From positions 1 through 64,000 of the forward strand of contig JALEMG010000050.1 of assembly GCA_022768375.1 (NCBI GenBank): DNA of 64,000 nucleotides, in the 5' to 3' direction. Source of the stretch: Lentisphaeria bacterium (GTDB lineage Bacteria; Verrucomicrobiota; Lentisphaeria; Victivallales; Victivallaceae). The translations under genes and the position numbers were made by a program. The notes beneath the pieces are model-generated. The model worked only from the letters and a program-made list of their open reading frames with translations, made no database searches and was not told the DNA's origin. Position 1 is the first letter of the stretch. Each line of letters begins with the position of its first letter. Of the stretch, positions 1 to 64,000 are shown in pieces.

Positions 1-2
1 TT

Positions 3-302
3 TTAAACCGAGTCGCCATTCATTTCACCCGTCGGGTTGAGTTTATCCATGTCTCGAAACACATACATAATATACTGCGACTCAACATCTTTTTCTTCTA
101 TTTTATCGTCGATTTCACCAATTATTTCACGGATTCAGGAAGAAAGTAACGCAGTCGCCTTTTCTTGTCTTACTTCTTTTCCCGCGAGAAAAGAAGTAAG
201 GATCACGTCCGGGTAGCACCCGGTGGCAGATTACTTTTTTATTTTTCAGTCCTCTTTTAGTACAGAGCCATATTGTTTAACAAACCTAAAAGCCTTCTTC
301 AT
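3..302 (-). pseudogene. small gene broken by a miniature transposon-like repeat
   Basis: An ATG at 302 with an AGGAG-type ribosome site and a good promoter opens a frame that reads MKKAFRFVKQY and then runs straight into the terminal repeat of the mobile element at 269. Beyond the element, positions 134-3 carry an open, charged 43-codon tail (contains EIDDKIEEKD and ends GEMNGDSV) in the same orientation with its own stop. The simplest reading is one small gene split by the insertion and by loss of the element's distal end. The product is not recognised. The surviving 5' frame now ends inside the element after 18 codons, so the gene is probably dead. Joining the two halves is inference; the start, the repeat end and the open tail are visible. 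Confidence 0.5.
139..269 (-). repeat. truncated copy (A) of the 257-bp miniature inverted-repeat element
   Basis: The right end is TTTTAGTACAGAGCC (255-269), identical to the terminal repeat of the complete copy at 55997-56253. It is followed inward by the CACCCGG-containing hairpin and the long palindrome built on CTTACTTCTTTTC. The opposite end, which should carry the other terminal repeat, is missing: similarity fades near position 139 inside the second hairpin. Orientation is opposite to the copies at 21.9 and 56.0 kb. Confidence 0.8.
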
Positions 303-316
303 AAATCACTCCTATT

Positions 317-345
317 ATCATACACTATCCTTCGACACGTTTCAA
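317..345 (-). promoter_or_regulatory. sigma70-type promoter of the broken small gene
   Basis: On the minus strand TTGAAA (345-340), 17-bp spacer, TATGAT (322-317). Predicted start near 310, just ahead of the ATG at 302. Confidence 0.5.
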
Positions 346-474
346 GTGTCTGACCGGAAATTTTCTTAACACACTGAAATTGCCGCTCCCCCCGTCACCG
401 GGAATGAAAATGAAAAAGCCATTCCCCGATCACGGTTGTCCGGTAAAAAAACCCGGACGGCAATGTTCTCGGCA

Positions 475-897
475 TTACTTTTTTTCGTTTAACATTTTTA
501 TATCATCTTCCAGTCGTTTTATCGCCAACATCGATTTTTGCTCTCCAAATATCTCCGCCTGTGTGTAACTTTGATTGAAATCAACGTTGACATTATATTG
601 GTATGCAACATCCTTCATTTCCGGATTTTTTATGATTTCTCCCGTTTTTAAATTCAATATGAAGAATGTTGAAATATTTTTCCTGTGTATCATCCCCCAC
701 GCATATATTTTATCACATTTTAAGGTAATTGATCCGGGACCGACGATAACTTTTTGATTCCACAGAAGGGATGACTCCGTTTCATCGGTGTATACCCATG
801 TCAAATTATCCGTGATTTTGACAATTTTCCGATTGCGATTACACGCCATAAGGAAAACAGCCAAAATCGTGAGGCAAGACAGTATTACTTTTTTCAT
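475..897 (-). CDS. small hypothetical lipoprotein
   Basis: A 140-aa protein with a lipoprotein signal: basic start MKK, hydrophobic core, lipobox LMAC with the cysteine at residue 19. The mature part is charged (NRNRKIVKITDN at its start, a lysine-rich tail), suggesting a small envelope-anchored protein. The family is not recognised. The start is supported by a GAGG ribosome site eight bases upstream. The region is clearly AT-richer than the rest of the window and adjoins the broken gene and the repeat, so it may be recently acquired DNA. It is followed by a hairpin near 439-462 whose T-run lies in the loop, so no clear terminator is claimed. Confidence 0.7.
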   Translation of the reverse strand: MKKVILSCLTILAVFLMACNRNRKIVKITDNLTWVYTDETESSLLWNQKVIVGPGSITLKCDKIYAWGMIHRKNISTFFILNLKTGEIIKNPEMKDVAYQYNVNVDFNQSYTQAEIFGEQKSMLAIKRLEDDIKMLNEKK

Positions 898-972
898 TGA
901 GTCAACCTCGATTCAGGACGCCTCATCAGACCGCCGTGAATTTTGATCGGTGAAACAGTTTCCCGAATTTGC

Positions 973-1013
973 AAAAGAAAACCGGGAATCCGTCTCATTT
1001 GACCGGTCCCCGG
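973..1013 (-). terminator. intrinsic terminator after tRNA-Val
   Basis: Minus-strand stem CCGGGGA / TTCCCGG (one G-U pair) with a large loop, followed by TTTTCTTTT. It lies 13 bases past the tRNA 3' end. Confidence 0.5.
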
Positions 1014-1025
1014 AGAATTTTACGA

Positions 1026-1102
1026 TGGTGGGCGGTACGTGACTCGAACACGTGACCTCTGCCGTGTGAAAGCAGCGCTCTAACCAACTGAGCTAACCGC
1101 CC
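1026..1102 (-). tRNA. tRNA-Val (anticodon CAC)
   Basis: The minus strand folds as a complete cloverleaf. The acceptor GGGCGGT pairs with ACCGCCC, the D arm begins TAGCTCAGTTGGTTAGAGC, the anticodon stem CTGCT/GGCAG encloses loop TTCACAC (anticodon CAC, reads GTG), and the T loop is GTTCGAGTC. The discriminator A is followed by an encoded CCA (1028-1026). It decodes valine GUG codons. It stands alone with its own promoter upstream and a terminator-like hairpin downstream. Confidence 0.96.
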
Positions 1103-1123
1103 GAATTGCGGTGTCGTGTCCCT

Positions 1124-1152
1124 AATATACCCCGTAAAAGTGAAAAAAGCAA
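1124..1152 (-). promoter_or_regulatory. promoter of tRNA-Val
   Basis: Minus strand TTGCTT (1152-1147), 17-bp spacer, TATATT (1129-1124); the -10 lies about 20 bases before the tRNA 5' end. Confidence 0.6.
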
Positions 1153-1207
1153 GCGGCATCCGCAAAATCCGCAGGAAAATTTCAGCGCGGCAAAGCCGCC
1201 CCCCTAT

Positions 1208-2623
1208 TCACTTCAGCACGCCGGTGGCGTTCAGCAGCACCACCAGCAGACACGGAATGACGACGACGCACATGCAGAACTGAAACAGAAACTCCCGCCG
1301 CCACGGGCGGCCGCTGCGGATGTAATGGGAGAACTTCTCCAGCCCCACCACCGCCACCACCAGCACCGTGGTGAAAATCGCGCCGACGGGCATCAGCACG
1401 CTGTTGCTGAGAAAATCCAGCGTATCCAGAATGTCGAAATTGCGGTACTTCTCAATAAAACCGAGCGGACGCACATGCGAAAGCAGACTGTATCCCATAA
1501 GCGTCACGACTCCGATGCCGATGACTTCTCCCAGCACACAGAGGATCGCCTTGAAACGGGAGATGCGCATCTCCTGACTGACCATCTGCACGTTGGTCTC
1601 CATCAACGACACCGCGGACGTGGCTGCGGCGAACAGCACCAGCACAAAGAACATCACCCCGAAAATCCTTCCGCCCGCGAACCCGGCGAAAACCTGCGGC
1701 ATGGTAATGAAGACCAGCCCGACGCCCGCATTCTCCGCCGCCTTTTCGCCGCCAAAGGCCACCACCGCCGGAATAATCATCATTCCGGCCAGAAACGCCA
1801 CCGCCGTATCGAATATCTCCACCTGATTGACCCCGGAGATCAGATCCTCGTTCCGGCGCATGTACGCGCCGTAAGTTATCATGATCCCCATGGCGATGGA
1901 GAGCGAAAAGAACAACTGTCCCATCGCCGCCACCACGGTCATGTAACTGAATTTCCGCACATCCGGCATCAGGTAGTACCGGAATCCCGCCCCCGCTCCG
2001 GGCAGAAACATGCAGTAGACGCAGATGCCGATGCACAGCAGGATCAGCAGCGGCATCATGATCTTGTTGAAGCGTTCGATGCCCTTCTCCACCCCGCAGG
2101 CGATCACCAGCGCGGTAATGATCACGAAGACCAGAAAAAACGCCGTGGAGCCGACCGGGTCGGAGATGAAGTTCAGAAAATACGCCGCCGAAGCGCTCAT
2201 GCTCTTTCCCGCATGGGTCGCCAGCGCGTCCTTGTGAAACGCGCTGACCGGATTGACGAGAAGCGCGGCGACATACTTGGTGACCCAGCCGCCGATCACA
2301 CAGTAATAGGGCAGGATGATCAGCGGCACGATCGAATTGATCCAGCCGCCCCAGCGCACCGCGCCGAGAAACGAATGCTTGCCCGCGCACAGTTTCCGGA
2401 ACGCGCCGATGGGCGAACGGCGGGTCATACGGCCGATGGCGTTCTCCGAGATCAGCAGCGCGTAACCGAAGGTCAGCACCAGCACGACATAGGTCAGCAG
2501 GAAGATCCCCCCGCCGTATTTGGCCGTCAGATACGGGAACCGCCAGATATTGCCCAGCCCCACCGCGCTGCCGGCGGCGGCCAGTACGAACCCAAGTTTT
2601 CCGGAAAAACCGTCCTTCTTCAT
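1208..2623 (-). CDS. sodium-dependent transporter, NSS/SNF family
   Basis: A 471-aa inner-membrane symporter of the neurotransmitter:sodium symporter (LeuT-fold) family, which couples uptake of amino acids or related amines to the sodium gradient. The TM1 signature GSAVGLGNIWRFPYL (residues 18-32) contains the unwound sodium/substrate-binding segment, and the TM6 region SLSIAMGIMITYGAY (240-254) is also typical of bacterial members. The length and the many hydrophobic helices match the usual 440-500 aa. The substrate cannot be told from sequence. The gene has its own promoter and is divergent from the MacAB-like operon, with which it shares a short intergenic region. Confidence 0.93.
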   Translation of the reverse strand: MKKDGFSGKLGFVLAAAGSAVGLGNIWRFPYLTAKYGGGIFLLTYVVLVLTFGYALLISENAIGRMTRRSPIGAFRKLCAGKHSFLGAVRWGGWINSIVPLIILPYYCVIGGWVTKYVAALLVNPVSAFHKDALATHAGKSMSASAAYFLNFISDPVGSTAFFLVFVIITALVIACGVEKGIERFNKIMMPLLILLCIGICVYCMFLPGAGAGFRYYLMPDVRKFSYMTVVAAMGQLFFSLSIAMGIMITYGAYMRRNEDLISGVNQVEIFDTAVAFLAGMMIIPAVVAFGGEKAAENAGVGLVFITMPQVFAGFAGGRIFGVMFFVLVLFAAATSAVSLMETNVQMVSQEMRISRFKAILCVLGEVIGIGVVTLMGYSLLSHVRPLGFIEKYRNFDILDTLDFLSNSVLMPVGAIFTTVLVVAVVGLEKFSHYIRSGRPWRREFLFQFCMCVVVIPCLLVVLLNATGVLK

Positions 2624-2661
2624 GCTCCTGCCCTTGTTCGCGCCCGACGAATACGGCCGTT

Positions 2662-2690
2662 AATATACCACTGCAATGCGGATTTTTCAA
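2662..2690 (-). promoter_or_regulatory. promoter of the NSS transporter gene
   Basis: Minus strand TTGAAA (2690-2685), exactly 17 bp, TATATT (2667-2662), 39 bases before the ATG. Confidence 0.6.
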
Positions 2691-2701
2691 TCCGTCCCCG
2701 C

Positions 2702-2730
2702 TTGAAATCCGTCCTCCGGTGTGGCATATT
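2702..2730 (+). promoter_or_regulatory. promoter of the MacAB-like efflux operon
   Basis: TTGAAA (2702-2707), 17 bp, CATATT (2725-2730). A start near 2737 excludes the upstream in-frame ATG at 2721 and supports translation from 2850. Confidence 0.5.
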
Positions 2731-2849
2731 ATCCGGAATTCGTGAAAAAGGCGGCACCCGGTGAAATAAACCGGCGCTTCGCCGCGTTAATCGGATATGG
2801 AAACGGCGCGGATCGCGCGAGGCAGGAAAAAAAAGGAAGCGGGCGGAAG

Positions 2850-4187
2850 ATGAGGAAACTTTGGAAACTGGCGGTCCCGGCGGCGGTGGTCGCGGTCATC
2901 GTCGCGGGTGCGTGGTTCGGGTACGGTTTTTTTGCTCAGGGCGAAACGGATTACTCCTTCAAGACCGAGAAGATCGTCCGGGATGATCTGACCAGTTCCA
3001 TCAGCGCCTCCGGGACGGTGGAGCCGGAGGAACTGGTCAACGTCGGCGCGCAGGTCACCGGCAAGATCATGGCCTTCGGCAAGGACGCCGCCGGCGGCAC
3101 GGTGGATTACGGTTCCCGAATCAAGGCGGGAGAACTGCTGGCCCAGATCGACGATGTGCTTTACGCGGCGGAACTGCGGGAATGCAAAGCCAGAAAACTT
3201 CAGGCCGAGGCTGAAATCACTTCCGCGAAAGCCGCCATCAGCCAGTGCGAAGCCCGACTCAACCTCGCTCGGATCAACTGGGAACGCGCCCAGCAACTCT
3301 GGAAAAGCACCGCCGTCTCCAAAAGCAATTACGATGACGCCGAAGCCGCCTTCATCTCCGCGCAGGCCGACCTTGCCGCCGCCCGCGCCAAGCAGGAACA
3401 GACCAACGCGCAACTGGCCATCGCCGAGGCCGCGCTGGTCAAAGCCCAGCGCAATATGGACTACTGCGCCATCACCTCCCCGGTGGACGGCATCATCATC
3501 GACCGCCGGGTCAGCATCGGACAGACTGTGGTCTCCAACATGAGCGCGTCCAGCATCTTCCTCATCGCCAAGGACCTGAAGAAAATGGAAGTCTGGGTCT
3601 CCGTCAACGAAGCGGACATCGGCAGCATCAAACCGGGCATGCCGGCGGAGTTCACCATCGACGCCTTTCCGGGAGAGGTTTTCGAAGGCACGGTAAAAAA
3701 GATCCGCCTCAACGCCACCATGTCCCAGAACGTCGTCACCTACATCGTGGAGGTCTCCACCGACAACTCCGACGGCAGGCTGATCCCCTACCTCACCGCC
3801 AACGTCCGGTTCATCCGCGCCCGCCGCACCGACGTGCCGGTGGTCCCCAATTCCGCCCTCCGGTTCACCCCGGAGGAGAAGTACATCATGCCGGAATACC
3901 GCGGGCGCAAGTTCGACCGTTCCCGGAAAGTCGTCTGGGTGGCCGAGGGCAAACTGCTTCGCCCGGTGGAGGTCAAAACCGGCCTCAACGCCGGCGTGCG
4001 GGTGGAACTGGTCGACTCCCCCCTCCCGCCCGGGACCGAGGTGGTCTACGGCATCGTTGAAACCGCCGCGGAAAATCCGCAGGACGGCGGACCGGCGAAA
4101 AGTCCCTTCATGCCCACTCCGGAGCGCAAGGGCGTTCAGGGCGGCGGCAGCGCCGCCAACCGCGCCCGGGCGGCTCAGGCCCAATGA
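2850..4187 (+). CDS. macA: periplasmic adaptor subunit of a MacAB-type ABC efflux pump
   Basis: A 445-aa membrane-fusion (HlyD/RND-adaptor) protein. A cytoplasmic stub and one N-terminal membrane helix (residues 8-28) anchor it. Half-lipoyl motifs around 64-100 and 205-226 (ending SPVDGIIIDRRVSIGQTV) flank an Ala/Gln/Lys-rich coiled-coil hairpin at about 105-200, followed by beta-barrel domains. It would link the inner-membrane ABC pump to an outer-membrane channel. It is followed after 13 bases by the ATPase and then the permease, the normal macA-macB order with macB split into two genes. An earlier in-frame ATG at 2721 lies at the promoter, so 2850 with its GGAAG-rich leader is preferred. 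The substrate is unknown and the macrolide name is by family only. Confidence 0.85.
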   Translation: MRKLWKLAVPAAVVAVIVAGAWFGYGFFAQGETDYSFKTEKIVRDDLTSSISASGTVEPEELVNVGAQVTGKIMAFGKDAAGGTVDYGSRIKAGELLAQIDDVLYAAELRECKARKLQAEAEITSAKAAISQCEARLNLARINWERAQQLWKSTAVSKSNYDDAEAAFISAQADLAAARAKQEQTNAQLAIAEAALVKAQRNMDYCAITSPVDGIIIDRRVSIGQTVVSNMSASSIFLIAKDLKKMEVWVSVNEADIGSIKPGMPAEFTIDAFPGEVFEGTVKKIRLNATMSQNVVTYIVEVSTDNSDGRLIPYLTANVRFIRARRTDVPVVPNSALRFTPEEKYIMPEYRGRKFDRSRKVVWVAEGKLLRPVEVKTGLNAGVRVELVDSPLPPGTEVVYGIVETAAENPQDGGPAKSPFMPTPERKGVQGGGSAANRARAAQAQ

Positions 4188-4200
4188 CGGGAGGCCGGCC

Positions 4201-4902
4201 ATGGCGCTGATCGAACTGCGTGACATCACCAAAAACTACCCGCTGGGCGACGACTTCATCTCCGTGCTCAACGGAGTTTCGCTGGAGATCGAACCGGGCG
4301 AATACGTCGCGCTGATGGGGGCGTCGGGTTCGGGAAAAAGCACGCTGATGAATATTCTGGGCTGTCTGGACCGGCCCTCCGGCGGCGATTACTTTTTCGA
4401 CGGGGTCGAACTCGGTCGGGCCGACGGCGATCTGCGCGCCGGGATCCGCAACCGGAAGATCGGATTCGTCTTTCAGAGTTTCAATCTGCTGCCCCGCACC
4501 TCGGCGCTGGAAAACGTCATCATGCCGCTGGCCTACACCGCCGGTTCCCTCAGCCGTTCCGAGCGGCGGAAGCGGGGCATGGCCGCGCTGGAGGCTGTGG
4601 GCATCGCCGACCGGTCCGAACACCACCCGTCCCAGTTGTCCGGCGGCCAGCAGCAGCGGGTCGCCATCGCCCGGGCGCTCATCAACCGTCCACCGGTGAT
4701 CTTCGCCGACGAACCCACCGGCAATCTCGATTCCCACACCAGCGTGGAGGTGATGAACCTGTTTCAGCAACTCAACGCCGACGGCATCACGGTGATCCTC
4801 GTGACCCACTCTCAGGCGATCGCCCGATACGCCCGGCGCACCATCTGCATGAGCGACGGAAGGATCGTCTCCGGACTGTTTGAAGGAGGACTGGCCCAAT
4901 GA
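4201..4902 (+). CDS. ABC transporter ATP-binding protein (MacB/LolD type)
   Basis: A 233-aa cytoplasmic ATPase that powers the neighbouring permease. Walker A is GASGSGKST (residues 40-48), the Q-loop follows at [12 protein letters not shown], the signature LSGGQQQR starts at 146, and Walker B with its glutamate is VIFADEP (166-172). The [12 protein letters not shown] stretch after the Q-loop is characteristic of the MacB/LolD/FtsE subgroup. The start at 4201 has a GGGAGG ribosome site. The stop overlaps the permease start (ATGA at 4899-4902), so the two are translationally coupled. Confidence 0.93.
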
Positions 4903-6257
4903 ACGTTTTCGACACCGTCGTCATGGCGCTGATCTCCCTCCGGCGCAACCCCACCCGCACGCTGCTGACCATGCTGGGCATCATCATCGGCATCGGCGCG
5001 GTCATCACCATGATGGAGATCGGCAAGGGGTCCTCCACCGCCATCCGCACCACCATCGAACGCATGGGCGCCGGTTCGGGGATCATCTACCCCGGCGTGC
5101 GCCGGGTGGCGGGTATCCGGGCCGGGACCAACTCGTGGGCGTCGCTGCTGCCGGCGGACGCCGAAGCGATCCTGCGGGAGTGTCCCAGCGTGTCGCTGGT
5201 CTCCCCCATCGTGCGGTCCAGTACCGCGCAGGCGATTTTCGGCTCGGAGAACTGGATCCCCAACCAGATGTACGGGGTTTCTCCGTCGTTTTTCGCCATC
5301 CGGGACTGGGAGATCGCGGAAGGGCGCTTTTTCAGTGAACGGGAAGTGGACCGGAACGCCCGGGTCTGCGTCGTCGGCGCCACCATCGTCCGGGAACTTT
5401 TCGGCGGCGTCTCCCCGGTGGACTGCGAACTGCGGATCAACAACTCCTCGTTCAAGGTCATCGGCGTGCTGAAAAGCAAGGGCGCCAACATGATGGGCAC
5501 CGACGAAGACGACGTGATCCTCATGCCGTGGACCACCATGCGCATGCGGATCACCGGACTGCGCAGCGGTTCGGCCACCAGTACCAAAAGTACGCTCTCC
5601 AGCCGCCCCGGGGACCGCTATCCGGTGAGCGGCGTCGCGCTCTACCCCGAACAGGATGCCTCCATGACCGAGGATAAACTGGTCTTTCCCAAGTTCACCT
5701 ACATCGACCACATCGCTTTTTCCGCCGTCGCGCCGGACAAAGTGGACGCGGCCACGGCGGAGATCACCGCGCTGCTCCGGGAACGCCACGCGCTGGTCGC
5801 GGCGCAGGACGACGACTTCCGCATCCGCAGCGCGTCGGACTTCATGAAGATGATGGACAAGACCTCCACGCTGATGAATAATCTCCTGCTGGGCGTGGCG
5901 CTGCTTTCGCTGGTCGTCGGCGGCGTCGGCATCATGAACATCATGCTGGTCTCCGTCACCGAACGCACCCGGGAGATCGGGCTGCGCATGGCCGTGGGCG
6001 CCCGGAGCCGGGATATCCTGAAGCAGTTCCTCATCGAAGCCGTGGTGATGTGCGTGCTGGGCGGTATTATCGGGATTTTGGCCGGACACGGCACCGCGCT
6101 GCTGATCGAAAGCCAGTTGGGGTGGCCGATCGAAAGCAGTCCCGCCGCCGTCTTCGCCGCATTCGCGGTCTCCGCCAGCATCGGCATGGTCTTCGGCTTC
6201 TACCCGGCATGGAAAGCGAGCCAACTCGACCCCATCGAAGCGCTCCGTTACGAGTAG
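4899..6257 (+). CDS. macB: ABC transporter permease, MacB family
   Basis: A 452-aa inner-membrane permease of the MacB/FtsX type. One N-terminal helix (about 22-45) precedes a large periplasmic MacB_PCD domain (about 50-300). Three C-terminal helices follow; the first carries the family signature GGVGIMNIMLVSVTERTREIG. These pumps are mechanotransmitters: ATP hydrolysis drives periplasmic motion that pushes substrate through the adaptor. In Proteobacteria the ATPase and permease are fused as one MacB; here they are separate overlapping genes. The product could export a peptide, lipid or antibiotic. Confidence 0.9.
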   Translation: MNVFDTVVMALISLRRNPTRTLLTMLGIIIGIGAVITMMEIGKGSSTAIRTTIERMGAGSGIIYPGVRRVAGIRAGTNSWASLLPADAEAILRECPSVSLVSPIVRSSTAQAIFGSENWIPNQMYGVSPSFFAIRDWEIAEGRFFSEREVDRNARVCVVGATIVRELFGGVSPVDCELRINNSSFKVIGVLKSKGANMMGTDEDDVILMPWTTMRMRITGLRSGSATSTKSTLSSRPGDRYPVSGVALYPEQDASMTEDKLVFPKFTYIDHIAFSAVAPDKVDAATAEITALLRERHALVAAQDDDFRIRSASDFMKMMDKTSTLMNNLLLGVALLSLVVGGVGIMNIMLVSVTERTREIGLRMAVGARSRDILKQFLIEAVVMCVLGGIIGILAGHGTALLIESQLGWPIESSPAAVFAAFAVSASIGMVFGFYPAWKASQLDPIEALRYE

Positions 6258-6368
6258 CGGCGAACCCTTTTTCCTCCGTCATGTCCACCTTTTCTTTTCA
6301 GGGGGAAGCGGAAGCCCCGACGACGGCGGCAAACACGCCGTTTTTGAACAAAGTTTTCCTCGAAACCA

Positions 6369-6388
6369 AAATTAGCATAAACTAATTT
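6369..6388 (+). promoter_or_regulatory. distal TTAG-N6-CTAA palindromic operator (box 1)
   Basis: Arms AAATTAG (6369-6375) and CTAATTT (6382-6388) form a perfect 7-bp inverted repeat around six bases. It lies 25 bases upstream of the -35 element of the promoter at 6414. The 4-6-4 core geometry equals the inner part of the DtxR/IdeR consensus; which regulator binds is inference. The rest of 6258-6480 contains no gene that I can support. Confidence 0.6.
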
Positions 6389-6413
6389 ATTGTATTTTTT
6401 CCCTTTTCGGCAT

Positions 6414-6441
6414 TTGCATTGCATCGGAATAGCGCTATATT
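6414..6441 (+). promoter_or_regulatory. promoter of the CDH-repeat gene and its leader
   Basis: TTGCAT (6414-6419), 16 bp, TATATT (6436-6441), in an AT-rich stretch between two copies of the palindrome. Confidence 0.6.
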
Positions 6442-6442
6442 A

Positions 6443-6464
6443 TGAATTAGACAAGACTAATTCA
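6443..6464 (+). promoter_or_regulatory. proximal TTAG-N6-CTAA palindromic operator (box 2)
   Basis: TGAATTAG (6443-6450), six bases, CTAATTCA (6457-6464): a perfect 8-bp inverted repeat directly after the -10 element, over the expected transcription start. This is the classical position for a repressor site. Confidence 0.7.
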
Positions 6465-6624
6465 GGGGTCTTGGCGGATGATGGAAACGCGGTTGCACGG
6501 ACCGCCGGGGGATGAACGCGCGCCTTTCGCTCCTTTGACGTGCGGACTGTTCCGGTGAAGTTTCCGTTGTCTACCCTGCCGCTGTCCCGGTGGATGTCCC
6601 CTTTCGTCGGGACAGCGGTTTTTT
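6448..6624 (+). ncRNA. putative regulated small RNA or attenuated 5' leader
   Basis: From the expected transcription start (about 6448) to an intrinsic terminator ending at 6624 lies a roughly 175-nt transcript that stops 66 bases before the next gene. It could be a free-standing small RNA under the operator, or a leader whose terminator is conditionally bypassed to express the CDH-repeat gene. A short frame at 6478-6558 (26 codons, starts MMETRLHG, preceded by GGGG) could be a leader peptide, but it shows no run of one amino acid. I do not recognise a known riboswitch fold in it. Confidence 0.4.
6579..6624 (+). terminator. intrinsic terminator inside the leader
   Basis: Perfect 10-bp stem CCGCTGTCCC (6579-6588) / GGGACAGCGG (6609-6618) with a 20-base loop, followed directly by TTTTTT. 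It lies between the promoter and the gene at 6691. Confidence 0.8.
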
Positions 6625-6690
6625 CGGTAATGCGGAGGAATGCGGATGGTCCGCGGTTCCCGTAAACATAGAACATGAAAGGAAAAGAAA

Positions 6691-7026
6691 ATGTTCAAAA
6701 CAATGATGGCGGCCGCGTTGGTCGGCGGTATGATGCAGTTCGGTTGTGCGGTTTGTTCCACTGATGCTCCGGCGGTTCCGGAAAAGAAGGCTTGCGATCA
6801 CGCCGGAAAGAAGGGCGGCTGCGATCACGGCAAGATGGGCGAGAAGGGCGGCTGCGATCACGGCAAGATGGGCAAAAAGGGCGGCTGCGATCATGGCAAG
6901 ATGAGCAAGAAGGGCGGCTGCAATCACGGCAAGATGAGCAAGAAAGGCGGCTGCGATCACGATGCCGCGAAGGCGGTTCCGGCCCCGGCTGCTCCGGCTC
7001 CGGTTGCTCCGGCCCCGGCGAAGTAA
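6691..7026 (+). CDS. secreted Cys/His tandem-repeat protein (CDHGKM repeats)
   Basis: A 111-aa protein. An N-terminal hydrophobic signal (MFKTMMAAALVGGMMQFGC) is followed from about residue 35 by tandem 11-residue units of the form CDHGKM[GS][KE]KGG: four close copies plus partial first and last units, giving six C-[DN]-H motifs. It ends in an Ala/Pro tail (APAAPAPVAPAPAK). The repeats are also conserved as 33-bp DNA units. Regular Cys/His spacing suggests metal binding outside the cytoplasm (inference). No family is recognised. Strong AAGGAAA ribosome site. The gene is enclosed by an upstream and a downstream intrinsic terminator, so it is essentially monocistronic. A lipobox ending at C19 is possible but poor. 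Confidence 0.8.
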   Translation: MFKTMMAAALVGGMMQFGCAVCSTDAPAVPEKKACDHAGKKGGCDHGKMGEKGGCDHGKMGKKGGCDHGKMSKKGGCNHGKMSKKGGCDHDAAKAVPAPAAPAPVAPAPAK

Positions 7027-7043
7027 CGGCGAAAGGTCGCGTA

Positions 7044-7071
7044 CAGCCGCGGCCTGACCGCGGCTGTTTTT
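7044..7071 (+). terminator. intrinsic terminator after the CDH-repeat gene
   Basis: Perfect 9-bp stem CAGCCGCGG / CCGCGGCTG with a five-base loop, followed by TTTTT (7067-7071). Confidence 0.9.
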
Positions 7072-7077
7072 AAGAAA

Positions 7078-7106
7078 TTGTAGTTAGACGCGACTAATTT
7101 TAGATA
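7078..7106 (+). promoter_or_regulatory. promoter of the pseudopilin-like operon with an embedded TTAG-N6-CTAA box
   Basis: TTGTAG (7078-7083), 17 bp, TAGATA (7101-7106). The spacer contains TTAG (7084-7087) N6 CTAA (7094-7097), the third copy of the palindrome seen at 6369 and 6443. This suggests common control of the two transcription units. Confidence 0.6.
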
Positions 7107-7127
7107 TGCAACAAGGAATTTTTCGGT

Positions 7128-7946
7128 ATGAAAAAATCGTTCACACTCATTGAATTGCTGGTGGTCATCGCCATCATTGCGATCATGGCGGGGATGATGA
7201 TGCCGGCGCTGGGCAAGGCCCGGGAATCCGGCAAAACGGCGTCCTGCACGGGAAATCTCCGGCAATTGGCGGAGTCGGTTCATTTGTACAGCGGAACTTA
7301 CGACGATTTTCTGCCCAGCGCCACCGGCGGTTGGTGTTGCAATCGGGGAACATGGATCGGCAAGAACGTCAATCAGCGGCGGGTGGACCTGCGCACGACG
7401 GGCTTTGCGGTCGACAGCAAAAATCCGGCGGCCAAGAGTTGCCCGTCGGTGCTGGCGGACGCGCTGGCGCAACTCGGCCCCCAAACCGGCGACGACAGCG
7501 CGACGAGCGCATCGGTGGGAACCTGCCGCGGCGGCGGTTACGGAATGAACATCAATCTCGGATTCCGCGACAGCAATTACCAACCGGTCCGGCTGCGGGC
7601 CGGCGGTGTTTACAATGCGGCCAGAGCGGTGATGATCAGCGATACGGCGCTGGAGTGGTCTGCCGGACTGACCGTATTCCCGTACTATCTTGCCCCCCGG
7701 ACTTCGGTGGCGGCGGCAAATTGCGGGACTCAGACTTCGTGGTCGGCCACTCAGCAGTTCCGTCACAACGGCAGGGCCGCGGTCGCCTGGATTGACGGCC
7801 ATGTTTCGGCGGAACGTCCCGGAGAATTCGATACCGGGGATTTTGCGCTGGCCAACAACATCGGCTGGATGGGCAAAAATGACGCGGTGTATTGTCTTAC
7901 CAAAGATGATTTCATCGAACTCGGTTTGACCCCGGGAGCATATTGA
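7128..7946 (+). CDS. pseudopilin-like secreted protein with H-X9-DG motif
   Basis: A 272-aa protein with a prepilin N-terminal segment: MKKS then FTLIELLVVIAIIAI, with the conserved glutamate at position +5 after the cleavage point (serine, not glycine, precedes it). A helix with PALGKARE follows, then a globular domain rich in paired cysteines. Near the C-terminus, FRHNGRAAVAWIDGHV contains the H-X9-DG motif typical of the large pseudopilin-like families of Lentisphaerota and Planctomycetota. Such proteins are probably processed by a prepilin peptidase and displayed on the surface; their roles are unknown. It is the first gene of a three-gene operon, two bases before the next start. Good AAGGAA ribosome site. 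Confidence 0.85.
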   Translation: MKKSFTLIELLVVIAIIAIMAGMMMPALGKARESGKTASCTGNLRQLAESVHLYSGTYDDFLPSATGGWCCNRGTWIGKNVNQRRVDLRTTGFAVDSKNPAAKSCPSVLADALAQLGPQTGDDSATSASVGTCRGGGYGMNINLGFRDSNYQPVRLRAGGVYNAARAVMISDTALEWSAGLTVFPYYLAPRTSVAAANCGTQTSWSATQQFRHNGRAAVAWIDGHVSAERPGEFDTGDFALANNIGWMGKNDAVYCLTKDDFIELGLTPGAY

Positions 7947-7948
7947 TC

Positions 7949-8380
7949 ATGCAAAAGAAATACATCGGGTACGGGATCGCCCTTTTGCTGCCGGCGATGC
8001 TGGCCCTTTGGGTCCTTTGGCCGCAGGAGAGTTACAGGGAACTCAAGGCGCAGACGGCGGTCGCCGCCGACCCGGAGGCCGAAAAACTGATCCGCGAATT
8101 CTTTGCGGCGGCCAAAGCCCGCGACAGAAGCAAACTCGGCGGCATGATGCTGATTCGGGACAATACCGACCGGGACCGTTACACGGAACCGTTTCTCGGC
8201 AAAAATGCGGAACCCGTGCGATTTCTCGGCTTCAGGCGGCTGAATCACAGTTCCAAGATCAATCTGACCGCCGTTGTTTACAGCCAGCCGCTGGACAAAA
8301 GTTTTGCCTTCACGCTGGTCAAAAATCCGCGCGATCAATACAAGGTGTATTCCATTGGAAGTTCCGTCCGAAGACCGTGA
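7949..8380 (+). CDS. hypothetical membrane-anchored protein
   Basis: A 143-aa protein with one N-terminal hydrophobic segment (about residues 5-24, GYGIALLLPAMLALWVLW), then an extracytoplasmic domain beginning with an acidic helix (ADPEAEKLIREFF) and ending in beta-like segments. The layout resembles small NTF2-like or DUF4019-like secreted domains, but I cannot assign a family. ATG at 7949 is chosen because it follows the upstream stop by two bases; a TTG two codons earlier is also possible. It sits between the pseudopilin-like gene and the FMN-binding lipoprotein and probably works with them. Confidence 0.7.
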   Translation: MQKKYIGYGIALLLPAMLALWVLWPQESYRELKAQTAVAADPEAEKLIREFFAAAKARDRSKLGGMMLIRDNTDRDRYTEPFLGKNAEPVRFLGFRRLNHSSKINLTAVVYSQPLDKSFAFTLVKNPRDQYKVYSIGSSVRRP

Positions 8381-8390
8381 GGAACGGGTC

Positions 8391-8927
8391 ATGAAATTTC
8401 GCATACTCATCATCATTCCGGCATTGACGATGCTGACAGTCGGATGCGGCGGGGACTCGGGGAACTCCGCGCAAACGGCGGCCTCCTCCGATGCGGTCGG
8501 GGGGCTCGGCGCGGCGGTGGGCGGAGAATACGGTGCGTTCATCATGGACATCAAAACCGCCTTGCCGCGGTTTGCCTCCTTCGGCAAACGCTCCGCCCGG
8601 CGGGTGGACCTGCTGGACGGGGACGGCAATGTGATCGGCCGCCTCTTTCTCGCGCCCGCGGGCAAATACCCCCGGACCGAAGGCTTCAACGGTTATGTTG
8701 ATACCGCTGTGGTGCTGACGCCGGACGACCGGATCGCCGGTGTTGCCGTCGGCAAAAACGAGGAAACTCCCCGCTGGCTGAAACGGGTCCGCGGGGCCGG
8801 ATTTCTCACCCGCTGGAACGGTCGTTCCGTCGGGGAAGCCGCCGAATTGCAGGTGGACGCCGTCACCGGCGCCACCTATTCCAGCACCGCCATCAAAGAC
8901 GAGGTCCGGACCATCCTCAATCAGTGA
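8391..8927 (+). CDS. FMN-binding domain lipoprotein (predicted covalently flavinylated)
   Basis: A 178-aa protein. The lipoprotein signal ends LTVGC with the cysteine at residue 19. The rest is an FMN_bind domain of the RnfG/NqrC type, ending in DAVTGATYSS (residues 156-165). This matches the Dxx[ST]GAx[ST] motif at which ApbE attaches FMN to the final threonine (T162). Such lipoproteins carry electrons outside the inner membrane. It is the last gene of the operon beginning at 7128, ten bases after its neighbour. No apbE or Rnf/Nqr genes lie nearby, so the electron donor and acceptor are unknown. 8928-9020 is a convergent gap with nothing notable. Confidence 0.85.
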   Translation: MKFRILIIIPALTMLTVGCGGDSGNSAQTAASSDAVGGLGAAVGGEYGAFIMDIKTALPRFASFGKRSARRVDLLDGDGNVIGRLFLAPAGKYPRTEGFNGYVDTAVVLTPDDRIAGVAVGKNEETPRWLKRVRGAGFLTRWNGRSVGEAAELQVDAVTGATYSSTAIKDEVRTILNQ

Positions 8928-9020
8928 CGGGCGCATTCGAGGGATTTTTCCGCTTTTTTGACTTCGGTCGCGGAAACGAAGCGATATGGAGCGGCTCGAC
9001 AACCTCGAAACGGCAATGCG

Positions 9021-11069
9021 TCAACGAACGGTCGTCGCGGCGCGGAACCGGGGATAGAACGGGCCGGGGGCTTTGGTCAGCCGCACCCGGACGTTTCCGG
9101 CGCCGGGAGCCAGCGGGAACTCCGCGGCCCCGGAAGCATCGAAAGCGGCGGCGACCGGAGGTTTGCCGTCCAGTTCGATCCGGAAATCGGCGGTCTCCGC
9201 CGCATCGCCGTAAATCACCAGTCTGCCGCCGTTGGCGGGGCGGGCAAGTTCCATCTCCAGAAAGCCGTTGGGGAAGACCGTGTTCCCGGCGTAGCGGAAA
9301 AATTCGCCGTGATCGAAGTTGGCGTGACAGGCGTGCATGTAGCGGGCGATGCGCCACTCGTCGGTGATGACGCCGCAAAGAATGCAGTCGACGGTGCCGG
9401 GGACGTATTTCCGCCGCATGGCGAACTCCGTTTCATACTCGTCGGCCAGAATGCCGAAAATCGCGTAAAACGGCTTCAAGTAGACGACCGTCGCGCTCGA
9501 CGACTCGTGAAAAAGGTCGGTATCCAGGCCGTTGACGAAACGGGTCTTCCGGGTCTCCTCCGCACCGAGGTCGTATCCGGCCAGATCGCAGAGGGTCCGC
9601 CTCCCGGCGGCAACGGCGGCGGTAAGCGAAGCGGCGGAGTTGTCGCCGGATTCCATATCGTCGAAGTAGGCGCAGACGATGCGGCAGAGCCAGAGAAACG
9701 CGGTCGCGGCGACTTTGGCGTTCTCCCACAGCCGTTTCCGCCACGCATACTCGGCTTCCCAGCCCGGCTCCACGGGCAAAGAATTCAGCAGAGACAATCC
9801 CTTCTCGACCAGGGCGCACGCCTCCTCTTTTTCCCGGAGGATCGCGGCGCGTCCGGGGGTGCGGTTCTGCGCGAGGATGGACCAGACCCCCGCGCCGTTA
9901 TGCAGATCGACGCCGTTTTTGAACAACGCGAAAATGAATCCGGCTTTGAGATACTTGGTCATGGGCTGGCTGGGGAACTGGTGAAAAATCACGTTGCCGG
10001 CGATGAAGTTGGTCTTTTTCACCACCTCGAACCCGTCCAGTCCCAGTTGCAGAAACGCTTCCCGCGCCGAGGCCGGGGCGTGTTGTGCCAGCCACTCCCG
10101 CCGGATGTCGGCGGCGGTCACGGCGGGATCGTCGATCGCCCGCTCATAGGCGTAGAGATTCACCTCGTAGCAGTCGAACGTGCGGTTGCCGATGCGGTCC
10201 AGCCGGATGGCGTAGCGGTCGACTCCGGCGGTCTGCCCGGTGCGGACGTAGTTGACGATGTTCTCGACGTTCTCGGCTGGAAGCATGCCCGCGCCGAGAA
10301 ATTCTCCGAGGCAGTCGCACTCCGCGCCCAGTTGCGCACCGGGCAGTTTCCGCAGGAAGGGATTGACGGGCAGGAAGGGGTCAAAATCGTAGGGCGTGAT
10401 CTTGGTCTCGATCTCGAATCCGTATTCGCGGGCGGCCGCGGCGGCCCCGGCCAGAATATCCTCGTAGTCCTGCGCGATGGAGCCGAAGGAGCGAAGAACG
10501 AACCGCTTGTTTCTTTTCCGCAATTCGGAGGCGAAGATCCGCACCAGATGCTCCACCACCTTGCGGGGCGGGAACTTCGCGGTGTTGGAGTTGTGGATCA
10601 CCGAATAACTGGCCTCGGTCAGCGTCAGCACCAGACCGTCCAGCGCGGGCATGGCCCGGAACGTCGCGTCGATCTTGTACCGGAGCAGTTCCGCGTAGGC
10701 GGCCCCGAGCAGATCGAATTCGCCGTTGGCGTCCAGCAGGTCGGGCCGGTCGACGAGCAGACCGTCCGGCACCATGGCCTCCCGGTGCCAGTAGAGCACC
10801 GGTTTGCCGGCGGCGTGGGCCAGTTCCAATATCTCTCCCAGTTTCCGCCGATTGGCGGCGATGCCGGCGAGGTCGATCCTCCGGTGGGTCTCCGGGTATT
10901 CGGCGTAGTCGGCCAATCCGTCCATGCCGCCTAAATTGGTGTGGCAGTCGGCGCAGATCTCGAAACTGTCCACCCGGTACTCGGCGGCCTTGCGCACCAC
11001 CTGCTTCATGTATTCGACGTTGAGCGGAGTCGGGTGCATCAGACTCCAGGTGATTTCGGCTTTCCGCAT
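9021..11069 (-). CDS. large cytoplasmic protein, probable glycoside hydrolase (TIM barrel)
   Basis: A 682-aa protein without a signal peptide. The first 330 residues look like an alternating beta/alpha barrel with conserved-looking acidic and aromatic strand ends (SFEICADCHTN, PVLYWHREAM, LVLTLTEASYS, GAECDCLGEFLGAG). A helical region and a C-terminal beta-sandwich-like domain follow. The ECDCLGEFLGAGMLP stretch followed by a YAIRLDRIGN segment recalls alpha-glucuronidase-type (GH67/GH115) proteins, so a sugar-acid or glycan hydrolase role is plausible but not proven. The second ATG (11069) is chosen because AAGGG is correctly spaced for it; an ATG two codons earlier exists. It lies 12 bases downstream of rsmI in the same orientation. 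Confidence 0.6.
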   Translation of the reverse strand: MRKAEITWSLMHPTPLNVEYMKQVVRKAAEYRVDSFEICADCHTNLGGMDGLADYAEYPETHRRIDLAGIAANRRKLGEILELAHAAGKPVLYWHREAMVPDGLLVDRPDLLDANGEFDLLGAAYAELLRYKIDATFRAMPALDGLVLTLTEASYSVIHNSNTAKFPPRKVVEHLVRIFASELRKRNKRFVLRSFGSIAQDYEDILAGAAAAAREYGFEIETKITPYDFDPFLPVNPFLRKLPGAQLGAECDCLGEFLGAGMLPAENVENIVNYVRTGQTAGVDRYAIRLDRIGNRTFDCYEVNLYAYERAIDDPAVTAADIRREWLAQHAPASAREAFLQLGLDGFEVVKKTNFIAGNVIFHQFPSQPMTKYLKAGFIFALFKNGVDLHNGAGVWSILAQNRTPGRAAILREKEEACALVEKGLSLLNSLPVEPGWEAEYAWRKRLWENAKVAATAFLWLCRIVCAYFDDMESGDNSAASLTAAVAAGRRTLCDLAGYDLGAEETRKTRFVNGLDTDLFHESSSATVVYLKPFYAIFGILADEYETEFAMRRKYVPGTVDCILCGVITDEWRIARYMHACHANFDHGEFFRYAGNTVFPNGFLEMELARPANGGRLVIYGDAAETADFRIELDGKPPVAAAFDASGAAEFPLAPGAGNVRVRLTKAPGPFYPRFRAATTVR

Positions 11070-11087
11070 GGTCATATCCCTTATGTT

Positions 11088-11780
11088 CTACGGTTGTTCC
11101 GTTTCTTCCGTTCCCTCGACGGCGCGGACGCCGACGACGATCTCGCCTTTCCATTCCCGCTTCAAGGCGGCCAGTTCCGCCGCGGTGCCCCGGAGTATTT
11201 CCTCGTGCAGTTTGGTTGCTTCGCGGATGACCGCCGTCCGGGCATCGGGGGCGATCGCGGATAATTCGGCGAGGGTCCGGGCGATGCGGAAGGGGGATTC
11301 AAAAAAGAACCCGGTGCGGTCGTCCGCGACGATCCGGGCAAAAAATTTGCCCCGCTTCCCCGGCTTGACCGGCGCGAACCCCCAGAAGGCGAAGCGGTCC
11401 ACCGGCAGTCCCGAAGCCGTCACCGCGAATGTCAGGGCCGACACCCCGGGGATCACCACCGGTTCGATCCCGGCTTCCAGCGCGGTCCGCACCAGCAGGA
11501 ATCCCGGGTCCGCCACGGAGGGGGTCCCGGCGTCGGAGACCAGCGCCAGCGAGTGCCCGGACCGCACGAAGTCGATCAGTCCCGCGACTTTGGCGTGTTC
11601 GTTGAATGCGTGGCAACTCTCCAATTTGCCGTGAATGTCGTAATGACTGAGCAACTGCCGGGTGTGCCGGGTGTCCTCGGCGGCGATGAGATCAACGGAA
11701 CGCAGGACGTTCAGCGCCCGGAGGGTGATGTCTTCCAGATTGCCGATGGGGGTGCTGACCAGAAAAAGTTTGCCGTTCAT
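11088..11780 (-). CDS. rsmI: 16S rRNA (cytidine-1402-2'-O)-methyltransferase
   Basis: A 230-aa SAM-dependent methyltransferase of the tetrapyrrole-methylase fold. It 2'-O-methylates C1402 in the decoding centre of 16S rRNA. Diagnostic segments are all present: STPIGNLEDIT near the start, AAEDTRHTRQLLSHY, LVSDAGTPSVADPG (SAM loop) and IPGVSALTFAVTASGLP. The length is somewhat below the usual 270-290 because the C-terminal part is short. The start at 11780 aligns with the family's usual beginning (MNGKLFLVSTPIG); the longer upstream frame runs through the promoter. Confidence 0.93.
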   Translation of the reverse strand: MNGKLFLVSTPIGNLEDITLRALNVLRSVDLIAAEDTRHTRQLLSHYDIHGKLESCHAFNEHAKVAGLIDFVRSGHSLALVSDAGTPSVADPGFLLVRTALEAGIEPVVIPGVSALTFAVTASGLPVDRFAFWGFAPVKPGKRGKFFARIVADDRTGFFFESPFRIARTLAELSAIAPDARTAVIREATKLHEEILRGTAAELAALKREWKGEIVVGVRAVEGTEETEQP

Positions 11781-11814
11781 GCCGAAAAAAATCCTGTTTG
11801 GAGTTCCGGATCTT

Positions 11815-11843
11815 AATATACTTGCGTTTTCCGGGGCTTTCAA
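11815..11843 (-). promoter_or_regulatory. promoter of rsmI
   Basis: Minus strand TTGAAA (11843-11838), 17 bp, TATATT (11820-11815). It lies back to back with the promoter of the pseudouridine synthase gene. Confidence 0.6.
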
Positions 11844-11845
11844 CC

Positions 11846-11874
11846 TTGCCAATCCGGGTTTTTGGGGGTATTTT
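11846..11874 (+). promoter_or_regulatory. promoter of the pseudouridine synthase / metH operon
   Basis: TTGCCA (11846-11851), 17 bp, TATTTT (11869-11874). The ATG at 11882 is only seven bases beyond the -10, so the transcript may be nearly leaderless. Confidence 0.5.
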
Positions 11875-11881
11875 ATATGGC

Positions 11882-12589
11882 ATGGCGAATTTGGTGAAAT
11901 ATGTGGCCGCGTGCGGCGCGGCTTCCCGGCGCGGGGCGGAAACGCTGATTCGCTCCGGCGCGGTGACGGTCAACGGCGCGGCGGAAGTCAATCCCGCCCG
12001 GCAGGTGGCGGAAACGGATGCCGTGGCGCTGAACGGTCGGCCTCTGGTCCCCGCGGCGGAGAAGCGTTACATTCTGCTCCACAAGCCGCGGGGGTATGTG
12101 TGCAGCAGCGCCGACGCGCACGCCGCGCATCTGGCACTGGAGTTGATCGACCTGCCCGGCACGCGCCTGGTCTCCGCCGGACGACTGGACAAGGAGAGCG
12201 AAGGGGCGATCATTTTCTCCAACGACGGGGCGTTCGTCCATATTCTGACGCACCCCCGGCACGGAGTGCTGAAGCGGTATCGCGTCTCGGTCCGTCCGGC
12301 GCTGTCTCCGGCGGCGCTGGCGCGCATCCGCGCCGGGATCGCGGACGACGGAGAGGTCCTGCGGGCGCGGGAAGTGAACGACCTCGGCGGCGGCGAGTAC
12401 GAATTTGTGCTGAATGAAGGCAGGAAACGGGAGATCCGGCGGCTGGTCAAAGCCTGCGGCTCCGTGGTGACGAAACTGGTGCGGCGGCAGATCGGCGCGG
12501 TGGAACTGGGCGATCTGCCGTCCGGGGCGTGGCGGGACCTGACTGCGGCGGAAGTGTCCGGACTGCTCCGGGGCGGAGGCGCGGCGTGA
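11882..12589 (+). CDS. 16S/23S rRNA pseudouridine synthase, RsuA/RluB family
   Basis: A 235-aa enzyme that isomerises specific uridines in rRNA. The N-terminal S4 RNA-binding domain (about residues 3-60, with VTVNG) is followed by the catalytic domain. The motif SAGRLDKESEG places the catalytic aspartate at D103; KRYRVSV and NEGRKREIRRL are the other family motifs. RsuA, RluB and RluE/F cannot be separated reliably here. No ribosome site is visible between promoter and ATG. The stop overlaps the GTG start of the next gene, tying it to the methionine synthase genes. Confidence 0.9.
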   Translation: MANLVKYVAACGAASRRGAETLIRSGAVTVNGAAEVNPARQVAETDAVALNGRPLVPAAEKRYILLHKPRGYVCSSADAHAAHLALELIDLPGTRLVSAGRLDKESEGAIIFSNDGAFVHILTHPRHGVLKRYRVSVRPALSPAALARIRAGIADDGEVLRAREVNDLGGGEYEFVLNEGRKREIRRLVKACGSVVTKLVRRQIGAVELGDLPSGAWRDLTAAEVSGLLRGGGAA

Positions 12590-13194
12590 CGGGCGTGCTG
12601 CACACGCTGTCCCGTATCGCGGTGCCGTTCCCGGAGCGGGAGGTGTTTCTCCGGCTGGGCGGCCGCCTGACCCGGACCGCGCTGACGGAAGCGGAGTTGC
12701 GGGAGTACCGCAAAGTCGCGCTGGAGGCGTTTGAGAAGTGCTTCCTCCGGGGCCGCTGGACGGTATTTCCGGCGCGGGCGGAGGAGGCCGGGGTCCGGCT
12801 GGACGACGGGACGCTGATCCCCGGCACGCAGTTCGCCCGCCGCAGCGCGGGCATCCGGGCGATATGGTGCGGGGCCGTCACCGCCGGAGCGGAGATCACC
12901 GCCGCCCGGGATGCCGGAGGATCGGTGGCGAAAAGCGCGGTGTACGACGCGGTGGGCGGCGAATGCGCCGACGCGGCGATGGGATTCATGCAGCGTCAGG
13001 CGGCGACGCAGTTGCGGGCCGGGGCGCTGGGATTGCGGGAGTCGCGGTATTCGCCGGGGTACGGCGACATGCCGCTGGAGGTGCAGAAGATTTTCTTCGA
13101 CCGGCTGAAACTGGAGGAACTGGGCATGAAACTGGATGAAAACTGTTTCATGCTTCCGGAAAAGAGCGTGACCGCCTTCGCGGGCGTGGATTGA
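12586..13194 (+). CDS. stand-alone methionine synthase activation-domain protein
   Basis: A 202-aa protein resembling the C-terminal reactivation (AdoMet-binding) domain of cobalamin-dependent methionine synthase MetH. RYSPGYGDMPLEVQKIFF is the hallmark segment (S-x-G-Y-x-D/P), preceded by an Ala-rich helical part. It would bind SAM and help reduce and methylate oxidised cob(II)alamin on the partner encoded next. GTG start at 12586 overlaps the previous stop (GTGA). The separate gene lies nine bases before the catalytic subunit, the arrangement of split MetH systems such as that of Thermotoga. Confidence 0.85.
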   Translation: MTGVLHTLSRIAVPFPEREVFLRLGGRLTRTALTEAELREYRKVALEAFEKCFLRGRWTVFPARAEEAGVRLDDGTLIPGTQFARRSAGIRAIWCGAVTAGAEITAARDAGGSVAKSAVYDAVGGECADAAMGFMQRQAATQLRAGALGLRESRYSPGYGDMPLEVQKIFFDRLKLEELGMKLDENCFMLPEKSVTAFAGVD

Positions 13195-13203
13195 GGTCGA
13201 ATC

Positions 13204-15639
13204 GTGAACAGAGGTGAATTTCGAGCGCTGGCCGCGAGCCGGATTCTGCTGCTGGACGGAGCCACCGGCACCGAACTGGCCAAGCGGGGCATGCCCGCCG
13301 GGGTCTGCCCGGAACTGTGGGCCTGCGAGCACCCGGAAGCGATGCGGGATATCCGCCGCCGCTACCTCGCCGCGGGCAGCGACATCGTCTACGCGCCCAC
13401 ATTCGGCGGCAACCGGTGCAAGTTTTCGGAATTCGGCCTCGCGGACCGGGTGCGCGAAATCGTCTCCGAACTGGCGGCCGCCGCCAAAGCCGACGCGCCG
13501 GACGCGCTGGTTTTCGGGGACATCGCCCCTACCGGAAAATTTGTGGAACCCTGCGGCGATCTGCCGTTCGAGGAAGCGGTCGCCGTTTTCCGGGAAAGCG
13601 CGGAGGCGCTGCTGGATGGCGGCGTGGACGGATTCGCCATTGAGACCATGATGGACCTGCAGGAGGCCCGGGCCGCACTGCTGGCGGTGCGGGAGGTCGC
13701 GCCCGATCTGCCGGTGCTGGTCACGATGACCTTCGAGTCCGGCGGCCGGTCCCTCACCGGCGTCCATCCGGTCGCGGCGCTGAACGCCCTGCAGTCTCTG
13801 GGCGCGGACGCATTCGGCTGCAACTGCTCCACCGGGCCGAAAGAAATGGCGGAGATCATCGCGGCGATGGCGCCTTACGCCCGCATCCCCCTCGTCGCCA
13901 AACCCAATGCCGGACTGCCCCGGCTGGAAGGGGGGCGGACGGTGTTTCCGATGGGGCCGGACGAATTTTCCGCCTGCGCCGAAGCGCTGGTGACGGCGGG
14001 CGCGGGCATCCTCGGCGGCTGCTGCGGGACCTCCCCGGCGCACATCGCCCGACTGTCCGAAGCGGCGGAGGGCGTACCGCCGCCGCAGTTGCCCGCTTCG
14101 CCGCCGGCGCTGATCTCGTCGGTTTCGGAGATCGTGGAAGTTTCGACGCACGCGCCGTTCACCGTCATCGGGGAGCGGATCAACCCCACCGGCAAGAAGG
14201 CGTTCCAGGCCGAATTGCGGGCGAACCGCACCGACATGGCGCTGGATTTCGCATTGCAGCAAGTCGCCGCCGGAGCGAAAATCCTCGACATCAACATGGG
14301 GCTCTCCGGGATCGACGAAGCGGGGATGATGCGTCAGACCATGACCCGGCTGCTCAAAGCCGTATCCGCGCCGCTGTGCATCGACTCCACCGACCCCGAA
14401 ACGGTGGAAACGGCGCTGCGGCTGTATCCGGGCCGCGCGCTGCTCAACTCCGTTTCGGCGGAGAAAAGGAAACTGGAAAAAATCCTGCCCCTCGCCGCGA
14501 AGTACGGCGCGATGCCGATCCTGCTTCCCCTCACCGACGCGGGCATTCCCGCCACGGCGGACGAACGCATGGCGGTGCTGGAGGATATCCTCGCCGCGTG
14601 CGCCGAATACGGCTACACGCCGGCGGATGTCTGCGCCGACGCGCTCATCATGACCGTTTCCGCCGAAGCGCGGGCGGCGCGGACCTCGCTGGAGTTCATT
14701 TCCCGGTGCCGCGAACGGGGCATCGCCACGGTGTGCGGACTGTCCAATGTGAGTTTCGGCATGCCCGCGCGGCCGCTGCTCAACCGGACGTTCCTCGGCA
14801 TGGCGATGGGCCGGGGGCTGAATCTGGCCATCGCCAACCCGCTGTTCCCCGAACTGATGGAGATGACGCTGGCGGGGGACGCCCTGCTGGACCGCGACCC
14901 GAACATGGCGAAATTTCTGGACCGCTTCGCCGCCGCGCCGCCGGAGACCGCCCGGCCGTCCGCCGCGGCGGAGAGCGTTTCTCCGGCGGAACAACTGCGC
15001 CGGACCATTCTGCGGGGCGACGCGGAGGCGGTGCCGGCCCGGATCGACGAACTGCTGAAACTCGGCACCCCTCCGGCGGAGATCCTCAACGCCATTCTCA
15101 TCCCCGCGATCACGGAGGTCGGACAGAAGTACGAGCAGAAGGAGTTCTTTCTGCCCCAGTTGATCTCCGGCGCCGAAGCGATGCAGCGGGGGACCGCCTG
15201 TCTGGAGCAACTGCTCTCCGACGCGAATGCGGAGACCGGCGCGGCCGGGAAGCCGAAAATCATCATCGCCACCGTCAAGGGCGACATTCACGACATCGGC
15301 AAGAACATCGTCGCGGTGGTGCTGCGCAACTACGGACTGGATGTGGTCGACCTGGGCAAGGACGTGCCGCCGGAGGTGATCATCGACACCGCCGTCCGAG
15401 AAAACGTGCGGGTCGTCTGTCTTTCCGCGCTGATGACCACCACCATGGGAGCGATGCGGGAAACCGTGGCGCTGGCCCGGAAACGGGGACGGAACGAGTT
15501 GCGGTTCATCGTCGGCGGCGCGGTGGTGGACCAGTGTTTCGCCGACGAACTGGGGGCGTGCTACGGCGCCGATCCTATGAGCACGATGCGGCATGCCAGG
15601 CGTCTGCTGGAGCAAAATGACTCCGTACCGAAGGAATAG
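13204..15639 (+). CDS. metH: cobalamin-dependent methionine synthase lacking the activation domain
   Basis: An 811-aa enzyme that moves a methyl group from methyltetrahydrofolate to homocysteine through cobalamin. Domains: homocysteine methyltransferase barrel (about 10-290) with zinc ligands C208 in FGCNCS and C273/C274 in GGCCGTSPAH; pterin-binding barrel (about 318-575, FTVIGERINPTGKK); cobalamin cap (about 595-680); Rossmann cobalamin domain with D694-x-H696-x-x-G699, where H696 is the lower cobalt ligand. The protein ends there. The usual fourth (activation) domain is the separate gene immediately upstream. GTG start with an AGGTCGA-type site nearby; ATG is absent in this position. Confidence 0.95.
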   Translation: MNRGEFRALAASRILLLDGATGTELAKRGMPAGVCPELWACEHPEAMRDIRRRYLAAGSDIVYAPTFGGNRCKFSEFGLADRVREIVSELAAAAKADAPDALVFGDIAPTGKFVEPCGDLPFEEAVAVFRESAEALLDGGVDGFAIETMMDLQEARAALLAVREVAPDLPVLVTMTFESGGRSLTGVHPVAALNALQSLGADAFGCNCSTGPKEMAEIIAAMAPYARIPLVAKPNAGLPRLEGGRTVFPMGPDEFSACAEALVTAGAGILGGCCGTSPAHIARLSEAAEGVPPPQLPASPPALISSVSEIVEVSTHAPFTVIGERINPTGKKAFQAELRANRTDMALDFALQQVAAGAKILDINMGLSGIDEAGMMRQTMTRLLKAVSAPLCIDSTDPETVETALRLYPGRALLNSVSAEKRKLEKILPLAAKYGAMPILLPLTDAGIPATADERMAVLEDILAACAEYGYTPADVCADALIMTVSAEARAARTSLEFISRCRERGIATVCGLSNVSFGMPARPLLNRTFLGMAMGRGLNLAIANPLFPELMEMTLAGDALLDRDPNMAKFLDRFAAAPPETARPSAAAESVSPAEQLRRTILRGDAEAVPARIDELLKLGTPPAEILNAILIPAITEVGQKYEQKEFFLPQLISGAEAMQRGTACLEQLLSDANAETGAAGKPKIIIATVKGDIHDIGKNIVAVVLRNYGLDVVDLGKDVPPEVIIDTAVRENVRVVCLSALMTTTMGAMRETVALARKRGRNELRFIVGGAVVDQCFADELGACYGADPMSTMRHARRLLEQNDSVPKE

Positions 15640-15658
15640 TGAAAAACAATCAAAAATA

Positions 15659-15681
15659 AGCGGCGGGGTTGCCGCTCTTTT
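15659..15681 (+). terminator. probable terminator after metH
   Basis: Stem AGCGGC / GCCGCT with a six-base GGGGTT loop, followed by CTTTT. Modest strength. Confidence 0.5.
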
Positions 15682-15687
15682 CGGCGG

Positions 15688-15752
15688 AAAAACGAAGTAG
15701 GACGACAAAGGCGGACTCGTTACTTCCTTTTGACCGCAAAAGAAAAACTCCG
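15688..15752 (+). repeat. degenerate relative of the miniature element core
   Basis: GAAGTAGGACGACAAAGGCG and the following CGTTACTTCCTTTTG...CGCAAAAG parallel the core of the 257-bp element (GAAGTAAGACAAGAAAAGGCG, then GTTACTTTCTTTCGCAAAAG). No terminal repeats are found. The rest of 15640-15822 contains no gene. Confidence 0.4.
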
Positions 15753-15822
15753 CCCTACAGTTAAAACCGCGGGGCTTTTTTTACGCGGAGGCGGGAAAAA
15801 ATCATTCCCGCTTTCCACCCGA

Positions 15823-17289
15823 TCAAAAGTTGGCGTTATCCCGGACATCCCGGGCGGTCGATCCGATCAGGCGCGGCAACTCGTCCGCGATCAGGGTACC
15901 GGGGGCGTTTTCTCCGGCAATACCGTGGAGATAGACACCCAGCGCCGCGGCATCCGCCGCCGTCATTCCCGGCTGAGCGGCCAGTGCGCCGATGGTTCCG
16001 GCCAGCACATCGCCGCTCCCGGCCGTCGCCAATGCTGCGGAACCGGCGGCCGCGATCCGGCGGGAACCGTCCGGGGCGGCGATGACCGTATCCCGTCCCT
16101 TGAGCACCACCACCGCCGCAAGTTTCCTTGCCAGCAATACGGCTCTTTCCCCGCGTTCCGCCGTTCCGGGCAGGCCGAATGCCTTCTCCAGTCCGGCGGC
16201 TTCGCCGGGGTGCGGGGTGACGATCACATCCCGGCGCGGGGACCATACTTCCGCGTGGCGGGCGAGGGCGTTCAGCCCGTCGGCGTCCAGTACCAGTGTC
16301 CCGGGGAATTGCCATGCCGTCCGCAAATGCTCCGCCGTGCCGCAACTTCCCCAGCCGCAGCCGCAGACCATCACATCGGAATCGGGGAACCAGTCCTCCG
16401 GGCTCTCCCCGGACCGCAGACGCCGCACGATGGCGCCGTTCGGAACCCGCAGATACGCTTCGGAAGCCGCCCGAACCACTCCGGCGCCGCCGTACATCGC
16501 CGCCGCCGCCGCCAGCGCCGGGGCGCCGGAATATTCCGGCCCGCCGCCCCAGATCAGCACCCGCCCCCGCTGATTCTTATGAATATCGACGGGCCGACGG
16601 GGGATCCGCCGCACCGCGTCGAGATTGGTGAAAATTTCCTCGCCGGCGCCTTCGTCCTCCCGGGGCAGGCCGATGTCGATCACCCGAAGCGCGCCGCGCA
16701 GCACCGCCCCGTCATGACGGAACAACCCCGTTTTGGGCCGCCCGAATGTCAGCGTGACCGTCGCCCGCACCGCCCCGTCCGAAGACGCAACGCCATCATC
16801 GCCCCCCACCCCGCTGGGCAGATCAAGCGCGATCGCCGGACAGCCGGAAGCGTTGGCCGCCGCGATGAAAGACCGGACCTTCGGCTTGAGTCCTCCTCCG
16901 GCGAACCCGATTCCCAGCAGTCCGTCCACGATCACGTCCCCCGGACGGAAATCCGCCGCCGTCAGCGAATCGCGTACCTCCCACGGGATACCGGACGGCA
17001 GTTCCGCCGCCGCCTGCGCCGCGCTGCCGCGATAAGCGGACTTCGCTTGGGTGCCGAATACGCAAACCGGGAACCGGCGGCGATGCAGTTCGGCCGCCGC
17101 GACCAGCGCGTCGCCGCCGTTGTTGCCGCCTCCGGCCAGCACGACGAACCGGTCCGCCCGGGCAAAACGGCGGGCGATCCACGCCGCCGCGCCCGCGCCC
17201 GCCCGGAGCATCAGCGTGTATTCGGGAGTGCCGTCGGCCACGGCCGCCCGTTCCAGACGGCGAATGGTCTCAGTGTCCGCGCTCCGCAT
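15823..17289 (-). CDS. nnr: bifunctional NAD(P)H-hydrate epimerase / ADP-dependent NAD(P)H-hydrate dehydratase
   Basis: A 488-aa repair enzyme for hydrated NADH/NADPH. The N-terminal YjeF epimerase domain (about 1-210) carries the GGGNNGGDA loop at 53-61. The C-terminal ribokinase-like dehydratase domain carries TPHPGEAAGL, a KGRDTVIAAPDG segment and the nucleotide/catalytic loop ATAGSGDVLAGTIG. The full two-domain length matches the family. The start overlaps the 3' end of lspA by 20 bases, making it the last gene of dksA-like/lspA/nnr. Confidence 0.95.
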   Translation of the reverse strand: MRSADTETIRRLERAAVADGTPEYTLMLRAGAGAAAWIARRFARADRFVVLAGGGNNGGDALVAAAELHRRRFPVCVFGTQAKSAYRGSAAQAAAELPSGIPWEVRDSLTAADFRPGDVIVDGLLGIGFAGGGLKPKVRSFIAAANASGCPAIALDLPSGVGGDDGVASSDGAVRATVTLTFGRPKTGLFRHDGAVLRGALRVIDIGLPREDEGAGEEIFTNLDAVRRIPRRPVDIHKNQRGRVLIWGGGPEYSGAPALAAAAAMYGGAGVVRAASEAYLRVPNGAIVRRLRSGESPEDWFPDSDVMVCGCGWGSCGTAEHLRTAWQFPGTLVLDADGLNALARHAEVWSPRRDVIVTPHPGEAAGLEKAFGLPGTAERGERAVLLARKLAAVVVLKGRDTVIAAPDGSRRIAAAGSAALATAGSGDVLAGTIGALAAQPGMTAADAAALGVYLHGIAGENAPGTLIADELPRLIGSTARDVRDNANF

Positions 17290-17809
17290 CTCCGGCCTCG
17301 GACGTGGAGGGTTTGCGGATGAACCCGGAAATCACGAAAACGCCGATCCCGCAGCAGATCGCCATGTCCGCGATGTTGAAAACCGGATAATGCCATACCG
17401 ATTCGTAGTGGACGTGAATGAAATCCACCACCGCGCCGCGAAACATCCGGTCGATGGAGTTGCCGACGATACCGGACAGAATCAGCATCTGCGCGACATA
17501 ACGCTCCGGGCAGTTCTCGGCCAACTTCCGGAAAAAAATCAGAATCCCCGCGGCCGCCAGCAGTCCGAAAATCAGCAGGGGCCACACGTGACCGCTGAAA
17601 ATGCTCCACGCGGCCCCGAAGTTGCGGACGTAGGTGAAATTGAGCCACCCGGGAATGACCTCCCGGCTCTCATGCAGGGCAAAGGAACGGACAAACCAGA
17701 ACTTGACGGCCTGATCCGCCGCCAGTACCGCGAACGCCGCCGCGCCGGAAATCCACAGCAGCCGGCGTTCGGCGGCGGTGCCGGGTTTCACTCTCGGCCA
17801 CGCGTTCAT
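17270..17809 (-). CDS. lspA: lipoprotein signal peptidase (signal peptidase II)
   Basis: A 179-aa inner-membrane aspartyl protease that removes signal peptides from lipidated prolipoproteins. There are four hydrophobic segments. The catalytic aspartates are D120 in GNSIDRMFRGAVVDF and D148 in FNIADMAICCG; the N-x-A-D motif is diagnostic. The start at 17809 is preferred over an ATG 12 codons upstream because it forms an ATGA overlap with the stop of the DksA-like gene. It serves the many lipoproteins of this genome, several encoded in this window. Confidence 0.94.
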   Translation of the reverse strand: MNAWPRVKPGTAAERRLLWISGAAAFAVLAADQAVKFWFVRSFALHESREVIPGWLNFTYVRNFGAAWSIFSGHVWPLLIFGLLAAAGILIFFRKLAENCPERYVAQMLILSGIVGNSIDRMFRGAVVDFIHVHYESVWHYPVFNIADMAICCGIGVFVISGFIRKPSTSEAGDAERGH

Positions 17810-18201
17810 CGGTTTTTCATCATCTCCTCGTGGCGGCTTTTGCACTTGATGCAGAACAGCGCGTACGGCCGCGCCATCAGCCGCGCCTCGGAGATCGGTT
17901 CGCCGCAGTCCATGCAGATGCCGAATTCCCCGTTGGCCAGACGTTCGATGGCGTCGTCGATCAGTTTGATGGTGTTGCCGTTTTCGGTGAGCATCTGCAA
18001 CTCCATCTCATGGCGGAAATTATCGCTGGACACGTCGGCCATGTGGGTGGTGACGCCCCGCTTCTCGGCATTGGTGCAGTCCAGCGTCTCGTCGATGCAG
18101 CCCTGGATCTGTCCGGAGAGTTGATTGCGGATCTTCATCAGGGCGTTGTAGTATTCCAGATTCCGGCCTTCAAACTTCGGGATGCGGGTTTTGCTCGGCA
18201 T
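17806..18201 (-). CDS. DksA/TraR-type zinc-finger protein
   Basis: A 131-aa protein with an N-terminal helical coiled-coil-like region (about 10-90) and a C-terminal C4 zinc finger: C96-x2-C99 (CMDC) and C117-x2-C120 (CIKC). The GEFGICMDCGEPISEARL segment is the family signature. DksA binds the RNA polymerase secondary channel and, with ppGpp, resets rRNA and biosynthetic promoters. The acidic tip residues of true DksA cannot be confirmed here, so a DksA-like role is stated at family level. First gene of the lspA/nnr operon. Confidence 0.88.
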   Translation of the reverse strand: MPSKTRIPKFEGRNLEYYNALMKIRNQLSGQIQGCIDETLDCTNAEKRGVTTHMADVSSDNFRHEMELQMLTENGNTIKLIDDAIERLANGEFGICMDCGEPISEARLMARPYALFCIKCKSRHEEMMKNR

Positions 18202-18244
18202 GGTATGTCACTCCTGTACGGTAAATGGTTTCCACATCGCAGTC

Positions 18245-18273
18245 AATATAGCACGGAACACCGGTTTTGTCAA
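18245..18273 (-). promoter_or_regulatory. promoter of the dksA-like/lspA/nnr operon
   Basis: Minus strand TTGACA (18273-18268), 17 bp, TATATT (18250-18245): a perfect -35 box with optimal spacing. Confidence 0.7.
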
Positions 18274-18303
18274 CCCGGCCGCCGCAGGAATTTTTCTCCG
18301 CGG

Positions 18304-19404
18304 TCACACGGAGAACCGGACGTGGATCACGTCTCCGTCCTGAACTTCGTAATCCTTGCCCTCGATGCGGAGTTTTCCGGCCAGTTGCGCTTTGGCCCAG
18401 GAACCGCAGGCGACCAGATCCTCGTAGGAAACGGTCTCCATCCGGATGAACCCGCGCTGAAGATCGGTATGGATCTTGCCCGCCGCCTCCGGCGCCAGCG
18501 CCCCCCGGGTCACCGTCCACGCCCGGGATTCCATCGGACCGGCGGTGAAAAACGTGATGTAGTCCAGCAGACGGTAACCCGTCTCCACCACCCGGTCCAG
18601 CCCGGAGCCGCTGATGCCGAGATCGGCCATGAACGCTTCCGCCTCCTCCGGCGGCAGAGCGCCGAGTTCCTCCTCGAATTTGGCGCAGACCGGGACCACC
18701 TCGAACCCGTTGGCCTGCGCGTACTCCGCCAGACGTTTTCCCGCTTCGCAGGAGGTGTAATCCGCCGCCTGATCCTCGCCCACGTTGGCGCAGATGAACG
18801 CCGGTTTGACCGTGAGCAGACCGAACGTGCCGACCAGCGCCCGGACCCTCGGATCCTCCCGGTCGTACCGCGGACGGCGCCCCTGCTCCAGATCGGCGAT
18901 CATCGCCACGATGAGTTCGTACTCGGCCTTGGCGTCCGGGTCGTTGGAACGGGCGGTCTTGTACGCCTTGTCCCGGCGCTTCTCCAGCATTTCCAGATCG
19001 GCCAGCATCAGTTCGGTGTTGATGGTCTCCAAATCGCCGACCGGATCGATCCGCCCGGCCACATGCACCACATCCCCGTCCTCGAAAAGCCGCACCACGT
19101 GAGCGACGGCGTCCACGTTGCGGATGTGCCCGAGGAACTGGTTTCCCAGCCCCTGCCCCTGGCTGGCGCCCTGAACCAGACCGGCGATGTCGATGAACTT
19201 GAGTGTGGAAGGAACGATGCGGGCGGATTTTTCCAGTTCAGCCAGCACCTTCAGCCGCCGGTCCGGGACTTGAGCGATGCCGGTGTTGGGTTCAATGGTG
19301 CAGAAGGGAAAATTGGCCGCATCCGCCCCGCCGTGGCTGAGCGCGTTGAACAAAGTGGACTTGCCCACATTGGGCAGTCCGACGAAACCGCAGGAAAAAC
19401 TCAT
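18304..19404 (-). CDS. ychF: ribosome-associated ATPase YchF (Obg-family)
   Basis: A 366-aa P-loop protein of the Obg superfamily that prefers ATP and binds ribosomes, with roles in translation and oxidative-stress control. G1 is GLPNVGKST (residues 9-17), G3 is DIAGLVQGASQGQGLGN, and an acidic coiled coil follows. The C-terminal TGS domain ends DGDVIHVRFSV. The length matches the conserved 360-370 aa. The start at 19404 fits the invariant N-terminus; an earlier in-frame ATG adds only 11 unlikely residues. Confidence 0.96.
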   Translation of the reverse strand: MSFSCGFVGLPNVGKSTLFNALSHGGADAANFPFCTIEPNTGIAQVPDRRLKVLAELEKSARIVPSTLKFIDIAGLVQGASQGQGLGNQFLGHIRNVDAVAHVVRLFEDGDVVHVAGRIDPVGDLETINTELMLADLEMLEKRRDKAYKTARSNDPDAKAEYELIVAMIADLEQGRRPRYDREDPRVRALVGTFGLLTVKPAFICANVGEDQAADYTSCEAGKRLAEYAQANGFEVVPVCAKFEEELGALPPEEAEAFMADLGISGSGLDRVVETGYRLLDYITFFTAGPMESRAWTVTRGALAPEAAGKIHTDLQRGFIRMETVSYEDLVACGSWAKAQLAGKLRIEGKDYEVQDGDVIHVRFSV

Positions 19405-19429
19405 TTGCCGTACCTCTCCGCAAAACAAT

Positions 19430-19464
19430 AAAAACAAAGCCGGAACGTCACGAAACGCTCCGGC
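19430..19464 (-). terminator. terminator after the exosortase-associated gene
   Basis: Minus-strand stem GCCGGAGCG / CGTTCCGGC (one G-U) with an eight-base loop, then TTTGTTTTT. It separates this gene from ychF. Confidence 0.75.
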
Positions 19465-19483
19465 CGGATGAACTCCGCTCTCG

Positions 19484-19924
19484 TCACAGCGACGCGGGAT
19501 TGACGATCGTCTCGTTGCTGTAGATGAAATTGTTCCAATCGCTGGACACCGGCACGATCCACGCCGGTTTCATGATCGGACCGTATCCCCAACCCGCGTC
19601 CTCGGGATAATTGGGACAGCCGGGCAGCGGAATGAGGAACGTGGCCACATCCACGACGCCGACCACCACCCGGGCAACCGTGTAGCAGACCCCTTTGAGG
19701 GTGCCGTAGGTGATCCCGGCCAGACCGCCCTGATCGTTGTTGACCTCGGCCCACTTCATGGGGATCTCGAAGACGCCGAACGCGATGTTGGCGACCCCGC
19801 GGCCGAGTTTCTGCACCGGCAGCATGATGCCCGGTTCGTCCGCCCGCACTTGGGGGACCACGCTGAAAGACGCCACCGCGACCAGCGCCGCGACCAAAAG
19901 CGATTTACCGAATTTCATTCTCAT
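19484..19924 (-). CDS. exosortase system-associated protein, TIGR04073 family
   Basis: A 146-aa secreted protein. The signal peptide occupies about residues 1-28 (basic start, LLVAALVAVASFSVV, cleavage near VRA-DE). The mature part has LGRGVANIAFGVFEIPMKW, the recognisable TIGR04073 segment, then Gly/Val-rich hydrophobic stretches. The family occurs in genomes with an exosortase/PEP-CTERM-like sorting system, mainly in the PVC group. Its biochemical role is unknown. It has its own promoter and terminator. An ATG two codons in is an equally possible start. Confidence 0.8.
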   Translation of the reverse strand: MRMKFGKSLLVAALVAVASFSVVPQVRADEPGIMLPVQKLGRGVANIAFGVFEIPMKWAEVNNDQGGLAGITYGTLKGVCYTVARVVVGVVDVATFLIPLPGCPNYPEDAGWGYGPIMKPAWIVPVSSDWNNFIYSNETIVNPASL

Positions 19925-19978
19925 TCACTCCATCAATAAAACCCGTTGCCGAAAACAAACCGTCGAACTCACTGATTG

Positions 19979-20007
19979 AATATAGTTTTAAGTCGGCGAA
20001 AATTCAA
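19979..20007 (-). promoter_or_regulatory. promoter of the TIGR04073-family gene
   Basis: Minus strand TTGAAT (20007-20002), 17 bp, TATATT (19984-19979). Confidence 0.6.
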
Positions 20008-20053
20008 GCCTTTCGCCGCAATATCTTCATTTTTTTTCAAAAAAACCGCGTCG

Positions 20054-20686
20054 TTACTTTCTGCCGAAGCGGTTTTCGGTCCCGTTGAGCAGGCGGGAAA
20101 TGTTGGTGCGATGTCGGAAAACCGCCAGTGTCGCAATCAGCGTCAGCACCAGCGCCACCGATTTCGACTCGTCGCGGGTCAGGACGAAAACCCATTCCAG
20201 CACCGGCACCGTCACCGCCGCGCAGATGCTGGCCAGCGACACGTAACGCGAAACCAAGAACACCACCACCCAGACCACCAGCGCCGTGATCAGCGGTATC
20301 GGGGCCAGCGCCATGATCGCCCCGGCGGCGGTGCTGACCCCCTTCCCTCCCCGGAAGTTCAGAAACACCGGGAAGATGTGACCGAGAATCGCCGCGAACA
20401 TCACCACCAGCACCGCGGGATGCCCCTGTCCGACGACGAGATCCCCCTTGCCGAGGATCAACTCCGCCGCCAGCACCGGGACCAGTCCCTTGAGAAAGTC
20501 CAGCGCGAAACAGATCTTGCCGGCCCGACGCCCCACGCAACGGGTGACGTTGGTGGCGCCGATGTTCTTCGAGCCGGCGGTGCGGACATCCACTCCGTTC
20601 AGCCTGCCGATGATGTAACCGAATGGAATGCTGCCGCAGACGTAGGCAAACACCACCACGACCAGCGATTCAATGAAATCCACCAT
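20054..20686 (-). CDS. plsY: acyl-phosphate:glycerol-3-phosphate acyltransferase
   Basis: A 210-aa polytopic inner-membrane enzyme that acylates glycerol-3-phosphate from acyl-phosphate, the first step of phospholipid synthesis. Family motifs are present in order: GSIPFGYIIGRL near the N-terminus, GSKNIGATNVTR (acyl-phosphate/G3P site) and FRGGKGVSTAAGA, plus the usual hydrophobic helices. The position-specific G-S-K-N-I-G-A-T-N motif makes the call secure. The promoter overlaps that of the divergent M24 peptidase gene. Confidence 0.96.
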   Translation of the reverse strand: MVDFIESLVVVVFAYVCGSIPFGYIIGRLNGVDVRTAGSKNIGATNVTRCVGRRAGKICFALDFLKGLVPVLAAELILGKGDLVVGQGHPAVLVVMFAAILGHIFPVFLNFRGGKGVSTAAGAIMALAPIPLITALVVWVVVFLVSRYVSLASICAAVTVPVLEWVFVLTRDESKSVALVLTLIATLAVFRHRTNISRLLNGTENRFGRK

Positions 20687-20702
20687 AATTCCCTTTTCCT
20701 GC

Positions 20703-20731
20703 TTGAAAACCGTCGGATGTCACGCTATATT
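20703..20731 (+). promoter_or_regulatory. promoter of the M24 peptidase gene
   Basis: TTGAAA (20703-20708), 17 bp, TATATT (20726-20731). Confidence 0.6.
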
Positions 20732-20742
20732 TCCTTCCTCAT

Positions 20743-20771
20743 AATATGAACCGACTTCAACCAAAAGTCAA
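20743..20771 (-). promoter_or_regulatory. promoter of plsY
   Basis: Minus strand TTGACT (20771-20766), 17 bp, CATATT (20748-20743), 12 bases from the -10 of the opposing promoter. Confidence 0.5.
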
Positions 20772-20780
20772 TAGCGAAAC

Positions 20781-21887
20781 ATGAAAAATTTCATCCGATT
20801 GCTCATCGGCTCCGGGGAAAACTGCGCCGACATCCGTTACGCCGCCGGGATTTCCACCCCGGACGACTTCATCTTTTTCGCCTGCGGCGGGGAAAAATCC
20901 GCCGTCATGTCCGCGCTGGAGATCGACCGGGCGCGGGCGTCGGCCGCGCCCGGCGTGACCGTGCTTTCCGAAAGCGAACTGGACGGACCGGACCGCCTGA
21001 ACATCCTGCGCGCCATCGCCGCCCGGTGTCGGTGCCGGACGTTCACCGTACCGGAGGATTTTCCTTTCGGACTGGCGGAGAGGATGAGGGCCGCCGGGCT
21101 GACGGTGCTGCCCGCGGAAGGCCGGTTCTTCCCGGAACGGGAGTTCAAGAGTACCGCCGAAGTGGAGAAGATCACCGCCGCCCAGCGCGCCGCCGAAGCG
21201 GGACTGGCCCGGGCGGTGGACATCCTGCGCGCCAGCACCGTCTCCGGGCAATACCTCTCGTGGCGGGGACAACCCCTGACCAGCGAGATCCTGCGCGCCG
21301 AGATCGACTGCGAGATCCTGCGCGCCGGGATGCTCCCCACCGGCACCATCTGCGCCGGAGGAACGCAGGGAGCCCAGCCGCACCACGCGGGCAGCGGACC
21401 GCTGGCGGCCCACGCACCCATCGTCATGGACATCTTTCCCCGTTCCCCCGCATCGGGGTACTGGGGCGACCTCACCCGCACCGTGGTGCGGGGCCGGGCG
21501 GATACAACGATTCGCCGCGCCTATGAAGCGGTTCTGGCCGCCCGGGAACACGCCAAGTGCCTGCTGCGTCCCGGCCGCTGCGGGGCGGAAATCCACTGTG
21601 CCGCCGAAGCCGTGCTGGAGCGGCACGGCTTTGAGACGGGCGTGGGAGAGCGCGGACAGTTCGGGTTCTTCCACGGTCTCGGCCACGGCGTCGGGCTGGA
21701 AATCCACGAGAATCCGCGCCTGTCGCCCCGGGCGGGAACGCCGCTGCGGGGCGGCGAAGTGGTGACGGTGGAACCGGGCCTCTACTACCCCGAGTGGGGC
21801 GGCATCCGGCTGGAGGACCTGATGTATCTCCCGCCATCCGGACCGGCGCGGTGCCTCACCGCCGCGCCCGACTTCCTCGAACTTTAG
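20781..21887 (+). CDS. M24-family Xaa-Pro aminopeptidase-like metallopeptidase
   Basis: A 368-aa two-domain protein: creatinase-like N-terminal domain (about 1-125) and pita-bread catalytic domain (about 130-365). The five expected metal ligands are D217 (VMDIFP), D230 (YWGDLTR), H302 (LGHGVGLEIHE), E331 (VEPGLYYPEWG) and E345 (IRLEDLMY). It probably removes N-terminal residues preceding proline from peptides in the cytoplasm. No clear ribosome site precedes the ATG. A full copy of the miniature element begins eight bases after the stop. Confidence 0.88.
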   Translation: MKNFIRLLIGSGENCADIRYAAGISTPDDFIFFACGGEKSAVMSALEIDRARASAAPGVTVLSESELDGPDRLNILRAIAARCRCRTFTVPEDFPFGLAERMRAAGLTVLPAEGRFFPEREFKSTAEVEKITAAQRAAEAGLARAVDILRASTVSGQYLSWRGQPLTSEILRAEIDCEILRAGMLPTGTICAGGTQGAQPHHAGSGPLAAHAPIVMDIFPRSPASGYWGDLTRTVVRGRADTTIRRAYEAVLAAREHAKCLLRPGRCGAEIHCAAEAVLERHGFETGVGERGQFGFFHGLGHGVGLEIHENPRLSPRAGTPLRGGEVVTVEPGLYYPEWGGIRLEDLMYLPPSGPARCLTAAPDFLEL

Positions 21888-21894
21888 AAAAAGA

Positions 21895-22150
21895 GTCTCT
21901 GTGCCAAAAGAGAACTGAAAAATAAAGAATCCTGCCACCGGGTGCTGCCCGGACGTGATCCAGCGTCTTACTTCTTTTCTCGCGGGAAAAGAAGTAAGAC
22001 AAGAAAAGGCGACAACGTTACTTTCTTTCACAAAAGAAAGTAACCAAAGAAAGGGCGGGGTTGCTTGTCCGCCATAGCCCTGGCGACGGCGGAAGCGGAA
22101 GGCGGTCGACCGCATGGAACGGAAAATCAGGCAATGTTGAGTACAAAGCC
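21895..22150 (+). mobile_element. full-length miniature inverted-repeat element (copy B, 256 bp)
   Basis: It aligns over its whole length with the copy at 55997-56253 in the same orientation. The terminal repeats have drifted (GTCTCTGTGCCAAAAGAG at the left, TTGAGTACAAAGCC at the right), and no target duplication remains, indicating an older insertion. Both internal palindromes are intact. It fills the gap between the peptidase gene and the antiporter promoter and encodes no protein. Confidence 0.85.
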
Positions 22151-22173
22151 GTGGGAAACCGCCGCGTTCCGGC

Positions 22174-22201
22174 TTGATTTTTCCCGTTTTCAGGTTATAT
22201 T
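22174..22201 (+). promoter_or_regulatory. promoter of the K+/H+ antiporter gene
   Basis: TTGATT (22174-22179), 16 bp, TATATT (22196-22201), beginning 24 bases after the miniature element. Confidence 0.55.
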
Positions 22202-22229
22202 TCCCGCCGGAAAGGAGTTTTTGCGATCC

Positions 22230-23726
22230 ATGTCCTCGAATTCGATCATCACCGTCGCCGGACTGCTGCTGCTGGCGGGGGCGTTCGCCAACAAGATATC
22301 CAGCCGTTTCAATCTGCCGACCCTGCTGCTCTTTCTGGCGGTGGGGATTTTCGCGGAAAACCTCCTGCCGTTTGAGGGCAGCCTCTACGCCGAGGAGATC
22401 AATTTTTTCGGCATCATCGCCATGTGCTTCATCCTTTTCTCCGGCGGCGGCGAGACCTCGCTGTCCACCGTCCGCAAAGTCGCCTTCCGCGGGGTGATGC
22501 TGGCGATCCCCGGCGTGATGCTCACCGCGCTGTTCCTCGGAACGGGAGCGTATTTTCTGCTGGAGAGGAAGCACTCTCTGCTCTGGTGTCTCCTGCTGGC
22601 GGCGCTGATCTCGTCCACGGACGCTGCGGCGGTTTTCGCCATTCTCCGGGGCAAAGGCGTGGGGCTGAAAGGACGGCTCCGGCCGCTGCTGGAACTGGAA
22701 AGCGGCAGCAACGACCCCACCGCCGCGTTTCTCACCCTGTTGATGATCGGTCTGGTGCTCGACCCCGAATCCCGGAGCAGTGCCGCGCTGCTTCCCGGCG
22801 TACTGCGGGTGGTCTGTCAGTTGGGCGGCGGGGTCGCCGCCGGGATCGCCATCGGCTGGCTGGGCAGAAAGGTCTTTCTCGTCAAACTGGAGTACGAGGG
22901 GCTGTATTTCGTCGTCAGCGTCGCATGGGTCCTCCTCTCCTACGGATTGACCCAGTGCCTCGGCGCCAACGGCTTCATGGCCTGCTACGTCTGCGGCATC
23001 ACGTTGAATGCCGGCCGCTACAACTACCAGAAGGCGCTGTCCAAGTTTCACAACGGCGTCGCCTGGCTGATGCAGGTGGCTCTGTTCACCGTGCTGGGTT
23101 TCCTGGCCGACCCCGAACTGCTGATGCGCCCGGCGGTCTGGGTGCCCGGGGTGGTGCTGGGGCTGTTTCTGATCTTCGTCGCCCGGCCGCTGGCGGTTTT
23201 TCTCTGTCTGCTCGGCAGCGAATATTCCATGCGGGAACGCCTCATGATCTCCTGGGTCGGCATTCGGGGCGCGGCTCCCATCGTGCTGGCGACGTTTCCG
23301 CTGGCGGCGGGCGTGCAGGACGCGGAACTCATGTTCCGGCTGATCTTTTTCATGGTCCTCGTCTCCATCACGTTCCAGGGCTGGCTGCTGATGCCGGCGG
23401 CACGGCTGCTGAAACTGGCGAAAAATGATTCCCCGACGGCCGACCCGCCGCCGCTGGAACTGGAAGTCACCAGCGGCTCCGCCGATCAGGAGATGCGCGA
23501 ATTCAAGATCACGCCCGGCGCGGCGCTCATCGACCGGACGCTGGCCCAGATCAATTTCCCGCCGGGGGTGCTCGTCACCATGATCCGCCGGGGGGGGACC
23601 TTCGTCCCGCCCAACGGCCGCACCGTGGTGAAAGACGGCGACGGCCTGCTGATCATGGGCGAACGCCGGATGCTGCGTCAGGTGGCAAAGGAATACTTTC
23701 CCGGGCAGCACGCCGAAGACGAGTGA
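22230..23726 (+). CDS. potassium/proton antiporter, CPA1 family with C-terminal RCK domain
   Basis: A 498-aa inner-membrane antiporter. Residues about 5-395 hold a dozen hydrophobic helices of the Na_H_exchanger fold, with ISSTDAAAVFAILRG and LESGSNDPTAAF, the conserved ion-binding segments of NhaP2/CvrA proteins (the ND pair). Residues about 420-495 form a TrkA-C/RCK regulatory domain (ITPGAALIDRTLAQINFPPG, ending DGDGLLIMGE). The family exports potassium (or sodium) for protons and limits cytoplasmic K+ under osmotic change. ATG at 22230 is preceded by AAAGGAG; earlier in-frame starts lie in the repeat. Confidence 0.92.
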   Translation: MSSNSIITVAGLLLLAGAFANKISSRFNLPTLLLFLAVGIFAENLLPFEGSLYAEEINFFGIIAMCFILFSGGGETSLSTVRKVAFRGVMLAIPGVMLTALFLGTGAYFLLERKHSLLWCLLLAALISSTDAAAVFAILRGKGVGLKGRLRPLLELESGSNDPTAAFLTLLMIGLVLDPESRSSAALLPGVLRVVCQLGGGVAAGIAIGWLGRKVFLVKLEYEGLYFVVSVAWVLLSYGLTQCLGANGFMACYVCGITLNAGRYNYQKALSKFHNGVAWLMQVALFTVLGFLADPELLMRPAVWVPGVVLGLFLIFVARPLAVFLCLLGSEYSMRERLMISWVGIRGAAPIVLATFPLAAGVQDAELMFRLIFFMVLVSITFQGWLLMPAARLLKLAKNDSPTADPPPLELEVTSGSADQEMREFKITPGAALIDRTLAQINFPPGVLVTMIRRGGTFVPPNGRTVVKDGDGLLIMGERRMLRQVAKEYFPGQHAEDE

Positions 23727-23732
23727 ACCCGG

Positions 23733-24596
23733 TCACAAATTCGGCGGAACGAACACCGGATACGGCGAAGGGGCCCGGTTGATCCTGATCCCCGGTTCGT
23801 CCGCGCTGAAATTGATGAGCCGCATCGTCTCCAGCAGTTCCCGGACGGTGGGCTGGGTGATCTCCTTGTTCCGCTCGTAATGGTGCACCGCGAATACGAT
23901 GCTCCCGCCCAGCGTCGCCGCCGCCATGCGGTGAGGCCGGGCAAACGCGCCGCTGACCAGATGGATGAACGGCACCTTCATCTCCCGCTTCAGCACGGAC
24001 GTGGTGAGAAACGCCTCGGCCAGTTCTTCCGGGGTATCGACTCTGGTGACGATCTTCACCAGTCCCGCGCCCCGGGCTTCCATGGTCTTCATCATCTCCA
24101 GCGTCTGTTCGCAGTTCACCGCGCAGGGGGTATGGCAGGACAATTCCGGCACCGCGCCGCGTTTCCGGATCTCGTCGAAAAGCCGCTGCTGCTTCTCCAC
24201 CGCCCGGGGGGCGCGGGTCAACTGCATCGGGTGGGGATCATAAAGGTCCGCCATAACGTCGATCACCTCCGCTCCGGCCTCGGCCGCCGCCAGCAGGACC
24301 TCCTGCCGGGCCGCGTCGGACTGCACTTTGGCGAACTTGTCGTCCCGGTAGGCGAAAAACATGAAGGGCAGATCGAACGGCTCCATGATGGAACGCAGGC
24401 ATTTCAGCGTCCGGAATTCCGGCCGGTACCGCTCCAGATCCACCGCGATGCCCTGCGCGCCGTCGGCTTCCGACGCCGCCGCCCACTTGACGATCTCCCC
24501 GGGGGTCTGCCCCCGGATGATCGAAGTGACCACCGGAGCGGTCCGATGAAAAAACGACGCCCGCGCCGACGGCTCCTTCCCGTCCCGGCCGCTCAT
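23733..24596 (-). CDS. type I 3-dehydroquinate dehydratase-like protein
   Basis: A 287-aa barrel protein resembling type I dehydroquinases (AroD). VVTSIIRGQTPGEIVKWA and GAQGIAVDLERY correspond to the N-terminal strands. H155 in ELSCHTPCAV and K181 in LVKIVTRVDTPEEL sit where the catalytic His and Schiff-base Lys of the family lie, and a C-terminal GGSIVFAV follows. It is longer and more divergent than housekeeping AroD, so it may act on a related substrate. The start overlaps the stop of the SDR gene (ATGA), so the pair is coupled. Family confident, substrate uncertain. Confidence 0.65.
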   Translation of the reverse strand: MSGRDGKEPSARASFFHRTAPVVTSIIRGQTPGEIVKWAAASEADGAQGIAVDLERYRPEFRTLKCLRSIMEPFDLPFMFFAYRDDKFAKVQSDAARQEVLLAAAEAGAEVIDVMADLYDPHPMQLTRAPRAVEKQQRLFDEIRKRGAVPELSCHTPCAVNCEQTLEMMKTMEARGAGLVKIVTRVDTPEELAEAFLTTSVLKREMKVPFIHLVSGAFARPHRMAAATLGGSIVFAVHHYERNKEITQPTVRELLETMRLINFSADEPGIRINRAPSPYPVFVPPNL

Positions 24597-25351
24597 TTCC
24601 CCGCTCCCCGGTACAGGGGCACACAGCAACTCCGCCCGGAATCCACCAGATGACTGCTGCCGGTGATGCTGCGCGCCCGGTCGGAACACATGTACATGAT
24701 GAAATCCGTCAACTCGTCCGGTTCCGCCGCATGGCCCAGCAGCGTCGGCATCTCGGCCATGTTGGCCCGGGTCAGGACCGGACCGGGGATGACGCACACC
24801 GCCCGGATGTTGTAGGGCGCGCCGACCACCGCGAGCGACTTGATCAGCCCCTTGATCCCGGTCTTGGAACAGCCGTACTCCACATTGTTGGTCCCGGTCT
24901 CGCTGTCGATGGAGCCGACACCGATGATGACGCCGCCGGGGTTTTTCATCATCTCCGGGAATACCGCCCGCGCGAAGTACAGCGCACCCCGGAGATTCAC
25001 ATTCACCCCCCACTCCAGCAGCCGGGGCTTGCGTTCCCAGAAAGGAGCGAAATCCTGAAAGGTCCGCGTGGCGGCGCCGCCGGCGAAATTCACGAGGATG
25101 TCCACCCCGCCGAACTCCCGCACCGCATGATCCACCGCCGCCTGAATGGAGTCGTAACTCTCCACGTCGACCCGGGCGGCGGCGGCCCGTCCCCCGGACT
25201 GCCGAATCTCCGCGGCCAGAGTTTCCACCGCGTCGCCGTTGATGTCGCAGGCCAGCACTTTCGCGCCGGCGGCGGCGAACTGCCGGCTGATGAGGTTGCC
25301 CATTCCCAACGCGGCGCCGGAGATGATGACCCGCTTGTCCCTGAAATCCAT
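24593..25351 (-). CDS. short-chain dehydrogenase/reductase
   Basis: A 252-aa Rossmann enzyme. The cofactor loop is SGAALGMGN (residues 11-19, in place of TGxxxGxG), with D36 after the second strand, the NFAGG motif at 88-92, and the catalytic triad S147, Y159, K163 (YGCSK). The aspartate after strand two favours NAD(H). The product is co-translated with the dehydroquinase-like protein, which suggests successive steps on a cyclic polyol or shikimate-like compound; that is inference. The start at 25351 matches the family's usual beginning; upstream codons run through the promoter. Confidence 0.88.
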   Translation of the reverse strand: MDFRDKRVIISGAALGMGNLISRQFAAAGAKVLACDINGDAVETLAAEIRQSGGRAAAARVDVESYDSIQAAVDHAVREFGGVDILVNFAGGAATRTFQDFAPFWERKPRLLEWGVNVNLRGALYFARAVFPEMMKNPGGVIIGVGSIDSETGTNNVEYGCSKTGIKGLIKSLAVVGAPYNIRAVCVIPGPVLTRANMAEMPTLLGHAAEPDELTDFIMYMCSDRARSITGSSHLVDSGRSCCVPLYRGAGK

Positions 25352-25399
25352 AACGTCTGCCCTCGCCTTTCTTTCGGAATCCGTCGCATCCGGGGACAG

Positions 25400-25428
25400 A
25401 ATGTAGCCTCCGAAGACGAAAAAATCAA
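25400..25428 (-). promoter_or_regulatory. promoter of the SDR / dehydroquinase-like operon
   Basis: Minus strand TTGATT (25428-25423), 17 bp, TACATT (25405-25400). Confidence 0.5.
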
Positions 25429-25486
25429 CCGCCAAAGGGCTCCGCGTCGGACTTCCGTGCCGATTGATCTAAACTGATCTAAGAAA

Positions 25487-27127
25487 TCAGTTCAGTTCGT
25501 TCTGCTGGGCCACCAGATGGTCCGCGCCGTAGAGTTTGCGCAACTTCGGCTTTTCGATCTTGCCGGTGGGATTGCGGGGCACGGAGGCGAAAAAAACCTT
25601 GCGGGGGCGCTGATACCGGGGCAATCCGGTGCAGAAGGCGTTGAACTCCGCCTCGTCCAGCGCGAATCCCGGCTTCACCTCCACGATGGCCGCGGCGATC
25701 TCCCCCAGCCGCGGATCCGGCAGACCGATGACCGCCACGTCCTTGACCGCGTCGTGTTTGCGGATGAAATCCTCGATCTGCACCGGATAGAGGTTCTCCC
25801 CGCCGGTGATGATGACGTCCTTTTTCCGGTCCACGAGATAGATGAAGCCGTCCTCCGACTCCCGGGCCATGTCGCCGGTATAAAGCCAGCCGTCCGGGGA
25901 AAGCACTTCGGCGGTGGCTTTGGGGTCCTTGTAATAGCACTTCATCACGCCCGCGCCGCGCACCGCCAGTTCTCCGACCTTGCCCCGGGGAACATCCCGG
26001 TGCCGCTCGTCCACGATCCGGGTCTCCCAGCCGTAACCGGCCACGCCGATGGCGCCCACATGGTCGATGTTCTCCACGCCCAGATGGACCGCGCCGGGGC
26101 CGATGGATTCGCTCAGGCCGTAGTTGGTGTCGTACTGATGGTCCGGGAAGCGTTCCTTCCACCGCTTGATCAAACTGGGCGGCACCGGCTGGGCGCCGAT
26201 GTGCATCAGCCGCCACTGGGAGAGGTGGTAAACCTCCAGTTTGATCTCCCCCCGGTCGATGGCGTCCAGAATATCCTGCGCCCACGGCACCAGCAGCCAG
26301 ACGATGGTGCAGCGTTCGCTGGAGACGGCGCGGATGATCCACTCCGGTTTGATGCCGCGCAGCAGCACCGCCCGGCCGCCCACCAGAAAACTGCCGAACC
26401 AGTGCATTTTCGCCCCGGTGTGGTAGAGCGGCGGGATGCAGAGAAACACGTCGTCCCGCGTCTGCCCGTGGTGCTTCTGCTCCACGATGCAGGCGTGCAT
26501 CAGACTGCGGTGGCGGTGGACGATCGCTTTGGGAAATCCGGTGGTCCCGCTGGAAAAATAGATCGCGGCCTCCTCCTCGTCGTCCAGCGGGATGCCGGGA
26601 TTCGTCCCGGGAAGGCCGGCGGTCAGCGCGCCGTAGGATTCCGCGAACGAGGGACAATCCCCGCCCACATAGAAAAACGACCGCACGCGCGGCAGCCGGT
26701 CGCAGATGTCCTCAAGCCGGCCGACGAATTCCGGTCCGAAAAACAGACAGTCCGCGTCGGCGAGGTCCAGGCAGTACCGTATCTCCTCGGCGGTGTAGCG
26801 GAAGTTCATCGGCACCGCCGTCGCGCCGCTGCGCAATATCCCGAAGTAGATGGGCAGCCACTCCAGACAGTTCATCAGCAGAATGGCGACCTTGCTGCCC
26901 TTGCCGATGCCCCGGGAGAGCAGCAGATTCGCGAGTCGGCTGGCCTTGACGTCGAACTCCCGCCACGTCATTTCGGAACGGAACGAGTCGTTGCGGCTGG
27001 GTTCGATCAGCGCGTAGTCCCGCCATGAAACACGCTTGGATTCCAGTTCCTGGGGATTGATCTCCACCAGCGCCACGTCGTCACCCCACTGTTCGGCGTT
27101 GCGGGTCAGAATATCGGTTATCGGCAT
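25487..27127 (-). CDS. AMP-dependent acyl-CoA synthetase/ligase (ANL family)
   Basis: A 546-aa adenylate-forming enzyme that activates a carboxylic acid as acyl-AMP and transfers it to CoA. The P-loop is IYFSSGTTGFPKAIVHRHRS. The hinge-region motif YTGDMARESEDGFIYLVDRKKD marks the two-domain junction, followed by GGENLYPVQIE. The C-terminal adenylation lysine motif is PRNPTGKIEKPKLR. The length is typical of medium/long-chain or aromatic acyl-CoA ligases; the substrate is not determinable. It could feed the acyl-CoA dehydrogenase/ETF genes at 60-64 kb, but there is no direct link. Confidence 0.92.
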   Translation of the reverse strand: MPITDILTRNAEQWGDDVALVEINPQELESKRVSWRDYALIEPSRNDSFRSEMTWREFDVKASRLANLLLSRGIGKGSKVAILLMNCLEWLPIYFGILRSGATAVPMNFRYTAEEIRYCLDLADADCLFFGPEFVGRLEDICDRLPRVRSFFYVGGDCPSFAESYGALTAGLPGTNPGIPLDDEEEAAIYFSSGTTGFPKAIVHRHRSLMHACIVEQKHHGQTRDDVFLCIPPLYHTGAKMHWFGSFLVGGRAVLLRGIKPEWIIRAVSSERCTIVWLLVPWAQDILDAIDRGEIKLEVYHLSQWRLMHIGAQPVPPSLIKRWKERFPDHQYDTNYGLSESIGPGAVHLGVENIDHVGAIGVAGYGWETRIVDERHRDVPRGKVGELAVRGAGVMKCYYKDPKATAEVLSPDGWLYTGDMARESEDGFIYLVDRKKDVIITGGENLYPVQIEDFIRKHDAVKDVAVIGLPDPRLGEIAAAIVEVKPGFALDEAEFNAFCTGLPRYQRPRKVFFASVPRNPTGKIEKPKLRKLYGADHLVAQQNELN

Positions 27128-27162
27128 TTCCGCGCTCCCGGGTTGATTTTCGCATTCCCGTT

Positions 27163-27190
27163 AATATAGCCCGGATGGGCGAAAATGCAA
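27163..27190 (-). promoter_or_regulatory. promoter of the acyl-CoA synthetase gene
   Basis: Minus strand TTGCAT (27190-27185), 16 bp, TATATT (27168-27163), divergent from the efp promoter. Confidence 0.55.
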
Positions 27191-27201
27191 GCGGCGGCAC
27201 C

Positions 27202-27230
27202 TTGCATTTGCACGATCGCGGTGCTATATT
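27202..27230 (+). promoter_or_regulatory. promoter of efp
   Basis: TTGCAT (27202-27207), 17 bp, TATATT (27225-27230), about 40 bases before the ATG. Confidence 0.6.
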
Positions 27231-27270
27231 ATGGGGAATGCGGTTATCCATCAAACAGGAGAAAATCATT

Positions 27271-27840
27271 ATGTTCAGTGCTTCCGATCTCAAGAAAGGC
27301 CTCAAAATCCAGATCGACGGCGCGCCGTGGGTCATCACCGAGTTTGAATTCTGCAAGCCCGGCAAAGGCACCGCGCTGTACCGCTGCCGGATGAAAAACA
27401 TGATCACCGGCGCGGGCATGGAAAAGACCTACCGTCCCACCGACAAGATCGACGAGCCGGACATCGAGGAGCGCGAACTCTACTACTCCTACAACGACGG
27501 TCACAACTATATTTTCAGCGACCCCGTGACCTACGAGGAGATGTCCGTCGCGCCGGAGGTGCTGGGCGACAAGGTCTACTTCCTGCTGGAGGAGAGCCTC
27601 TGCAACTTCGTGCTTTTCAACGGCGAACCCATCGACATCGCGCTGCCGACATTCATTGAGAAAGAGATCGTGGAGACCGAACCGGGCGTGCGGGGCGACA
27701 CCGCCACCAACGTCACCAAACCGGCGAAAATCGACAACGGGTATGAGATCCAGGTCCCGCTTTTCATCAATCAGGGCGACATCGTCAAGATCGACACCCG
27801 CACCGGAGCGTACGCGGAACGGGTCAGCAAAAAGAACTGA
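27271..27840 (+). CDS. efp: elongation factor P
   Basis: A 189-aa translation factor that rescues ribosomes stalled at polyproline. Three-domain EF-P length. Domain I contains CKPGKGTALYRCRMKNM with the tip lysine K32, the residue that may be modified. The later segments KTYRPTDKIDEPDIEERELYYSYNDG and the C-terminal INQGDIVKIDTRTGAY are diagnostic. ATG at 27271 follows CAGGAG. It is a single-gene unit with a strong promoter and terminator. Confidence 0.97.
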   Translation: MFSASDLKKGLKIQIDGAPWVITEFEFCKPGKGTALYRCRMKNMITGAGMEKTYRPTDKIDEPDIEERELYYSYNDGHNYIFSDPVTYEEMSVAPEVLGDKVYFLLEESLCNFVLFNGEPIDIALPTFIEKEIVETEPGVRGDTATNVTKPAKIDNGYEIQVPLFINQGDIVKIDTRTGAYAERVSKKN

Positions 27841-27863
27841 CCGCGTGAGCAGGAACGTCCGTC

Positions 27864-27897
27864 AGACTCCGGAACCGTCCGGAGTCTTTGTTTTTTT
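27864..27897 (+). terminator. intrinsic terminator after efp
   Basis: Perfect 9-bp stem AGACTCCGG / CCGGAGTCT with a six-base loop, followed by TTGTTTTTTT. Confidence 0.9.
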
Positions 27898-27906
27898 GAG
27901 GCGAAA

Positions 27907-28785
27907 ATGATTTCAGCATGGTATCTGCCCACCGTGATATCCGCCGCCGCGCTGGGCTTCTATGACATCTGCAAGAAGCACGCGGTCCGGGAAAACTCCG
28001 TCATGCCGGTCCTGTTTTTCGCCACGTTGAGCGGCACGGGATTTTTCGTGCTGATGACGCTGGCCCGGGGGGACGCGGCGCAGATGTTCCGCTGCAGCGG
28101 GAGCGGGCAGGTACTGGTGGCGCTGAAAGCGTTGCTGGTCTCCTCAAGTTGGATCTGCGTCTACTACGCCATGCGGGAACTGCCGATCTCGCTGGCCGCG
28201 CCCATCCGTTCCACCTCGCCGCTGTGGACGCTGGCCGGCGGCATTCTGCTCTACCGGGAGATCCCGACGTGGACGCAGGCGCTGGGCATGGCGGTGATCC
28301 TGACCGGCTACATGCTGTTCACCCTGCTCGGCGGCAGGGAGGGCTTTCCGTGGCGGAGCCGGGGCATGCGGCTGATCCTCGCCGGCACGCTGCTGGGCGC
28401 CGCTTCCGCGCTCTACGACAAGTATCTGCTGAACGTGCGGCGACTGGACCCGGTCATGCTGCAGTTCTTCTTTTCGCTGGACCTTGTGGCGGTGCTGGGC
28501 GCGGCGTGGGCGGTGCGGGCGCGGTTCGGCCACCGGCATCCTTTCGTATGGAAGTGGAGCATCCCGGCTACCGGGATTCTGCTGATCCTGGCGGATTTCT
28601 GCTATTTTTACGCGGTGAGCGTCCCGGCGGCGCCGATCTCCATGATTTCGCTGCTCCGCCGCTGCAGTTGCGTGGTCACATTCTTTCTGGGCGCGAAACT
28701 TTTTCACGACGTGAATCTCAAACGCAAAGCCGCCGCGCTGGTGCTGCTGCTGGGGGGAGCGGCGCTGCTGGCGCTGGCCAAATAA
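27907..28785 (+). CDS. EamA/DMT-superfamily transporter
   Basis: A 292-aa protein of about ten hydrophobic helices arranged as two EamA repeats. The first repeat ends near REIPTWTQALGMAVILTGYML; the second spans LILAGTLLGAASALYDKYLL to the C-terminus. Drug/metabolite exporters of this type move amino acids, nucleotides or other small solutes. The substrate is unknown. It starts ten bases after the efp terminator and is followed within seven to nineteen bases by the HAD phosphatase, so those two probably form an operon; no separate promoter is obvious. Confidence 0.85.
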   Translation: MISAWYLPTVISAAALGFYDICKKHAVRENSVMPVLFFATLSGTGFFVLMTLARGDAAQMFRCSGSGQVLVALKALLVSSSWICVYYAMRELPISLAAPIRSTSPLWTLAGGILLYREIPTWTQALGMAVILTGYMLFTLLGGREGFPWRSRGMRLILAGTLLGAASALYDKYLLNVRRLDPVMLQFFFSLDLVAVLGAAWAVRARFGHRHPFVWKWSIPATGILLILADFCYFYAVSVPAAPISMISLLRRCSCVVTFFLGAKLFHDVNLKRKAAALVLLLGGAALLALAK

Positions 28786-28804
28786 CGAAGGGATGGACCG
28801 CATC

Positions 28805-29461
28805 ATGGCACGTCTGCACATCTTTGACATGGACCACACGCTGATCGAATCGGACTGCGATGTCACCTGGAAGAAGTTTCTGGTGGCGGAACACCTCGCG
28901 CCGGAATCCGATCTGCGCGAAGCGGAGCGCTTCTTCGATCAGTACGACCGGGGCTGCATGGACCAGGACGAATTCAACGTCTTTCAGTTGCGGGAGTTCA
29001 TCGGACGCACCCCCGAAGAAATGGCGAAATTGTGCCGTCGGCACTTTGATATCGTCATCCGGCCCCGCATCCGTCCGGCGGCGGAAGCGTTCGTCCGCGC
29101 CTGCCGGGAGAGCGGAACGCCCTGCGTCATTTTAAGTTCCACCAATTGCTGGATCGTCGCCCCGGTGGCGGAACACTTCGGCATCACGGATTTCCACGGT
29201 ACGCAACTGGAACTGGACGGGGGACGGTTCACCGGGCGGATCGCCGGAGATTACCTGGCCGGAGCGGGCAAAGTCGAAGCGCTGCGCCGCATCTGCCGGA
29301 AATACGGCGTCGCGCCGGAGGAGACGGCCGCCTACGGCGACAGCATCAACGACGCGGAACTGCTCCGGTCGGTCGGATTCCCGACGGCGGTCTCCCCGTC
29401 CCCGGCCCTGCGGACGCTGGCGGAGACAAACAAATGGCGGATTCTCGACTGGCGGACTTGA
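28805..29461 (+). CDS. HAD-superfamily subfamily IB phosphatase (SerB-like)
   Basis: A 218-aa hydrolase. Motif I is FDMDHTLIES with nucleophile D8 and acid D10; motif II is ILSSTN; motif III lysine lies in GAGKVEALRRI; motif IV is YGDSINDAELL. The helical cap between motifs I and II (WKKFLVAEHL..FDQYDRG) is typical of the phosphoserine phosphatase-like IB group, which also includes phosphoethanolamine and polyprenyl-phosphate phosphatases. The exact substrate is unknown. An ATG four codons earlier (28793) is the alternative start; 28805 aligns better with the family's N-terminus. Confidence 0.85.
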   Translation: MARLHIFDMDHTLIESDCDVTWKKFLVAEHLAPESDLREAERFFDQYDRGCMDQDEFNVFQLREFIGRTPEEMAKLCRRHFDIVIRPRIRPAAEAFVRACRESGTPCVILSSTNCWIVAPVAEHFGITDFHGTQLELDGGRFTGRIAGDYLAGAGKVEALRRICRKYGVAPEETAAYGDSINDAELLRSVGFPTAVSPSPALRTLAETNKWRILDWRT

Positions 29462-29486
29462 TAAAGCGGCGAAGCGCGTGTATATT
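29458..29486 (+). promoter_or_regulatory. promoter of the Kdo/LPS operon
   Basis: TTGATA (29458-29463, overlapping the phosphatase stop), 17 bp, TATATT (29481-29486). It would drive 29526-34531. Confidence 0.6.
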
Positions 29487-29525
29487 CTTTTATCCGACGG
29501 CGGCAAACGACATGAGGATGGGGGC

Positions 29526-29996
29526 ATGACCCGGCAACTGACATACTCCGCGCGATTCAGGCGCAACTATGTGACCGTATTCGCGGTGGCACTGTTTTTT
29601 CTGATGGTCGCGTCGGAAATCGCGCTGGCCGTCAGCATCCCCGCGTACATGAACCGGGAAAACGTCATGGCGGAGGAACTGCTGCGCCGGGAAACGCTGC
29701 TGCGCTTCGACGCGCTGCGCGGGATGTGCGCCGCCATCTCCGGCGGCGACGAAGTGCTGATGCTGGAGAAGCAGTTGATCGCCAACGCGCTGGACAATCT
29801 GGCGATCTATCTGCGCACCGAAGCGTCGAACCTCACTTCGGAGGAGATCGGAGAATTGAACCGGCTCACCCGCGAAGTGGAAAGGATCCTTCACGTTCTG
29901 CGTTCCGGCCGTTCGTTTTCCCGTGAGAACCGGCTGGATTCGTCCGCATACATCGACGCGCTGGTGGCCAAATACGCCGGGAAGGAGACAAAATGA
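29526..29996 (+). CDS. hypothetical single-pass membrane protein heading the LPS operon
   Basis: A 156-aa protein. A basic N-terminus and one hydrophobic helix at about 17-40 (VTVFAVALFFLMVASEIALAV) lead into an extracytoplasmic or coiled-coil helical domain rich in Glu, Leu and Arg (MAEELLRRETLLRFDAL). No family is recognised. The stop overlaps the start of the heptose kinase gene (ATGA at 29993-29996), so it is translated with the LPS-core enzymes; an envelope role is plausible from that context only. Confidence 0.7.
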   Translation: MTRQLTYSARFRRNYVTVFAVALFFLMVASEIALAVSIPAYMNRENVMAEELLRRETLLRFDALRGMCAAISGGDEVLMLEKQLIANALDNLAIYLRTEASNLTSEEIGELNRLTREVERILHVLRSGRSFSRENRLDSSAYIDALVAKYAGKETK

Positions 29997-31006
29997 CCGC
30001 AGATGGCAGAATTTCCGCGGTGGAGCGGTTCAGTCGGGGCCGGGTCGCCGTCATCGGAGACCTGATGCTTGACGTCTATCTCTGGGGCAGCGTCACCAGG
30101 ATCTCGCCGGAGGCTCCGGTCCCGGTGGTCAACGTCCGGAAACGGACGTGCTGTCTCGGCGGCGCCGCCAACGTCATGCGCAACATCGCCACCCTCGGCG
30201 GCAAGGCGCTGGCGTTCGGCGCGGTGGGCGATGATATTTCCGGACGGGAGATCGTCGCCGGTCTCGGCGAATTCGCCATCGCCGCGGAGGGGGTCGTCCG
30301 GGCGCCGAACCGCCGCACCACGGAGAAATGCCGGGTGGTGGCCGGAGCCCAGCAACTTCTGCGCACCGACTTTGAAGATACCCGCCCGCTGGCGGACGAC
30401 CTGCGGGAGATCATGGTGGACCGGATCGTCCGGCTCATCGCCGCCGGAGAGTTGGACGCGGTGATTTTCGACGACTACGCCAAAGGCGTGCTGGACGCGT
30501 GGATGCTCCGGCGGATCATCGCCGCCGCGCGGGAAAAAGGCATCGTGACCCTGCTGGACCCCAAACCCAAGACCGGCGGCGTCGCCCCGGTGTCGGGGCT
30601 GACGGTGCTCAAACCCAATCGGGGCGAGGCATTCGCGCTGGCCGGGATGAACGACGACAATTTCACCGGCGTTCCGGAGGAGAACCGGGCGCTCCGGGAA
30701 GCGGCGCTGCGGATCTTCGAGATATGGGAACCGGAATTTCTGCTCATTTCGCTGGCGGCGCAGGGCATGGTGCTGTTCCGGCGCGGAGAACTGCTGCGGG
30801 TGATCCCCACCCGGGCGCGGGAGGTTTTCGACGTCTCCGGAGCGGGCGACACGGCGGCGGCCAGTTGCACGCTGGCGCTGGCCACCGGATGCGACGCGGC
30901 GCTGGCGGCGGAACTGGCCAACTTCGCCGCCGGAGTGGTGGTGGGCAAAATCGGCACCGCGCCGGTGCTTCGGGACGAACTGCTGGCGGCGGTCCGGGAC
31001 AACTGA
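29993..31006 (+). CDS. rfaE1: D-glycero-beta-D-manno-heptose-7-phosphate kinase (RfaE1/HldE kinase domain)
   Basis: A 337-aa ribokinase-family enzyme that makes heptose-1,7-bisphosphate for the LPS inner core. VAVIGDLMLDVYLWG, RISPEAPVPVV and LGGAANVMRN are the characteristic N-terminal segments; KPNRGEAFAL and the catalytic FDVSGAGDT loop (about 280-287) complete the active site. It lacks the C-terminal adenylyltransferase domain of full HldE, so a separate RfaE2 should exist elsewhere. It lies directly before kdsA and kdsC. Confidence 0.92.
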   Translation: MTADGRISAVERFSRGRVAVIGDLMLDVYLWGSVTRISPEAPVPVVNVRKRTCCLGGAANVMRNIATLGGKALAFGAVGDDISGREIVAGLGEFAIAAEGVVRAPNRRTTEKCRVVAGAQQLLRTDFEDTRPLADDLREIMVDRIVRLIAAGELDAVIFDDYAKGVLDAWMLRRIIAAAREKGIVTLLDPKPKTGGVAPVSGLTVLKPNRGEAFALAGMNDDNFTGVPEENRALREAALRIFEIWEPEFLLISLAAQGMVLFRRGELLRVIPTRAREVFDVSGAGDTAAASCTLALATGCDAALAAELANFAAGVVVGKIGTAPVLRDELLAAVRDN

Positions 31007-31030
31007 GAGACGAAAGATACGGAGAAGATC

Positions 31031-31843
31031 ATGATTTGTGTCAAAGCGGGTGAAATCACCATCGGCGGCGGGAAATTGACCCTGCTCGGCGGCCCCTGCA
31101 CCGCGGAGAGCGAGAAACTCTGTCTGGAAATCGCGGAGTATCTGTTGGAACTCTGCACCGAACTGGGTGTGCAGTACGTCTTCAAAGCCTCGTTCGACAA
31201 GGCCAACCGCTCCAGCGGGGCCTCCCGGCGCGGCCCCGGCATGGAGATCGGGCTGCAATACCTCGCCTCGGTCAAGGAGCATTTTCACATCCCGGTGGTC
31301 ACGGACATCCACGAAAGCGGCGAAGCCGCGCCCGTGGCGGAGGTGGCGGACATCCTTCAGATCCCCGCCTTCCTCTGCCGTCAGACCGATCTGCTGGCCG
31401 CAGCCGGACATACCATGCGCCCGGTCAACATCAAAAAAGGGCAGTTCATGGCCCCGGAAGACATGCTCGGCGCGGTGGAAAAGGTTCGTTCCACCGGCAA
31501 CACGCAGGTGATGCTGACGGAGCGCGGCAGTTCCTTCGGCTACCACAATCTCGTGGTGGATATGCGTTCGTTGATGACGATGCGCGGCTTCGGCGTGCCA
31601 GTGGTCTTCGACGCCACCCACTCGGTGCAGTTGCCCGGAGGTCTGGGCAATGCTTCCGGGGGCCGCCGGGAGTTCGTTCAGCCGCTGGCCCGGGCCGCCG
31701 CCGCCGTCGGGATCGACGCGCTGTTCACCGAAGTCCATCCCCGGCCGGAGGAGGCGTGGTCGGACGGGCCGAATTCGCTGGATTTCAAGCAGATCCGGGA
31801 AACTCTGACTCAAGTGAAGTCTCTGCATGATCTCATCGGCTGA
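31031..31843 (+). CDS. kdsA: 3-deoxy-8-phosphooctulonate synthase (KDO8P synthase)
   Basis: A 270-aa barrel enzyme joining phosphoenolpyruvate and arabinose-5-phosphate to form Kdo-8-phosphate. Family landmarks: LGGPCTAES near the N-terminus, [18 protein letters not shown], the [13 protein letters not shown] loop, [18 protein letters not shown] and [12 protein letters not shown]. All are in order and the length is standard. Cys23 in GGPC and the DATHS segment are consistent with a metal-dependent class, but this is not certain. It overlaps kdsC by 17 bases. Confidence 0.97.
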
Positions 31844-32348
31844 CTTTGAACGGATCACCACGCTGATCTTCGACATCGACGGCACGCTGACCGACGGGCG
31901 GATCGGCTGGGACGGCGGCGGCAACGCGGTGAAGTTCTTCCACATCCGGGACACTCACTGGCTCAAACTGGCGCTCCGCGCCGGACTTCGGGTCGGCGTG
32001 CTGTCCGGGCGTTCCGATGCGGCGAACCGCCGACTGGCCGGGGAAGTGCGCCTCAGTTTCGCCTTGGAGGACGCCAAAGACAAAATCGCCGGATTTGAAG
32101 ACCTGTTGCGGACTTACGGCCTGACCGCGGCGGAGTGCCTGTACGCGGGCGACGATGTGGTGGATATTCCGGTGATGCGCCGGGCGGGGATCGGGGTGGC
32201 CGTGGCCGACGCCGCGGCGGAAGTCGCGGCGGAAGCCGACTGGCAGACCCGGGCCGCCGGCGGATGCGGCGCCGCCGCCGAGATCGTGCGCCGGGTACTG
32301 AGCGAAAAACATCTTCTGGATCAAGTCATGGAGCGTTACCGCCGATGA
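31827..32348 (+). CDS. kdsC: 3-deoxy-D-manno-octulosonate-8-phosphate phosphatase
   Basis: A 173-aa HAD phosphatase of the small capless C0 type that releases Kdo from Kdo-8-phosphate. Motif I is FDIDGTLTDG (D16 nucleophile, D18). VKFFHIRDTHWLKLAL and VGVLSGRSDAANRRL follow, then the YAGDDVVDIPVMRRAG segment that supplies the metal-binding aspartates. The size and motif I plus HIRD segment are typical of KdsC. It is positioned between kdsA and the LPS transport gene, with overlap on both sides. Confidence 0.93.
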   Translation: MISSADFERITTLIFDIDGTLTDGRIGWDGGGNAVKFFHIRDTHWLKLALRAGLRVGVLSGRSDAANRRLAGEVRLSFALEDAKDKIAGFEDLLRTYGLTAAECLYAGDDVVDIPVMRRAGIGVAVADAAAEVAAEADWQTRAAGGCGAAAEIVRRVLSEKHLLDQVMERYRR

Positions 32349-34531
32349 AACATAAAATTTTTCTCTTTTGTCTTGCGGCGCTGACGGCGGCCGCGTACAC
32401 GCTGAGTGCCGACGGGATCGGCGACATGCGCGGCCTGGCGCTGCAGAATGTCAAGATACCCTTTTACAAGGAGAAGCAATTGCAGTTGGTGGCGTTCGCC
32501 GACACCGGGCGCCGGGAGGACCAACTCATGCTCTGCGGCAACACGTTTCTGGACATCCTGCTGGAAAGCGCCGACGTGGACCGGATCCCCGACGGCTGGC
32601 GAGTGCATCTCTACCCGCTCAAAGCGCCGCTGCCGGAAGTGCTGAAGTTCTGGTCGCCCCGCCGGGAAACGAGCAAGGCGGTGTTGTTCACCCCCGACAG
32701 TTCGATCGACCAGTCCCGGAGCGAGGCGTTCGGCGACGATCCGGTGTTCATGCGTTCGCCCATGCTGGACCTGGACGGCATCGGATTTCAGGCCGATTTC
32801 AAGAACAACGTCATTGAAGTGACCTCCGAAGTCAGCATCACCGCCCGCAAATCCGACGCCGATCCCCGTAAACTGCTGACCGGGACCCCCGCGCCGCCCC
32901 GCTACGAGGCGGTTCACGCCACGTCGGATTCCCTGCGGCTGGACATGACGAATAATGAACTTATGCTCATCGGCCATGTCAAGGTCATCGACGGCCCCAG
33001 CACCCTCACCTGCGACCGGCTGACGGTGTTCCTGAGCGATGACGCTCCCGAACCCGACCCGGCGGCGCCGATGCTGAAGGGGGTCTCCCGGGTGCTGGCG
33101 GACGGCGACGCGGTGCTGGTCAGGATCCCGGACGATCCCTCCGGCGACACCGTCACCGCCAAAAGCGACCATATGGAATACGATTTGAAAACCGGCATCA
33201 TCGTCCTCACCGGCGACTCTGCGGAACCGCTGATCCTGCGGGGCATCAACGACCGGCTTTCGGGGACCCGGATCGAGATTCTGCGTCATGAGAACCGCTA
33301 CTTCGTCCACGGCAACTGCCAAGTCGTCTCCTCCGAGCGGGACGCGGAGGGCAAAGTCACCGGCGTCAGGACCATCACCTCGGCGCGGGCGGACTTCGAC
33401 GGCAACACGGATGAAAGCAACTTCCACGAGCATGTGACGGCGGTGGACGGCGACACCACGCTCAACTGCGACCGGCTGCGGATACTCATGAAGAAAAACC
33501 AGTCCCGCGAAGTGGAAAAAATTTTCGCCGAAGGCAAAGTCCGGGTCGTCAGCCGGACCGAAAAGGACGACCCGCAGGCGCCCGGCGGCAGAAAGACCGC
33601 CCAAAGCACCGTGGATTCGGAACTGGCGGAGTTGAACTACACGGTCAACAAACTGATCTTTTACCGGAACGTCAAAGTACGCGACGCGGAGTCCGCGCTG
33701 GACTGCGACCGGCTGGACCTTTTTCTCAAGGACAAACGTCACGCCGCCGGTCAGGTCTCCGGCGCGCCGCTGGGCGGCGGCATGGGCAGCCGCAACAAAA
33801 GCCTGACCAAAATGATCGCGTCCGGCCGGGTGTTCATGACCAACAGCAAGGACGAGATGCGCACCGAACTTATGACGCTCTTTTTCCGCGATCTGCCGGA
33901 TGGCTTCAAGCCGTCGCCGGGGATGTTCCAGTCCGGCGGGGTGCAGTTGACCCGGATCGTCTGCGACGGCAAGGTGGTGGGCATCGGCGATGCCAAATCC
34001 GCGCCCGAGGACCGGCGGATCCTCAACGCGGAGCATGCCATGTGGGACCTGCTCAAGGACTATTCGGAATTTCACAACAACGTCGTGGTGTACCGCGGGG
34101 AGACCGACGCGCTGCACTGTCGGGACATGTATGTTTTCACGCGGGAATCCTCGCCGGACGAGGAAAAAACCGCCTCGCTGAAAAAAGCGGCGAACCCGCT
34201 GGACGAGGACCCGTTCGCATTGGACATGGGGGAAAATTCCGTCCCGGCCCGCATCGCGCTGTCCGACGGACTGAACATCAAGCGGATTGTCTGCAAGCAC
34301 GAGGTGGTGATGGTCAAGCGCGCTTCGGACGGCCAACTTCAGCGGGCCGGCGGCGATCAGGCCGTCTACCGCGTGGCGGACAAGGAAATGGTCCTCACCG
34401 CCGAACCGCCCCGCCGTCCGTGGCTGCGGAGTGACGGACGCAAGCAGTTCTGCGACATCATCCGCAGCGACACCGAGACCGAGGACCTGCGCGGCATCGG
34501 CAACGTGCAGGTCATGCCCGACGATCGGTGA
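32345..34531 (+). CDS. large LptC/LptA-like LPS transport protein (multi-OstA repeats)
   Basis: A 728-aa secreted protein. Signal peptide about 1-22. Residues about 25-170 hold an LptC-like segment (lipid-coupled W/SPxxETSK and MRSPMLDLDGIGF stretches), then a chain of LptA/OstA-type beta-jellyroll units marked by a repeated CDRL motif near residues 222, 374 and 453 and a CRDM variant near 590. It probably forms part or all of the periplasmic bridge carrying LPS to the outer membrane. Typical LptA is about 180 aa, so this is an unusually long, repeated form. It overlaps kdsC by ATGA; the matching ATPase lptB is at 37.9 kb. Confidence 0.75.
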   Translation: MKHKIFLFCLAALTAAAYTLSADGIGDMRGLALQNVKIPFYKEKQLQLVAFADTGRREDQLMLCGNTFLDILLESADVDRIPDGWRVHLYPLKAPLPEVLKFWSPRRETSKAVLFTPDSSIDQSRSEAFGDDPVFMRSPMLDLDGIGFQADFKNNVIEVTSEVSITARKSDADPRKLLTGTPAPPRYEAVHATSDSLRLDMTNNELMLIGHVKVIDGPSTLTCDRLTVFLSDDAPEPDPAAPMLKGVSRVLADGDAVLVRIPDDPSGDTVTAKSDHMEYDLKTGIIVLTGDSAEPLILRGINDRLSGTRIEILRHENRYFVHGNCQVVSSERDAEGKVTGVRTITSARADFDGNTDESNFHEHVTAVDGDTTLNCDRLRILMKKNQSREVEKIFAEGKVRVVSRTEKDDPQAPGGRKTAQSTVDSELAELNYTVNKLIFYRNVKVRDAESALDCDRLDLFLKDKRHAAGQVSGAPLGGGMGSRNKSLTKMIASGRVFMTNSKDEMRTELMTLFFRDLPDGFKPSPGMFQSGGVQLTRIVCDGKVVGIGDAKSAPEDRRILNAEHAMWDLLKDYSEFHNNVVVYRGETDALHCRDMYVFTRESSPDEEKTASLKKAANPLDEDPFALDMGENSVPARIALSDGLNIKRIVCKHEVVMVKRASDGQLQRAGGDQAVYRVADKEMVLTAEPPRRPWLRSDGRKQFCDIIRSDTETEDLRGIGNVQVMPDDR

Positions 34532-34540
34532 CCCGCCGCC

Positions 34541-36691
34541 TCAGCGGAACCGGAGCAGCCGCAGGGAGTTCAGCACCACCGTAAGCGAACTTGCGGCCAT
34601 TGCTCCGGCGCAGAATGCCGGATGCAGGATCACGCCGACGCCGCTGAATACGCCTGCCGCCAGCGGCACGCCGATGAGGTTGTAGCAAAAGGCCCAGAAA
34701 AGGTTCTGCCGGATCACCCGGAACGTCGCCCGGCTCAGATCGATCATGCGAACGACTTCCCGCAGGTCCGAACGCATAATCACCACGTCCGCGCTCTCCA
34801 GCGCCGCGTCGCTGCCCGACCCCACGGCGATGCCGAGGTCTCCGGCCGCCAGTGCGGGCGCGTCGTTGACCCCGTCGCCCACCATGCCGACGACTTCTCC
34901 CCGGCGCCGCATCTCCCGCAAGGCATCCAGTTTTCCCTGCGGCGTCAGTGCCGCCTGAAATCCGTCCAGCGCCAAACGTTCCGCGACGGCGGCCGCCGCG
35001 CCGGGACCGTCGCCGGTAAGCATGGAACAGCGCACGCCCCGCCGCCGCAGGGCTTCGATCACGGCGGCGCTCTCCGGGCGCAGGGTGTCACCGACGGCGA
35101 TCATCCCGGCGAACCCGGATTCACAGGCACCGTAAATCATGGTGCATCCGGTCAAATCCGCCGGGATTTCCGGCAGGGGAACGGCAAGCGCCGCCATCAT
35201 CCCGGCATTGCCGAAGTGCCACCGCCGCCCGTCGATCCGCCCGGAGACGCCGAATCCGGGCCGGGCCGCGAAGTCGACCGCCGGCGGCGGCGGCCCGATC
35301 CGCCGGCGGCGTGCTTCGGCGGTCACCGCGCGGGCCAGCGGGTGCTCCGAATACTGTTCCAGTGCCGCCGCCGCCGTCAGAAACTCCGCTTCCGAACCGA
35401 CCGGACGCACTGCTTTGACCTCCGGCATGCCGGAGGTGAGCGTTCCGGTCTTGTCAAAGACCAGCGCCGTCAATTTGGCGGCCTGCTCCAGCGCCGCGCC
35501 GCTTTTGATGAGGATTCCCAGCGCCGCGCCCCGGCCGATGCCGGAGATCAGCGCGACGGGCGTGGCCAGCCCCAGCGCGCACGGGCACGCCACCACCAGC
35601 ACCGACAGCGAATAATGCAGTGCCTGCGCTCCGGTACCGAGCCAACTCCAGACCCCGGCGGTCAGTGCCGCCGCCGCGAAAATCGCCCAGACGAACCACC
35701 CGGAGACCCGGTCGGCCAGCGCCGCCGCCGGCGCCCGGGAATCCTGCGCCCGGGCCACCAGACGAACGATCTGTCCCAGCACGCCGTCTTCCCCCGCGGC
35801 GGTGACCCGCACCAGCAAAGTGCCGTCGACATTCAGCGTCCCGCCGCAGACCGGAGCACCGACCCGCTTCGGCACCGGCAGTTCCTCGCCGGTGAGCATG
35901 GCCTCATTGACCGAACTTGCCCCGTCGACGATCGTTCCGTCCGCCGGGATCTTCTCTCCCGGGCGGATGCGCACCGTATCTCCGACGCGCAGGTCCGCGC
36001 TGTTCACCGTGATCTCCGTTCCCTCCCGGACCAGTTGCGCCGTCGGCGGTGCGAGATGAAGCAGCGCCCGGATCGCGCCGGTCGTGGAACGGCGGGCCCG
36101 CGCCTCCAGCATTTTTCCCAGCATGACGAGCGTCAGGATCATCGCGGCGGCATCGAAATACAAATGCCCCGCCGTCCGGGAACCCAGCAAAATCAGACTG
36201 TAAATCACCCCCGCCGCCGCGCCGCAGGAGATCAGGGAATCCATATTGGGCGCACCCCGGAACAGCGCGGGCACCCCCCGGCGGAAAAATCCCGCCCCGC
36301 CGATCAGCACCGGAATCAGCAGAAGCGCCTGAATCACTCCGCCGAGCCGGAAATCCCAATGCGCGTGACAGACCGCCGTCAGCAGCCCGGTGAAAACCGC
36401 GCATCCGACGAACCGCCGCACTTCGCGCCGCGCTTCCCGCCGGTCCTTCTCCGAAACGGCGGCGGACGTTTCCGCCGTCGGCGGCGCCGCCTGAAACCCG
36501 GCCCGCTTCACCGCGTCCAGCACCGCCGCGTCCCCGGGATACCCCGCGCCGGGACGCAGATTCAGACGCCCGGTGGCGAAATTCACGTAAATGTCTTCCG
36601 CGCCGGAAATCTTACGCACCGCCCGTTCCACGGCGGCGGCGCATCCGGCGCAGTGCATGCCCGTGACGGTAAAACTCCGGATCTCAGCCAT
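34541..36691 (-). CDS. copA: copper-translocating P1B-type ATPase
   Basis: A 716-aa heavy-metal pump. One N-terminal HMA domain with GMHCAGC (C14, C17) delivers metal. Eight membrane segments surround the CPC motif (369-371); the actuator TGEELP is at 268-273, the phosphorylated aspartate D413 is in FDKTGT, and the [11 protein letters not shown] hinge lies near residue 620. CPC and the single CxxC domain indicate Cu(I)/Ag(I) export to the periplasm. ATG at 36691 overlaps the thioesterase stop by eight bases; an ATG nine codons earlier is possible. No copper regulator is visible nearby. Confidence 0.95.
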
Positions 36692-37115
36692 GATCCCGCC
36701 CGGCAAGCGGAACTTCATCCACGATAAAGCCGGTGATGTTCACCGTGGCGGCCAGTTTGCCGTCCCCGTTGAAAACCTCCACCGCGTAAACCGCGGTGCG
36801 CCGCCCCTGATGCACCTTGCGGGCCACCGCCTTCATCTCCGGCCCCTGCCCCGGACGGAGGAAGTTGGTCTGGCAGTTCAGCGAAACGCCGGTGACTCCG
36901 GTGGCGTTCACCGCGCCCGCGTAGGCGAAGTCCGCCAGCGTCATGATCGCGCCGCCCTGCACCACATCCCGCCCGTTGAGCACATCGTCCGTCACCGTCA
37001 GCACCGCTTCGGCGTACCCCGGCTCCACCACGGTCAGACGGATGCCGCAGAACCTGCAGAACCGATCATGCTCGTTGAGGTACGCTTTGACCTTTTCACT
37101 GTCCACCGCCGCCAT
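36684..37115 (-). CDS. PaaI-type hotdog-fold acyl-CoA thioesterase
   Basis: A 143-aa single hotdog domain. The conserved segment [21 protein letters not shown] corresponds to the catalytic helix region (usually N/D-x-x-G-x-x-H-G-G-A; here Q replaces the His position). Later NFLRPGQG and [23 protein letters not shown] are typical of the family. It likely hydrolyses an acyl- or aryl-CoA; the missing histidine leaves activity open. It lies between copA and a NifX-like gene in the same orientation, with no obvious functional link. Confidence 0.82.
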
Positions 37116-37123
37116 GTCCCGCC

Positions 37124-37411
37124 TCAGAATTTCAGTGTCCCATTCAAATACGAACGCAGAACGCGGTCCGATTCGCCGGTGACCCCGGTGATCAGATTGA
37201 TGCCCGCGTCAAAAAGTTCCCGCTCCAAAGAACCGGAGATCCGACCGGCGATGAGCAGATCCACCTTGAGATTGGCCAACTGCCGCTTCAGCGCCTCCAA
37301 ACCGTCCGCCGCCCGGATGGATTCCCGTTCCAGCGTCCGGCCGTCCTCAATGCGGTAGCAGACGAAGCGGACCAGTTCGTCTCCGAACTCTCCGGACACC
37401 GCGATCGTCAT
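37124..37411 (-). CDS. NifX/NifB-like dinitrogenase cofactor-binding family protein
   Basis: A 95-aa single-domain protein matching the small Fe-Mo cofactor-biosynthesis fold: an MTIAVSGEFGDELV start, alternating strands, VDLLIAGRISGSLERELFDAGI in the middle and LNGTLKF at the end. Such stand-alone members are widespread without nitrogenase and may bind an iron-sulfur or metal cluster. No cysteine is placed as an obvious ligand apart from C38-like residues near the start. No nif genes are present. It is 8 bases upstream of the thioesterase gene. Confidence 0.65.
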   Translation of the reverse strand: MTIAVSGEFGDELVRFVCYRIEDGRTLERESIRAADGLEALKRQLANLKVDLLIAGRISGSLERELFDAGINLITGVTGESDRVLRSYLNGTLKF

Positions 37412-37431
37412 ATCCCGTCTCCTTCCGATTC

Positions 37432-37470
37432 AAAAACCGCCCCGGCCCATGTCTCCATGATGCCGGGGCG
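37432..37470 (-). terminator. intrinsic terminator after the hibernation factor gene
   Basis: Minus-strand perfect 9-bp stem CGCCCCGGC / GCCGGGGCG, 15-base loop, then GTTTTTG. It separates lptB-hpf from the NifX-like gene. Confidence 0.85.
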
Positions 37471-37487
37471 ACGCATCGTTCCAATAA

Positions 37488-37829
37488 TCAGGCTTCCGCC
37501 TCGCGGACCTGCGCCGCGTCGGTCTCGCCCGTCGCCGTGGCCCGGTGATCCTGAATCCGGGTCTTGAGGTCCGCGCACTGGGCCTCAAGTTTGGCGGCGG
37601 CGGCGTCCAGCGCCCGGTAGAGGTCGAAATCCTCCACCTCCGCCGTAAGAGTGTGATACTTGCAGTTCAACACCAGCGACACCTGAAACCGGTTCTTCTC
37701 CCGGGCCATGACCGCGCTGACGGAAGTCACTTTCAGCGTCGGCACATCCAAAACCGACAGCACTCCCGTCGCCCGGGTCCGAATGGCTTCGGTGATTTCA
37801 AATTGACGTCCGGTGATGTTGATGAGCAT
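37488..37829 (-). CDS. hpf: short-form ribosome hibernation promoting factor
   Basis: A 113-aa HPF/RaiA-type protein that binds the 30S decoding site and promotes inactive ribosome dimers in stationary phase. INITGRQFEITEAIRTRA at the start and the later VSLVLNCKYHTLTAEVEDFDLYRALDAAAAKLEAQ segment with its alternating strand/helix are the family pattern. It lacks the long C-terminal dimerisation domain, so it is the short form. ATG at 37829 is used because upstream codons continue into the lptB end. It lies 77 bases downstream of lptB. Confidence 0.9.
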   Translation of the reverse strand: MLINITGRQFEITEAIRTRATGVLSVLDVPTLKVTSVSAVMAREKNRFQVSLVLNCKYHTLTAEVEDFDLYRALDAAAAKLEAQCADLKTRIQDHRATATGETDAAQVREAEA

Positions 37830-37906
37830 AATGCGCACCCCTTTCTGCTTGGCGGCGCGGGCCCATTCCCCCGCCGCGTTCCAAAACTTGCCGCCGGGAA
37901 GGATCC

Positions 37907-38656
37907 TCACATGGAGAATTGCGGTCCCAGATAAATCTCCCGGGCCTGCGGATCGTTGACCAGATAATCGCTCGGCCCTTCCAGCAGAATTTTGCCCATG
38001 CACATGATGTAGGCCCGATCCACCACCGAAAGCGTTTCGCGGACGTTGTGGTCGGTGATGAGGATGCCCAGATTGCGTTCCTTGAGTTGCAGAATGATCT
38101 GCTGGACATCGTAGACCGCCAGCGGATCGACGCCGCTGAACGGTTCGTCCAGCATGATGAAGGACGGATTGGTGACCAGCGCCCGGGTGATCTCCAGCCG
38201 CCGTCTCTCACCGCCGGAAAGCGTCATGGCCTTCTGGTCCTTGAGCCGGGTCAGTTCCAGTTCATCCAGCAGTTCCGCACAGCGGCGCTTCCGGTCGGCC
38301 CGGCTCATATCCAGCGTCTCCAGGATCGCCATGATATTCTCCTCCACCGTGAGTTTGCGGAAAATGGACGGCTCCTGCGCCAGATATCCCATGCCCATCC
38401 GGGCCCGTTTGTACATCGGCATCCGGGTAATGTCCACCCCGCGGAAGGAAACTCTGCCGCCGTCCGGCCGGATCAGCCCCATCACCATGTAGAAACTGGT
38501 GGTCTTGCCCGCGCCGTTGGGTCCCAGCAATCCCACGACTTCGCCGGAACGGACCGAGATCGACACCTGATCCACCACCGTCCGTCCGTGATATATTTTG
38601 ACCAGATTCTCGGCATTCACCAGCATGCCGCCGTTTTCCAGTTGATCCATCGCCAT
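37907..38656 (-). CDS. lptB: LPS export ABC transporter ATP-binding protein
   Basis: A 249-aa ATPase of the LptBFG complex that extracts LPS from the inner membrane. Walker A is GPNGAGKTT, Q-loop YLAQEPSIFRKLTVEENI (a characteristic LptB string), signature LSGGERRR, Walker B FIMLDEPFSGVDP. The C-terminus is short as in LptB. The start at 38656 is chosen because the -10 element lies at 38697; an ATG two codons in is equally possible. It is followed by hpf, the classical neighbour. It should work with the LptA-like protein at 32.3 kb. Confidence 0.94.
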   Translation of the reverse strand: MAMDQLENGGMLVNAENLVKIYHGRTVVDQVSISVRSGEVVGLLGPNGAGKTTSFYMVMGLIRPDGGRVSFRGVDITRMPMYKRARMGMGYLAQEPSIFRKLTVEENIMAILETLDMSRADRKRRCAELLDELELTRLKDQKAMTLSGGERRRLEITRALVTNPSFIMLDEPFSGVDPLAVYDVQQIILQLKERNLGILITDHNVRETLSVVDRAYIMCMGKILLEGPSDYLVNDPQAREIYLGPQFSM

Positions 38657-38691
38657 ATTTTCCAATCCGTTGCTTCGCGCTCCCACTGCAT

Positions 38692-38719
38692 AGTATACAC
38701 CGCCAACGGCCACATTCAA
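38692..38719 (-). promoter_or_regulatory. promoter of lptB-hpf
   Basis: Minus strand TTGAAT (38719-38714), 16 bp, TATACT (38697-38692). Confidence 0.5.
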
Positions 38720-38756
38720 GCGTCCGGGGCCGGATTTCCGCGATTTTTTCACGATT

Positions 38757-40139
38757 TTACCGCTCGGCAAGCGCGAAGCGCAAAGCCGTCAACCCGACGC
38801 GCAGCGCCCGTTCGGACCCGGCGGAGGAGACCGAGACCCGCAGGAAGTTCCGCTCGGGGCGGGGCCGGACCGCAAACCGGGAGGAGTGCTGGACCCGGAC
38901 CCCCCGGGCGGCGAAAAACGCCTCCGTCTCCACTTGGCCGCCGAACCGGTCCGGCAGCGGCAGCACCCGGAAAAAATCGTCACGGTCCCCGGATGAATCC
39001 GACGGAAAGATCCGGTCGAAAATCCGGTTCGCCCGTACCGCCAGCGCCCGTTTCTCCCGCAGGATCGCGGCGGCCCGCCCGCTCTGAAGCAACTCCGTCA
39101 CGATCTCGGCATCCAGAGCGCTGGTCTTGATGTTGAGCAGAAAAAGTCCGTTGAGCAGCCGCTGCCGGAACCGCTCCGGGAAGGCGGCGACCGCCACCCG
39201 CAGCCACGGTGAAAGGTACTTGAGCGCGCCGCTGATGTAGACGGTCCTCTCCGGCAGCCGGGAAAAAAGCGTCCGCGCACCCGGAGTTTGCGGCGGCAGA
39301 CAGGCCGGATCGTCTTCGATCAGGGTCAGGTCGTATCGCCGGATCACCTCCGCCAGCGCCGCCTTGCGCTCCTCGCTCAGCGTCAGCGTGGTGGGGTTGG
39401 CGCAGTTCGGCATGAGAAATATTCCCGCCACGGGATCGCGTTCGCAGCAGCGGGTCAGCGCGTCCGGGTCCATCCCGCCGCCGTCGCCCGGAACCGGCAG
39501 CAGACGCAGATGCGCCAGATGCGCGGTCCCGATCAGATTGGCGTAGGTGAATTCATCCACCGCCAGCGTGTCGCCGATGGTGAAAAGGGAGAGCAGCGCC
39601 GCGCTGATGGCGTTCTGGGCGCCGGAGAACAGCGCGGTATGTTCCTCGTCGGTCGCCACCCCGAACCCGGCCAGATAATTCACCGCCGCCGCCCGCTGGT
39701 GCAGATGCCCCGACACCGCCGCATGGGAATTCAGACGGTGAAGATATCCCTTGCCGAGCACCCGGGCCGCCGCCGCCACCGCCGCGCCGCCGACGTAGTC
39801 GAAACCTTTCACCACGCCCAGTTCGATCAGAGCGTCCCCGCCGGAAATTTCCGCTTCCCGCACCCCCGGCAGCGGGGAAACAAAGGTCCCCCGTCCGGTC
39901 ACACCGTAGATGAGACGCTTCTCCCGGCACAGATCGTAAGCCCGGGTCACGGTGGTGAAATTCAGGTCCAGATAATCCGCCAGTTCCCGCTGGGGCGGCA
40001 GTTTCGCCCCGGGCGCAAGCCGCCCGGAACGGATGTCGTTCTCCAGCAGATGGGCCAGCGACAGGTACCGCGGACGCCCCAGTCGGGCGGCCTCCGGCAT
40101 CCAACTCAAAAATCCGCTGCGAAAGGAATTTACCGGCAT
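38757..40139 (-). CDS. pdxR: MocR-type transcription regulator, probable PdxR
   Basis: A 460-aa fusion of an N-terminal GntR winged helix (about 20-90, [20 protein letters not shown]) and a fold-type-I aminotransferase-like domain. The likely PLP lysine lies in the [13 protein letters not shown] segment. MocR proteins sense PLP and, as PdxR, activate pdxST when PLP is low. This gene is divergent from pdxS, with 97 bases between them, which strongly supports that role. ATG at 40139 is chosen over codons further upstream that run through the shared operator region. Confidence 0.85.
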
Positions 40140-40140
40140 A

Positions 40141-40191
40141 ATTGTAATCCATACAATTTTTAAGATTGTATATAATGTAACCGACATTATA
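40141..40191 (+). promoter_or_regulatory. inverted and direct repeats between pdxR and pdxS (probable PdxR operator)
   Basis: ATTGTA (40141-40146), its inverse TACAAT (40152-40157) and a second ATTGTA (40165-40170) are followed by a perfect 8-bp palindrome TATAATGT / ACATTATA (40171-40178 and 40184-40191, five-base spacer). The last palindrome lies between the -35 and -10 of pdxS. Confidence 0.6.
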
Positions 40192-40193
40192 TT
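40166..40193 (+). promoter_or_regulatory. promoter of pdxST
   Basis: TTGTAT (40166-40171), 16 bp, TATATT (40188-40193), 43 bases before the pdxS ATG. Confidence 0.55.
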
Positions 40194-40236
40194 ATGCGTC
40201 AAATCCGAACTTAAAAAAAAACGGGAGAAATCATCC

Positions 40237-41115
40237 ATGGAACTCAGTCGTCAGCAGGAACTCAATTACAATCTGGCCGCCATGCTCAAAGGCGGCGTCA
40301 TCATGGACGTGACCACGCCGGAACAGGCGGTGATCGCGGAGAAGGCCGGGGCCTGCGCGGTCATGGCGCTGGAACGCATCCCCGCCGACATCCGGGCCGC
40401 GGGCGGAGTATCGCGCATGAGCGACCCGGAGATGATCCGCGGCATTCAGCAGGCCGTGACCATCCCGGTCATGGCCAAATGCCGCATCGGACATTTCGTC
40501 GAAGCCCAGATTCTGCAGGCCATTGAGATCGACTACATCGACGAGAGCGAGGTCCTCACCCCCGCCGACGACACCTTTCACATCGACAAGAACGCCTTCA
40601 AAGTCCCCTTCGTCTGCGGCGCCCGGGACCTGGGCGAAGCGCTCCGGCGCATCGCGGAGGGCGCTTCCATGATCCGGACCAAAGGCGAGCCGGGCACCGG
40701 CGACGTGGTCCAGGCGGTACGGCACCTGCGCCGGATGAATGCGGAAATCCGCCGCGTCACCTCGCTCTCCGCCGACGAACTCTACGAGGCGGCCAAACAA
40801 CTCGGCGTGCCTTTCGCGCTGCTGCGGGAGGTCCACGACCGCGGCCGGCTGCCGGTGGTCAACTTCGCCGCCGGCGGCGTCGCCACCCCCGCGGATGCGG
40901 CGCTGATGATGCAACTCGGGGCGGAAGGCGTTTTCGTCGGTTCCGGGATCTTCAAATCCGGCGACCCGGCCAAACGCGCCGCCGCCATCGTCAAGGCGGT
41001 CACCAACTTCCGCGATGCGGCGCAGATCGCGGAGTTGTCCGCCGGATTGGGCGAAGCCATGGTCGGGATCAACTCCGACGAGATCCGTACCATCATGGAA
41101 GCGCGCGGCGTATGA
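40237..41115 (+). CDS. pdxS: pyridoxal 5'-phosphate synthase, PdxS subunit
   Basis: A 292-aa barrel subunit that builds PLP from ribose-5-phosphate, glyceraldehyde-3-phosphate and ammonia. Catalytic residues fall at the family positions: D24 in [14 protein letters not shown]81 in MAKCRIGH, K149 in [31 protein letters not shown] is the phosphate-binding segment. Strong CGGGAGA ribosome site. The stop overlaps the pdxT start (ATGA). Confidence 0.98.
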
Positions 41116-41684
41116 ATCCCAGAATCGCCGTCCTCGCGCTGCAGGGGGCGTTTCGCGAGCATATGCTGGTGTTCGCCGCCCTCGGCGCGGAGTGTTTCGA
41201 GATCCGGCAGCGCGCCGATCTGGACCGTCCTTTCGACGCGTTGGTGCTCCCGGGCGGGGAGAGTACCGTGCAGGGCAAACTGCTTCGGGAACTGGGGCTT
41301 TTCGACCCCCTGCGGCAACGGCTGCGCCGGGGGATGCCGGTGCTGGCGACCTGCGCGGGCACGATCCTGCTGGCGGAACGGATCGCATCCGACAGCGTTT
41401 CCCACTTCGCCACGCTGCCGATCACGGTCGAACGCAACGCCTACGGACGACAATTGAGCAGTTTCCACGCCGAATCCGCATTCGCCGGGATGACCGGGGT
41501 GCCGATGCCCTTCATCCGGGCGCCCCGGATCACCGCCTGCGCAGAGGGAGTGGAAGTGCTGGCCGAAGTGGACAAATTCCCCGTGGCGGTGCGGTACGGA
41601 CGGCAGTTGGCCCTGACCTTTCACCCCGAGATCACCGCCGACCGGCGCATCCACGCGTACTTTCTGCGGGAAGTCATGCGCTGA
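41112..41684 (+). CDS. pdxT: pyridoxal 5'-phosphate synthase, PdxT glutaminase subunit
   Basis: A 190-aa class I glutamine amidotransferase that supplies ammonia to PdxS. Triad: C81 in [13 protein letters not shown]171 and E173 in [15 protein letters not shown] (47-53) is the oxyanion-region motif. The arrangement is typical of PLP synthase glutaminases, and pdxS/pdxT are coupled by overlap. A dodecameric complex with PdxS is expected from the family. Confidence 0.97.
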
Positions 41685-41710
41685 ATCGCCGCGATTCTCC
41701 GGCGTCCGGC

Positions 41711-41739
41711 TTGCAAATCCGCCTTTTCGCGTGTATATT
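41711..41739 (+). promoter_or_regulatory. promoter of gltS
   Basis: TTGCAA (41711-41716), 17 bp, TATATT (41734-41739). Confidence 0.6.
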
Positions 41740-41785
41740 TTCCAGCCGTAGGCAGTCAATCTTTTTCCGCGGAAGGAGCGGGTTC

Positions 41786-43156
41786 ATGAATGCGATTACG
41801 GTCTTCTGCACCTTGTGTCTGCTGCTGGTCGGCGGCAAAATCGTCCGGCTGCTCTGTCCGTTTCTCCAGCGGCTGTACCTGCCCAGTTCCGTCATCGGCG
41901 GTCTGCTGGGACTGCTGCTTTTCAGTACCGGAACGGTCACGCTTCCGCCGGGGGTAACGACGGCGCTGAAATTGCTGCCGGGATTCCTCATCAACGTCAT
42001 TTTCGCCGCCATGTTCCTCGGCGCGGCCGCACCGAAACTGAAGGCGATCTTCCGTCTCGCCCTGCCCCAACTCTGCATGGGCCAACTGCTCGCCTGGGGA
42101 CAGTACGTCATCGGACTCGGACTTGTCGGATTTCTGCTGATCCCGCTGTTCGGGGCCAACGCCGCCATGGGCAATCTGCTGGAGATCGGCTTGGAAGGCG
42201 GCCACGGCACCGTCGGCGGCATGAGCCGGACCTTCCGGGAGTTCAACTGGGAGGACGGCATCGCGCTGGGCTACACCGTCGCCACCGTGGGCATGATCCT
42301 CGGCATCGTCGTCGGCATGGCGCTCATCAACTGGGCGCTGAGTCGGGGGTTCATCCAAAGCGTCCGTAAATTCGCCCAGCGCGGCCGGGCGGAAAAACTC
42401 GGCATCTACCCCGGGAAAAAACGGCCGCCCGCCGGAATGCAGACCGTGTTTTCCGATTCCATTGATTCCCTCGGCTGGCACATCGCAATGATCGGAACCG
42501 CCATCCTCATCGGCTTCGCCATGCTCCGGGGACTGCAGCATCTGGAAATCCTGCTGCTGCCGGAGAACCGCACCCGGCTGTTCGCCGGATTTCCGCTCTT
42601 TCCCCTCTGCATGATCGGCGGGGTGCTGCTGCAGATCGTCTTTCGCCGGTTCAAACTGGATTCCCTCATCGACCACGGCCAGATGCAGCGCATTTCCGGC
42701 GCGGCACTGGACTTCCTCGTCGCGGCGGCGGTCTCCACCATCCAGATCACGGTGGTGGCGCAAAACTGGCTGCCGCTGCTCATCCTCGTGGCGGCGGGAT
42801 TGCTCTGGAGCATCGTGCTGGTGCTGTTTCTGGCGCCGAAACTTTTTCCGACCGCGTGGTTCGAGTGCGCCATCGCGGAATTCGGGCAGGGGATGGGCGT
42901 CACCGCCACCGGTCTGATGCTGCTGCGCACCGTCGACCCGGAGAACCGCACCCCCGCCGCCGCCGCCTTCGGCTGCAAGCAACTGCTCCACGAACCGGTC
43001 ATGGGCGGGGGATTATGGACGGTTTCGGCGCTGATGCTGGTTTTCACCATCGGCTGGCTGCCGCTCTGGGGAATCTGCACGTTCATGCTGCTGGTGTGGC
43101 TCGGAATCACCGCCGCGGTCATCCGGAACCGCAGGAAAGAGTCCCGCCTCTCCTGA
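41786..43156 (+). CDS. gltS: sodium:glutamate symporter family protein
   Basis: A 456-aa polytopic protein of the ESS/GltS family, sodium-coupled uptake of glutamate or a related acid. LYLPSSVIGGLLG near the N-terminus, the re-entrant-loop motif EGGHGTVGGM and, in the second half, AEFGQGMGVTATGLMLLRTVDPE (the inverted counterpart) are the family landmarks. The stretch between the repeats is hydrophilic near residue 200 (KFAQRGRAEKLGIYPGKKR). GGAAGGAG ribosome site. Composite repeats follow the stop. Confidence 0.88.
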   Translation: MNAITVFCTLCLLLVGGKIVRLLCPFLQRLYLPSSVIGGLLGLLLFSTGTVTLPPGVTTALKLLPGFLINVIFAAMFLGAAAPKLKAIFRLALPQLCMGQLLAWGQYVIGLGLVGFLLIPLFGANAAMGNLLEIGLEGGHGTVGGMSRTFREFNWEDGIALGYTVATVGMILGIVVGMALINWALSRGFIQSVRKFAQRGRAEKLGIYPGKKRPPAGMQTVFSDSIDSLGWHIAMIGTAILIGFAMLRGLQHLEILLLPENRTRLFAGFPLFPLCMIGGVLLQIVFRRFKLDSLIDHGQMQRISGAALDFLVAAAVSTIQITVVAQNWLPLLILVAAGLLWSIVLVLFLAPKLFPTAWFECAIAEFGQGMGVTATGLMLLRTVDPENRTPAAAAFGCKQLLHEPVMGGGLWTVSALMLVFTIGWLPLWGICTFMLLVWLGITAAVIRNRRKESRLS

Positions 43157-43203
43157 AGGTTTTGCACGAAATATTGCCCGTTTCGCCCGTCAACGCCGGC
43201 AGT

Positions 43204-43532
43204 TGCCTCCCGCTTCCGCCGTCGCCGAGGCTATGGCGGACAGGCAACGCCGCACCTTTCTTTGGTTACTTTCTTTTGTGAAAGAAAGTAACGCTGTCGC
43301 CTTTTCTTGTCTTACTTCTTTTCCCGCAAGAGCGGCAACGTGCCGCCGCAAGATAACGGCCCGGCTCCGTTGTCGCCGGTCCGGTTTGCATTCCCCGCGT
43401 TTTCTTTGGTTACTTTCTTTTGCGAAAGAAAGTAACGTAGTCGCCTTTTCTTGTCTTACTTCTTTTCCCGCGAGAAAAGAAGTAAGACGCTGGACCACGT
43501 CCGGGCAGCACCCGGTGGCAGATTTTTTTTAT
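43204..43532 (-). repeat. composite of two partial copies of the miniature element (copy C)
   Basis: In reverse orientation, a partial unit (about 43204-43330: CCGCTTCCGCCGTCGCC, then the GTTACTTTCTTTTG hairpin and half of the CTTACTTC palindrome) is followed by unrelated sequence and a second partial unit (about 43408-43532: GTTACTTTC hairpin, complete CTTACTTCTTTTC palindrome, CAGCACCCGG hairpin). Neither retains a clear terminal repeat. The rest of 43157-43545 contains no gene; open frames here are translations of the repeat. Confidence 0.75.
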
Positions 43533-43545
43533 TTTTCGGGTATTT

Positions 43546-44232
43546 TCAGTACCCGCCGGCAATGCGGATTCCGGTCAAAGTGAACGTCTCATCCGCCGGC
43601 GTCGCCTGCGGGAACTCCCCGGCAAAATACGCCGCGTCACCGCCGGTCAGCACCACGCTGCGCAGCGGCATCGTCCGGTTCACCTGCGCCAGAAACTCCC
43701 GGATCATCCCGACCATGCCGCGATCGACGCCGAAATCAATGGCTTCCGCCGTGTTGCGCCCGGGAATTTCCGGCAGTCGCTTCGCCAGCGGCGTCTCCGG
43801 CAACTGCGCCGTTCCCGCGTGCAGGACCCGCCGCATCAGACGCCGCCCCGGAGCGATCGCTCCGCCCCGGAACCGGAACTTTTCATCCACGACCTCCAGC
43901 GTCAGCGCCGTGCCGCAGTCGATCACCGCCCCCGGCAGCGGAAACAGCGCCGCCAGCGCCACCGCGTTGGCCACCCGGTCCGCACCCAGCGTCGAACCGT
44001 CCACCGCGGAAAAATCCACCCTCGAACGCTGTTCCAGCGCCGAAATGAAGAACACCTCCCGTCCGCGCAGCCGGTCCCTCACCTCCGGACAGACACAGGC
44101 CGCCACCTGCGGCAGCCGGGTTCCCGTACCGAAGAAATCCGCGGTCGCCACCCGGCGCAGTCCGCGGATCCCGGTCCCGTCCCATTCGGCGATGCGGGTA
44201 AAACTGTTGCCGATATCCAGTAATTCAACCAT
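43546..44232 (-). CDS. coaX: type III pantothenate kinase
   Basis: A 228-aa ASKHA-fold kinase, first step of CoA synthesis. Phosphate-1 motif LLDIGNSFTRIAEW at the N-terminus; GADRVANAVAL binds pantothenate; phosphate-2 motif VIDCGTALTLEVVD; adenosine motif VVLTGGDAAYFAG. The conserved aspartates of type III enzymes (D6, D104-like) are present. It lies directly after the composite repeat on one side, with pilC 30 bases upstream on the other. Confidence 0.93.
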   Translation of the reverse strand: MVELLDIGNSFTRIAEWDGTGIRGLRRVATADFFGTGTRLPQVAACVCPEVRDRLRGREVFFISALEQRSRVDFSAVDGSTLGADRVANAVALAALFPLPGAVIDCGTALTLEVVDEKFRFRGGAIAPGRRLMRRVLHAGTAQLPETPLAKRLPEIPGRNTAEAIDFGVDRGMVGMIREFLAQVNRTMPLRSVVLTGGDAAYFAGEFPQATPADETFTLTGIRIAGGY

Positions 44233-44262
44233 GTTTCAGCCTTGCCGAAGCCGCTCCGGGAA

Positions 44263-45510
44263 CTAACCCGACATCTTCTCGATGATCTTGGTCAGCGGCA
44301 GGAACAGCGCGATCACGATCGTACCGACGATCCCCGCCAGACCGACGATCATCAGCGGTTCGATCAGCGAAGTCAGGGCGCTCACGGAGTTGTCGACCTC
44401 CTCCTCGTAAGTGTCGGCGATCTTGTCCAGCATTTCGGGCAGTTTTCCGGTCTCCTCGCCGACCTCCACCATGCTGATCACCATTTCCGGAAAAATCTTG
44501 GTCCGGCTCAGGGGCACCGCGATGCCTTCGCCTTCCTTGACCGCGCCGTACACCTCCTGCACCGCGCTGGCGACCACATCGTTGCCGCTGGTCTCCTTGA
44601 CAATGGCCAGCGCGTTCAGCACCGGCACACCGGAACTCATCAGCGTGCCGAGCGTCCGGCTGAACCGGGAAATCGCCGTCTTGGCGATGATGGGGCCGAA
44701 AAGCGGCATGTTGTACTTGCACCAGTCCACCCCCCATTTGCCGGCGGGGATCATCACGATCACCTTATAGAGAATGATGACCGCCACGATGCCGATGATG
44801 TAGAAATACCAGTTGTGGATCAGCGTATCGCTGACCGAGATCAGAAATTCGGTGATCCCGGGCAGTTTCTCCTTCTCGCCCAGCAAGTCCTTGAAGATCT
44901 TGCGGAAGTTCGGCACGATGAACACCATCAATCCCACCACCGCCAGCAGCGAAATGCTCAGGATCACGATCGGGTAGATCAGCGCCGACTTGACTTTGCC
45001 GGCGATCCGGGCCGCCTTTTCCATGAATCCGGCCAGACGGTCCAGAATGACCTCCATGGCGCCGGAAGCCTCCCCGGCGCGCACCATATTCAGATAGAGT
45101 TTGTCAAAGGACTTCGGACTCTGCGACAGCGCTTCGGCGAATGTCGCGCCGCCCTCCACGATGTCGGACGTCTTGCCCAGCACCCCGCGCACCGCCGGAT
45201 TTTTCGCCTGCTTCTCCAGCGTCCGCAGCGACCGGATCAGCGGCAGTCCCGCGCTGAGCAGGATCGCCAACTGCCGGGTGACGATGGTCAGGTCCTTGCG
45301 CCCGATGACCATGGGACCGAGGTTGATGTTGAGACCGCCCCCTTTGGCTTTGGCCCGGACTTTTTTCATGTCGACCGCCACCCGGATCGAAGTCACGTAG
45401 AGGTTTTTTCCCCTGAGTTCCGCGGCGGCGGCCTCCTCGCTGACGGCATTGATCTTGCCCTTGCGCTCCTTGCCGTTGCCGTCCATCGCGGTGTATTGAT
45501 ATTGCGGCAT
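44263..45510 (-). CDS. pilC: type II secretion / type IV pilus inner-membrane protein (PilC/GspF)
   Basis: A 415-aa platform protein of pilus or type II secretion machinery. Two GspF repeats: the first includes FTRQLA-like TIVTRQLAILLSAGLPL and GATFAEALSQSPKSFDKLYLNMVRAGEASG; the second AISRFSRTLGTLMSSGVPVLNALAIV and MVISMVEVGEETGKLPEMLDKIADTYE. Three hydrophobic helices are expected. The N-terminal YTAMDGNGKERKGKI segment is typical. It is last in the cluster pilB-pilB-pilC. Confidence 0.93.
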   Translation of the reverse strand: MPQYQYTAMDGNGKERKGKINAVSEEAAAAELRGKNLYVTSIRVAVDMKKVRAKAKGGGLNINLGPMVIGRKDLTIVTRQLAILLSAGLPLIRSLRTLEKQAKNPAVRGVLGKTSDIVEGGATFAEALSQSPKSFDKLYLNMVRAGEASGAMEVILDRLAGFMEKAARIAGKVKSALIYPIVILSISLLAVVGLMVFIVPNFRKIFKDLLGEKEKLPGITEFLISVSDTLIHNWYFYIIGIVAVIILYKVIVMIPAGKWGVDWCKYNMPLFGPIIAKTAISRFSRTLGTLMSSGVPVLNALAIVKETSGNDVVASAVQEVYGAVKEGEGIAVPLSRTKIFPEMVISMVEVGEETGKLPEMLDKIADTYEEEVDNSVSALTSLIEPLMIVGLAGIVGTIVIALFLPLTKIIEKMSG

Positions 45511-45558
45511 CCTGTCTTCTCCTGATCTTTGCCGGAGCCCCCCGTCCCCGGTCGGTTT

Positions 45559-47247
45559 TTATGTGTAACGCACGACCTCGTCCACCGTGGTCTCGCCGTT
45601 GTAAATGGCCAGCAGTCCGTCATCGCGCAGCGTCCGCATACCGAACTCGCACGCCTTGTCCCGCAGGATATTCGCCGGAGTGCTGTCGGCGATCATGTCC
45701 CGCAACTCCTCGTTGATGACCATTAACTCCGTCAGCGCCTTGCGGCCCTTGTACCCGGTGTTGTTGCACAGTTCGCACCCCCGGCCGTAGCAGAACTTGC
45801 GTTCTCCGACCTGCGCCCGCTCCAGATTCAGCCGGTCCAGATCGTCGTCCGTAGGCGTGTAATACGTTTTGCACTGGGGGCAGACCCGGCGGATCAGCCG
45901 CTGTCCCAGCACCCCCGCCAGCGACGATGCGATGAGGAACGGTTCGACCCCCATATCCATCAGCCGCGTCACGGTGCTCGCCGCGTCGTTGGTGTGCAGC
46001 GTACTGAACACGAAGTGTCCGGTCAGCGACGCTTCAATGGCAATCTGGGCGGTTTCGAAGTCGCGGATCTCCCCGACGAGGATCCGGTCCGGGTCCTGAC
46101 GCAGAAACGCCCGCAGCGCCTTTTGAAAAGTCATGCCCACCGCGTCGTTGATGGGGCACTGCACCAGTCCGGCGATATCGTACTCCACCGGGTCCTCGGC
46201 GGTGAGGATCTTGTCCTCGATCTTGTTGATCTCGCTCAACGCGGAATACAGCGTGGTGGTCTTGCCCGAACCGGTCGGCCCGGTGACCAGCAGAATGCCG
46301 TTGGGCAGGTGGATCATGTCCCGCAACTTGTCCAGCACGTCCTGACCGATGCCGAGGGCGTCCAGTTCCAGATTGACCACCGAACGGTCCAGCACGCGGA
46401 GCACCACGGATTCGCCGTGACTGGTGGGAAGACAGGAAACGCGGAGGTCCACCGGACGGCCGTTGTACTTCAACTGAATGCGCCCGTCCTGCGGGCGGCG
46501 GCGCTCGGAAATATTCAGCCCGGAAATGATCTTGATCCGGCTGATGACCGGGGTCGCCAGACTCCGGGGCGGCTCGGGCATCTCGTACAGCGCGCCGTCC
46601 ACCCGGTAGCGGATGCGGAAGTTCTTCTCGAACGGCTCGAAGTGGATGTCCGACGCCTTGTCCTTGATCGCCTGATGGATGACCACGTCCACGAATTTGA
46701 TGATCGGCATCTCGTTGGCCTTGTCCTCATCCGGTTCGTCTTCGTCGGAAATCTCGATGGTGCCCATCTCCGCGATGATGTCGTTGACCGAATCCTCCTG
46801 CTCCGGGTAGTAACGGTCCAGTTCGCTCTCGAACTGATCCGGGTCGCAGACCACCGGCAGCACATCCTTGCCCAGGATGAACCGCAGCGCCTCCACCGTC
46901 TGGTAATCCAGCGGCCGGCGCATGGCCAGGTGCACGCAATCCCCATCCTGCGCCACCGGAATGACGCCGTTGCTGCGGGCGGTATTCACGTCGAAAAGGT
47001 TGACCAGATCCCGGGGCAGGTCCACCGCCCGGGGATTCCACACGTAGGAGCCGAGACTCTCCGCCATGAGACCGAGCATGTCGGCGCGGGTGAACAATCC
47101 GTAGTTCTCGATGACCTCCATCGCCGGTTTGCCGGAACTCTCGCACTCCTCGGCCACCTCCTGCAGATGGGATGCCAGCGCCGGATTTCCCTCCGCCCGC
47201 TCGCCGCGGAGCAGGTCGATGAGCGCGGAACTCTGAATATCCAACAT
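45559..47247 (-). CDS. pilB: type IV pilus / type II secretion assembly ATPase (PilB/GspE), paralogue 1
   Basis: A 562-aa AAA-type secretion ATPase. N-terminal GspE-N (MshEN-like) domain about 1-160, then the catalytic core: SDIHFEPFEKNFRIRYRVDG, Walker A GPTGSGKTTTLYS, Asp box TAEDPVEYDI, Walker B ILVGEIRDFETAQ and His box STLHTNDAAST. A tetracysteine zinc motif CPQC...CELC near the C-terminus is typical of PilB/GspE. It powers extension of a pilus or pseudopilus. It is followed by pilC and preceded by a second PilB-like gene after 19 bases. Confidence 0.93.
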   Translation of the reverse strand: MLDIQSSALIDLLRGERAEGNPALASHLQEVAEECESSGKPAMEVIENYGLFTRADMLGLMAESLGSYVWNPRAVDLPRDLVNLFDVNTARSNGVIPVAQDGDCVHLAMRRPLDYQTVEALRFILGKDVLPVVCDPDQFESELDRYYPEQEDSVNDIIAEMGTIEISDEDEPDEDKANEMPIIKFVDVVIHQAIKDKASDIHFEPFEKNFRIRYRVDGALYEMPEPPRSLATPVISRIKIISGLNISERRRPQDGRIQLKYNGRPVDLRVSCLPTSHGESVVLRVLDRSVVNLELDALGIGQDVLDKLRDMIHLPNGILLVTGPTGSGKTTTLYSALSEINKIEDKILTAEDPVEYDIAGLVQCPINDAVGMTFQKALRAFLRQDPDRILVGEIRDFETAQIAIEASLTGHFVFSTLHTNDAASTVTRLMDMGVEPFLIASSLAGVLGQRLIRRVCPQCKTYYTPTDDDLDRLNLERAQVGERKFCYGRGCELCNNTGYKGRKALTELMVINEELRDMIADSTPANILRDKACEFGMRTLRDDGLLAIYNGETTVDEVVRYT

Positions 47248-47266
47248 TTTATCGCAATCCTCCCGG

Positions 47267-48979
47267 TTAATCCTCGTCGCGCAGGGTCACGAAAATGACC
47301 TCCTCCAGCGTGGAAATACCCGCTTCCGCCTTACGGATGGCATCGTCGCGCAGACTCCGCATCCCGTTGCGGCGGGCGAAATTGCGCAATGTGCCGCTGG
47401 TCTCGTTGGAGAAGATCAACTGCGCGATCTCCTCGGTGATGAGAAATATCTCATAGATCCCGACCCGGCCCTTGTACCCGGTGTAGCCGCAGTGCCGGCA
47501 GCCTTTCCCCTTCACGAACTGGTGATTGGCCAGATATTCGTCGGTGAGCCCGAGTATCCGCTTCTCCGCCGCCGTGGGGGTGTAGGGTTCGGCGCACTCT
47601 TTGCAGACCCGGCGCAGCAGCCGCTGGGCCATCACCGCCCGCAGCGCGGTGGCTACCAGAAACGGCTTCACGCCCATATCCACCAGACGGGTCACGGCGC
47701 CGGGCGCGTCATTGGTGTGCAGTGTGCTGAACACCAGGTGACCGGTCAACGCGGCGTTGATGGCGATCTCGGCGGTCTCCAGATCGCGGATCTCACCGAC
47801 CATGATGATGTTGGGGGCCTGCCGGAGCATGCTTCGCAGCGCGGCGGCGAACGTCATGTCCACGTGCCGGTCCACCTGCACCTGATTGATACCCGGCAAC
47901 TGGTATTCGATGGGGTCCTCCACCGTGATGAGTTTGCGCGCCGTGGTGTTGATGGTGTTCAGAAACGCGTACAGCGAAGTGGTCTTGCCCGAACCGGTCG
48001 GCCCGGTGACCAGAAAGATCCCGTCCGGATAGTTGATGATCTTGGTGACCAGTTCCAGATCGTCCGCGTAGAACCCCAGCCGGGGGATGTCCAACTGGAT
48101 GCTGCTCTTGTCCAGAATACGCATGACGATGCTCTCGCCGAACACGGTGGGGATGGAGGAAACGCGGAGATCCAGATCCTTGTCGCCGACGGTGATCTGG
48201 ATGCGTCCGTCCTGCGGGATCCGTTTCTCGGTGATGTCCAGATGGGCCATGATCTTGACCCGGCTGGTGAAGTTCGCCTGCAGATATTTCGGCGGACCGT
48301 CCACTTCGCGCAGCGCGCCGTCGATCCGGTAGCGGACCCGGTAGCGTTTCTCCATCGGTTCGAGGTGGATATCCGAAGCCCGCATCTTGTACGCGTCGAT
48401 GATAAGTTTGGAGACCAGCCGGATGATGGGGGCGTTGTCATCGTCGTCCATCGTATTGGCGGCGTCGGCGTCGGCGCTCTCAATGACCATTTCGGCGGCG
48501 CTCATATCGACATCCTTAGCAATACTGCCGGACTCCTCCTCCGCCTCGGGATAATAACGGTCCAGCGCCGCGATGATCTCCGCTTCCGGAGCGATCACCG
48601 CATCCACATCGCCGCCCAGCAGGTAGCGCAGCGTATCCAGTTTCTCCACGTCGGTGGGATCGGACATCGCCACGGTGAGCAGCATATCTTCTTTGGAAAC
48701 CGGCACGACCTGATAGTAACGGGCGTAGTCGGGGCTGATCGCGTCGATCACTTCCGGCGGGATGTCGTAATCCGCGATGGACATCATCTCCATACCGTAC
48801 TGCTGGGCGAGCATGGAGAGCATCGCTTCATAATCCACGGCGCCGGATTTCACCAGTTCCCCCACGACGTCGCCGCTGCCGGAATCCATGGCGGCATTCC
48901 GGGCCTCGGTGATCTGGGATTCGGAGACCATACCCTGTTCGGACAGCAGTTTCAGGACAAATTCAGAATCTTTTATCAA
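47267..48979 (-). CDS. type IV pilus / type II secretion assembly ATPase (PilB/GspE), paralogue 2
   Basis: A 570-aa ATPase closely resembling its neighbour. N-terminal GspE-N domain; SDIHLEPMEKRYRVRYRIDG; Walker A GPTGSGKTTSLYA; TVEDPIEYQL; Walker B IIMVGEIRDLETAEI; STLHTNDAPGA; zinc motif CKEC...CRHC. The acidic stretch before the core (ESADADAANTMDDDD) is a variable linker. I chose TTG at 48979 because the -10 element (49046-49051) places transcription start at or after the upstream ATG (49042), which would add 21 residues. Two adjacent PilB-like ATPases suggest two extension systems or a specialised partner. Confidence 0.85.
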   Translation of the reverse strand: MIKDSEFVLKLLSEQGMVSESQITEARNAAMDSGSGDVVGELVKSGAVDYEAMLSMLAQQYGMEMMSIADYDIPPEVIDAISPDYARYYQVVPVSKEDMLLTVAMSDPTDVEKLDTLRYLLGGDVDAVIAPEAEIIAALDRYYPEAEEESGSIAKDVDMSAAEMVIESADADAANTMDDDDNAPIIRLVSKLIIDAYKMRASDIHLEPMEKRYRVRYRIDGALREVDGPPKYLQANFTSRVKIMAHLDITEKRIPQDGRIQITVGDKDLDLRVSSIPTVFGESIVMRILDKSSIQLDIPRLGFYADDLELVTKIINYPDGIFLVTGPTGSGKTTSLYAFLNTINTTARKLITVEDPIEYQLPGINQVQVDRHVDMTFAAALRSMLRQAPNIIMVGEIRDLETAEIAINAALTGHLVFSTLHTNDAPGAVTRLVDMGVKPFLVATALRAVMAQRLLRRVCKECAEPYTPTAAEKRILGLTDEYLANHQFVKGKGCRHCGYTGYKGRVGIYEIFLITEEIAQLIFSNETSGTLRNFARRNGMRSLRDDAIRKAEAGISTLEEVIFVTLRDED

Positions 48980-49045
48980 TCTCGCACCCCACGTTTCACG
49001 GGTTCCCGCCGCTCCGATCCCGGTACGGCATACAACATGCATGAC

Positions 49046-49074
49046 AAATTAATCCCATTCCGCCGCTTTGTCAA
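49046..49074 (-). promoter_or_regulatory. promoter of the pilB-pilB-pilC cluster
   Basis: Minus strand TTGACA (49074-49069), 17 bp, TAATTT (49051-49046). It overlaps the 3' end of thiI. Confidence 0.5.
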
Positions 49075-50270
49075 GCGTCAAAAGCAATATCCTCGACAAT
49101 TTTTTCCAGAATTCGAGCATATTCGGGGATTTTGGCTTCCTCCCTGAGCGCCAGATCCACCGGAACGCCGGTGGCCGGACTGGACGGCGCGAACACCGTG
49201 CAACTGTCCGGCACCTGCACACTGGACAGTTTCATGGTGCCGATCCTTTCCGCCACGGCGATGGTCTCCAGTTTGTCCGTTCCGACCAGCGGACGGAGCA
49301 CCAGCATATCCACCGCGCGGTTGATGGTGTCCATGTTGGCCACGGTCTGACTGGCCACCTGTCCCAGCGCTTCGCCGGTGACCAGCGCCTTGCAGTCTTC
49401 TCTGCGGGCGACGGTCTCGGCGATGCGGAACATGGCCCGGCGGTAAAGTACGGTGCGCATCCGCTCGACGCAGTTATCCCGCACCGCCTTCTGGAACTCC
49501 GCCAGATTGACGATGAACAGCCGCCCGTGCCGCTGGAAGCGGTTGAGGACCTTCACCAGTCCCCGCACCTTGTCCACCGTTTCCGGCGGCGTGTAGGGCG
49601 CGCTGTGAAAGGTGATGAAGTCGGTGGGCGAACCGCGCTTCATGATCTGCCATGCCGCCACGGGGGAATCAATGCCGCCGGAAAGCAGCGTCAGCACCCG
49701 GGGATTGCTCCCCACCGGCAGTCCGCCGGGGCCCCGGAAAATGTCGAAATAGATCAGCGAAAATTCGTCGCGCACCTCCACGCCCAGCGTGATGTCCGCT
49801 TCGTCCAGATCAATGTCGAAAGCGCGGTCGCCCAGCCGCTCCGCCAGCGCGGTGACGAGGTCGATCTCCATCTCTTTGGACGTGAGCGGGAAGCGCTTGT
49901 TGCTCCGCCGGGCCCGCACCCGGAAGCGGGGATGCCCGACGGAACAGCCGGAGAAAACCGCCGCCGCCATGTCCAGCGCGGCGGTGCGGATGGCATCCAT
50001 GTCCACCGGCAGCCGCCGCGCGGGGGAAAAGGATTCCAGCCCGAATACGTCCTTCAGCGCGGCGAGGATCGTCTCCAGTGCGGCGGGAGCGAAATCCTCC
50101 GCCGCTTCCGGTTCGATCCACACCCGTCCCCGGACGCGCCGCACCCGGCAGGGGAAGTCCGCCGCGCGGACGGCGTGCTTGATATTGTCCACCAGACACT
50201 TCTCGAACATGCCGCGGTTGTTGCCTTTGGTGGCGATCTCATGATAGCGGCAAATCACACAGTTGTACAT
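49071..50270 (-). CDS. thiI: tRNA uracil 4-sulfurtransferase ThiI
   Basis: A 399-aa enzyme that forms 4-thiouridine in tRNA and can supply sulfur for thiamine. N-terminal ferredoxin-like/THUMP region (about 1-165), PP-loop LLSGGIDSPVAAWQIMKRG for ATP activation, and the AANH-domain segments VTGEALGQVASQT and MDTINRAVDMLVLRPLVG. The C-terminal rhodanese domain of the E. coli enzyme is absent, the common short form. Confidence 0.95.
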   Translation of the reverse strand: MYNCVICRYHEIATKGNNRGMFEKCLVDNIKHAVRAADFPCRVRRVRGRVWIEPEAAEDFAPAALETILAALKDVFGLESFSPARRLPVDMDAIRTAALDMAAAVFSGCSVGHPRFRVRARRSNKRFPLTSKEMEIDLVTALAERLGDRAFDIDLDEADITLGVEVRDEFSLIYFDIFRGPGGLPVGSNPRVLTLLSGGIDSPVAAWQIMKRGSPTDFITFHSAPYTPPETVDKVRGLVKVLNRFQRHGRLFIVNLAEFQKAVRDNCVERMRTVLYRRAMFRIAETVARREDCKALVTGEALGQVASQTVANMDTINRAVDMLVLRPLVGTDKLETIAVAERIGTMKLSSVQVPDSCTVFAPSSPATGVPVDLALREEAKIPEYARILEKIVEDIAFDA

Positions 50271-50361
50271 ACGAAACCTCTCTCCCGGAACCCGCTTCTC
50301 TTCTCAAAGGGAAGCGTGATTTTATCAGTTCAACAGATCCCTGCTGCCCAGGGCTCTGTGT

Positions 50362-51282
50362 TCAGCGTCCCTTCGCCGCGATGTAAGCGTCGATGGTCTG
50401 GCGCAGGGCTTCGGAGAAGGTGTGGGAGGGAACAAACCCGGTGGCTTTCAACTTGTCCACCGCCGCCATGGAGTGCTTCACGTCCCCCGCCCGTTCCGGC
50501 AGGTGGATGATTTTGGACTTGGAATCGGTGAGCCGGACGATCTCCGCGGCCAGATCGTTGATGGTGATGCGGCCGCCGTAGGCGATATTGTGGACGCCGG
50601 TGAAGTCGTGCGTCGCAAAGAAGGCGTTCGCCGCCACCACGTCCTTGACGAAAACAAAATCCCTCGTCTGCTCGCCGTCGCCGAAAATGGTGATGTCGGC
50701 GTTGTTCAGCGCCTTCTCAATGAAGATCGGCACGGCGGCGGCATAGGCGCTGTGGGGGTCCTGCCGGGGGCCGAAGACGTTGAAGTAACGCAGACACGCC
50801 GTTTGAAGCCGCCCTTCGCGGGTGAACATGCCGCAGTAGTATTCGCCGTCCAGTTTGGTGACCGCGTAGGGACTTTTGGGTTCGGGGAACATGGTTTCGA
50901 CTTTCGGCACCACCGGATTGTCGCCGTAGATGGCGGCGGAGGTACTGAAACAGAGTTTTTTCACCCCGGCGGCGGCGGCGGCTTCCAGCACGTTGATCAT
51001 GCCGAGGCAGTTGATGTCGATGCATTCGGAGATCTTGGTCATGGATTCCGGCACGCTGATCATCGCCGCCAGGTGAAAAACGTAGTCGACCCCTTTCATC
51101 GCCCGGTCGACGACGGCGCGGTCGCGGATGTCGCCCTCGATGAACTCCGCGTCGAAACCGTCCAGATTTTTCCGGTAGCCGCTGCGCAGACTGTCCAGCA
51201 CCCGCACTTCCGCCTTGCCCTGAAAATGTTCCACGATGTGACTGCCGATGAACCCGGCGCCGCCGGTAACCAGAATCCGCAT
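50362..51282 (-). CDS. NAD-dependent sugar-nucleotide epimerase/dehydratase
   Basis: A 306-aa extended SDR. NAD loop VTGGAGFIGSH (residues 5-15), D in the second strand, and the catalytic Y-x-x-x-K in SPYAVTKLDGEYYC, with the serine loop CFSTSAAIYGDN. Closest in layout to UDP-glucose 4-epimerase-like enzymes that act on UDP-GlcNAc or UDP-glucuronate for surface polysaccharide. The exact substrate is not determinable. It stands alone with its own promoter, between thiI and the LRR pair. Confidence 0.88.
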   Translation of the reverse strand: MRILVTGGAGFIGSHIVEHFQGKAEVRVLDSLRSGYRKNLDGFDAEFIEGDIRDRAVVDRAMKGVDYVFHLAAMISVPESMTKISECIDINCLGMINVLEAAAAAGVKKLCFSTSAAIYGDNPVVPKVETMFPEPKSPYAVTKLDGEYYCGMFTREGRLQTACLRYFNVFGPRQDPHSAYAAAVPIFIEKALNNADITIFGDGEQTRDFVFVKDVVAANAFFATHDFTGVHNIAYGGRITINDLAAEIVRLTDSKSKIIHLPERAGDVKHSMAAVDKLKATGFVPSHTFSEALRQTIDAYIAAKGR

Positions 51283-51329
51283 TTGTTCCGCCCTTTCCTC
51301 ATAAGTGAAGCGAATGTTTCATTACGGAT

Positions 51330-51359
51330 AATATAGCACCGCATGCCCGGTTCGCGCAA
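51330..51359 (-). promoter_or_regulatory. promoter of the epimerase gene
   Basis: Minus strand TTGCGC (51359-51354), 18 bp, TATATT (51335-51330). Confidence 0.45.
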
Positions 51360-51435
51360 TGCACCTTGCCGTCAAAAACATGGATTTTGCGGCAAATTTT
51401 TTCAGCGGGGCGACAGACGTTTCGCACGCGGGACG

Positions 51436-51463
51436 TTGCATTTCCAAGGCGGCGGGTTATATC
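51436..51463 (+). promoter_or_regulatory. promoter of the LRR gene pair
   Basis: TTGCAT (51436-51441), 16 bp, TATATC (51458-51463), about 50 bases before the ATG at 51512. The region 51283-51511 otherwise holds no gene. Confidence 0.5.
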
Positions 51464-51511
51464 ATGTTCCGTTCACGATGACACTAACCTGCTTGAGAGG
51501 GGCGTCGATTT

Positions 51512-52102
51512 ATGCCTGATCAAAATGATCGGCGTCTGGAACTGGTGCGGGAGTTTCTGGCCTGCGGGGACTTTGATTCCGCGCTTGACTACTGCGACCG
51601 GGTGCTGGACGACGATCCCGGAGACGGTTTTGCCTACTACTGGCGGCTGCTGGCCGAGTTGGAGTGCCGTTCCGAAGCGGAACTGACGAAAATTCCGGGT
51701 TTATCCGTCCATCGCACCTTTTTGCTGGCGCGCCGGTACGCTTCGCCGGAACTGGCGGCGAAACTGGCCGGCATCATTGCGGCGCAGAATACCGCGCCGA
51801 GACGACGGACCGTCGTCCCCCGTCCGATAAAACCGGAAACGGCGCAGGAACAAACTCCGGCCCCGGTCGCGCTGCCGGAACCGGAAAGCGAATCCGCACC
51901 GGTCGAGAAGGGGAAAAAATTCCGGCGGATGTTCGGCATCGCGGCGGCACTGCTGACGCTGGCGGCACTGGCGGCAACGGCCGTCATGATCTTCGTCCGG
52001 AAACCGGCGGCATCCCCGCCAGCGGCGGATCCGCTCGAGCTCCGTCGGAGTGCGGCAAAAAAGAACGGGCTCTCTTGGGACGAAACCGCGACCGTGGTAT
52101 GA
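51512..52102 (+). CDS. membrane protein with N-terminal TPR-like region (front half of an LRR protein)
   Basis: A 196-aa product. Residues about 5-50 look like a TPR-type helical pair (ACGDFDSALDYCDRVLDDDPGDGFAYYWRLLAELE), followed by a proline-rich linker, one hydrophobic helix at about 146-166 (FGIAAALLTLAALAATAVMIF) and a short tail ending GLSWDETATVV. In related PVC proteins a WD-x-x-G/A-TVV segment normally leads directly into BspA-type leucine-rich repeats. Those repeats are here in the next frame, reached by an ATGA stop/start overlap. Either a one-base frameshift or deliberate coupling splits the protein. Confidence 0.65.
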   Translation: MPDQNDRRLELVREFLACGDFDSALDYCDRVLDDDPGDGFAYYWRLLAELECRSEAELTKIPGLSVHRTFLLARRYASPELAAKLAGIIAAQNTAPRRRTVVPRPIKPETAQEQTPAPVALPEPESESAPVEKGKKFRRMFGIAAALLTLAALAATAVMIFVRKPAASPPAADPLELRRSAAKKNGLSWDETATVV

Positions 52103-52563
52103 AATGCGACCCCGAATGCGACGGCGTATGTACGATCCCCAAGGGAACGACGGAAATCAAAGCGTATGCGTTTCAAAACTGCAAAAACTTGACCGGCGTA
52201 GTCATCCCCGACAGCGTTACAAGTATCGGCGACGGCGCGTTTGAGGGGTGTACCGGATTGACCAGCATGACCATCCCCGATAGCGTTACGAAAATCGGCC
52301 ACCGCGCGTTTCGAGGGTGCACCGGCCTGACCGGCGTAACCATTCCTAATAGTGTTACGGAAATTGGCAACTACGTGTTTGAGGGGTGTACCGGGTTGAC
52401 CGGCGTAAACATCCCCAACAGCGTGACATCCATCGGAGACGGTGCGTTTGCGTCCTGCCGTGCCCTGCGGATGGTGACACTGCCGCACCGGTTCAACCAA
52501 CGGGAAATCAAAACGCGCGTATTCCCCGATTGCGGCGGATCGCTGATTCTCCGCTTTCGGTGA
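52099..52563 (+). CDS. BspA-type leucine-rich-repeat (LRR_5) protein, detached C-terminal half
   Basis: A 154-aa product made mostly of 23-residue LRR_5 repeats: AFxGCTGLTxVxIPDSVTxIGxx, four clear units and a partial one at residues about 26-130 (69-bp tandem DNA units), preceded by KCDPECDGVCTIPKGTTEI. BspA-like repeats mediate binding to host or other surface proteins. It has no signal or membrane segment of its own; those are in the overlapping upstream frame, so on its own it would stay cytoplasmic. ATG at 52099 overlaps the upstream stop. Confidence 0.65.
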   Translation: MKCDPECDGVCTIPKGTTEIKAYAFQNCKNLTGVVIPDSVTSIGDGAFEGCTGLTSMTIPDSVTKIGHRAFRGCTGLTGVTIPNSVTEIGNYVFEGCTGLTGVNIPNSVTSIGDGAFASCRALRMVTLPHRFNQREIKTRVFPDCGGSLILRFR

Positions 52564-52613
52564 GGAGTTCCGGCGCGGCAGCGGAAATCTTGGCGATATT
52601 TGCTCTTTCGCGC

Positions 52614-52642
52614 TTGACACAACGGGGTTGTGACGCTATATT
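52614..52642 (+). promoter_or_regulatory. promoter of the small lipoprotein gene
   Basis: TTGACA (52614-52619), 17 bp, TATATT (52637-52642): a near-perfect sigma70 promoter. A start near 52650 makes the ATG at 52690 with GGAG nine bases upstream the most likely start. Confidence 0.75.
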
Positions 52643-52689
52643 ATGCGTTTATCATGAAAATTTCGGTAAAAAAGATGGAGTTTTCGCAC

Positions 52690-53091
52690 ATGCCGGGAGC
52701 GCGGTTCCGCAGTGTGCTGCTGATGATGCTGCTCGCCGGGTGCGGTCTCTTTGAGACGGACAACAACTACCTGCGTCCGGAGGATTTCGCCCGGCAGTTG
52801 ACCCGGGACGGCCTCACGGTCGATGCCGTCCGCCCGCTCGATCCCCAGCCGCTCTCCGCCGCCGCCGCCACCGAGATCAAGGTCGGCAATTCCAACATCG
52901 GGGTCTACAAATACGACGTCAACGTCAAGGTGCAGAAGGCCCGGCTGGAACGTATCAAGAGGAGCAAAAAGATTTTTTTCAACGGGATACCTTATCCCGT
53001 GTATGAGGTGTCCGGTTCGTTTATCGTCGTCGGACTGGACAAGCACAAGGACAAGGAGCGGATACTGAAATCATTGAGAAATTTCAAGTGA
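52690..53091 (+). CDS. small lipoprotein of unknown function
   Basis: A 133-aa protein. The signal MPGARFRSVLLMMLLAGC ends in a lipobox with the cysteine at residue 18. The mature part has a helical start (YLRPEDFARQLTRDG), a basic middle (KVQKARLERIKRSKK) and a strand-rich C-terminal section (IFFNGIPYPVYEVSGSFIVVGLDKH). No family is recognised. In-frame ATGs at 52654 and 52675 lack ribosome sites and would lengthen the signal implausibly. It has its own promoter. The gap to ppdK (53092-53222) shows nothing notable. Confidence 0.72.
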   Translation: MPGARFRSVLLMMLLAGCGLFETDNNYLRPEDFARQLTRDGLTVDAVRPLDPQPLSAAAATEIKVGNSNIGVYKYDVNVKVQKARLERIKRSKKIFFNGIPYPVYEVSGSFIVVGLDKHKDKERILKSLRNFK

Positions 53092-53222
53092 CCCGTCCGG
53101 CACCGCAGCGGCAGAGAATCACCACGATCGGAAAGGCAAGTTGATTCCGCCGTTGCTTTTATTTTCCGGGCCGGGTCCGGAACTCCGCGCCAAAGCAGGC
53201 AGAAGGAAAGGAAAAAGACAGA

Positions 53223-55940
53223 ATGACGAAGAAGAAGTATGTGTACACGTTCGGCGGCGGCCGTACCGAGGGCGAGGGAGCGATGAAAAACCTCCTCGGC
53301 GGCAAGGGCGCCAATCTGGCGGAAATGGCCAACCTCGGACTGCCGGTCCCTCCGGGATTCACCGTCAGCACCGAGTGCTGCGTGGATTACTTCAAAAACG
53401 GCAATCAACTGCCCGACGGAGTGGAAGCGGAAATCAACCGGGCGCTGAAGCACATTGAAAACAGCATGGGCATGACCTTCGGTTCTCCCGAGAACCCGTT
53501 GCTGGTCTCCTGCCGTTCCGGCGCCCGCAGCAGCATGCCCGGCATGATGGAGACCGTGCTCAACGTCGGCCTGTCGACCCGGACCATTCCCGGACTGATC
53601 GCCAAAACCGGCAACGAGCGGTTCGTCTATGACGCCTACCGGCGGCTCATCATGATGTACAGCGACGTGGTCATGGAGAAAGCCGAGGGCATCGAACCGG
53701 CCGAGGGTCAGGCCATCCGCCGCCAGTTGGACGGGATCATGGACGAGGTCAAGGCCGCCAAAGGCTATCAGTACGACACCGACCTCACCGTCGCCGATCT
53801 GAAAGCGCTGTGCGACGTTTTCAAGGCCAAGATCAAGGAAGTGCTGGGCAAGGAGTTCCCCGACGATCCCATGGACCAGTTGTACGGCGGCATCGGCGCG
53901 GTGCTGAAAAGTTGGAACGGCAAAAAGGCCGTGGCCTACCGCCGCATCGAGGGCATTCCCGATGACTGGGGGACCGCGGTGAACGTGCAGAGCATGGTTT
54001 TCGGCAACATGGGCGACACCAGCGCCACCGGCGTGGCGTTCACCCGCGATCCGGCCACCGGCGACAACAAGTTCTACGGCGAGTGGCTCATCAACGCGCA
54101 GGGCGAGGACGTGGTGGCCGGCACCCGGACTCCGAACCCGCTCAACAACGACACCTGCAACGAGCAGAATAAGCACCTCAAATCCATGGAGGAACTCTAT
54201 CCGGCTCTCTATCAGGAACTTTTCGCCATCCGCAACACGCTGGAAGCCCACTACCACGATATGCTGGACATCGAGTTCACCATTCAGGAGGGCAAACTTT
54301 TCATGCTCCAGTGCCGGGTCGGGAAACGCACCGGCACCGCCGCGCTCACCATGGCGATGGACATGCTGGACGAGAAACTGATCGACGAGAAGACCGCGGT
54401 GCTCCGGGTCATGCCCAACCAGTTGGACGAACTGCTCCACCCGATCCTCGACGTCAAGGCCGAGGAGGAGGCCATGCTCCGGGGCGAAGTCATCGCCAAG
54501 GGGCTTCCCGCCGGTCCCGGCGGCGCGGTGGGAAAAATCTGCTTCACCTGCGATGAAGTCGTCGCCGCCGCGGCAAAAGGCGAAAAGGTCATCCTCGTAC
54601 GCGAGGAGACCAATCCCGAAGACGTCGAAGGCATGCGCGGCGCCAGCGGCATTCTCACCGCCCGCGGCGGCATGACCAGTCACGCGGCCCTCGTCTGCCG
54701 CGGCTGGGGCAAGTGCTGCATCGTCGGCGCCGGTTCGCTGATCATCGACGAGAAAAACGGCATCCTCAAAGTCGGCGGCAAAGTGCTCAAGCGCGGCGAC
54801 ATGCTCAGTCTCAACGGCAGCCGCGGCTACGTCTACGAGGGCGCGCTGCCGACGATGGATTCCAGTGAAAACAAGAAACTGCAGCGCTTCATGGCGCTGG
54901 CGGACAAATTCCGCCGTCTCGGGGTCCGGGCCAACGCCGACACCCCGGAGGACGCCCGGGTCGCCCGCGCTTTCGGCGCGGAAGGCATCGGCCTGTTCCG
55001 GACGGAGCACATGTTCTACGGGAAAAACAGTGAAAAGCCGCTTTTCTACCTGCGCAAGATGATCCTTGCCAACAGCACCGCCGAGCGGGAGAACGCGCTC
55101 GCCGAACTCTATCCCTACATGAAAGCCAGTGTCAAGGACACGCTGCTGGCCATGCAGGGCCTGCCGGTGACGTTCCGTCTGCTGGACCCGCCGCTGCACG
55201 AGTTCGTCCCGGAGGAGAGCATCAAGCGGCGGGAACTGGCCGACGCGCTGGGCATCACCCCGGACGAGATCGACAAACGGGCGGAAACTCTGCACGAGAA
55301 CAACCCGATGATGGGGCACCGCGGCGTGCGCCTCGGCATCACCTATCCGGAAATCTCCCGCGCCCAGATGAAAGCGATCCTGGAAGCGGCGGTGGAGGTC
55401 GGTAACTGCGTGCCGGAGATCATGGTCCCGGTGACCTGCGACGTGAGCGAACTCAAACTCCAGAAGGAGATCCTCGCGGAAGTCGCCAGAGAGGTCGCGG
55501 AGACCCACGGCCGGGACAAAGTTTCCTACAAACTCGGTTCGATGATCGAGATCCCCCGGGCCGCGCTGCTGGCCGACCAGATGGCGGAGGTGGCGGAGTT
55601 CTTCAGTTTCGGCACCAACGACCTGACGCAGATGACGTTCGGCTTCAGCCGGGACGACATCGGGGCGTTCCTGCCGGATTATCTCTGCAAGAAACTGCTG
55701 GATTCCGACCCTTTCCAGACGATCGACACCAAAGGCGTCGGACGGCTCATCGAATTCGCGGTGGAGGGCGGCCGCAAGACCCGCCCGGAACTCAAGATCG
55801 GCATCTGCGGCGAGCAGGGCGGCGAACCCAAGTCCGTGGCCTTCTGCCACGCGGCGGGGCTGAACTACGTCTCCTGCAGTCCCTTCCGGGTGCCGCTGGC
55901 GCGGCTCGCGGCGGCGCAGGCGGCCATTCAGCAGGGCTGA
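53223..55940 (+). CDS. ppdK: pyruvate, phosphate dikinase
   Basis: A 905-aa enzyme interconverting pyruvate, ATP and phosphate with phosphoenolpyruvate, AMP and pyrophosphate. The N-terminal ATP-grasp domain includes LLGGKGANLAEM and SCRSGARSSMPGMMETVLNVG; the phosphohistidine domain contains H487 in GGMTSHAALVCRGWGKCC; the C-terminal PEP/pyruvate barrel contains LFRTEHMF, FGTNDLTQM and the proton-donor cysteine region near GICGEQGG. Full length matches bacterial PPDK. Depending on conditions it serves glycolysis or gluconeogenesis. GGAAAGGAAAAAG upstream gives a good ribosome site. Confidence 0.98.
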   Translation: MTKKKYVYTFGGGRTEGEGAMKNLLGGKGANLAEMANLGLPVPPGFTVSTECCVDYFKNGNQLPDGVEAEINRALKHIENSMGMTFGSPENPLLVSCRSGARSSMPGMMETVLNVGLSTRTIPGLIAKTGNERFVYDAYRRLIMMYSDVVMEKAEGIEPAEGQAIRRQLDGIMDEVKAAKGYQYDTDLTVADLKALCDVFKAKIKEVLGKEFPDDPMDQLYGGIGAVLKSWNGKKAVAYRRIEGIPDDWGTAVNVQSMVFGNMGDTSATGVAFTRDPATGDNKFYGEWLINAQGEDVVAGTRTPNPLNNDTCNEQNKHLKSMEELYPALYQELFAIRNTLEAHYHDMLDIEFTIQEGKLFMLQCRVGKRTGTAALTMAMDMLDEKLIDEKTAVLRVMPNQLDELLHPILDVKAEEEAMLRGEVIAKGLPAGPGGAVGKICFTCDEVVAAAAKGEKVILVREETNPEDVEGMRGASGILTARGGMTSHAALVCRGWGKCCIVGAGSLIIDEKNGILKVGGKVLKRGDMLSLNGSRGYVYEGALPTMDSSENKKLQRFMALADKFRRLGVRANADTPEDARVARAFGAEGIGLFRTEHMFYGKNSEKPLFYLRKMILANSTAERENALAELYPYMKASVKDTLLAMQGLPVTFRLLDPPLHEFVPEESIKRRELADALGITPDEIDKRAETLHENNPMMGHRGVRLGITYPEISRAQMKAILEAAVEVGNCVPEIMVPVTCDVSELKLQKEILAEVAREVAETHGRDKVSYKLGSMIEIPRAALLADQMAEVAEFFSFGTNDLTQMTFGFSRDDIGAFLPDYLCKKLLDSDPFQTIDTKGVGRLIEFAVEGGRKTRPELKIGICGEQGGEPKSVAFCHAAGLNYVSCSPFRVPLARLAAAQAAIQQG

Positions 55941-55955
55941 AGCGGCGCGTCACTC

Positions 55956-55993
55956 AAAAACCGGCACGGCACATCGCCGCGCCGGTTTTTTTT
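55956..55993 (+). terminator. intrinsic terminator after ppdK
   Basis: Stem AAAAACCGGC...GCCGGTTTTT with inner CGGC/GCCG pairing and ACATC loop, followed by a long T-run. The T-run is also the insertion site of the adjoining element. Confidence 0.85.
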
Positions 55994-55996
55994 ATA

Positions 55997-56253
55997 GGCT
56001 CTGTACTAAAAGAGGACTGAAAAAAAAGTAATCTGCCACCGGGTGCTACCCGGACGTGGTCCAGCGTCTTACTTCTTTTCTCGCGGGAAAAGAAGTAAGA
56101 CAAGAAAAGGCGACAACGTTACTTTCTTTCGCAAAAGAAAGTAACCAAAGAAAGGGCGGGGTTGCTTGTCCGCCATAGCCTTGGCGACGGCGGAAGCGGG
56201 AGGCGGCTAATCGCACGGAACAGAAAATCAGGTTTCTTTTTTAGTACAGAGCC
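55997..56253 (+). mobile_element. complete miniature inverted-repeat element (copy D, 257 bp) with 8-bp target duplication
   Basis: Left end GGCTCTGTACTAAAA (55997-56011), right end TTTTAGTACAGAGCC (56239-56253): perfect 15-bp inverted repeats. Directly outside, TTTTTATA at 55989-55996 and again at 56254-56261 is an exact 8-bp target duplication. Inside are a 14-bp stem palindrome (56067-56100, TCTTACTTCTTTTC arm), a 12-bp stem palindrome (56118-56145, GTTACTTTCTTT arm) and a smaller CCGGGTGCTACCCGG hairpin. No transposase; a non-autonomous element moved in trans (inference). Confidence 0.92.
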
Positions 56254-56280
56254 TTTTTATATTGCTTCAGCGTAAAAAAA

Positions 56281-56775
56281 CTACCGCCGCAGGACCGGTT
56301 CCAGCGTCACGGCGGAGATCCGCCAGCGGCCGTCGTGTTTGACCGCTTCGCCCCGCACCGTCACGACCTCGATATCGACCGTCCGTCCCCGGAACTCCGC
56401 GGTGATCTCCGCGTCAAAGGAGAAATTCGCCGCGCCGCCGGCCACGTGGATGTGCACCCCCTCGGTCTCCACCGCGATGCCGCGAAGTTGCCGATGCACG
56501 AATGCCAGCAGACCTCGGCATTCGCTCCGGGAAAGTTCCCGGACGAAATATGGCCGCTCGGAGTAGAGTTTCACCGGTTCGGTCACGATCCGGTCCAGCG
56601 CCGCGTATTTGAGGATCCCTTCGTGCGGGGCGGCGCCCGGCGTCCGGCGCACCAGTTGCAGCGCGTCCTCCAGCAGTCGGGCGACCTGTCGGCGGTCGCT
56701 TTTCCAGTACAGAAAACCGCCGATGCCGCCGCCAATCAGACCGGCGGCCAGCAGAGACAGCACGATCCGCTTCAA
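56281..56775 (-). CDS. hypothetical membrane-anchored protein
   Basis: A 164-aa protein. An N-terminal helix (about 4-24, IVLSLLAAGLIGGGIGGFLYW) is followed by a short basic stretch and an alpha/beta extracytoplasmic domain (GVHIHVAGGAANFSFDAEITAEFRGRTVDIEVVTVRGEA) that looks like a small NTF2-like or barrel-like fold. I do not recognise the family. The ATG overlaps the lepB stop by four bases, so it is translated with the signal peptidase; a role in the same envelope process is possible but unsupported. Confidence 0.65.
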   Translation of the reverse strand: MKRIVLSLLAAGLIGGGIGGFLYWKSDRRQVARLLEDALQLVRRTPGAAPHEGILKYAALDRIVTEPVKLYSERPYFVRELSRSECRGLLAFVHRQLRGIAVETEGVHIHVAGGAANFSFDAEITAEFRGRTVDIEVVTVRGEAVKHDGRWRISAVTLEPVLRR

Positions 56776-57305
56776 AACAACAGCCCTCCGACGACCCGAT
56801 CCTCCGCCACTTCGCCGAACATGTGTTCAACGTGGTGCTGTCCCCGGTTGTCCCCCACCACAAAGAGATGCCCCGGCGCCACGGTCCGCGCTTTCACGTC
56901 CCAGTCGCCCCGGTAGCGGACGTAGGGTTCCGGAAGTTCCCGCCCGTTGAGAAAGACCCGGCCTTTACGGAATTCCACCGTTTCTCCCGGGAGCGCGATC
57001 ACCCGTTTGAGCAGATACCGCCGCCCGAAATACGAGAGAACGACGATATCGCCCCTCCGGGGACGGCTCCAGCGGTAGCGCAGGCAGTTGCAGAATACCA
57101 GCCCCCGACTGCCGCGGGTCGGCAGCATGCTCTCGCCGTGCAGAAAAAACGGCCGGGCGAGAAAACCGAAGACCACCGCGGAGACCGCGGCCACGGCAAG
57201 GATCCGCCGCCGCGTCCGGGAGTTGAATTCGGGGACGACGAAGTTCCGGCACCACCGGATCAGCCGTTCCCGGAATTTCGACATCCCGCCCTTCGCGTCA
57301 TTCAT
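56772..57305 (-). CDS. lepB: signal peptidase I
   Basis: A 177-aa membrane protease that removes signal peptides after Sec/Tat export. One helix (about 33-52), catalytic serine S59 in HGESMLPT, general-base K100 in RRYLLKRVIALPG, and GDNRGQHHVEHMFGEV as box E. It is short, lacking large extra domains. The first ATG (57305) overlaps the pilT stop; a second ATG at 57284 with an AAGGGCGGG site is an equally plausible start (170 aa). Confidence 0.9.
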   Translation of the reverse strand: MNDAKGGMSKFRERLIRWCRNFVVPEFNSRTRRRILAVAAVSAVVFGFLARPFFLHGESMLPTRGSRGLVFCNCLRYRWSRPRRGDIVVLSYFGRRYLLKRVIALPGETVEFRKGRVFLNGRELPEPYVRYRGDWDVKARTVAPGHLFVVGDNRGQHHVEHMFGEVAEDRVVGGLLF

Positions 57306-58413
57306 GAGACGGCTGCTTCATCTGCTGCTGCAGGCGCCGCTTCTCCTCGGCCTCCATCAGCGGCAGGAAGCGCCCCTTGTCGCTGGATTTCATGTACGCT
57401 TCCTCGGCGGTGATGTTGCCGGCATCCAACTGGGCCTGGATGGAGTTGTCCATCGCCCGCATGCCCCGGCCCACACCGGCGTCGATGATGGTCCGGATGT
57501 TGGAGATCTGCCCCTCCCGGATGGTGTTGGGCAGACCGTCGGTCCAGAGCAGGACCTCGTGCACGGCGACGCGGCCGCCGTTGACCGTCCGGCAGAGCAG
57601 TTGGGAGACGATGGCCTGAAGACACTCCGCCAGCATGGTGCGGATCTGCGCCTGTTCGTCGGAGGGAAACGCGTCGATGATCCGGTCGATGGTCTGAGGC
57701 GCGTTGTTGGTGTGCAGCGTGGCGAATACCAGCATCCCCATGGCGGCGCAGGTCAGCCCCAGCCGCATGGTCTCGTTGTCCCGCATTTCCCCGATCAGCA
57801 CGATGTCCGGATCGGAACGCATCGCGCCGCGCAGCGCCTGCGGGAACGACGGACTGTGAATGCCCACTTCGCGGTGGACGATGGTACAGTATTTATTCTG
57901 ATGCACGAACTCGATGGGGTCTTCGATGGTGATGATGTGCTTGCTGGAATTCTCGTTGATATAGTCGATCATCGCGGCCAGCGTGGTGGATTTGCCGGAC
58001 CCGGTGGGGCCGGTGACCAGCACCAGACCGGATTTGTAGGCGCAGATCTCCTTCAGAACTTCGGGCAGAGCCAGTTCGTCCAGCGTCAGGATGCGGCTGG
58101 GGATCTGCCGCAGTACGCAGGCCATGCCGTGGTAGTTGTAGAAGAAGTTGCACCGGAACCGGGCCAGTCCGGGAATTTCGTGGGCGAAGTCCAGATCGTG
58201 GGTCTGGAGAAATTTGTCCCAGCGCTTGGGCGGCAGACAGATCTCCTTCATCAGAGTTTCCATGTACTCCGGGGTGAGGATGTTGTCGTCCAGCGCCCGG
58301 ATGTTGCCCTGAAAACGGGCCTTGGCCGGGAAGTTGATGGAGAGGTGCAAGTCGGAGCCGCCGTCGGCCAGCATCTGCCGCAGGTAACCGTTGATGATGG
58401 GTTCGTTTTCCAT
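57298..58413 (-). CDS. pilT: twitching motility / pilus retraction ATPase PilT
   Basis: A 371-aa hexameric retraction ATPase. GSDLHLSINFPAKARFQGN at the N-terminal PAS-like domain, Walker A GPTGSGKSTTLAAM, Asp box TIEDPIEFVHQNK, Walker B DIVLIGEMRDNETM and His box FATLHTNNAPQTIDRI. The C-terminal AIVSQLLCRT and the length fit PilT, not PilB (no zinc motif). ATG at 58413 has AGGAA upstream; a GTG three codons earlier is less likely. A related longer PilT is encoded immediately upstream. Confidence 0.94.
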   Translation of the reverse strand: MENEPIINGYLRQMLADGGSDLHLSINFPAKARFQGNIRALDDNILTPEYMETLMKEICLPPKRWDKFLQTHDLDFAHEIPGLARFRCNFFYNYHGMACVLRQIPSRILTLDELALPEVLKEICAYKSGLVLVTGPTGSGKSTTLAAMIDYINENSSKHIITIEDPIEFVHQNKYCTIVHREVGIHSPSFPQALRGAMRSDPDIVLIGEMRDNETMRLGLTCAAMGMLVFATLHTNNAPQTIDRIIDAFPSDEQAQIRTMLAECLQAIVSQLLCRTVNGGRVAVHEVLLWTDGLPNTIREGQISNIRTIIDAGVGRGMRAMDNSIQAQLDAGNITAEEAYMKSSDKGRFLPLMEAEEKRRLQQQMKQPSHE

Positions 58414-58443
58414 GATTGTCACTGTTCCTGAACGATGAAGGGA

Positions 58444-59919
58444 TTACTTTCTGTTCTTCCGCGCCTGCGCCTCGCGCTGCGCCCACAGGGAGTTGAGTTG
58501 GGCGATGATCGCCGGATCGTCCATCTCGGCCAGCGCCGCCTCCCGGGTCATGAGGCCGAGGGAGTACTTCTCCAGCACGCACTGGTCGAAGGTGCACATG
58601 CCCTGCTTGTTGGACGTCACCATGGTGGACTGGAGCCGGAAGGTCTTGCCCTCGCTGATGATGTTGGCCACGGCCATGGTGTTGAGCATGATCTCGTAGA
58701 TCAGCGTCAGTCCGCCGAATCCGTCGGGGACCAGTTTCTGACAAATGACCCCGCGCATGCTGCCGGCGGTCATCGCCCGGATCTGCGGCTGCTGCGCCGG
58801 CGGGAACACATCCAGCAGTCGGTTCAGCGTGTTGGCGGCGTTGCCGGTGTGCAGCGTCCCGATGACCAGGTGCCCGGTCTCGGAAGCGGTGATGGCGTTT
58901 TCGATGGTCTCCAGATCGTGCATTTCTCCGATGACGATGATATCGGGGTCTTCGCGCAATGCGGCTTTGAGTGCGACCCGGTAACTGGCGGTATGCTTGC
59001 CGATCTCCCGCTGGGAGACCTGACAGTTCTTGGAGAGTTGCAGGATCTCGATGGGGTCCTCCACGGAAATGATGTGATCGGAACGCTTCTCGTTGATGAT
59101 ATTGGTCATGGCCGCCAGCGTGGTGGATTTGCCCGCGCCGATGGGACCGGTGACCAGCACCAGACCGTTGTGGTAATCCAGCAGACGCTTGATGTGCACC
59201 ACGTCCTTGTCCAGGAAGCCCAGTTCCTCCAGCGTGCTGATGTGATCCGGCACCAGCCGGTAACTGCCGGAAACACCGTCCTTCTGGTCCATGAGGCAGA
59301 CCCGGAACCGGTCGCTGCCGATCTCCAGCGCCATGCTGAGGTCCTGCCGTTCCCGGAACGCCTGTTTCCGTTCCTCGTTCAGCAGCGCCAGATTGAGCCG
59401 TTCGGAATCCTCCCGGGTGAGCACGTAAGTGTCCAGCCGCTCCACCTGCCGCAGCCGCCGGACGAAAGGCGGCGCGCCGCCGGACAGGTGCAGATCGCTG
59501 CATCCCAGGGTCCGCAGACAGGTCAGCAGCAGCACCATGCGTTCGGCCACCTCCTCGTCGGACAGCGAAGCAACATCGCTCAGACTCGGCAGGTCCTCGT
59601 AGCCGGAAACCCCGGAAAGATCGGCTCCCGCGGCGTCGTAGTGCAGCGCGTCCGAATCGCCGGGTTCCGGCGCCGCGCCGGAAGCGGCCTGTTCGCAGGC
59701 GTAGTCCACCAGCGCCTGAACCTGTTCCACCACCTGATTCTGCTCCTCCAGCGACAGCGAAACGCAAAGCCGGTCGATCACCGCTTCGGCGAATTCCGCC
59801 AGATCGCCGGTCCGGTTCAGCGATTCCCACAACTGCCTGGCGTCGGCGTCGGACAGCGCGCCGTTGTCGGCCAGCGCGTAGGCAAACCATTGGATATCCA
59901 GAGGGGTGTCCGGGGTCAT
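58444..59919 (-). CDS. PilT/PilU-like ATPase with an N-terminal extension
   Basis: A 491-aa protein. Residues about 1-115 form an acidic helical extension not found in ordinary PilT (SLSEEVAERM-type repeats of Asp/Glu/Leu). The core follows: CSDLHLSGGAPPFVRR, GPIGAGKSTTLAAM (Walker A with I/A replacing T/S), SVEDPIEILQLSKNC, DIIVIGEMHDLETIE and IGTLHTGNAANTLNRL. The Walker B arginine of PilT is replaced by H (MHD). It could be a PilU-type accessory retraction motor. AAGGAG precedes the ATG. Coupled to pilT with 30 bases between. Confidence 0.85.
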   Translation of the reverse strand: MTPDTPLDIQWFAYALADNGALSDADARQLWESLNRTGDLAEFAEAVIDRLCVSLSLEEQNQVVEQVQALVDYACEQAASGAAPEPGDSDALHYDAAGADLSGVSGYEDLPSLSDVASLSDEEVAERMVLLLTCLRTLGCSDLHLSGGAPPFVRRLRQVERLDTYVLTREDSERLNLALLNEERKQAFRERQDLSMALEIGSDRFRVCLMDQKDGVSGSYRLVPDHISTLEELGFLDKDVVHIKRLLDYHNGLVLVTGPIGAGKSTTLAAMTNIINEKRSDHIISVEDPIEILQLSKNCQVSQREIGKHTASYRVALKAALREDPDIIVIGEMHDLETIENAITASETGHLVIGTLHTGNAANTLNRLLDVFPPAQQPQIRAMTAGSMRGVICQKLVPDGFGGLTLIYEIMLNTMAVANIISEGKTFRLQSTMVTSNKQGMCTFDQCVLEKYSLGLMTREAALAEMDDPAIIAQLNSLWAQREAQARKNRK

Positions 59920-60001
59920 GGCTGCAAATCTCCTTAGAAATATATTGTTACGTTTCGGAAACGGACGAGGGAACCGGTTCCCGGACCCGTCGCCGAGACA
60001 T

Positions 60002-60029
60002 ACAATACTGCAATTTTTTCTCAAGTCAA
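60002..60029 (-). promoter_or_regulatory. promoter of the pilT-like / pilT / lepB operon
   Basis: Minus strand TTGACT (60029-60024), 16 bp, TATTGT (60007-60002), divergent from the etf promoter. Confidence 0.45.
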
Positions 60030-60069
60030 ACCGAAAATCGCAATGCGGCGCAAAAAAACACCCGGGAGG

Positions 60070-60098
60070 TTGAAAAATCGCGGCGATCGGAGTATATT
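60070..60098 (+). promoter_or_regulatory. promoter of the etfBA / acyl-CoA dehydrogenase operon
   Basis: TTGAAA (60070-60075), 17 bp, TATATT (60093-60098). Confidence 0.65.
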
Positions 60099-60155
60099 AC
60101 ATGGAGGTTTGGCATGTTTTGTGCCTTTTTACTTATCAAACATGGAGGTAACCCC

Positions 60156-61043
60156 GTGAGTTTTCATCTGTTGGTTTTCGTCAAGCAGGTGCCGGACACG
60201 CAGAATATCACCGGCGACGCGATGACACCGGAAGGTACCGTGAACCGGGCCGCGCTGCCGGCCATTTTCAACCCCGAGGATCTGAACGCGCTGGAACTCG
60301 CGCTCCAATTGAAAGACCGTTATCAGGCTCACGTCACCGTTGCCACCATGGGTATGCCGGCGGCGGCGGAAGTCCTGCGGCAGTCGCTGTACCGCGGCGC
60401 CGACCGGGGAGTGCTGATTACCGACCGGGCGCTGGCCGGAGCGGACACGCTGGCCACCAGTTATACCTTGAGTTGCGTCGCCAAAAAACTCGGCGGCATC
60501 GACCTCGTGCTCTGCGGACGGCAGGCCATCGACGGCGACACCGCGCAGGTCGGGCCCCAGATCGCGGAAAAACTGCACATCCCCCAGATCTGCTATGTGG
60601 AGGAGGTCCGTTCCATGGAACCGGGCCGGATCGTCGCCCGCCGCGCCATCGAGGGCGGGTACGAGGTGCTTTCCTCGCCGCTTCCGGCGCTGCTGACCGT
60701 CATCGACGCCAACGAGCCGCGTCCGGTCAACGTCAAGCGGATGATGAAGTACAAACGGGCCCGGACCCCCGGGGAAATCGACGCCGCCGCGAAAAAAGGC
60801 GAGATCGCCGACGCGGAAGCGTGCAAAGCCGAACTCAAGGCCCGCGGGCTTCTGCTGGATGAATTCTCCGCCGCCGACATCGACGCGCTGCCGAACCGGA
60901 TCGGCTTCCCCGGTTCTCCGACCAAAGTCAAACAGGTGATGAGCGTCGTTCTCACCGCCGGGGAAGCGAAAACCGTCTCCGCCGATGCCGCCGGTATCGC
61001 CGGACTTATGCATGAACTTATCAGCGATCACACTCTGGGGTAA
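60156..61043 (+). CDS. etfB: electron transfer flavoprotein beta subunit
   Basis: A 295-aa subunit of the ETF heterodimer that takes electrons from acyl-CoA dehydrogenases. FVKQVPDTQNITG at the N-terminus, the NPEDLNALELALQLKD segment, VLCGRQAIDGDTAQVGPQIAEKL (the AMP-binding region of the family) and the later RRAIEGGYEVL and KRMMKYKRA segments are typical. GTG at 60156, seven bases after GGAGGT, is preferred to an upstream ATG that would add 14 atypical residues. First gene of the operon. Confidence 0.94.
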   Translation: MSFHLLVFVKQVPDTQNITGDAMTPEGTVNRAALPAIFNPEDLNALELALQLKDRYQAHVTVATMGMPAAAEVLRQSLYRGADRGVLITDRALAGADTLATSYTLSCVAKKLGGIDLVLCGRQAIDGDTAQVGPQIAEKLHIPQICYVEEVRSMEPGRIVARRAIEGGYEVLSSPLPALLTVIDANEPRPVNVKRMMKYKRARTPGEIDAAAKKGEIADAEACKAELKARGLLLDEFSAADIDALPNRIGFPGSPTKVKQVMSVVLTAGEAKTVSADAAGIAGLMHELISDHTLG

Positions 61044-61049
61044 GCGGAA

Positions 61050-62072
61050 ATGGCTAAAAAAGGCAACGTCTGGGTCTTCATCGAACAGGAACAGGGCAAA
61101 ATCGCCGGCGTCAGTCTGCAACTGGTCTCCAAAGGACGCGAACTGGCCGACCGGCTGGGCGTGAAACTCGAAGGCATTCTGCTGGGCGACCATCTTGCCG
61201 GCTGTGTCGACACCCTCTACCACTACGGCTGCGACCGGGTCATCCTCGCGGAAGACCCCCGGCTGGAACCTTTCACCGTGATGCCTTACGCCAAGGTCAT
61301 CATGCAGTTGATCCTCGAACACAAACCCAACATCCTGCTGTTCGGCGCGACCCTCAAGGGCCGCGAACTGGCTCCCCGCGTCGCGTCGGAGAAACTGGCC
61401 GGGCTGACCGCCGACTGCACCGATCTGCAGATCGACGATTTCGAGGACAAGAAGAACAATCAGAGTTACACCGACAAACTCATGCAGATCCGTCCGGCAT
61501 TCGGCGGCAACATCATCGCCACCATCGTCAACACCTGGGACGATCCCCAGATGGTCACGGTGCGCGAGGGCGTCATGAAACTCGGCGAACCCGATCTCTC
61601 CCGCACCGGCGAACTGCTGAAAGTCGACGTCAGACTGGATGACGCCGACACGGTGGTCAAGGTCATCGAACGCGTCCGCGCCGACAAGGAAGTCGATCTG
61701 CAGGGCGCGCAGATCATCGTCGCCGGCGGCTACGGCGTCGGTTCCAAGGAGAACTTCAAACTGATCTACGATCTGGCCGAGGCCATCGGCGGCGAAGTCG
61801 GGGCTTCCCGCGCCGCGGTGGACGCCGGATGGATCAGCCACGATCATCAGGTCGGCCAGACCGGGGTCACGGTGCGGCCGCGTCTCTACATCGCCTGCGG
61901 CATCTCCGGGTCCATCCAACACGCCGCCGGCATGAGCGAGTCCAAGAAGATCATCGCCATCAACACCGATCCCGGCGCGCCGATCTTCAGTCTGGCCCAC
62001 TACGCGATCGTCGGCGACCTGAATCAGGTCATCCCGCAGATGATCAAGGCCTTCAAAGCCAAGCAGCAGTAA
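61050..62072 (+). CDS. etfA: electron transfer flavoprotein alpha subunit
   Basis: A 340-aa FAD-carrying ETF subunit. The N-terminal domain has VWVFIEQEQGKIAGVSLQL and LFGATLKGRELAPRVA; the C-terminal FAD domain has the signature ISGSIQHAAGMSESKKIIAINTDPGAPIF and YAIVGDLNQVIPQMI. It lies six bases after etfB and 18 before the dehydrogenase, consistent with a single electron-transfer operon. Confidence 0.96.
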   Translation: MAKKGNVWVFIEQEQGKIAGVSLQLVSKGRELADRLGVKLEGILLGDHLAGCVDTLYHYGCDRVILAEDPRLEPFTVMPYAKVIMQLILEHKPNILLFGATLKGRELAPRVASEKLAGLTADCTDLQIDDFEDKKNNQSYTDKLMQIRPAFGGNIIATIVNTWDDPQMVTVREGVMKLGEPDLSRTGELLKVDVRLDDADTVVKVIERVRADKEVDLQGAQIIVAGGYGVGSKENFKLIYDLAEAIGGEVGASRAAVDAGWISHDHQVGQTGVTVRPRLYIACGISGSIQHAAGMSESKKIIAINTDPGAPIFSLAHYAIVGDLNQVIPQMIKAFKAKQQ

Positions 62073-62090
62073 CGAGGAGAAGTTTTTACG

Positions 62091-63821
62091 ATGTTGAACT
62101 ATTTTTCGGACAATCAGGATCTCCAGTTCACCCTGAAAAATCTGGAACTGGCCGAAATTTCCGCCATGCTGGAGGACAACTACCGGAAAGCGGAGAAGTA
62201 CGAGGCCGCGCCGGAGGATTTTCAGGACGCGCTGGACAACTACGAGCGTTCGCTGAAAGTCATCGGCGAGATCGCCGCCGAGCGCATCGAGGCCCGTTCC
62301 CGGGAGGTCGATCTCAACGGCGCGAAGTTCAAGGACGGCAAAGTCACCTACAATCCGCTGACCGTTCAGAATCTGGAGGACCTCACCAAAGCCGGACTGA
62401 TGGGCGTCATGCTGGGACACGAGTACGGCGGACTGAACTTCCCCGTCTCCGTCTACACCATGATGACCGAGATCGTTTCCCGCGCCGACGCTTCGCTGCA
62501 GAACATCTTCGGGCTGCAGGACATCGCCGAGACCATCAACTTTTTCGGCAATGACGAGCAGAAGGCGCATTACCTGCCGCTTTTCGCCGCCGGCAAAGTG
62601 GACGGCGCGATGGACCTGACCGAGCCGGACTACGGTTCGGACCTGCAGTCCGTGCGGCTGCGCGCCTATCAGGACGAGAACGGCCAGTGGTACCTCAACG
62701 GGATGAAGCGCTTCATCACCAACGGCTGCGCCAAAGTGCACCTGGTGCTGGCCCGTTCCGAGGAAGGGACCACCGACGGCCGCGGACTGTCCATGTTCAT
62801 CTGCGAAGCCTGCCCGCAGTTGGTGGTGCGCCGCATCGAGGATAAAATGGGCATCCACGGCGTGGCCACCTGCGAACTGCAGTTCAACGACGTGCCCGCC
62901 CAGTTGTGCGGCAAGCGCCGCCTCGGTCTGATCCGCTACGTCATGAGTCTGATGAATGGCGCCCGCGTCGCCATCAGCGCGCAGGCGGTGGGCATCGCGG
63001 AAGCCGCCTTCCGGCAGGCCCGGAAGTACGCCTCCGAACGGGAGCAGTTCAAGCGCAGCATCGACAAGTTCCCCGCGATCTATTCCATGCTGAGTTCCAT
63101 GAAAGTGCGGCTCACCGCCGCCCGGGCGCTGCTGTACGAGACCACGCGGGTGGTGGACCTGCGCAACGCTTACACCCACATCGTCGAACACGGCACTCCG
63201 ACCGACGAACAGCGGGCCAAGCAAAAGTATTACACCAAACTGGCCGCGCAGTTGACCCCGATGTGCAAGGCGCTGGCCACGGAGAGCGCCAACTCCATCG
63301 CCTACGACGCCATCCAGATCCACGGCGGAACCGGCTACATGCGCGACTTCAACGCCGAGCGGTACTACCGCGACGCCCGGATCACCAACATCTATGAAGG
63401 CACCACCCAGTTGCAGGTGGTCGCCGCCATCGGCGGCGTGGTCCAGCGGGACGCCGACACCCGGATCAAAGAACTCTTTTCCACCATGGTTCCCTACGAA
63501 CTGGCGGAACTCAAGGACAAACTGGCCGGTCTCCACGCCAAACAACTCGAAGCGGTCAAGTTCGTCTCCGAGAAACGCACCGACGACGGCGCCAAAGACA
63601 CTGCCTACCACGATCTGATGGCCCGCAATCTGGTGGAGATGGAGACGTACATTTTTGTCGGTCTGCTGCTGCTCCGGGACGGCGCGGCCTGCCCCGAGCG
63701 GGCGCCGATCGCGGAACGGTACATTCTGGACGCGATCCCGGAATTTGAACGCCGCTTCGCGGTGGTCACTTCCGGGGACAGTCAGTTGATCAAGAATCAC
63801 CGCGACATCATCGACTACTGA
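62091..63821 (+). CDS. acyl-CoA dehydrogenase (large form with C-terminal extension)
   Basis: A 576-aa flavoenzyme that forms a double bond in acyl-CoA and passes electrons to ETF. The N-terminal helical domain (about 1-150), the beta domain with AMDLTEPDYGSDL and the C-terminal helical domain with EREQFKRSIDKFPAIYSML, QIHGGTGYMRDFNAERYYRDARI (FAD contact) and NIYEGTTQLQ (catalytic-region signature) are clear. About 180 residues extend beyond the usual 380-400 aa, as in the very-long-chain/FadE-like class. The etfBA genes directly upstream are its electron acceptors. The substrate chain is unknown. Confidence 0.93.
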   Translation: MLNYFSDNQDLQFTLKNLELAEISAMLEDNYRKAEKYEAAPEDFQDALDNYERSLKVIGEIAAERIEARSREVDLNGAKFKDGKVTYNPLTVQNLEDLTKAGLMGVMLGHEYGGLNFPVSVYTMMTEIVSRADASLQNIFGLQDIAETINFFGNDEQKAHYLPLFAAGKVDGAMDLTEPDYGSDLQSVRLRAYQDENGQWYLNGMKRFITNGCAKVHLVLARSEEGTTDGRGLSMFICEACPQLVVRRIEDKMGIHGVATCELQFNDVPAQLCGKRRLGLIRYVMSLMNGARVAISAQAVGIAEAAFRQARKYASEREQFKRSIDKFPAIYSMLSSMKVRLTAARALLYETTRVVDLRNAYTHIVEHGTPTDEQRAKQKYYTKLAAQLTPMCKALATESANSIAYDAIQIHGGTGYMRDFNAERYYRDARITNIYEGTTQLQVVAAIGGVVQRDADTRIKELFSTMVPYELAELKDKLAGLHAKQLEAVKFVSEKRTDDGAKDTAYHDLMARNLVEMETYIFVGLLLLRDGAACPERAPIAERYILDAIPEFERRFAVVTSGDSQLIKNHRDIIDY

Positions 63822-63840
63822 TACCAAGGAGGTCGGAACT

Positions 63841-64000
63841 ATGAACAACAGTTATCTGGAACGGGCGAAAAAAGTCATCACCGATCCGCAGATCCTGTCC
63901 GTGGTCGCCGCGAAACGGGCCAAACAACTGGCCGCCGGCAACCGCCCGATGATCAAATGCGATTCGGAGAACCTGCTGGATATCGCCCTGCTGGAAATCG
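63841..64000 (+). CDS. rpoZ: RNA polymerase omega subunit (partial, runs off the window)
   Basis: The first 53 codons are present. The segment LSVVAAKRAKQLAAGNRP followed by NLLDIALLEI matches the N-terminal conserved part of omega (R-F-x-L-V-x-x-A-x-x-R-A-R-Q-L family pattern, then the A-x-x-E-I helix). It has an AAGGAGG ribosome site seven to eight bases upstream and follows the acyl-CoA dehydrogenase by 19 bases. The C-terminus lies outside the window. Confidence 0.8.
   Translation, partial: MNNSYLERAKKVITDPQILSVVAAKRAKQLAAGNRPMIKCDSENLLDIALLEI

Follow-up and report, generated by a model that had tools for sequence, protein, structure and literature searches.

A modular, BOX-like miniature transposon family of Lentisphaeria that carries a possibly new structured-RNA repeat

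A 257-bp non-coding element (positions 55997-56253) lies in the 3′ region of ppdK, within a window that comprises the whole 64,000-nucleotide stretch of DNA analysed here. It is in sense orientation relative to ppdK, whose stop codon is found 56 bp upstream and whose product is a 76% match to Victivallis, which suggests a host among the Lentisphaeria; the stop codon of a convergent ORF follows 27 bp beyond the element. Its GC content is 49%, compared with 62% for the window, and the longest ORF inside it encodes 56 amino acids, with none of transposase size. The locus is organised as follows.

53223..55940, plus strand: ppdK (pyruvate phosphate dikinase), the upstream gene, with the element in its 3′ region
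55956..55994, plus strand: ppdK terminator, an inverted repeat with its T-run, intact after the insertion
55989..55996, no strand: left 8-bp target duplication TTTTTATA, the end of the ppdK terminator T-run; duplications of 8 bp are the rule in the family
CCGGTTTTTTTTATA^TTGCTTCAG: insertion point
55997..56011, plus strand: left terminal inverted repeat GGCTCTGTACTAAAA, 18 bp long with one mismatch
56020..56027, plus strand: A-rich tract; nearly all relatives also have it ahead of their structured part
56031..56066, plus strand: kept left part of the order-wide structured core; its hairpin CCGGGTGCTACCCGG (56039-56053) is core helix 1
56066..56101, plus strand: palindrome D1 (GTCTTACTTCTTTTC..), part of a module that is tandem, with a period of about 148 bp, in other copies
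56118..56155, plus strand: palindrome D2 plus tail (GTTACTTTCTTT..AAAGAAAGTAACCAAAGAAAGG); a similar hairpin and tail occur in other phyla
56164..56197, plus strand: module F, hairpin TTGTCCGCCATAGCCTTGGCGACGGCGGAA, with further copies in this genome and in those of related species
56196..56232, plus strand: kept right flank of the structured core (AGCGGGAGGCGGCTAATCGCACGGAACAGAAAATCAGG)
56239..56253, minus strand: right terminal inverted repeat, inverse of the left end
56254..56261, no strand: right 8-bp target duplication TTTTTATA, an exact match to the left copy

The first 15 bp of the element, GGCTCTGTACTAAAA at 55997-56011, recur as an exact inverse at 56239-56253, and the 8-bp TTTTTATA at 55989-55996 is found again at 56254-56261, just as an earlier note on this DNA had claimed for the perfect ends and the target duplication; allowing one mismatch extends the terminal inverted repeat to 18 bp. 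The two long palindromes described there are located at 56066-56101 and 56118-56145, and the strong structure that it expected is reflected in an RNA folding energy of −111.3 kcal/mol, against −72.7 ± 4.8 for shuffled sequences (z −8.1). Its further proposal, a landing in the T-run of the ppdK terminator, agrees with a GC stem and T-run at 55956-55994, in terminator position, whose bulged plus-strand stem was missed by a mechanical terminator scan. The terminator is still intact because the T-run itself supplied the duplicated target.

The search for further copies with the same ends, which had been named as the check to make, revealed both end-like sites and dozens of related copies in the genome. 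With up to two mismatches, the end sequence occurs at 33 genomic sites, compared with 5 for the reversed control, and a search with the element returned 127 matching pieces at dozens of places, four of them inside the window. Related copies in the same window include:

140..269, minus strand: a copy that has been cut down
21894..22131, plus strand: a copy with the same interior and decayed ends
43205..43534, minus strand: a copy with a tandem palindrome module and no inverted ends

The sister species G016 has younger copies, whose ends are near-identical and whose A/T-rich duplications are perfect, and independent copies in five other species also have perfect 8-bp duplications. In a longer form of 25 bp, GGCT[C/G]TGTACTAAA[A/C/T]ATTGACTGAT, the end recurs at 44 to 116 sites in each of G086, G092, G066 and G101, four species in three other genera of the same family, with zero control hits. 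The flanks of 30 complete elements, drawn from six species, match at 8/8 positions in 17 cases (0.0 for shuffled flank pairs) and at 7/8 or more in 22 (0.49 for shuffled pairs), and exact matches peak solely at length 8. There is thus good support for transposition by a DDE enzyme that makes an 8-bp staggered cut. A chance match of the flanks, the outcome that was to refute the transposon reading, is ruled out by the copy counts, the duplications in other species and the flank shuffling. With terminal inverted repeats, a target duplication, a short length devoid of a transposase gene and many copies per genome, the feature in the window is a real, non-autonomous miniature transposon (MITE). 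In G092, G086 and G066 many copies are no more than about 250 bp away from the end of a contig; since the elements break assemblies in this way, copy numbers are lower bounds.

The interior of the element is modular, with copies that have element positions 1-70 and 199-257 in common and differ in the middle. One class of interior consists of two palindromes and module F, as in the window copy, and the palindrome module is repeated in other copies with a period near 148 bp; the second class contains a core of about 165 nt with six hairpins. The window copy retains only the edges of this core, the helix 1 hairpin and the right flank, and D1, D2 and hairpin F take the place of its middle.

The core was first aligned over G000, G016 and G101 and then, as alignment A2, over six species. 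Run on A1, a raw MAFFT alignment, RNAalifold missed most helices because the stems were out of register; all six helices of the core in A2 were recovered with a hand-designed structure together with a covariance model. Two-sided, pair-keeping changes fill 52 cells of A2, compared with 17.2 ± 2.9 after shuffling and 3-18 when the partners are slid. The covariance model R1, run over 387 genomes of the phylum, matched 32: 10 in the element's own genus, 13 in other genera of its family, 8 in other families of the order and 1 further genome in the class, with none beyond the class; the core is thus present in 31 genomes of the order and one of the class, where it also occurs without transposon ends. 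In A3, which holds 105 distinct matches and, unlike A2, was fitted to the model structure, two-sided changes affect 40/40 pairs and 528 cells, against 119 after shuffling. This pattern of substitution indicates that the base pairs of the core are maintained by compensatory change across a bacterial order. Rfam contains no match to the core at curated scores, and below these only hits at chance level. G-U outnumbers A-C in core cells by 124 to 62, an excess of only 2:1 that leans towards RNA read from the sense strand and is also compatible with single-stranded DNA. In the near-complete genome G075, at least four copies of the core are arranged in tandem with a 223-bp period (L342, G075:C1:1472168-1473013).

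The core is also placed non-randomly with respect to genes. Of 48 cores, counted outside the transposon-bearing set of the element's own genome, 24 have a frame of at least 100 codons on the same strand that stops no more than 60 nt upstream, compared with 5/48 on the opposite side and 12% at random positions, figures that are approximate, given the mechanical calling of ORFs and the shortness of several loci. Cores that sit behind stop codons without transposon ends are exemplified by L331, L333, L344 and L345, as well as L341 and L346. A preference of MITE insertion itself for the sense orientation was tested and is unsupported by the complete transposon copies, which display no such bias. 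As the core is biased and the transposon copies are not, the core is associated with gene 3′ ends independently of them. We infer that transposon ends carried it in some lineages, where they would have captured it as cargo; at the 3′ ends of transcripts, it would act as a folded RNA in stability or termination.

These observations also bear on a rival account, in which an order-wide structured element of 3′-UTRs lies at the heart of the system, the terminal repeats are a secondary capture in this species, and recombination or some other route accounts for much of the spread. The many species that have the core without transposon ends, its enrichment in sense orientation after stop codons (24/48 versus 5/48, and 12% at random) and its tandem arrays in G075 all speak for such an account; however, the window copy has intact ends and a duplication, and the young copies of G016 and G101, with perfect duplications and no orientation bias, moved as transposons. 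On balance, we regard it as a serious contender that falls somewhat short of probable. More tentatively, the six-hairpin core could be a new class of functional RNA of the order, one that works at message 3′ ends and spreads in two ways, on MITE ends and by a pathway that leaves it directly behind stop codons.

Regarding the transposase that moves the MITE, the earlier note considered the duplication compatible with the IS6, ISL3 and IS1595 types, which it could not separate; of these, IS1595/IS1016 agrees best in ends and target preference. ISApl4, which belongs to the IS1595 family, carries GGGGCTGTACTAGA as its end, and among its A/T-rich 8-bp repeats are AAAAAAAA and TTTTATAA (PMC12561309). 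The end of the element is identical to that of ISApl4 at 11/14 positions and its target preference is the same (PMC12561309). The IS1595 family is known for 8-bp duplications, and its eukaryotic Merlin kin have a terminal GG (PMC8101967). Both marks of the IS1595 type, A/T-rich 8-bp duplications and ends that begin with GG, are found in the element. By virtue of the ISApl4 end and repeats, the 8-bp duplications of the family and the terminal GG of Merlin, IS1595/IS1016 is the best candidate, and judged from these ends and targets the MITE is likely moved in trans by an enzyme of this type. A DDE transposase supplied from elsewhere would recognise the GGCT[C/G]TGTACTAAA end, cut an A/T-rich target with an 8-bp stagger and insert the element, and repair of the staggered cut would generate the duplication; the enzyme would most likely be of the IS1595/IS1016 kind.

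Searches for the IS1595 (DDE_Tnp_IS1595, PF12762), Y1 and IS6 domains found no transposase in the MAG that contains the element. Likewise, no autonomous partner with the same ends was detected in the limited number of loci that were read across 197 genomes of the class, the end-to-end pairs of relatives searched for an autonomous IS contained none, and the 25-bp end has no match in IMG/VR. This absence is weak evidence because MAGs lose repeats, and an IS could be missing since the assemblies break at copies, many of which are at contig ends. Three IS1595 copies are present in the family, and their ends, ACTGGG.. in two cases, are unlike those of the element: the IS1595-type elements L250 (G100) and L251 (G093) terminate in ACTGGG(G)TATCC, and L250 has TAAATTTA on either side. 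A fragment in G016 (L203:2398-2780; G016:C18:6397) has one fitting end, behind which the interior is of a different kind; despite its IS-like look, no transposase was recognised inside. Its first 114 bases were found again in G086 and G092, so the fragment may represent a further class of interior or what is left of the autonomous element; a match to it in G081 (L206) adjoins an unrelated rve transposase and was dropped.

It is unlikely that the ends derive instead from an IS6 or ISL3 element whose enzyme moves the MITE. These two types also produce 8-bp duplications, and their ends start with GG and are similar to GGCTCTGT/GGCTCTTT. However, none of ten bearing or related genomes, nor the element's own MAG, has a match to the IS6 transposase (PF13610), and the 11/14 agreement with the ISApl4 end GGGGCTGTACTAGA, together with its A/T-rich 8-bp repeats, points to IS1595 (PMC12561309).

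The palindromes have a distribution of their own. Look-alikes of the D2 hairpin GTTACTTTCTTT..AAAGAAAGTAACCAAAGAAAGG were found at 19 places on one Caballeronia replicon, in Variovorax, Ilyobacter and Clostridia, and in several IMG/VR contigs (loci L276, L277, L278, L279, L262, L263, L266 and L270). Single matches are weak, with E-values of 0.006 to 0.9; among the exact matches to a tail-bearing 17-mer, several also have the complementary 5′ arm, a combination hardly to be expected by chance. The hairpin seems common to Lentisphaeria, Betaproteobacteria, Fusobacteriota and Clostridia, and some replicons contain it many times. Within the collection of papers searched, none contained the D2 string, phage and plasmid collections contained no relative of the whole element, and neither palindrome was found in E. 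coli genomes. D1 is located at gene 3′ ends in L159, L161, L163 and L166 (G001, G008, G004 and G007), where, by eye, it appears to lengthen the reading frame, adding a tail such as LTSFREEKK with the stop codon in the 3′ arm, much as Rickettsia palindromic elements do; in L159 (G001:C52:9056-9601), a tandem palindrome module with a period near 91 bp lies behind a gene. That the flanks and ends match by chance, or that a REP/BIME-type repeat was moved by a Y1 (RAYT) transposase, is highly improbable and, for the whole element (D2 alone aside), excluded by the flank statistics: the palindromes do look like REP-like hairpins, but the genome has no Y1 transposase domain (0 matches to PF01797), Y1 elements are not known to leave an 8-bp duplication such as the one present here, and the 8/8 match is absent from shuffled flanks.

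In summary, we hold with high confidence that the locus contains a MITE with a modular interior and a probable IS1595-type partner, and that many members of its family carry a structured core. A many-copy, modular MITE family, new and BOX-like in character and carrying what is possibly a new structured-RNA repeat, is now documented in a poorly studied bacterial order. MITE folds are often regarded as by-products of the ends, whereas much of the cargo described here is under strong structural selection. Should the core be a working 3′-end RNA, a mobile element would be linked to the fate of messages at many genes per genome, and the covariance model would offer a ready means of probing for a new RNA family. 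Follow-up is most worthwhile for the structured core that recurs across the order; the palindrome that resembles repeats of other phyla raises the separate question of how such hairpins spread.

Several known systems resemble parts of this one. ERIC, RUP and Correia, as described in PMC3049150, are likewise structured small mobile repeats able to affect transcripts; no relationship to the present family is known. MITEAba12 is also short, geneless, flanked by A/T-rich duplications and, as is likely here, moved in trans, but it is uniform, with a length of 113 bp, 9-bp duplications and a known partner (PMC6382973). The end GG..CTGTACTA.A is common to the family and to ISApl4, an IS1595-family, IS1016-group element, and both have 8-bp duplications rich in A/T (PMC12561309); the family differs in having no transposase gene, in 3/14 end positions and in that no autonomous partner was seen. 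BrickBuilt of Porphyromonas gingivalis is a MITE whose leader and tail surround inner tandem repeats (PMC4596501), which consist of a 23-nt minisatellite there and of a 148-bp palindrome module or a six-hairpin core here. Pneumococcal BOX elements are small interspersed repeats too, modular and strongly folded, with ends, target duplications and a variable number of inner modules (Croucher 2011, PMC3049150). The likeness to BOX and BrickBuilt is one of architecture and working, with no homology claimed: compared with BOX, the ends, the modules and the host phylum are different, and the core described here also occurs without ends and recurs across an order.
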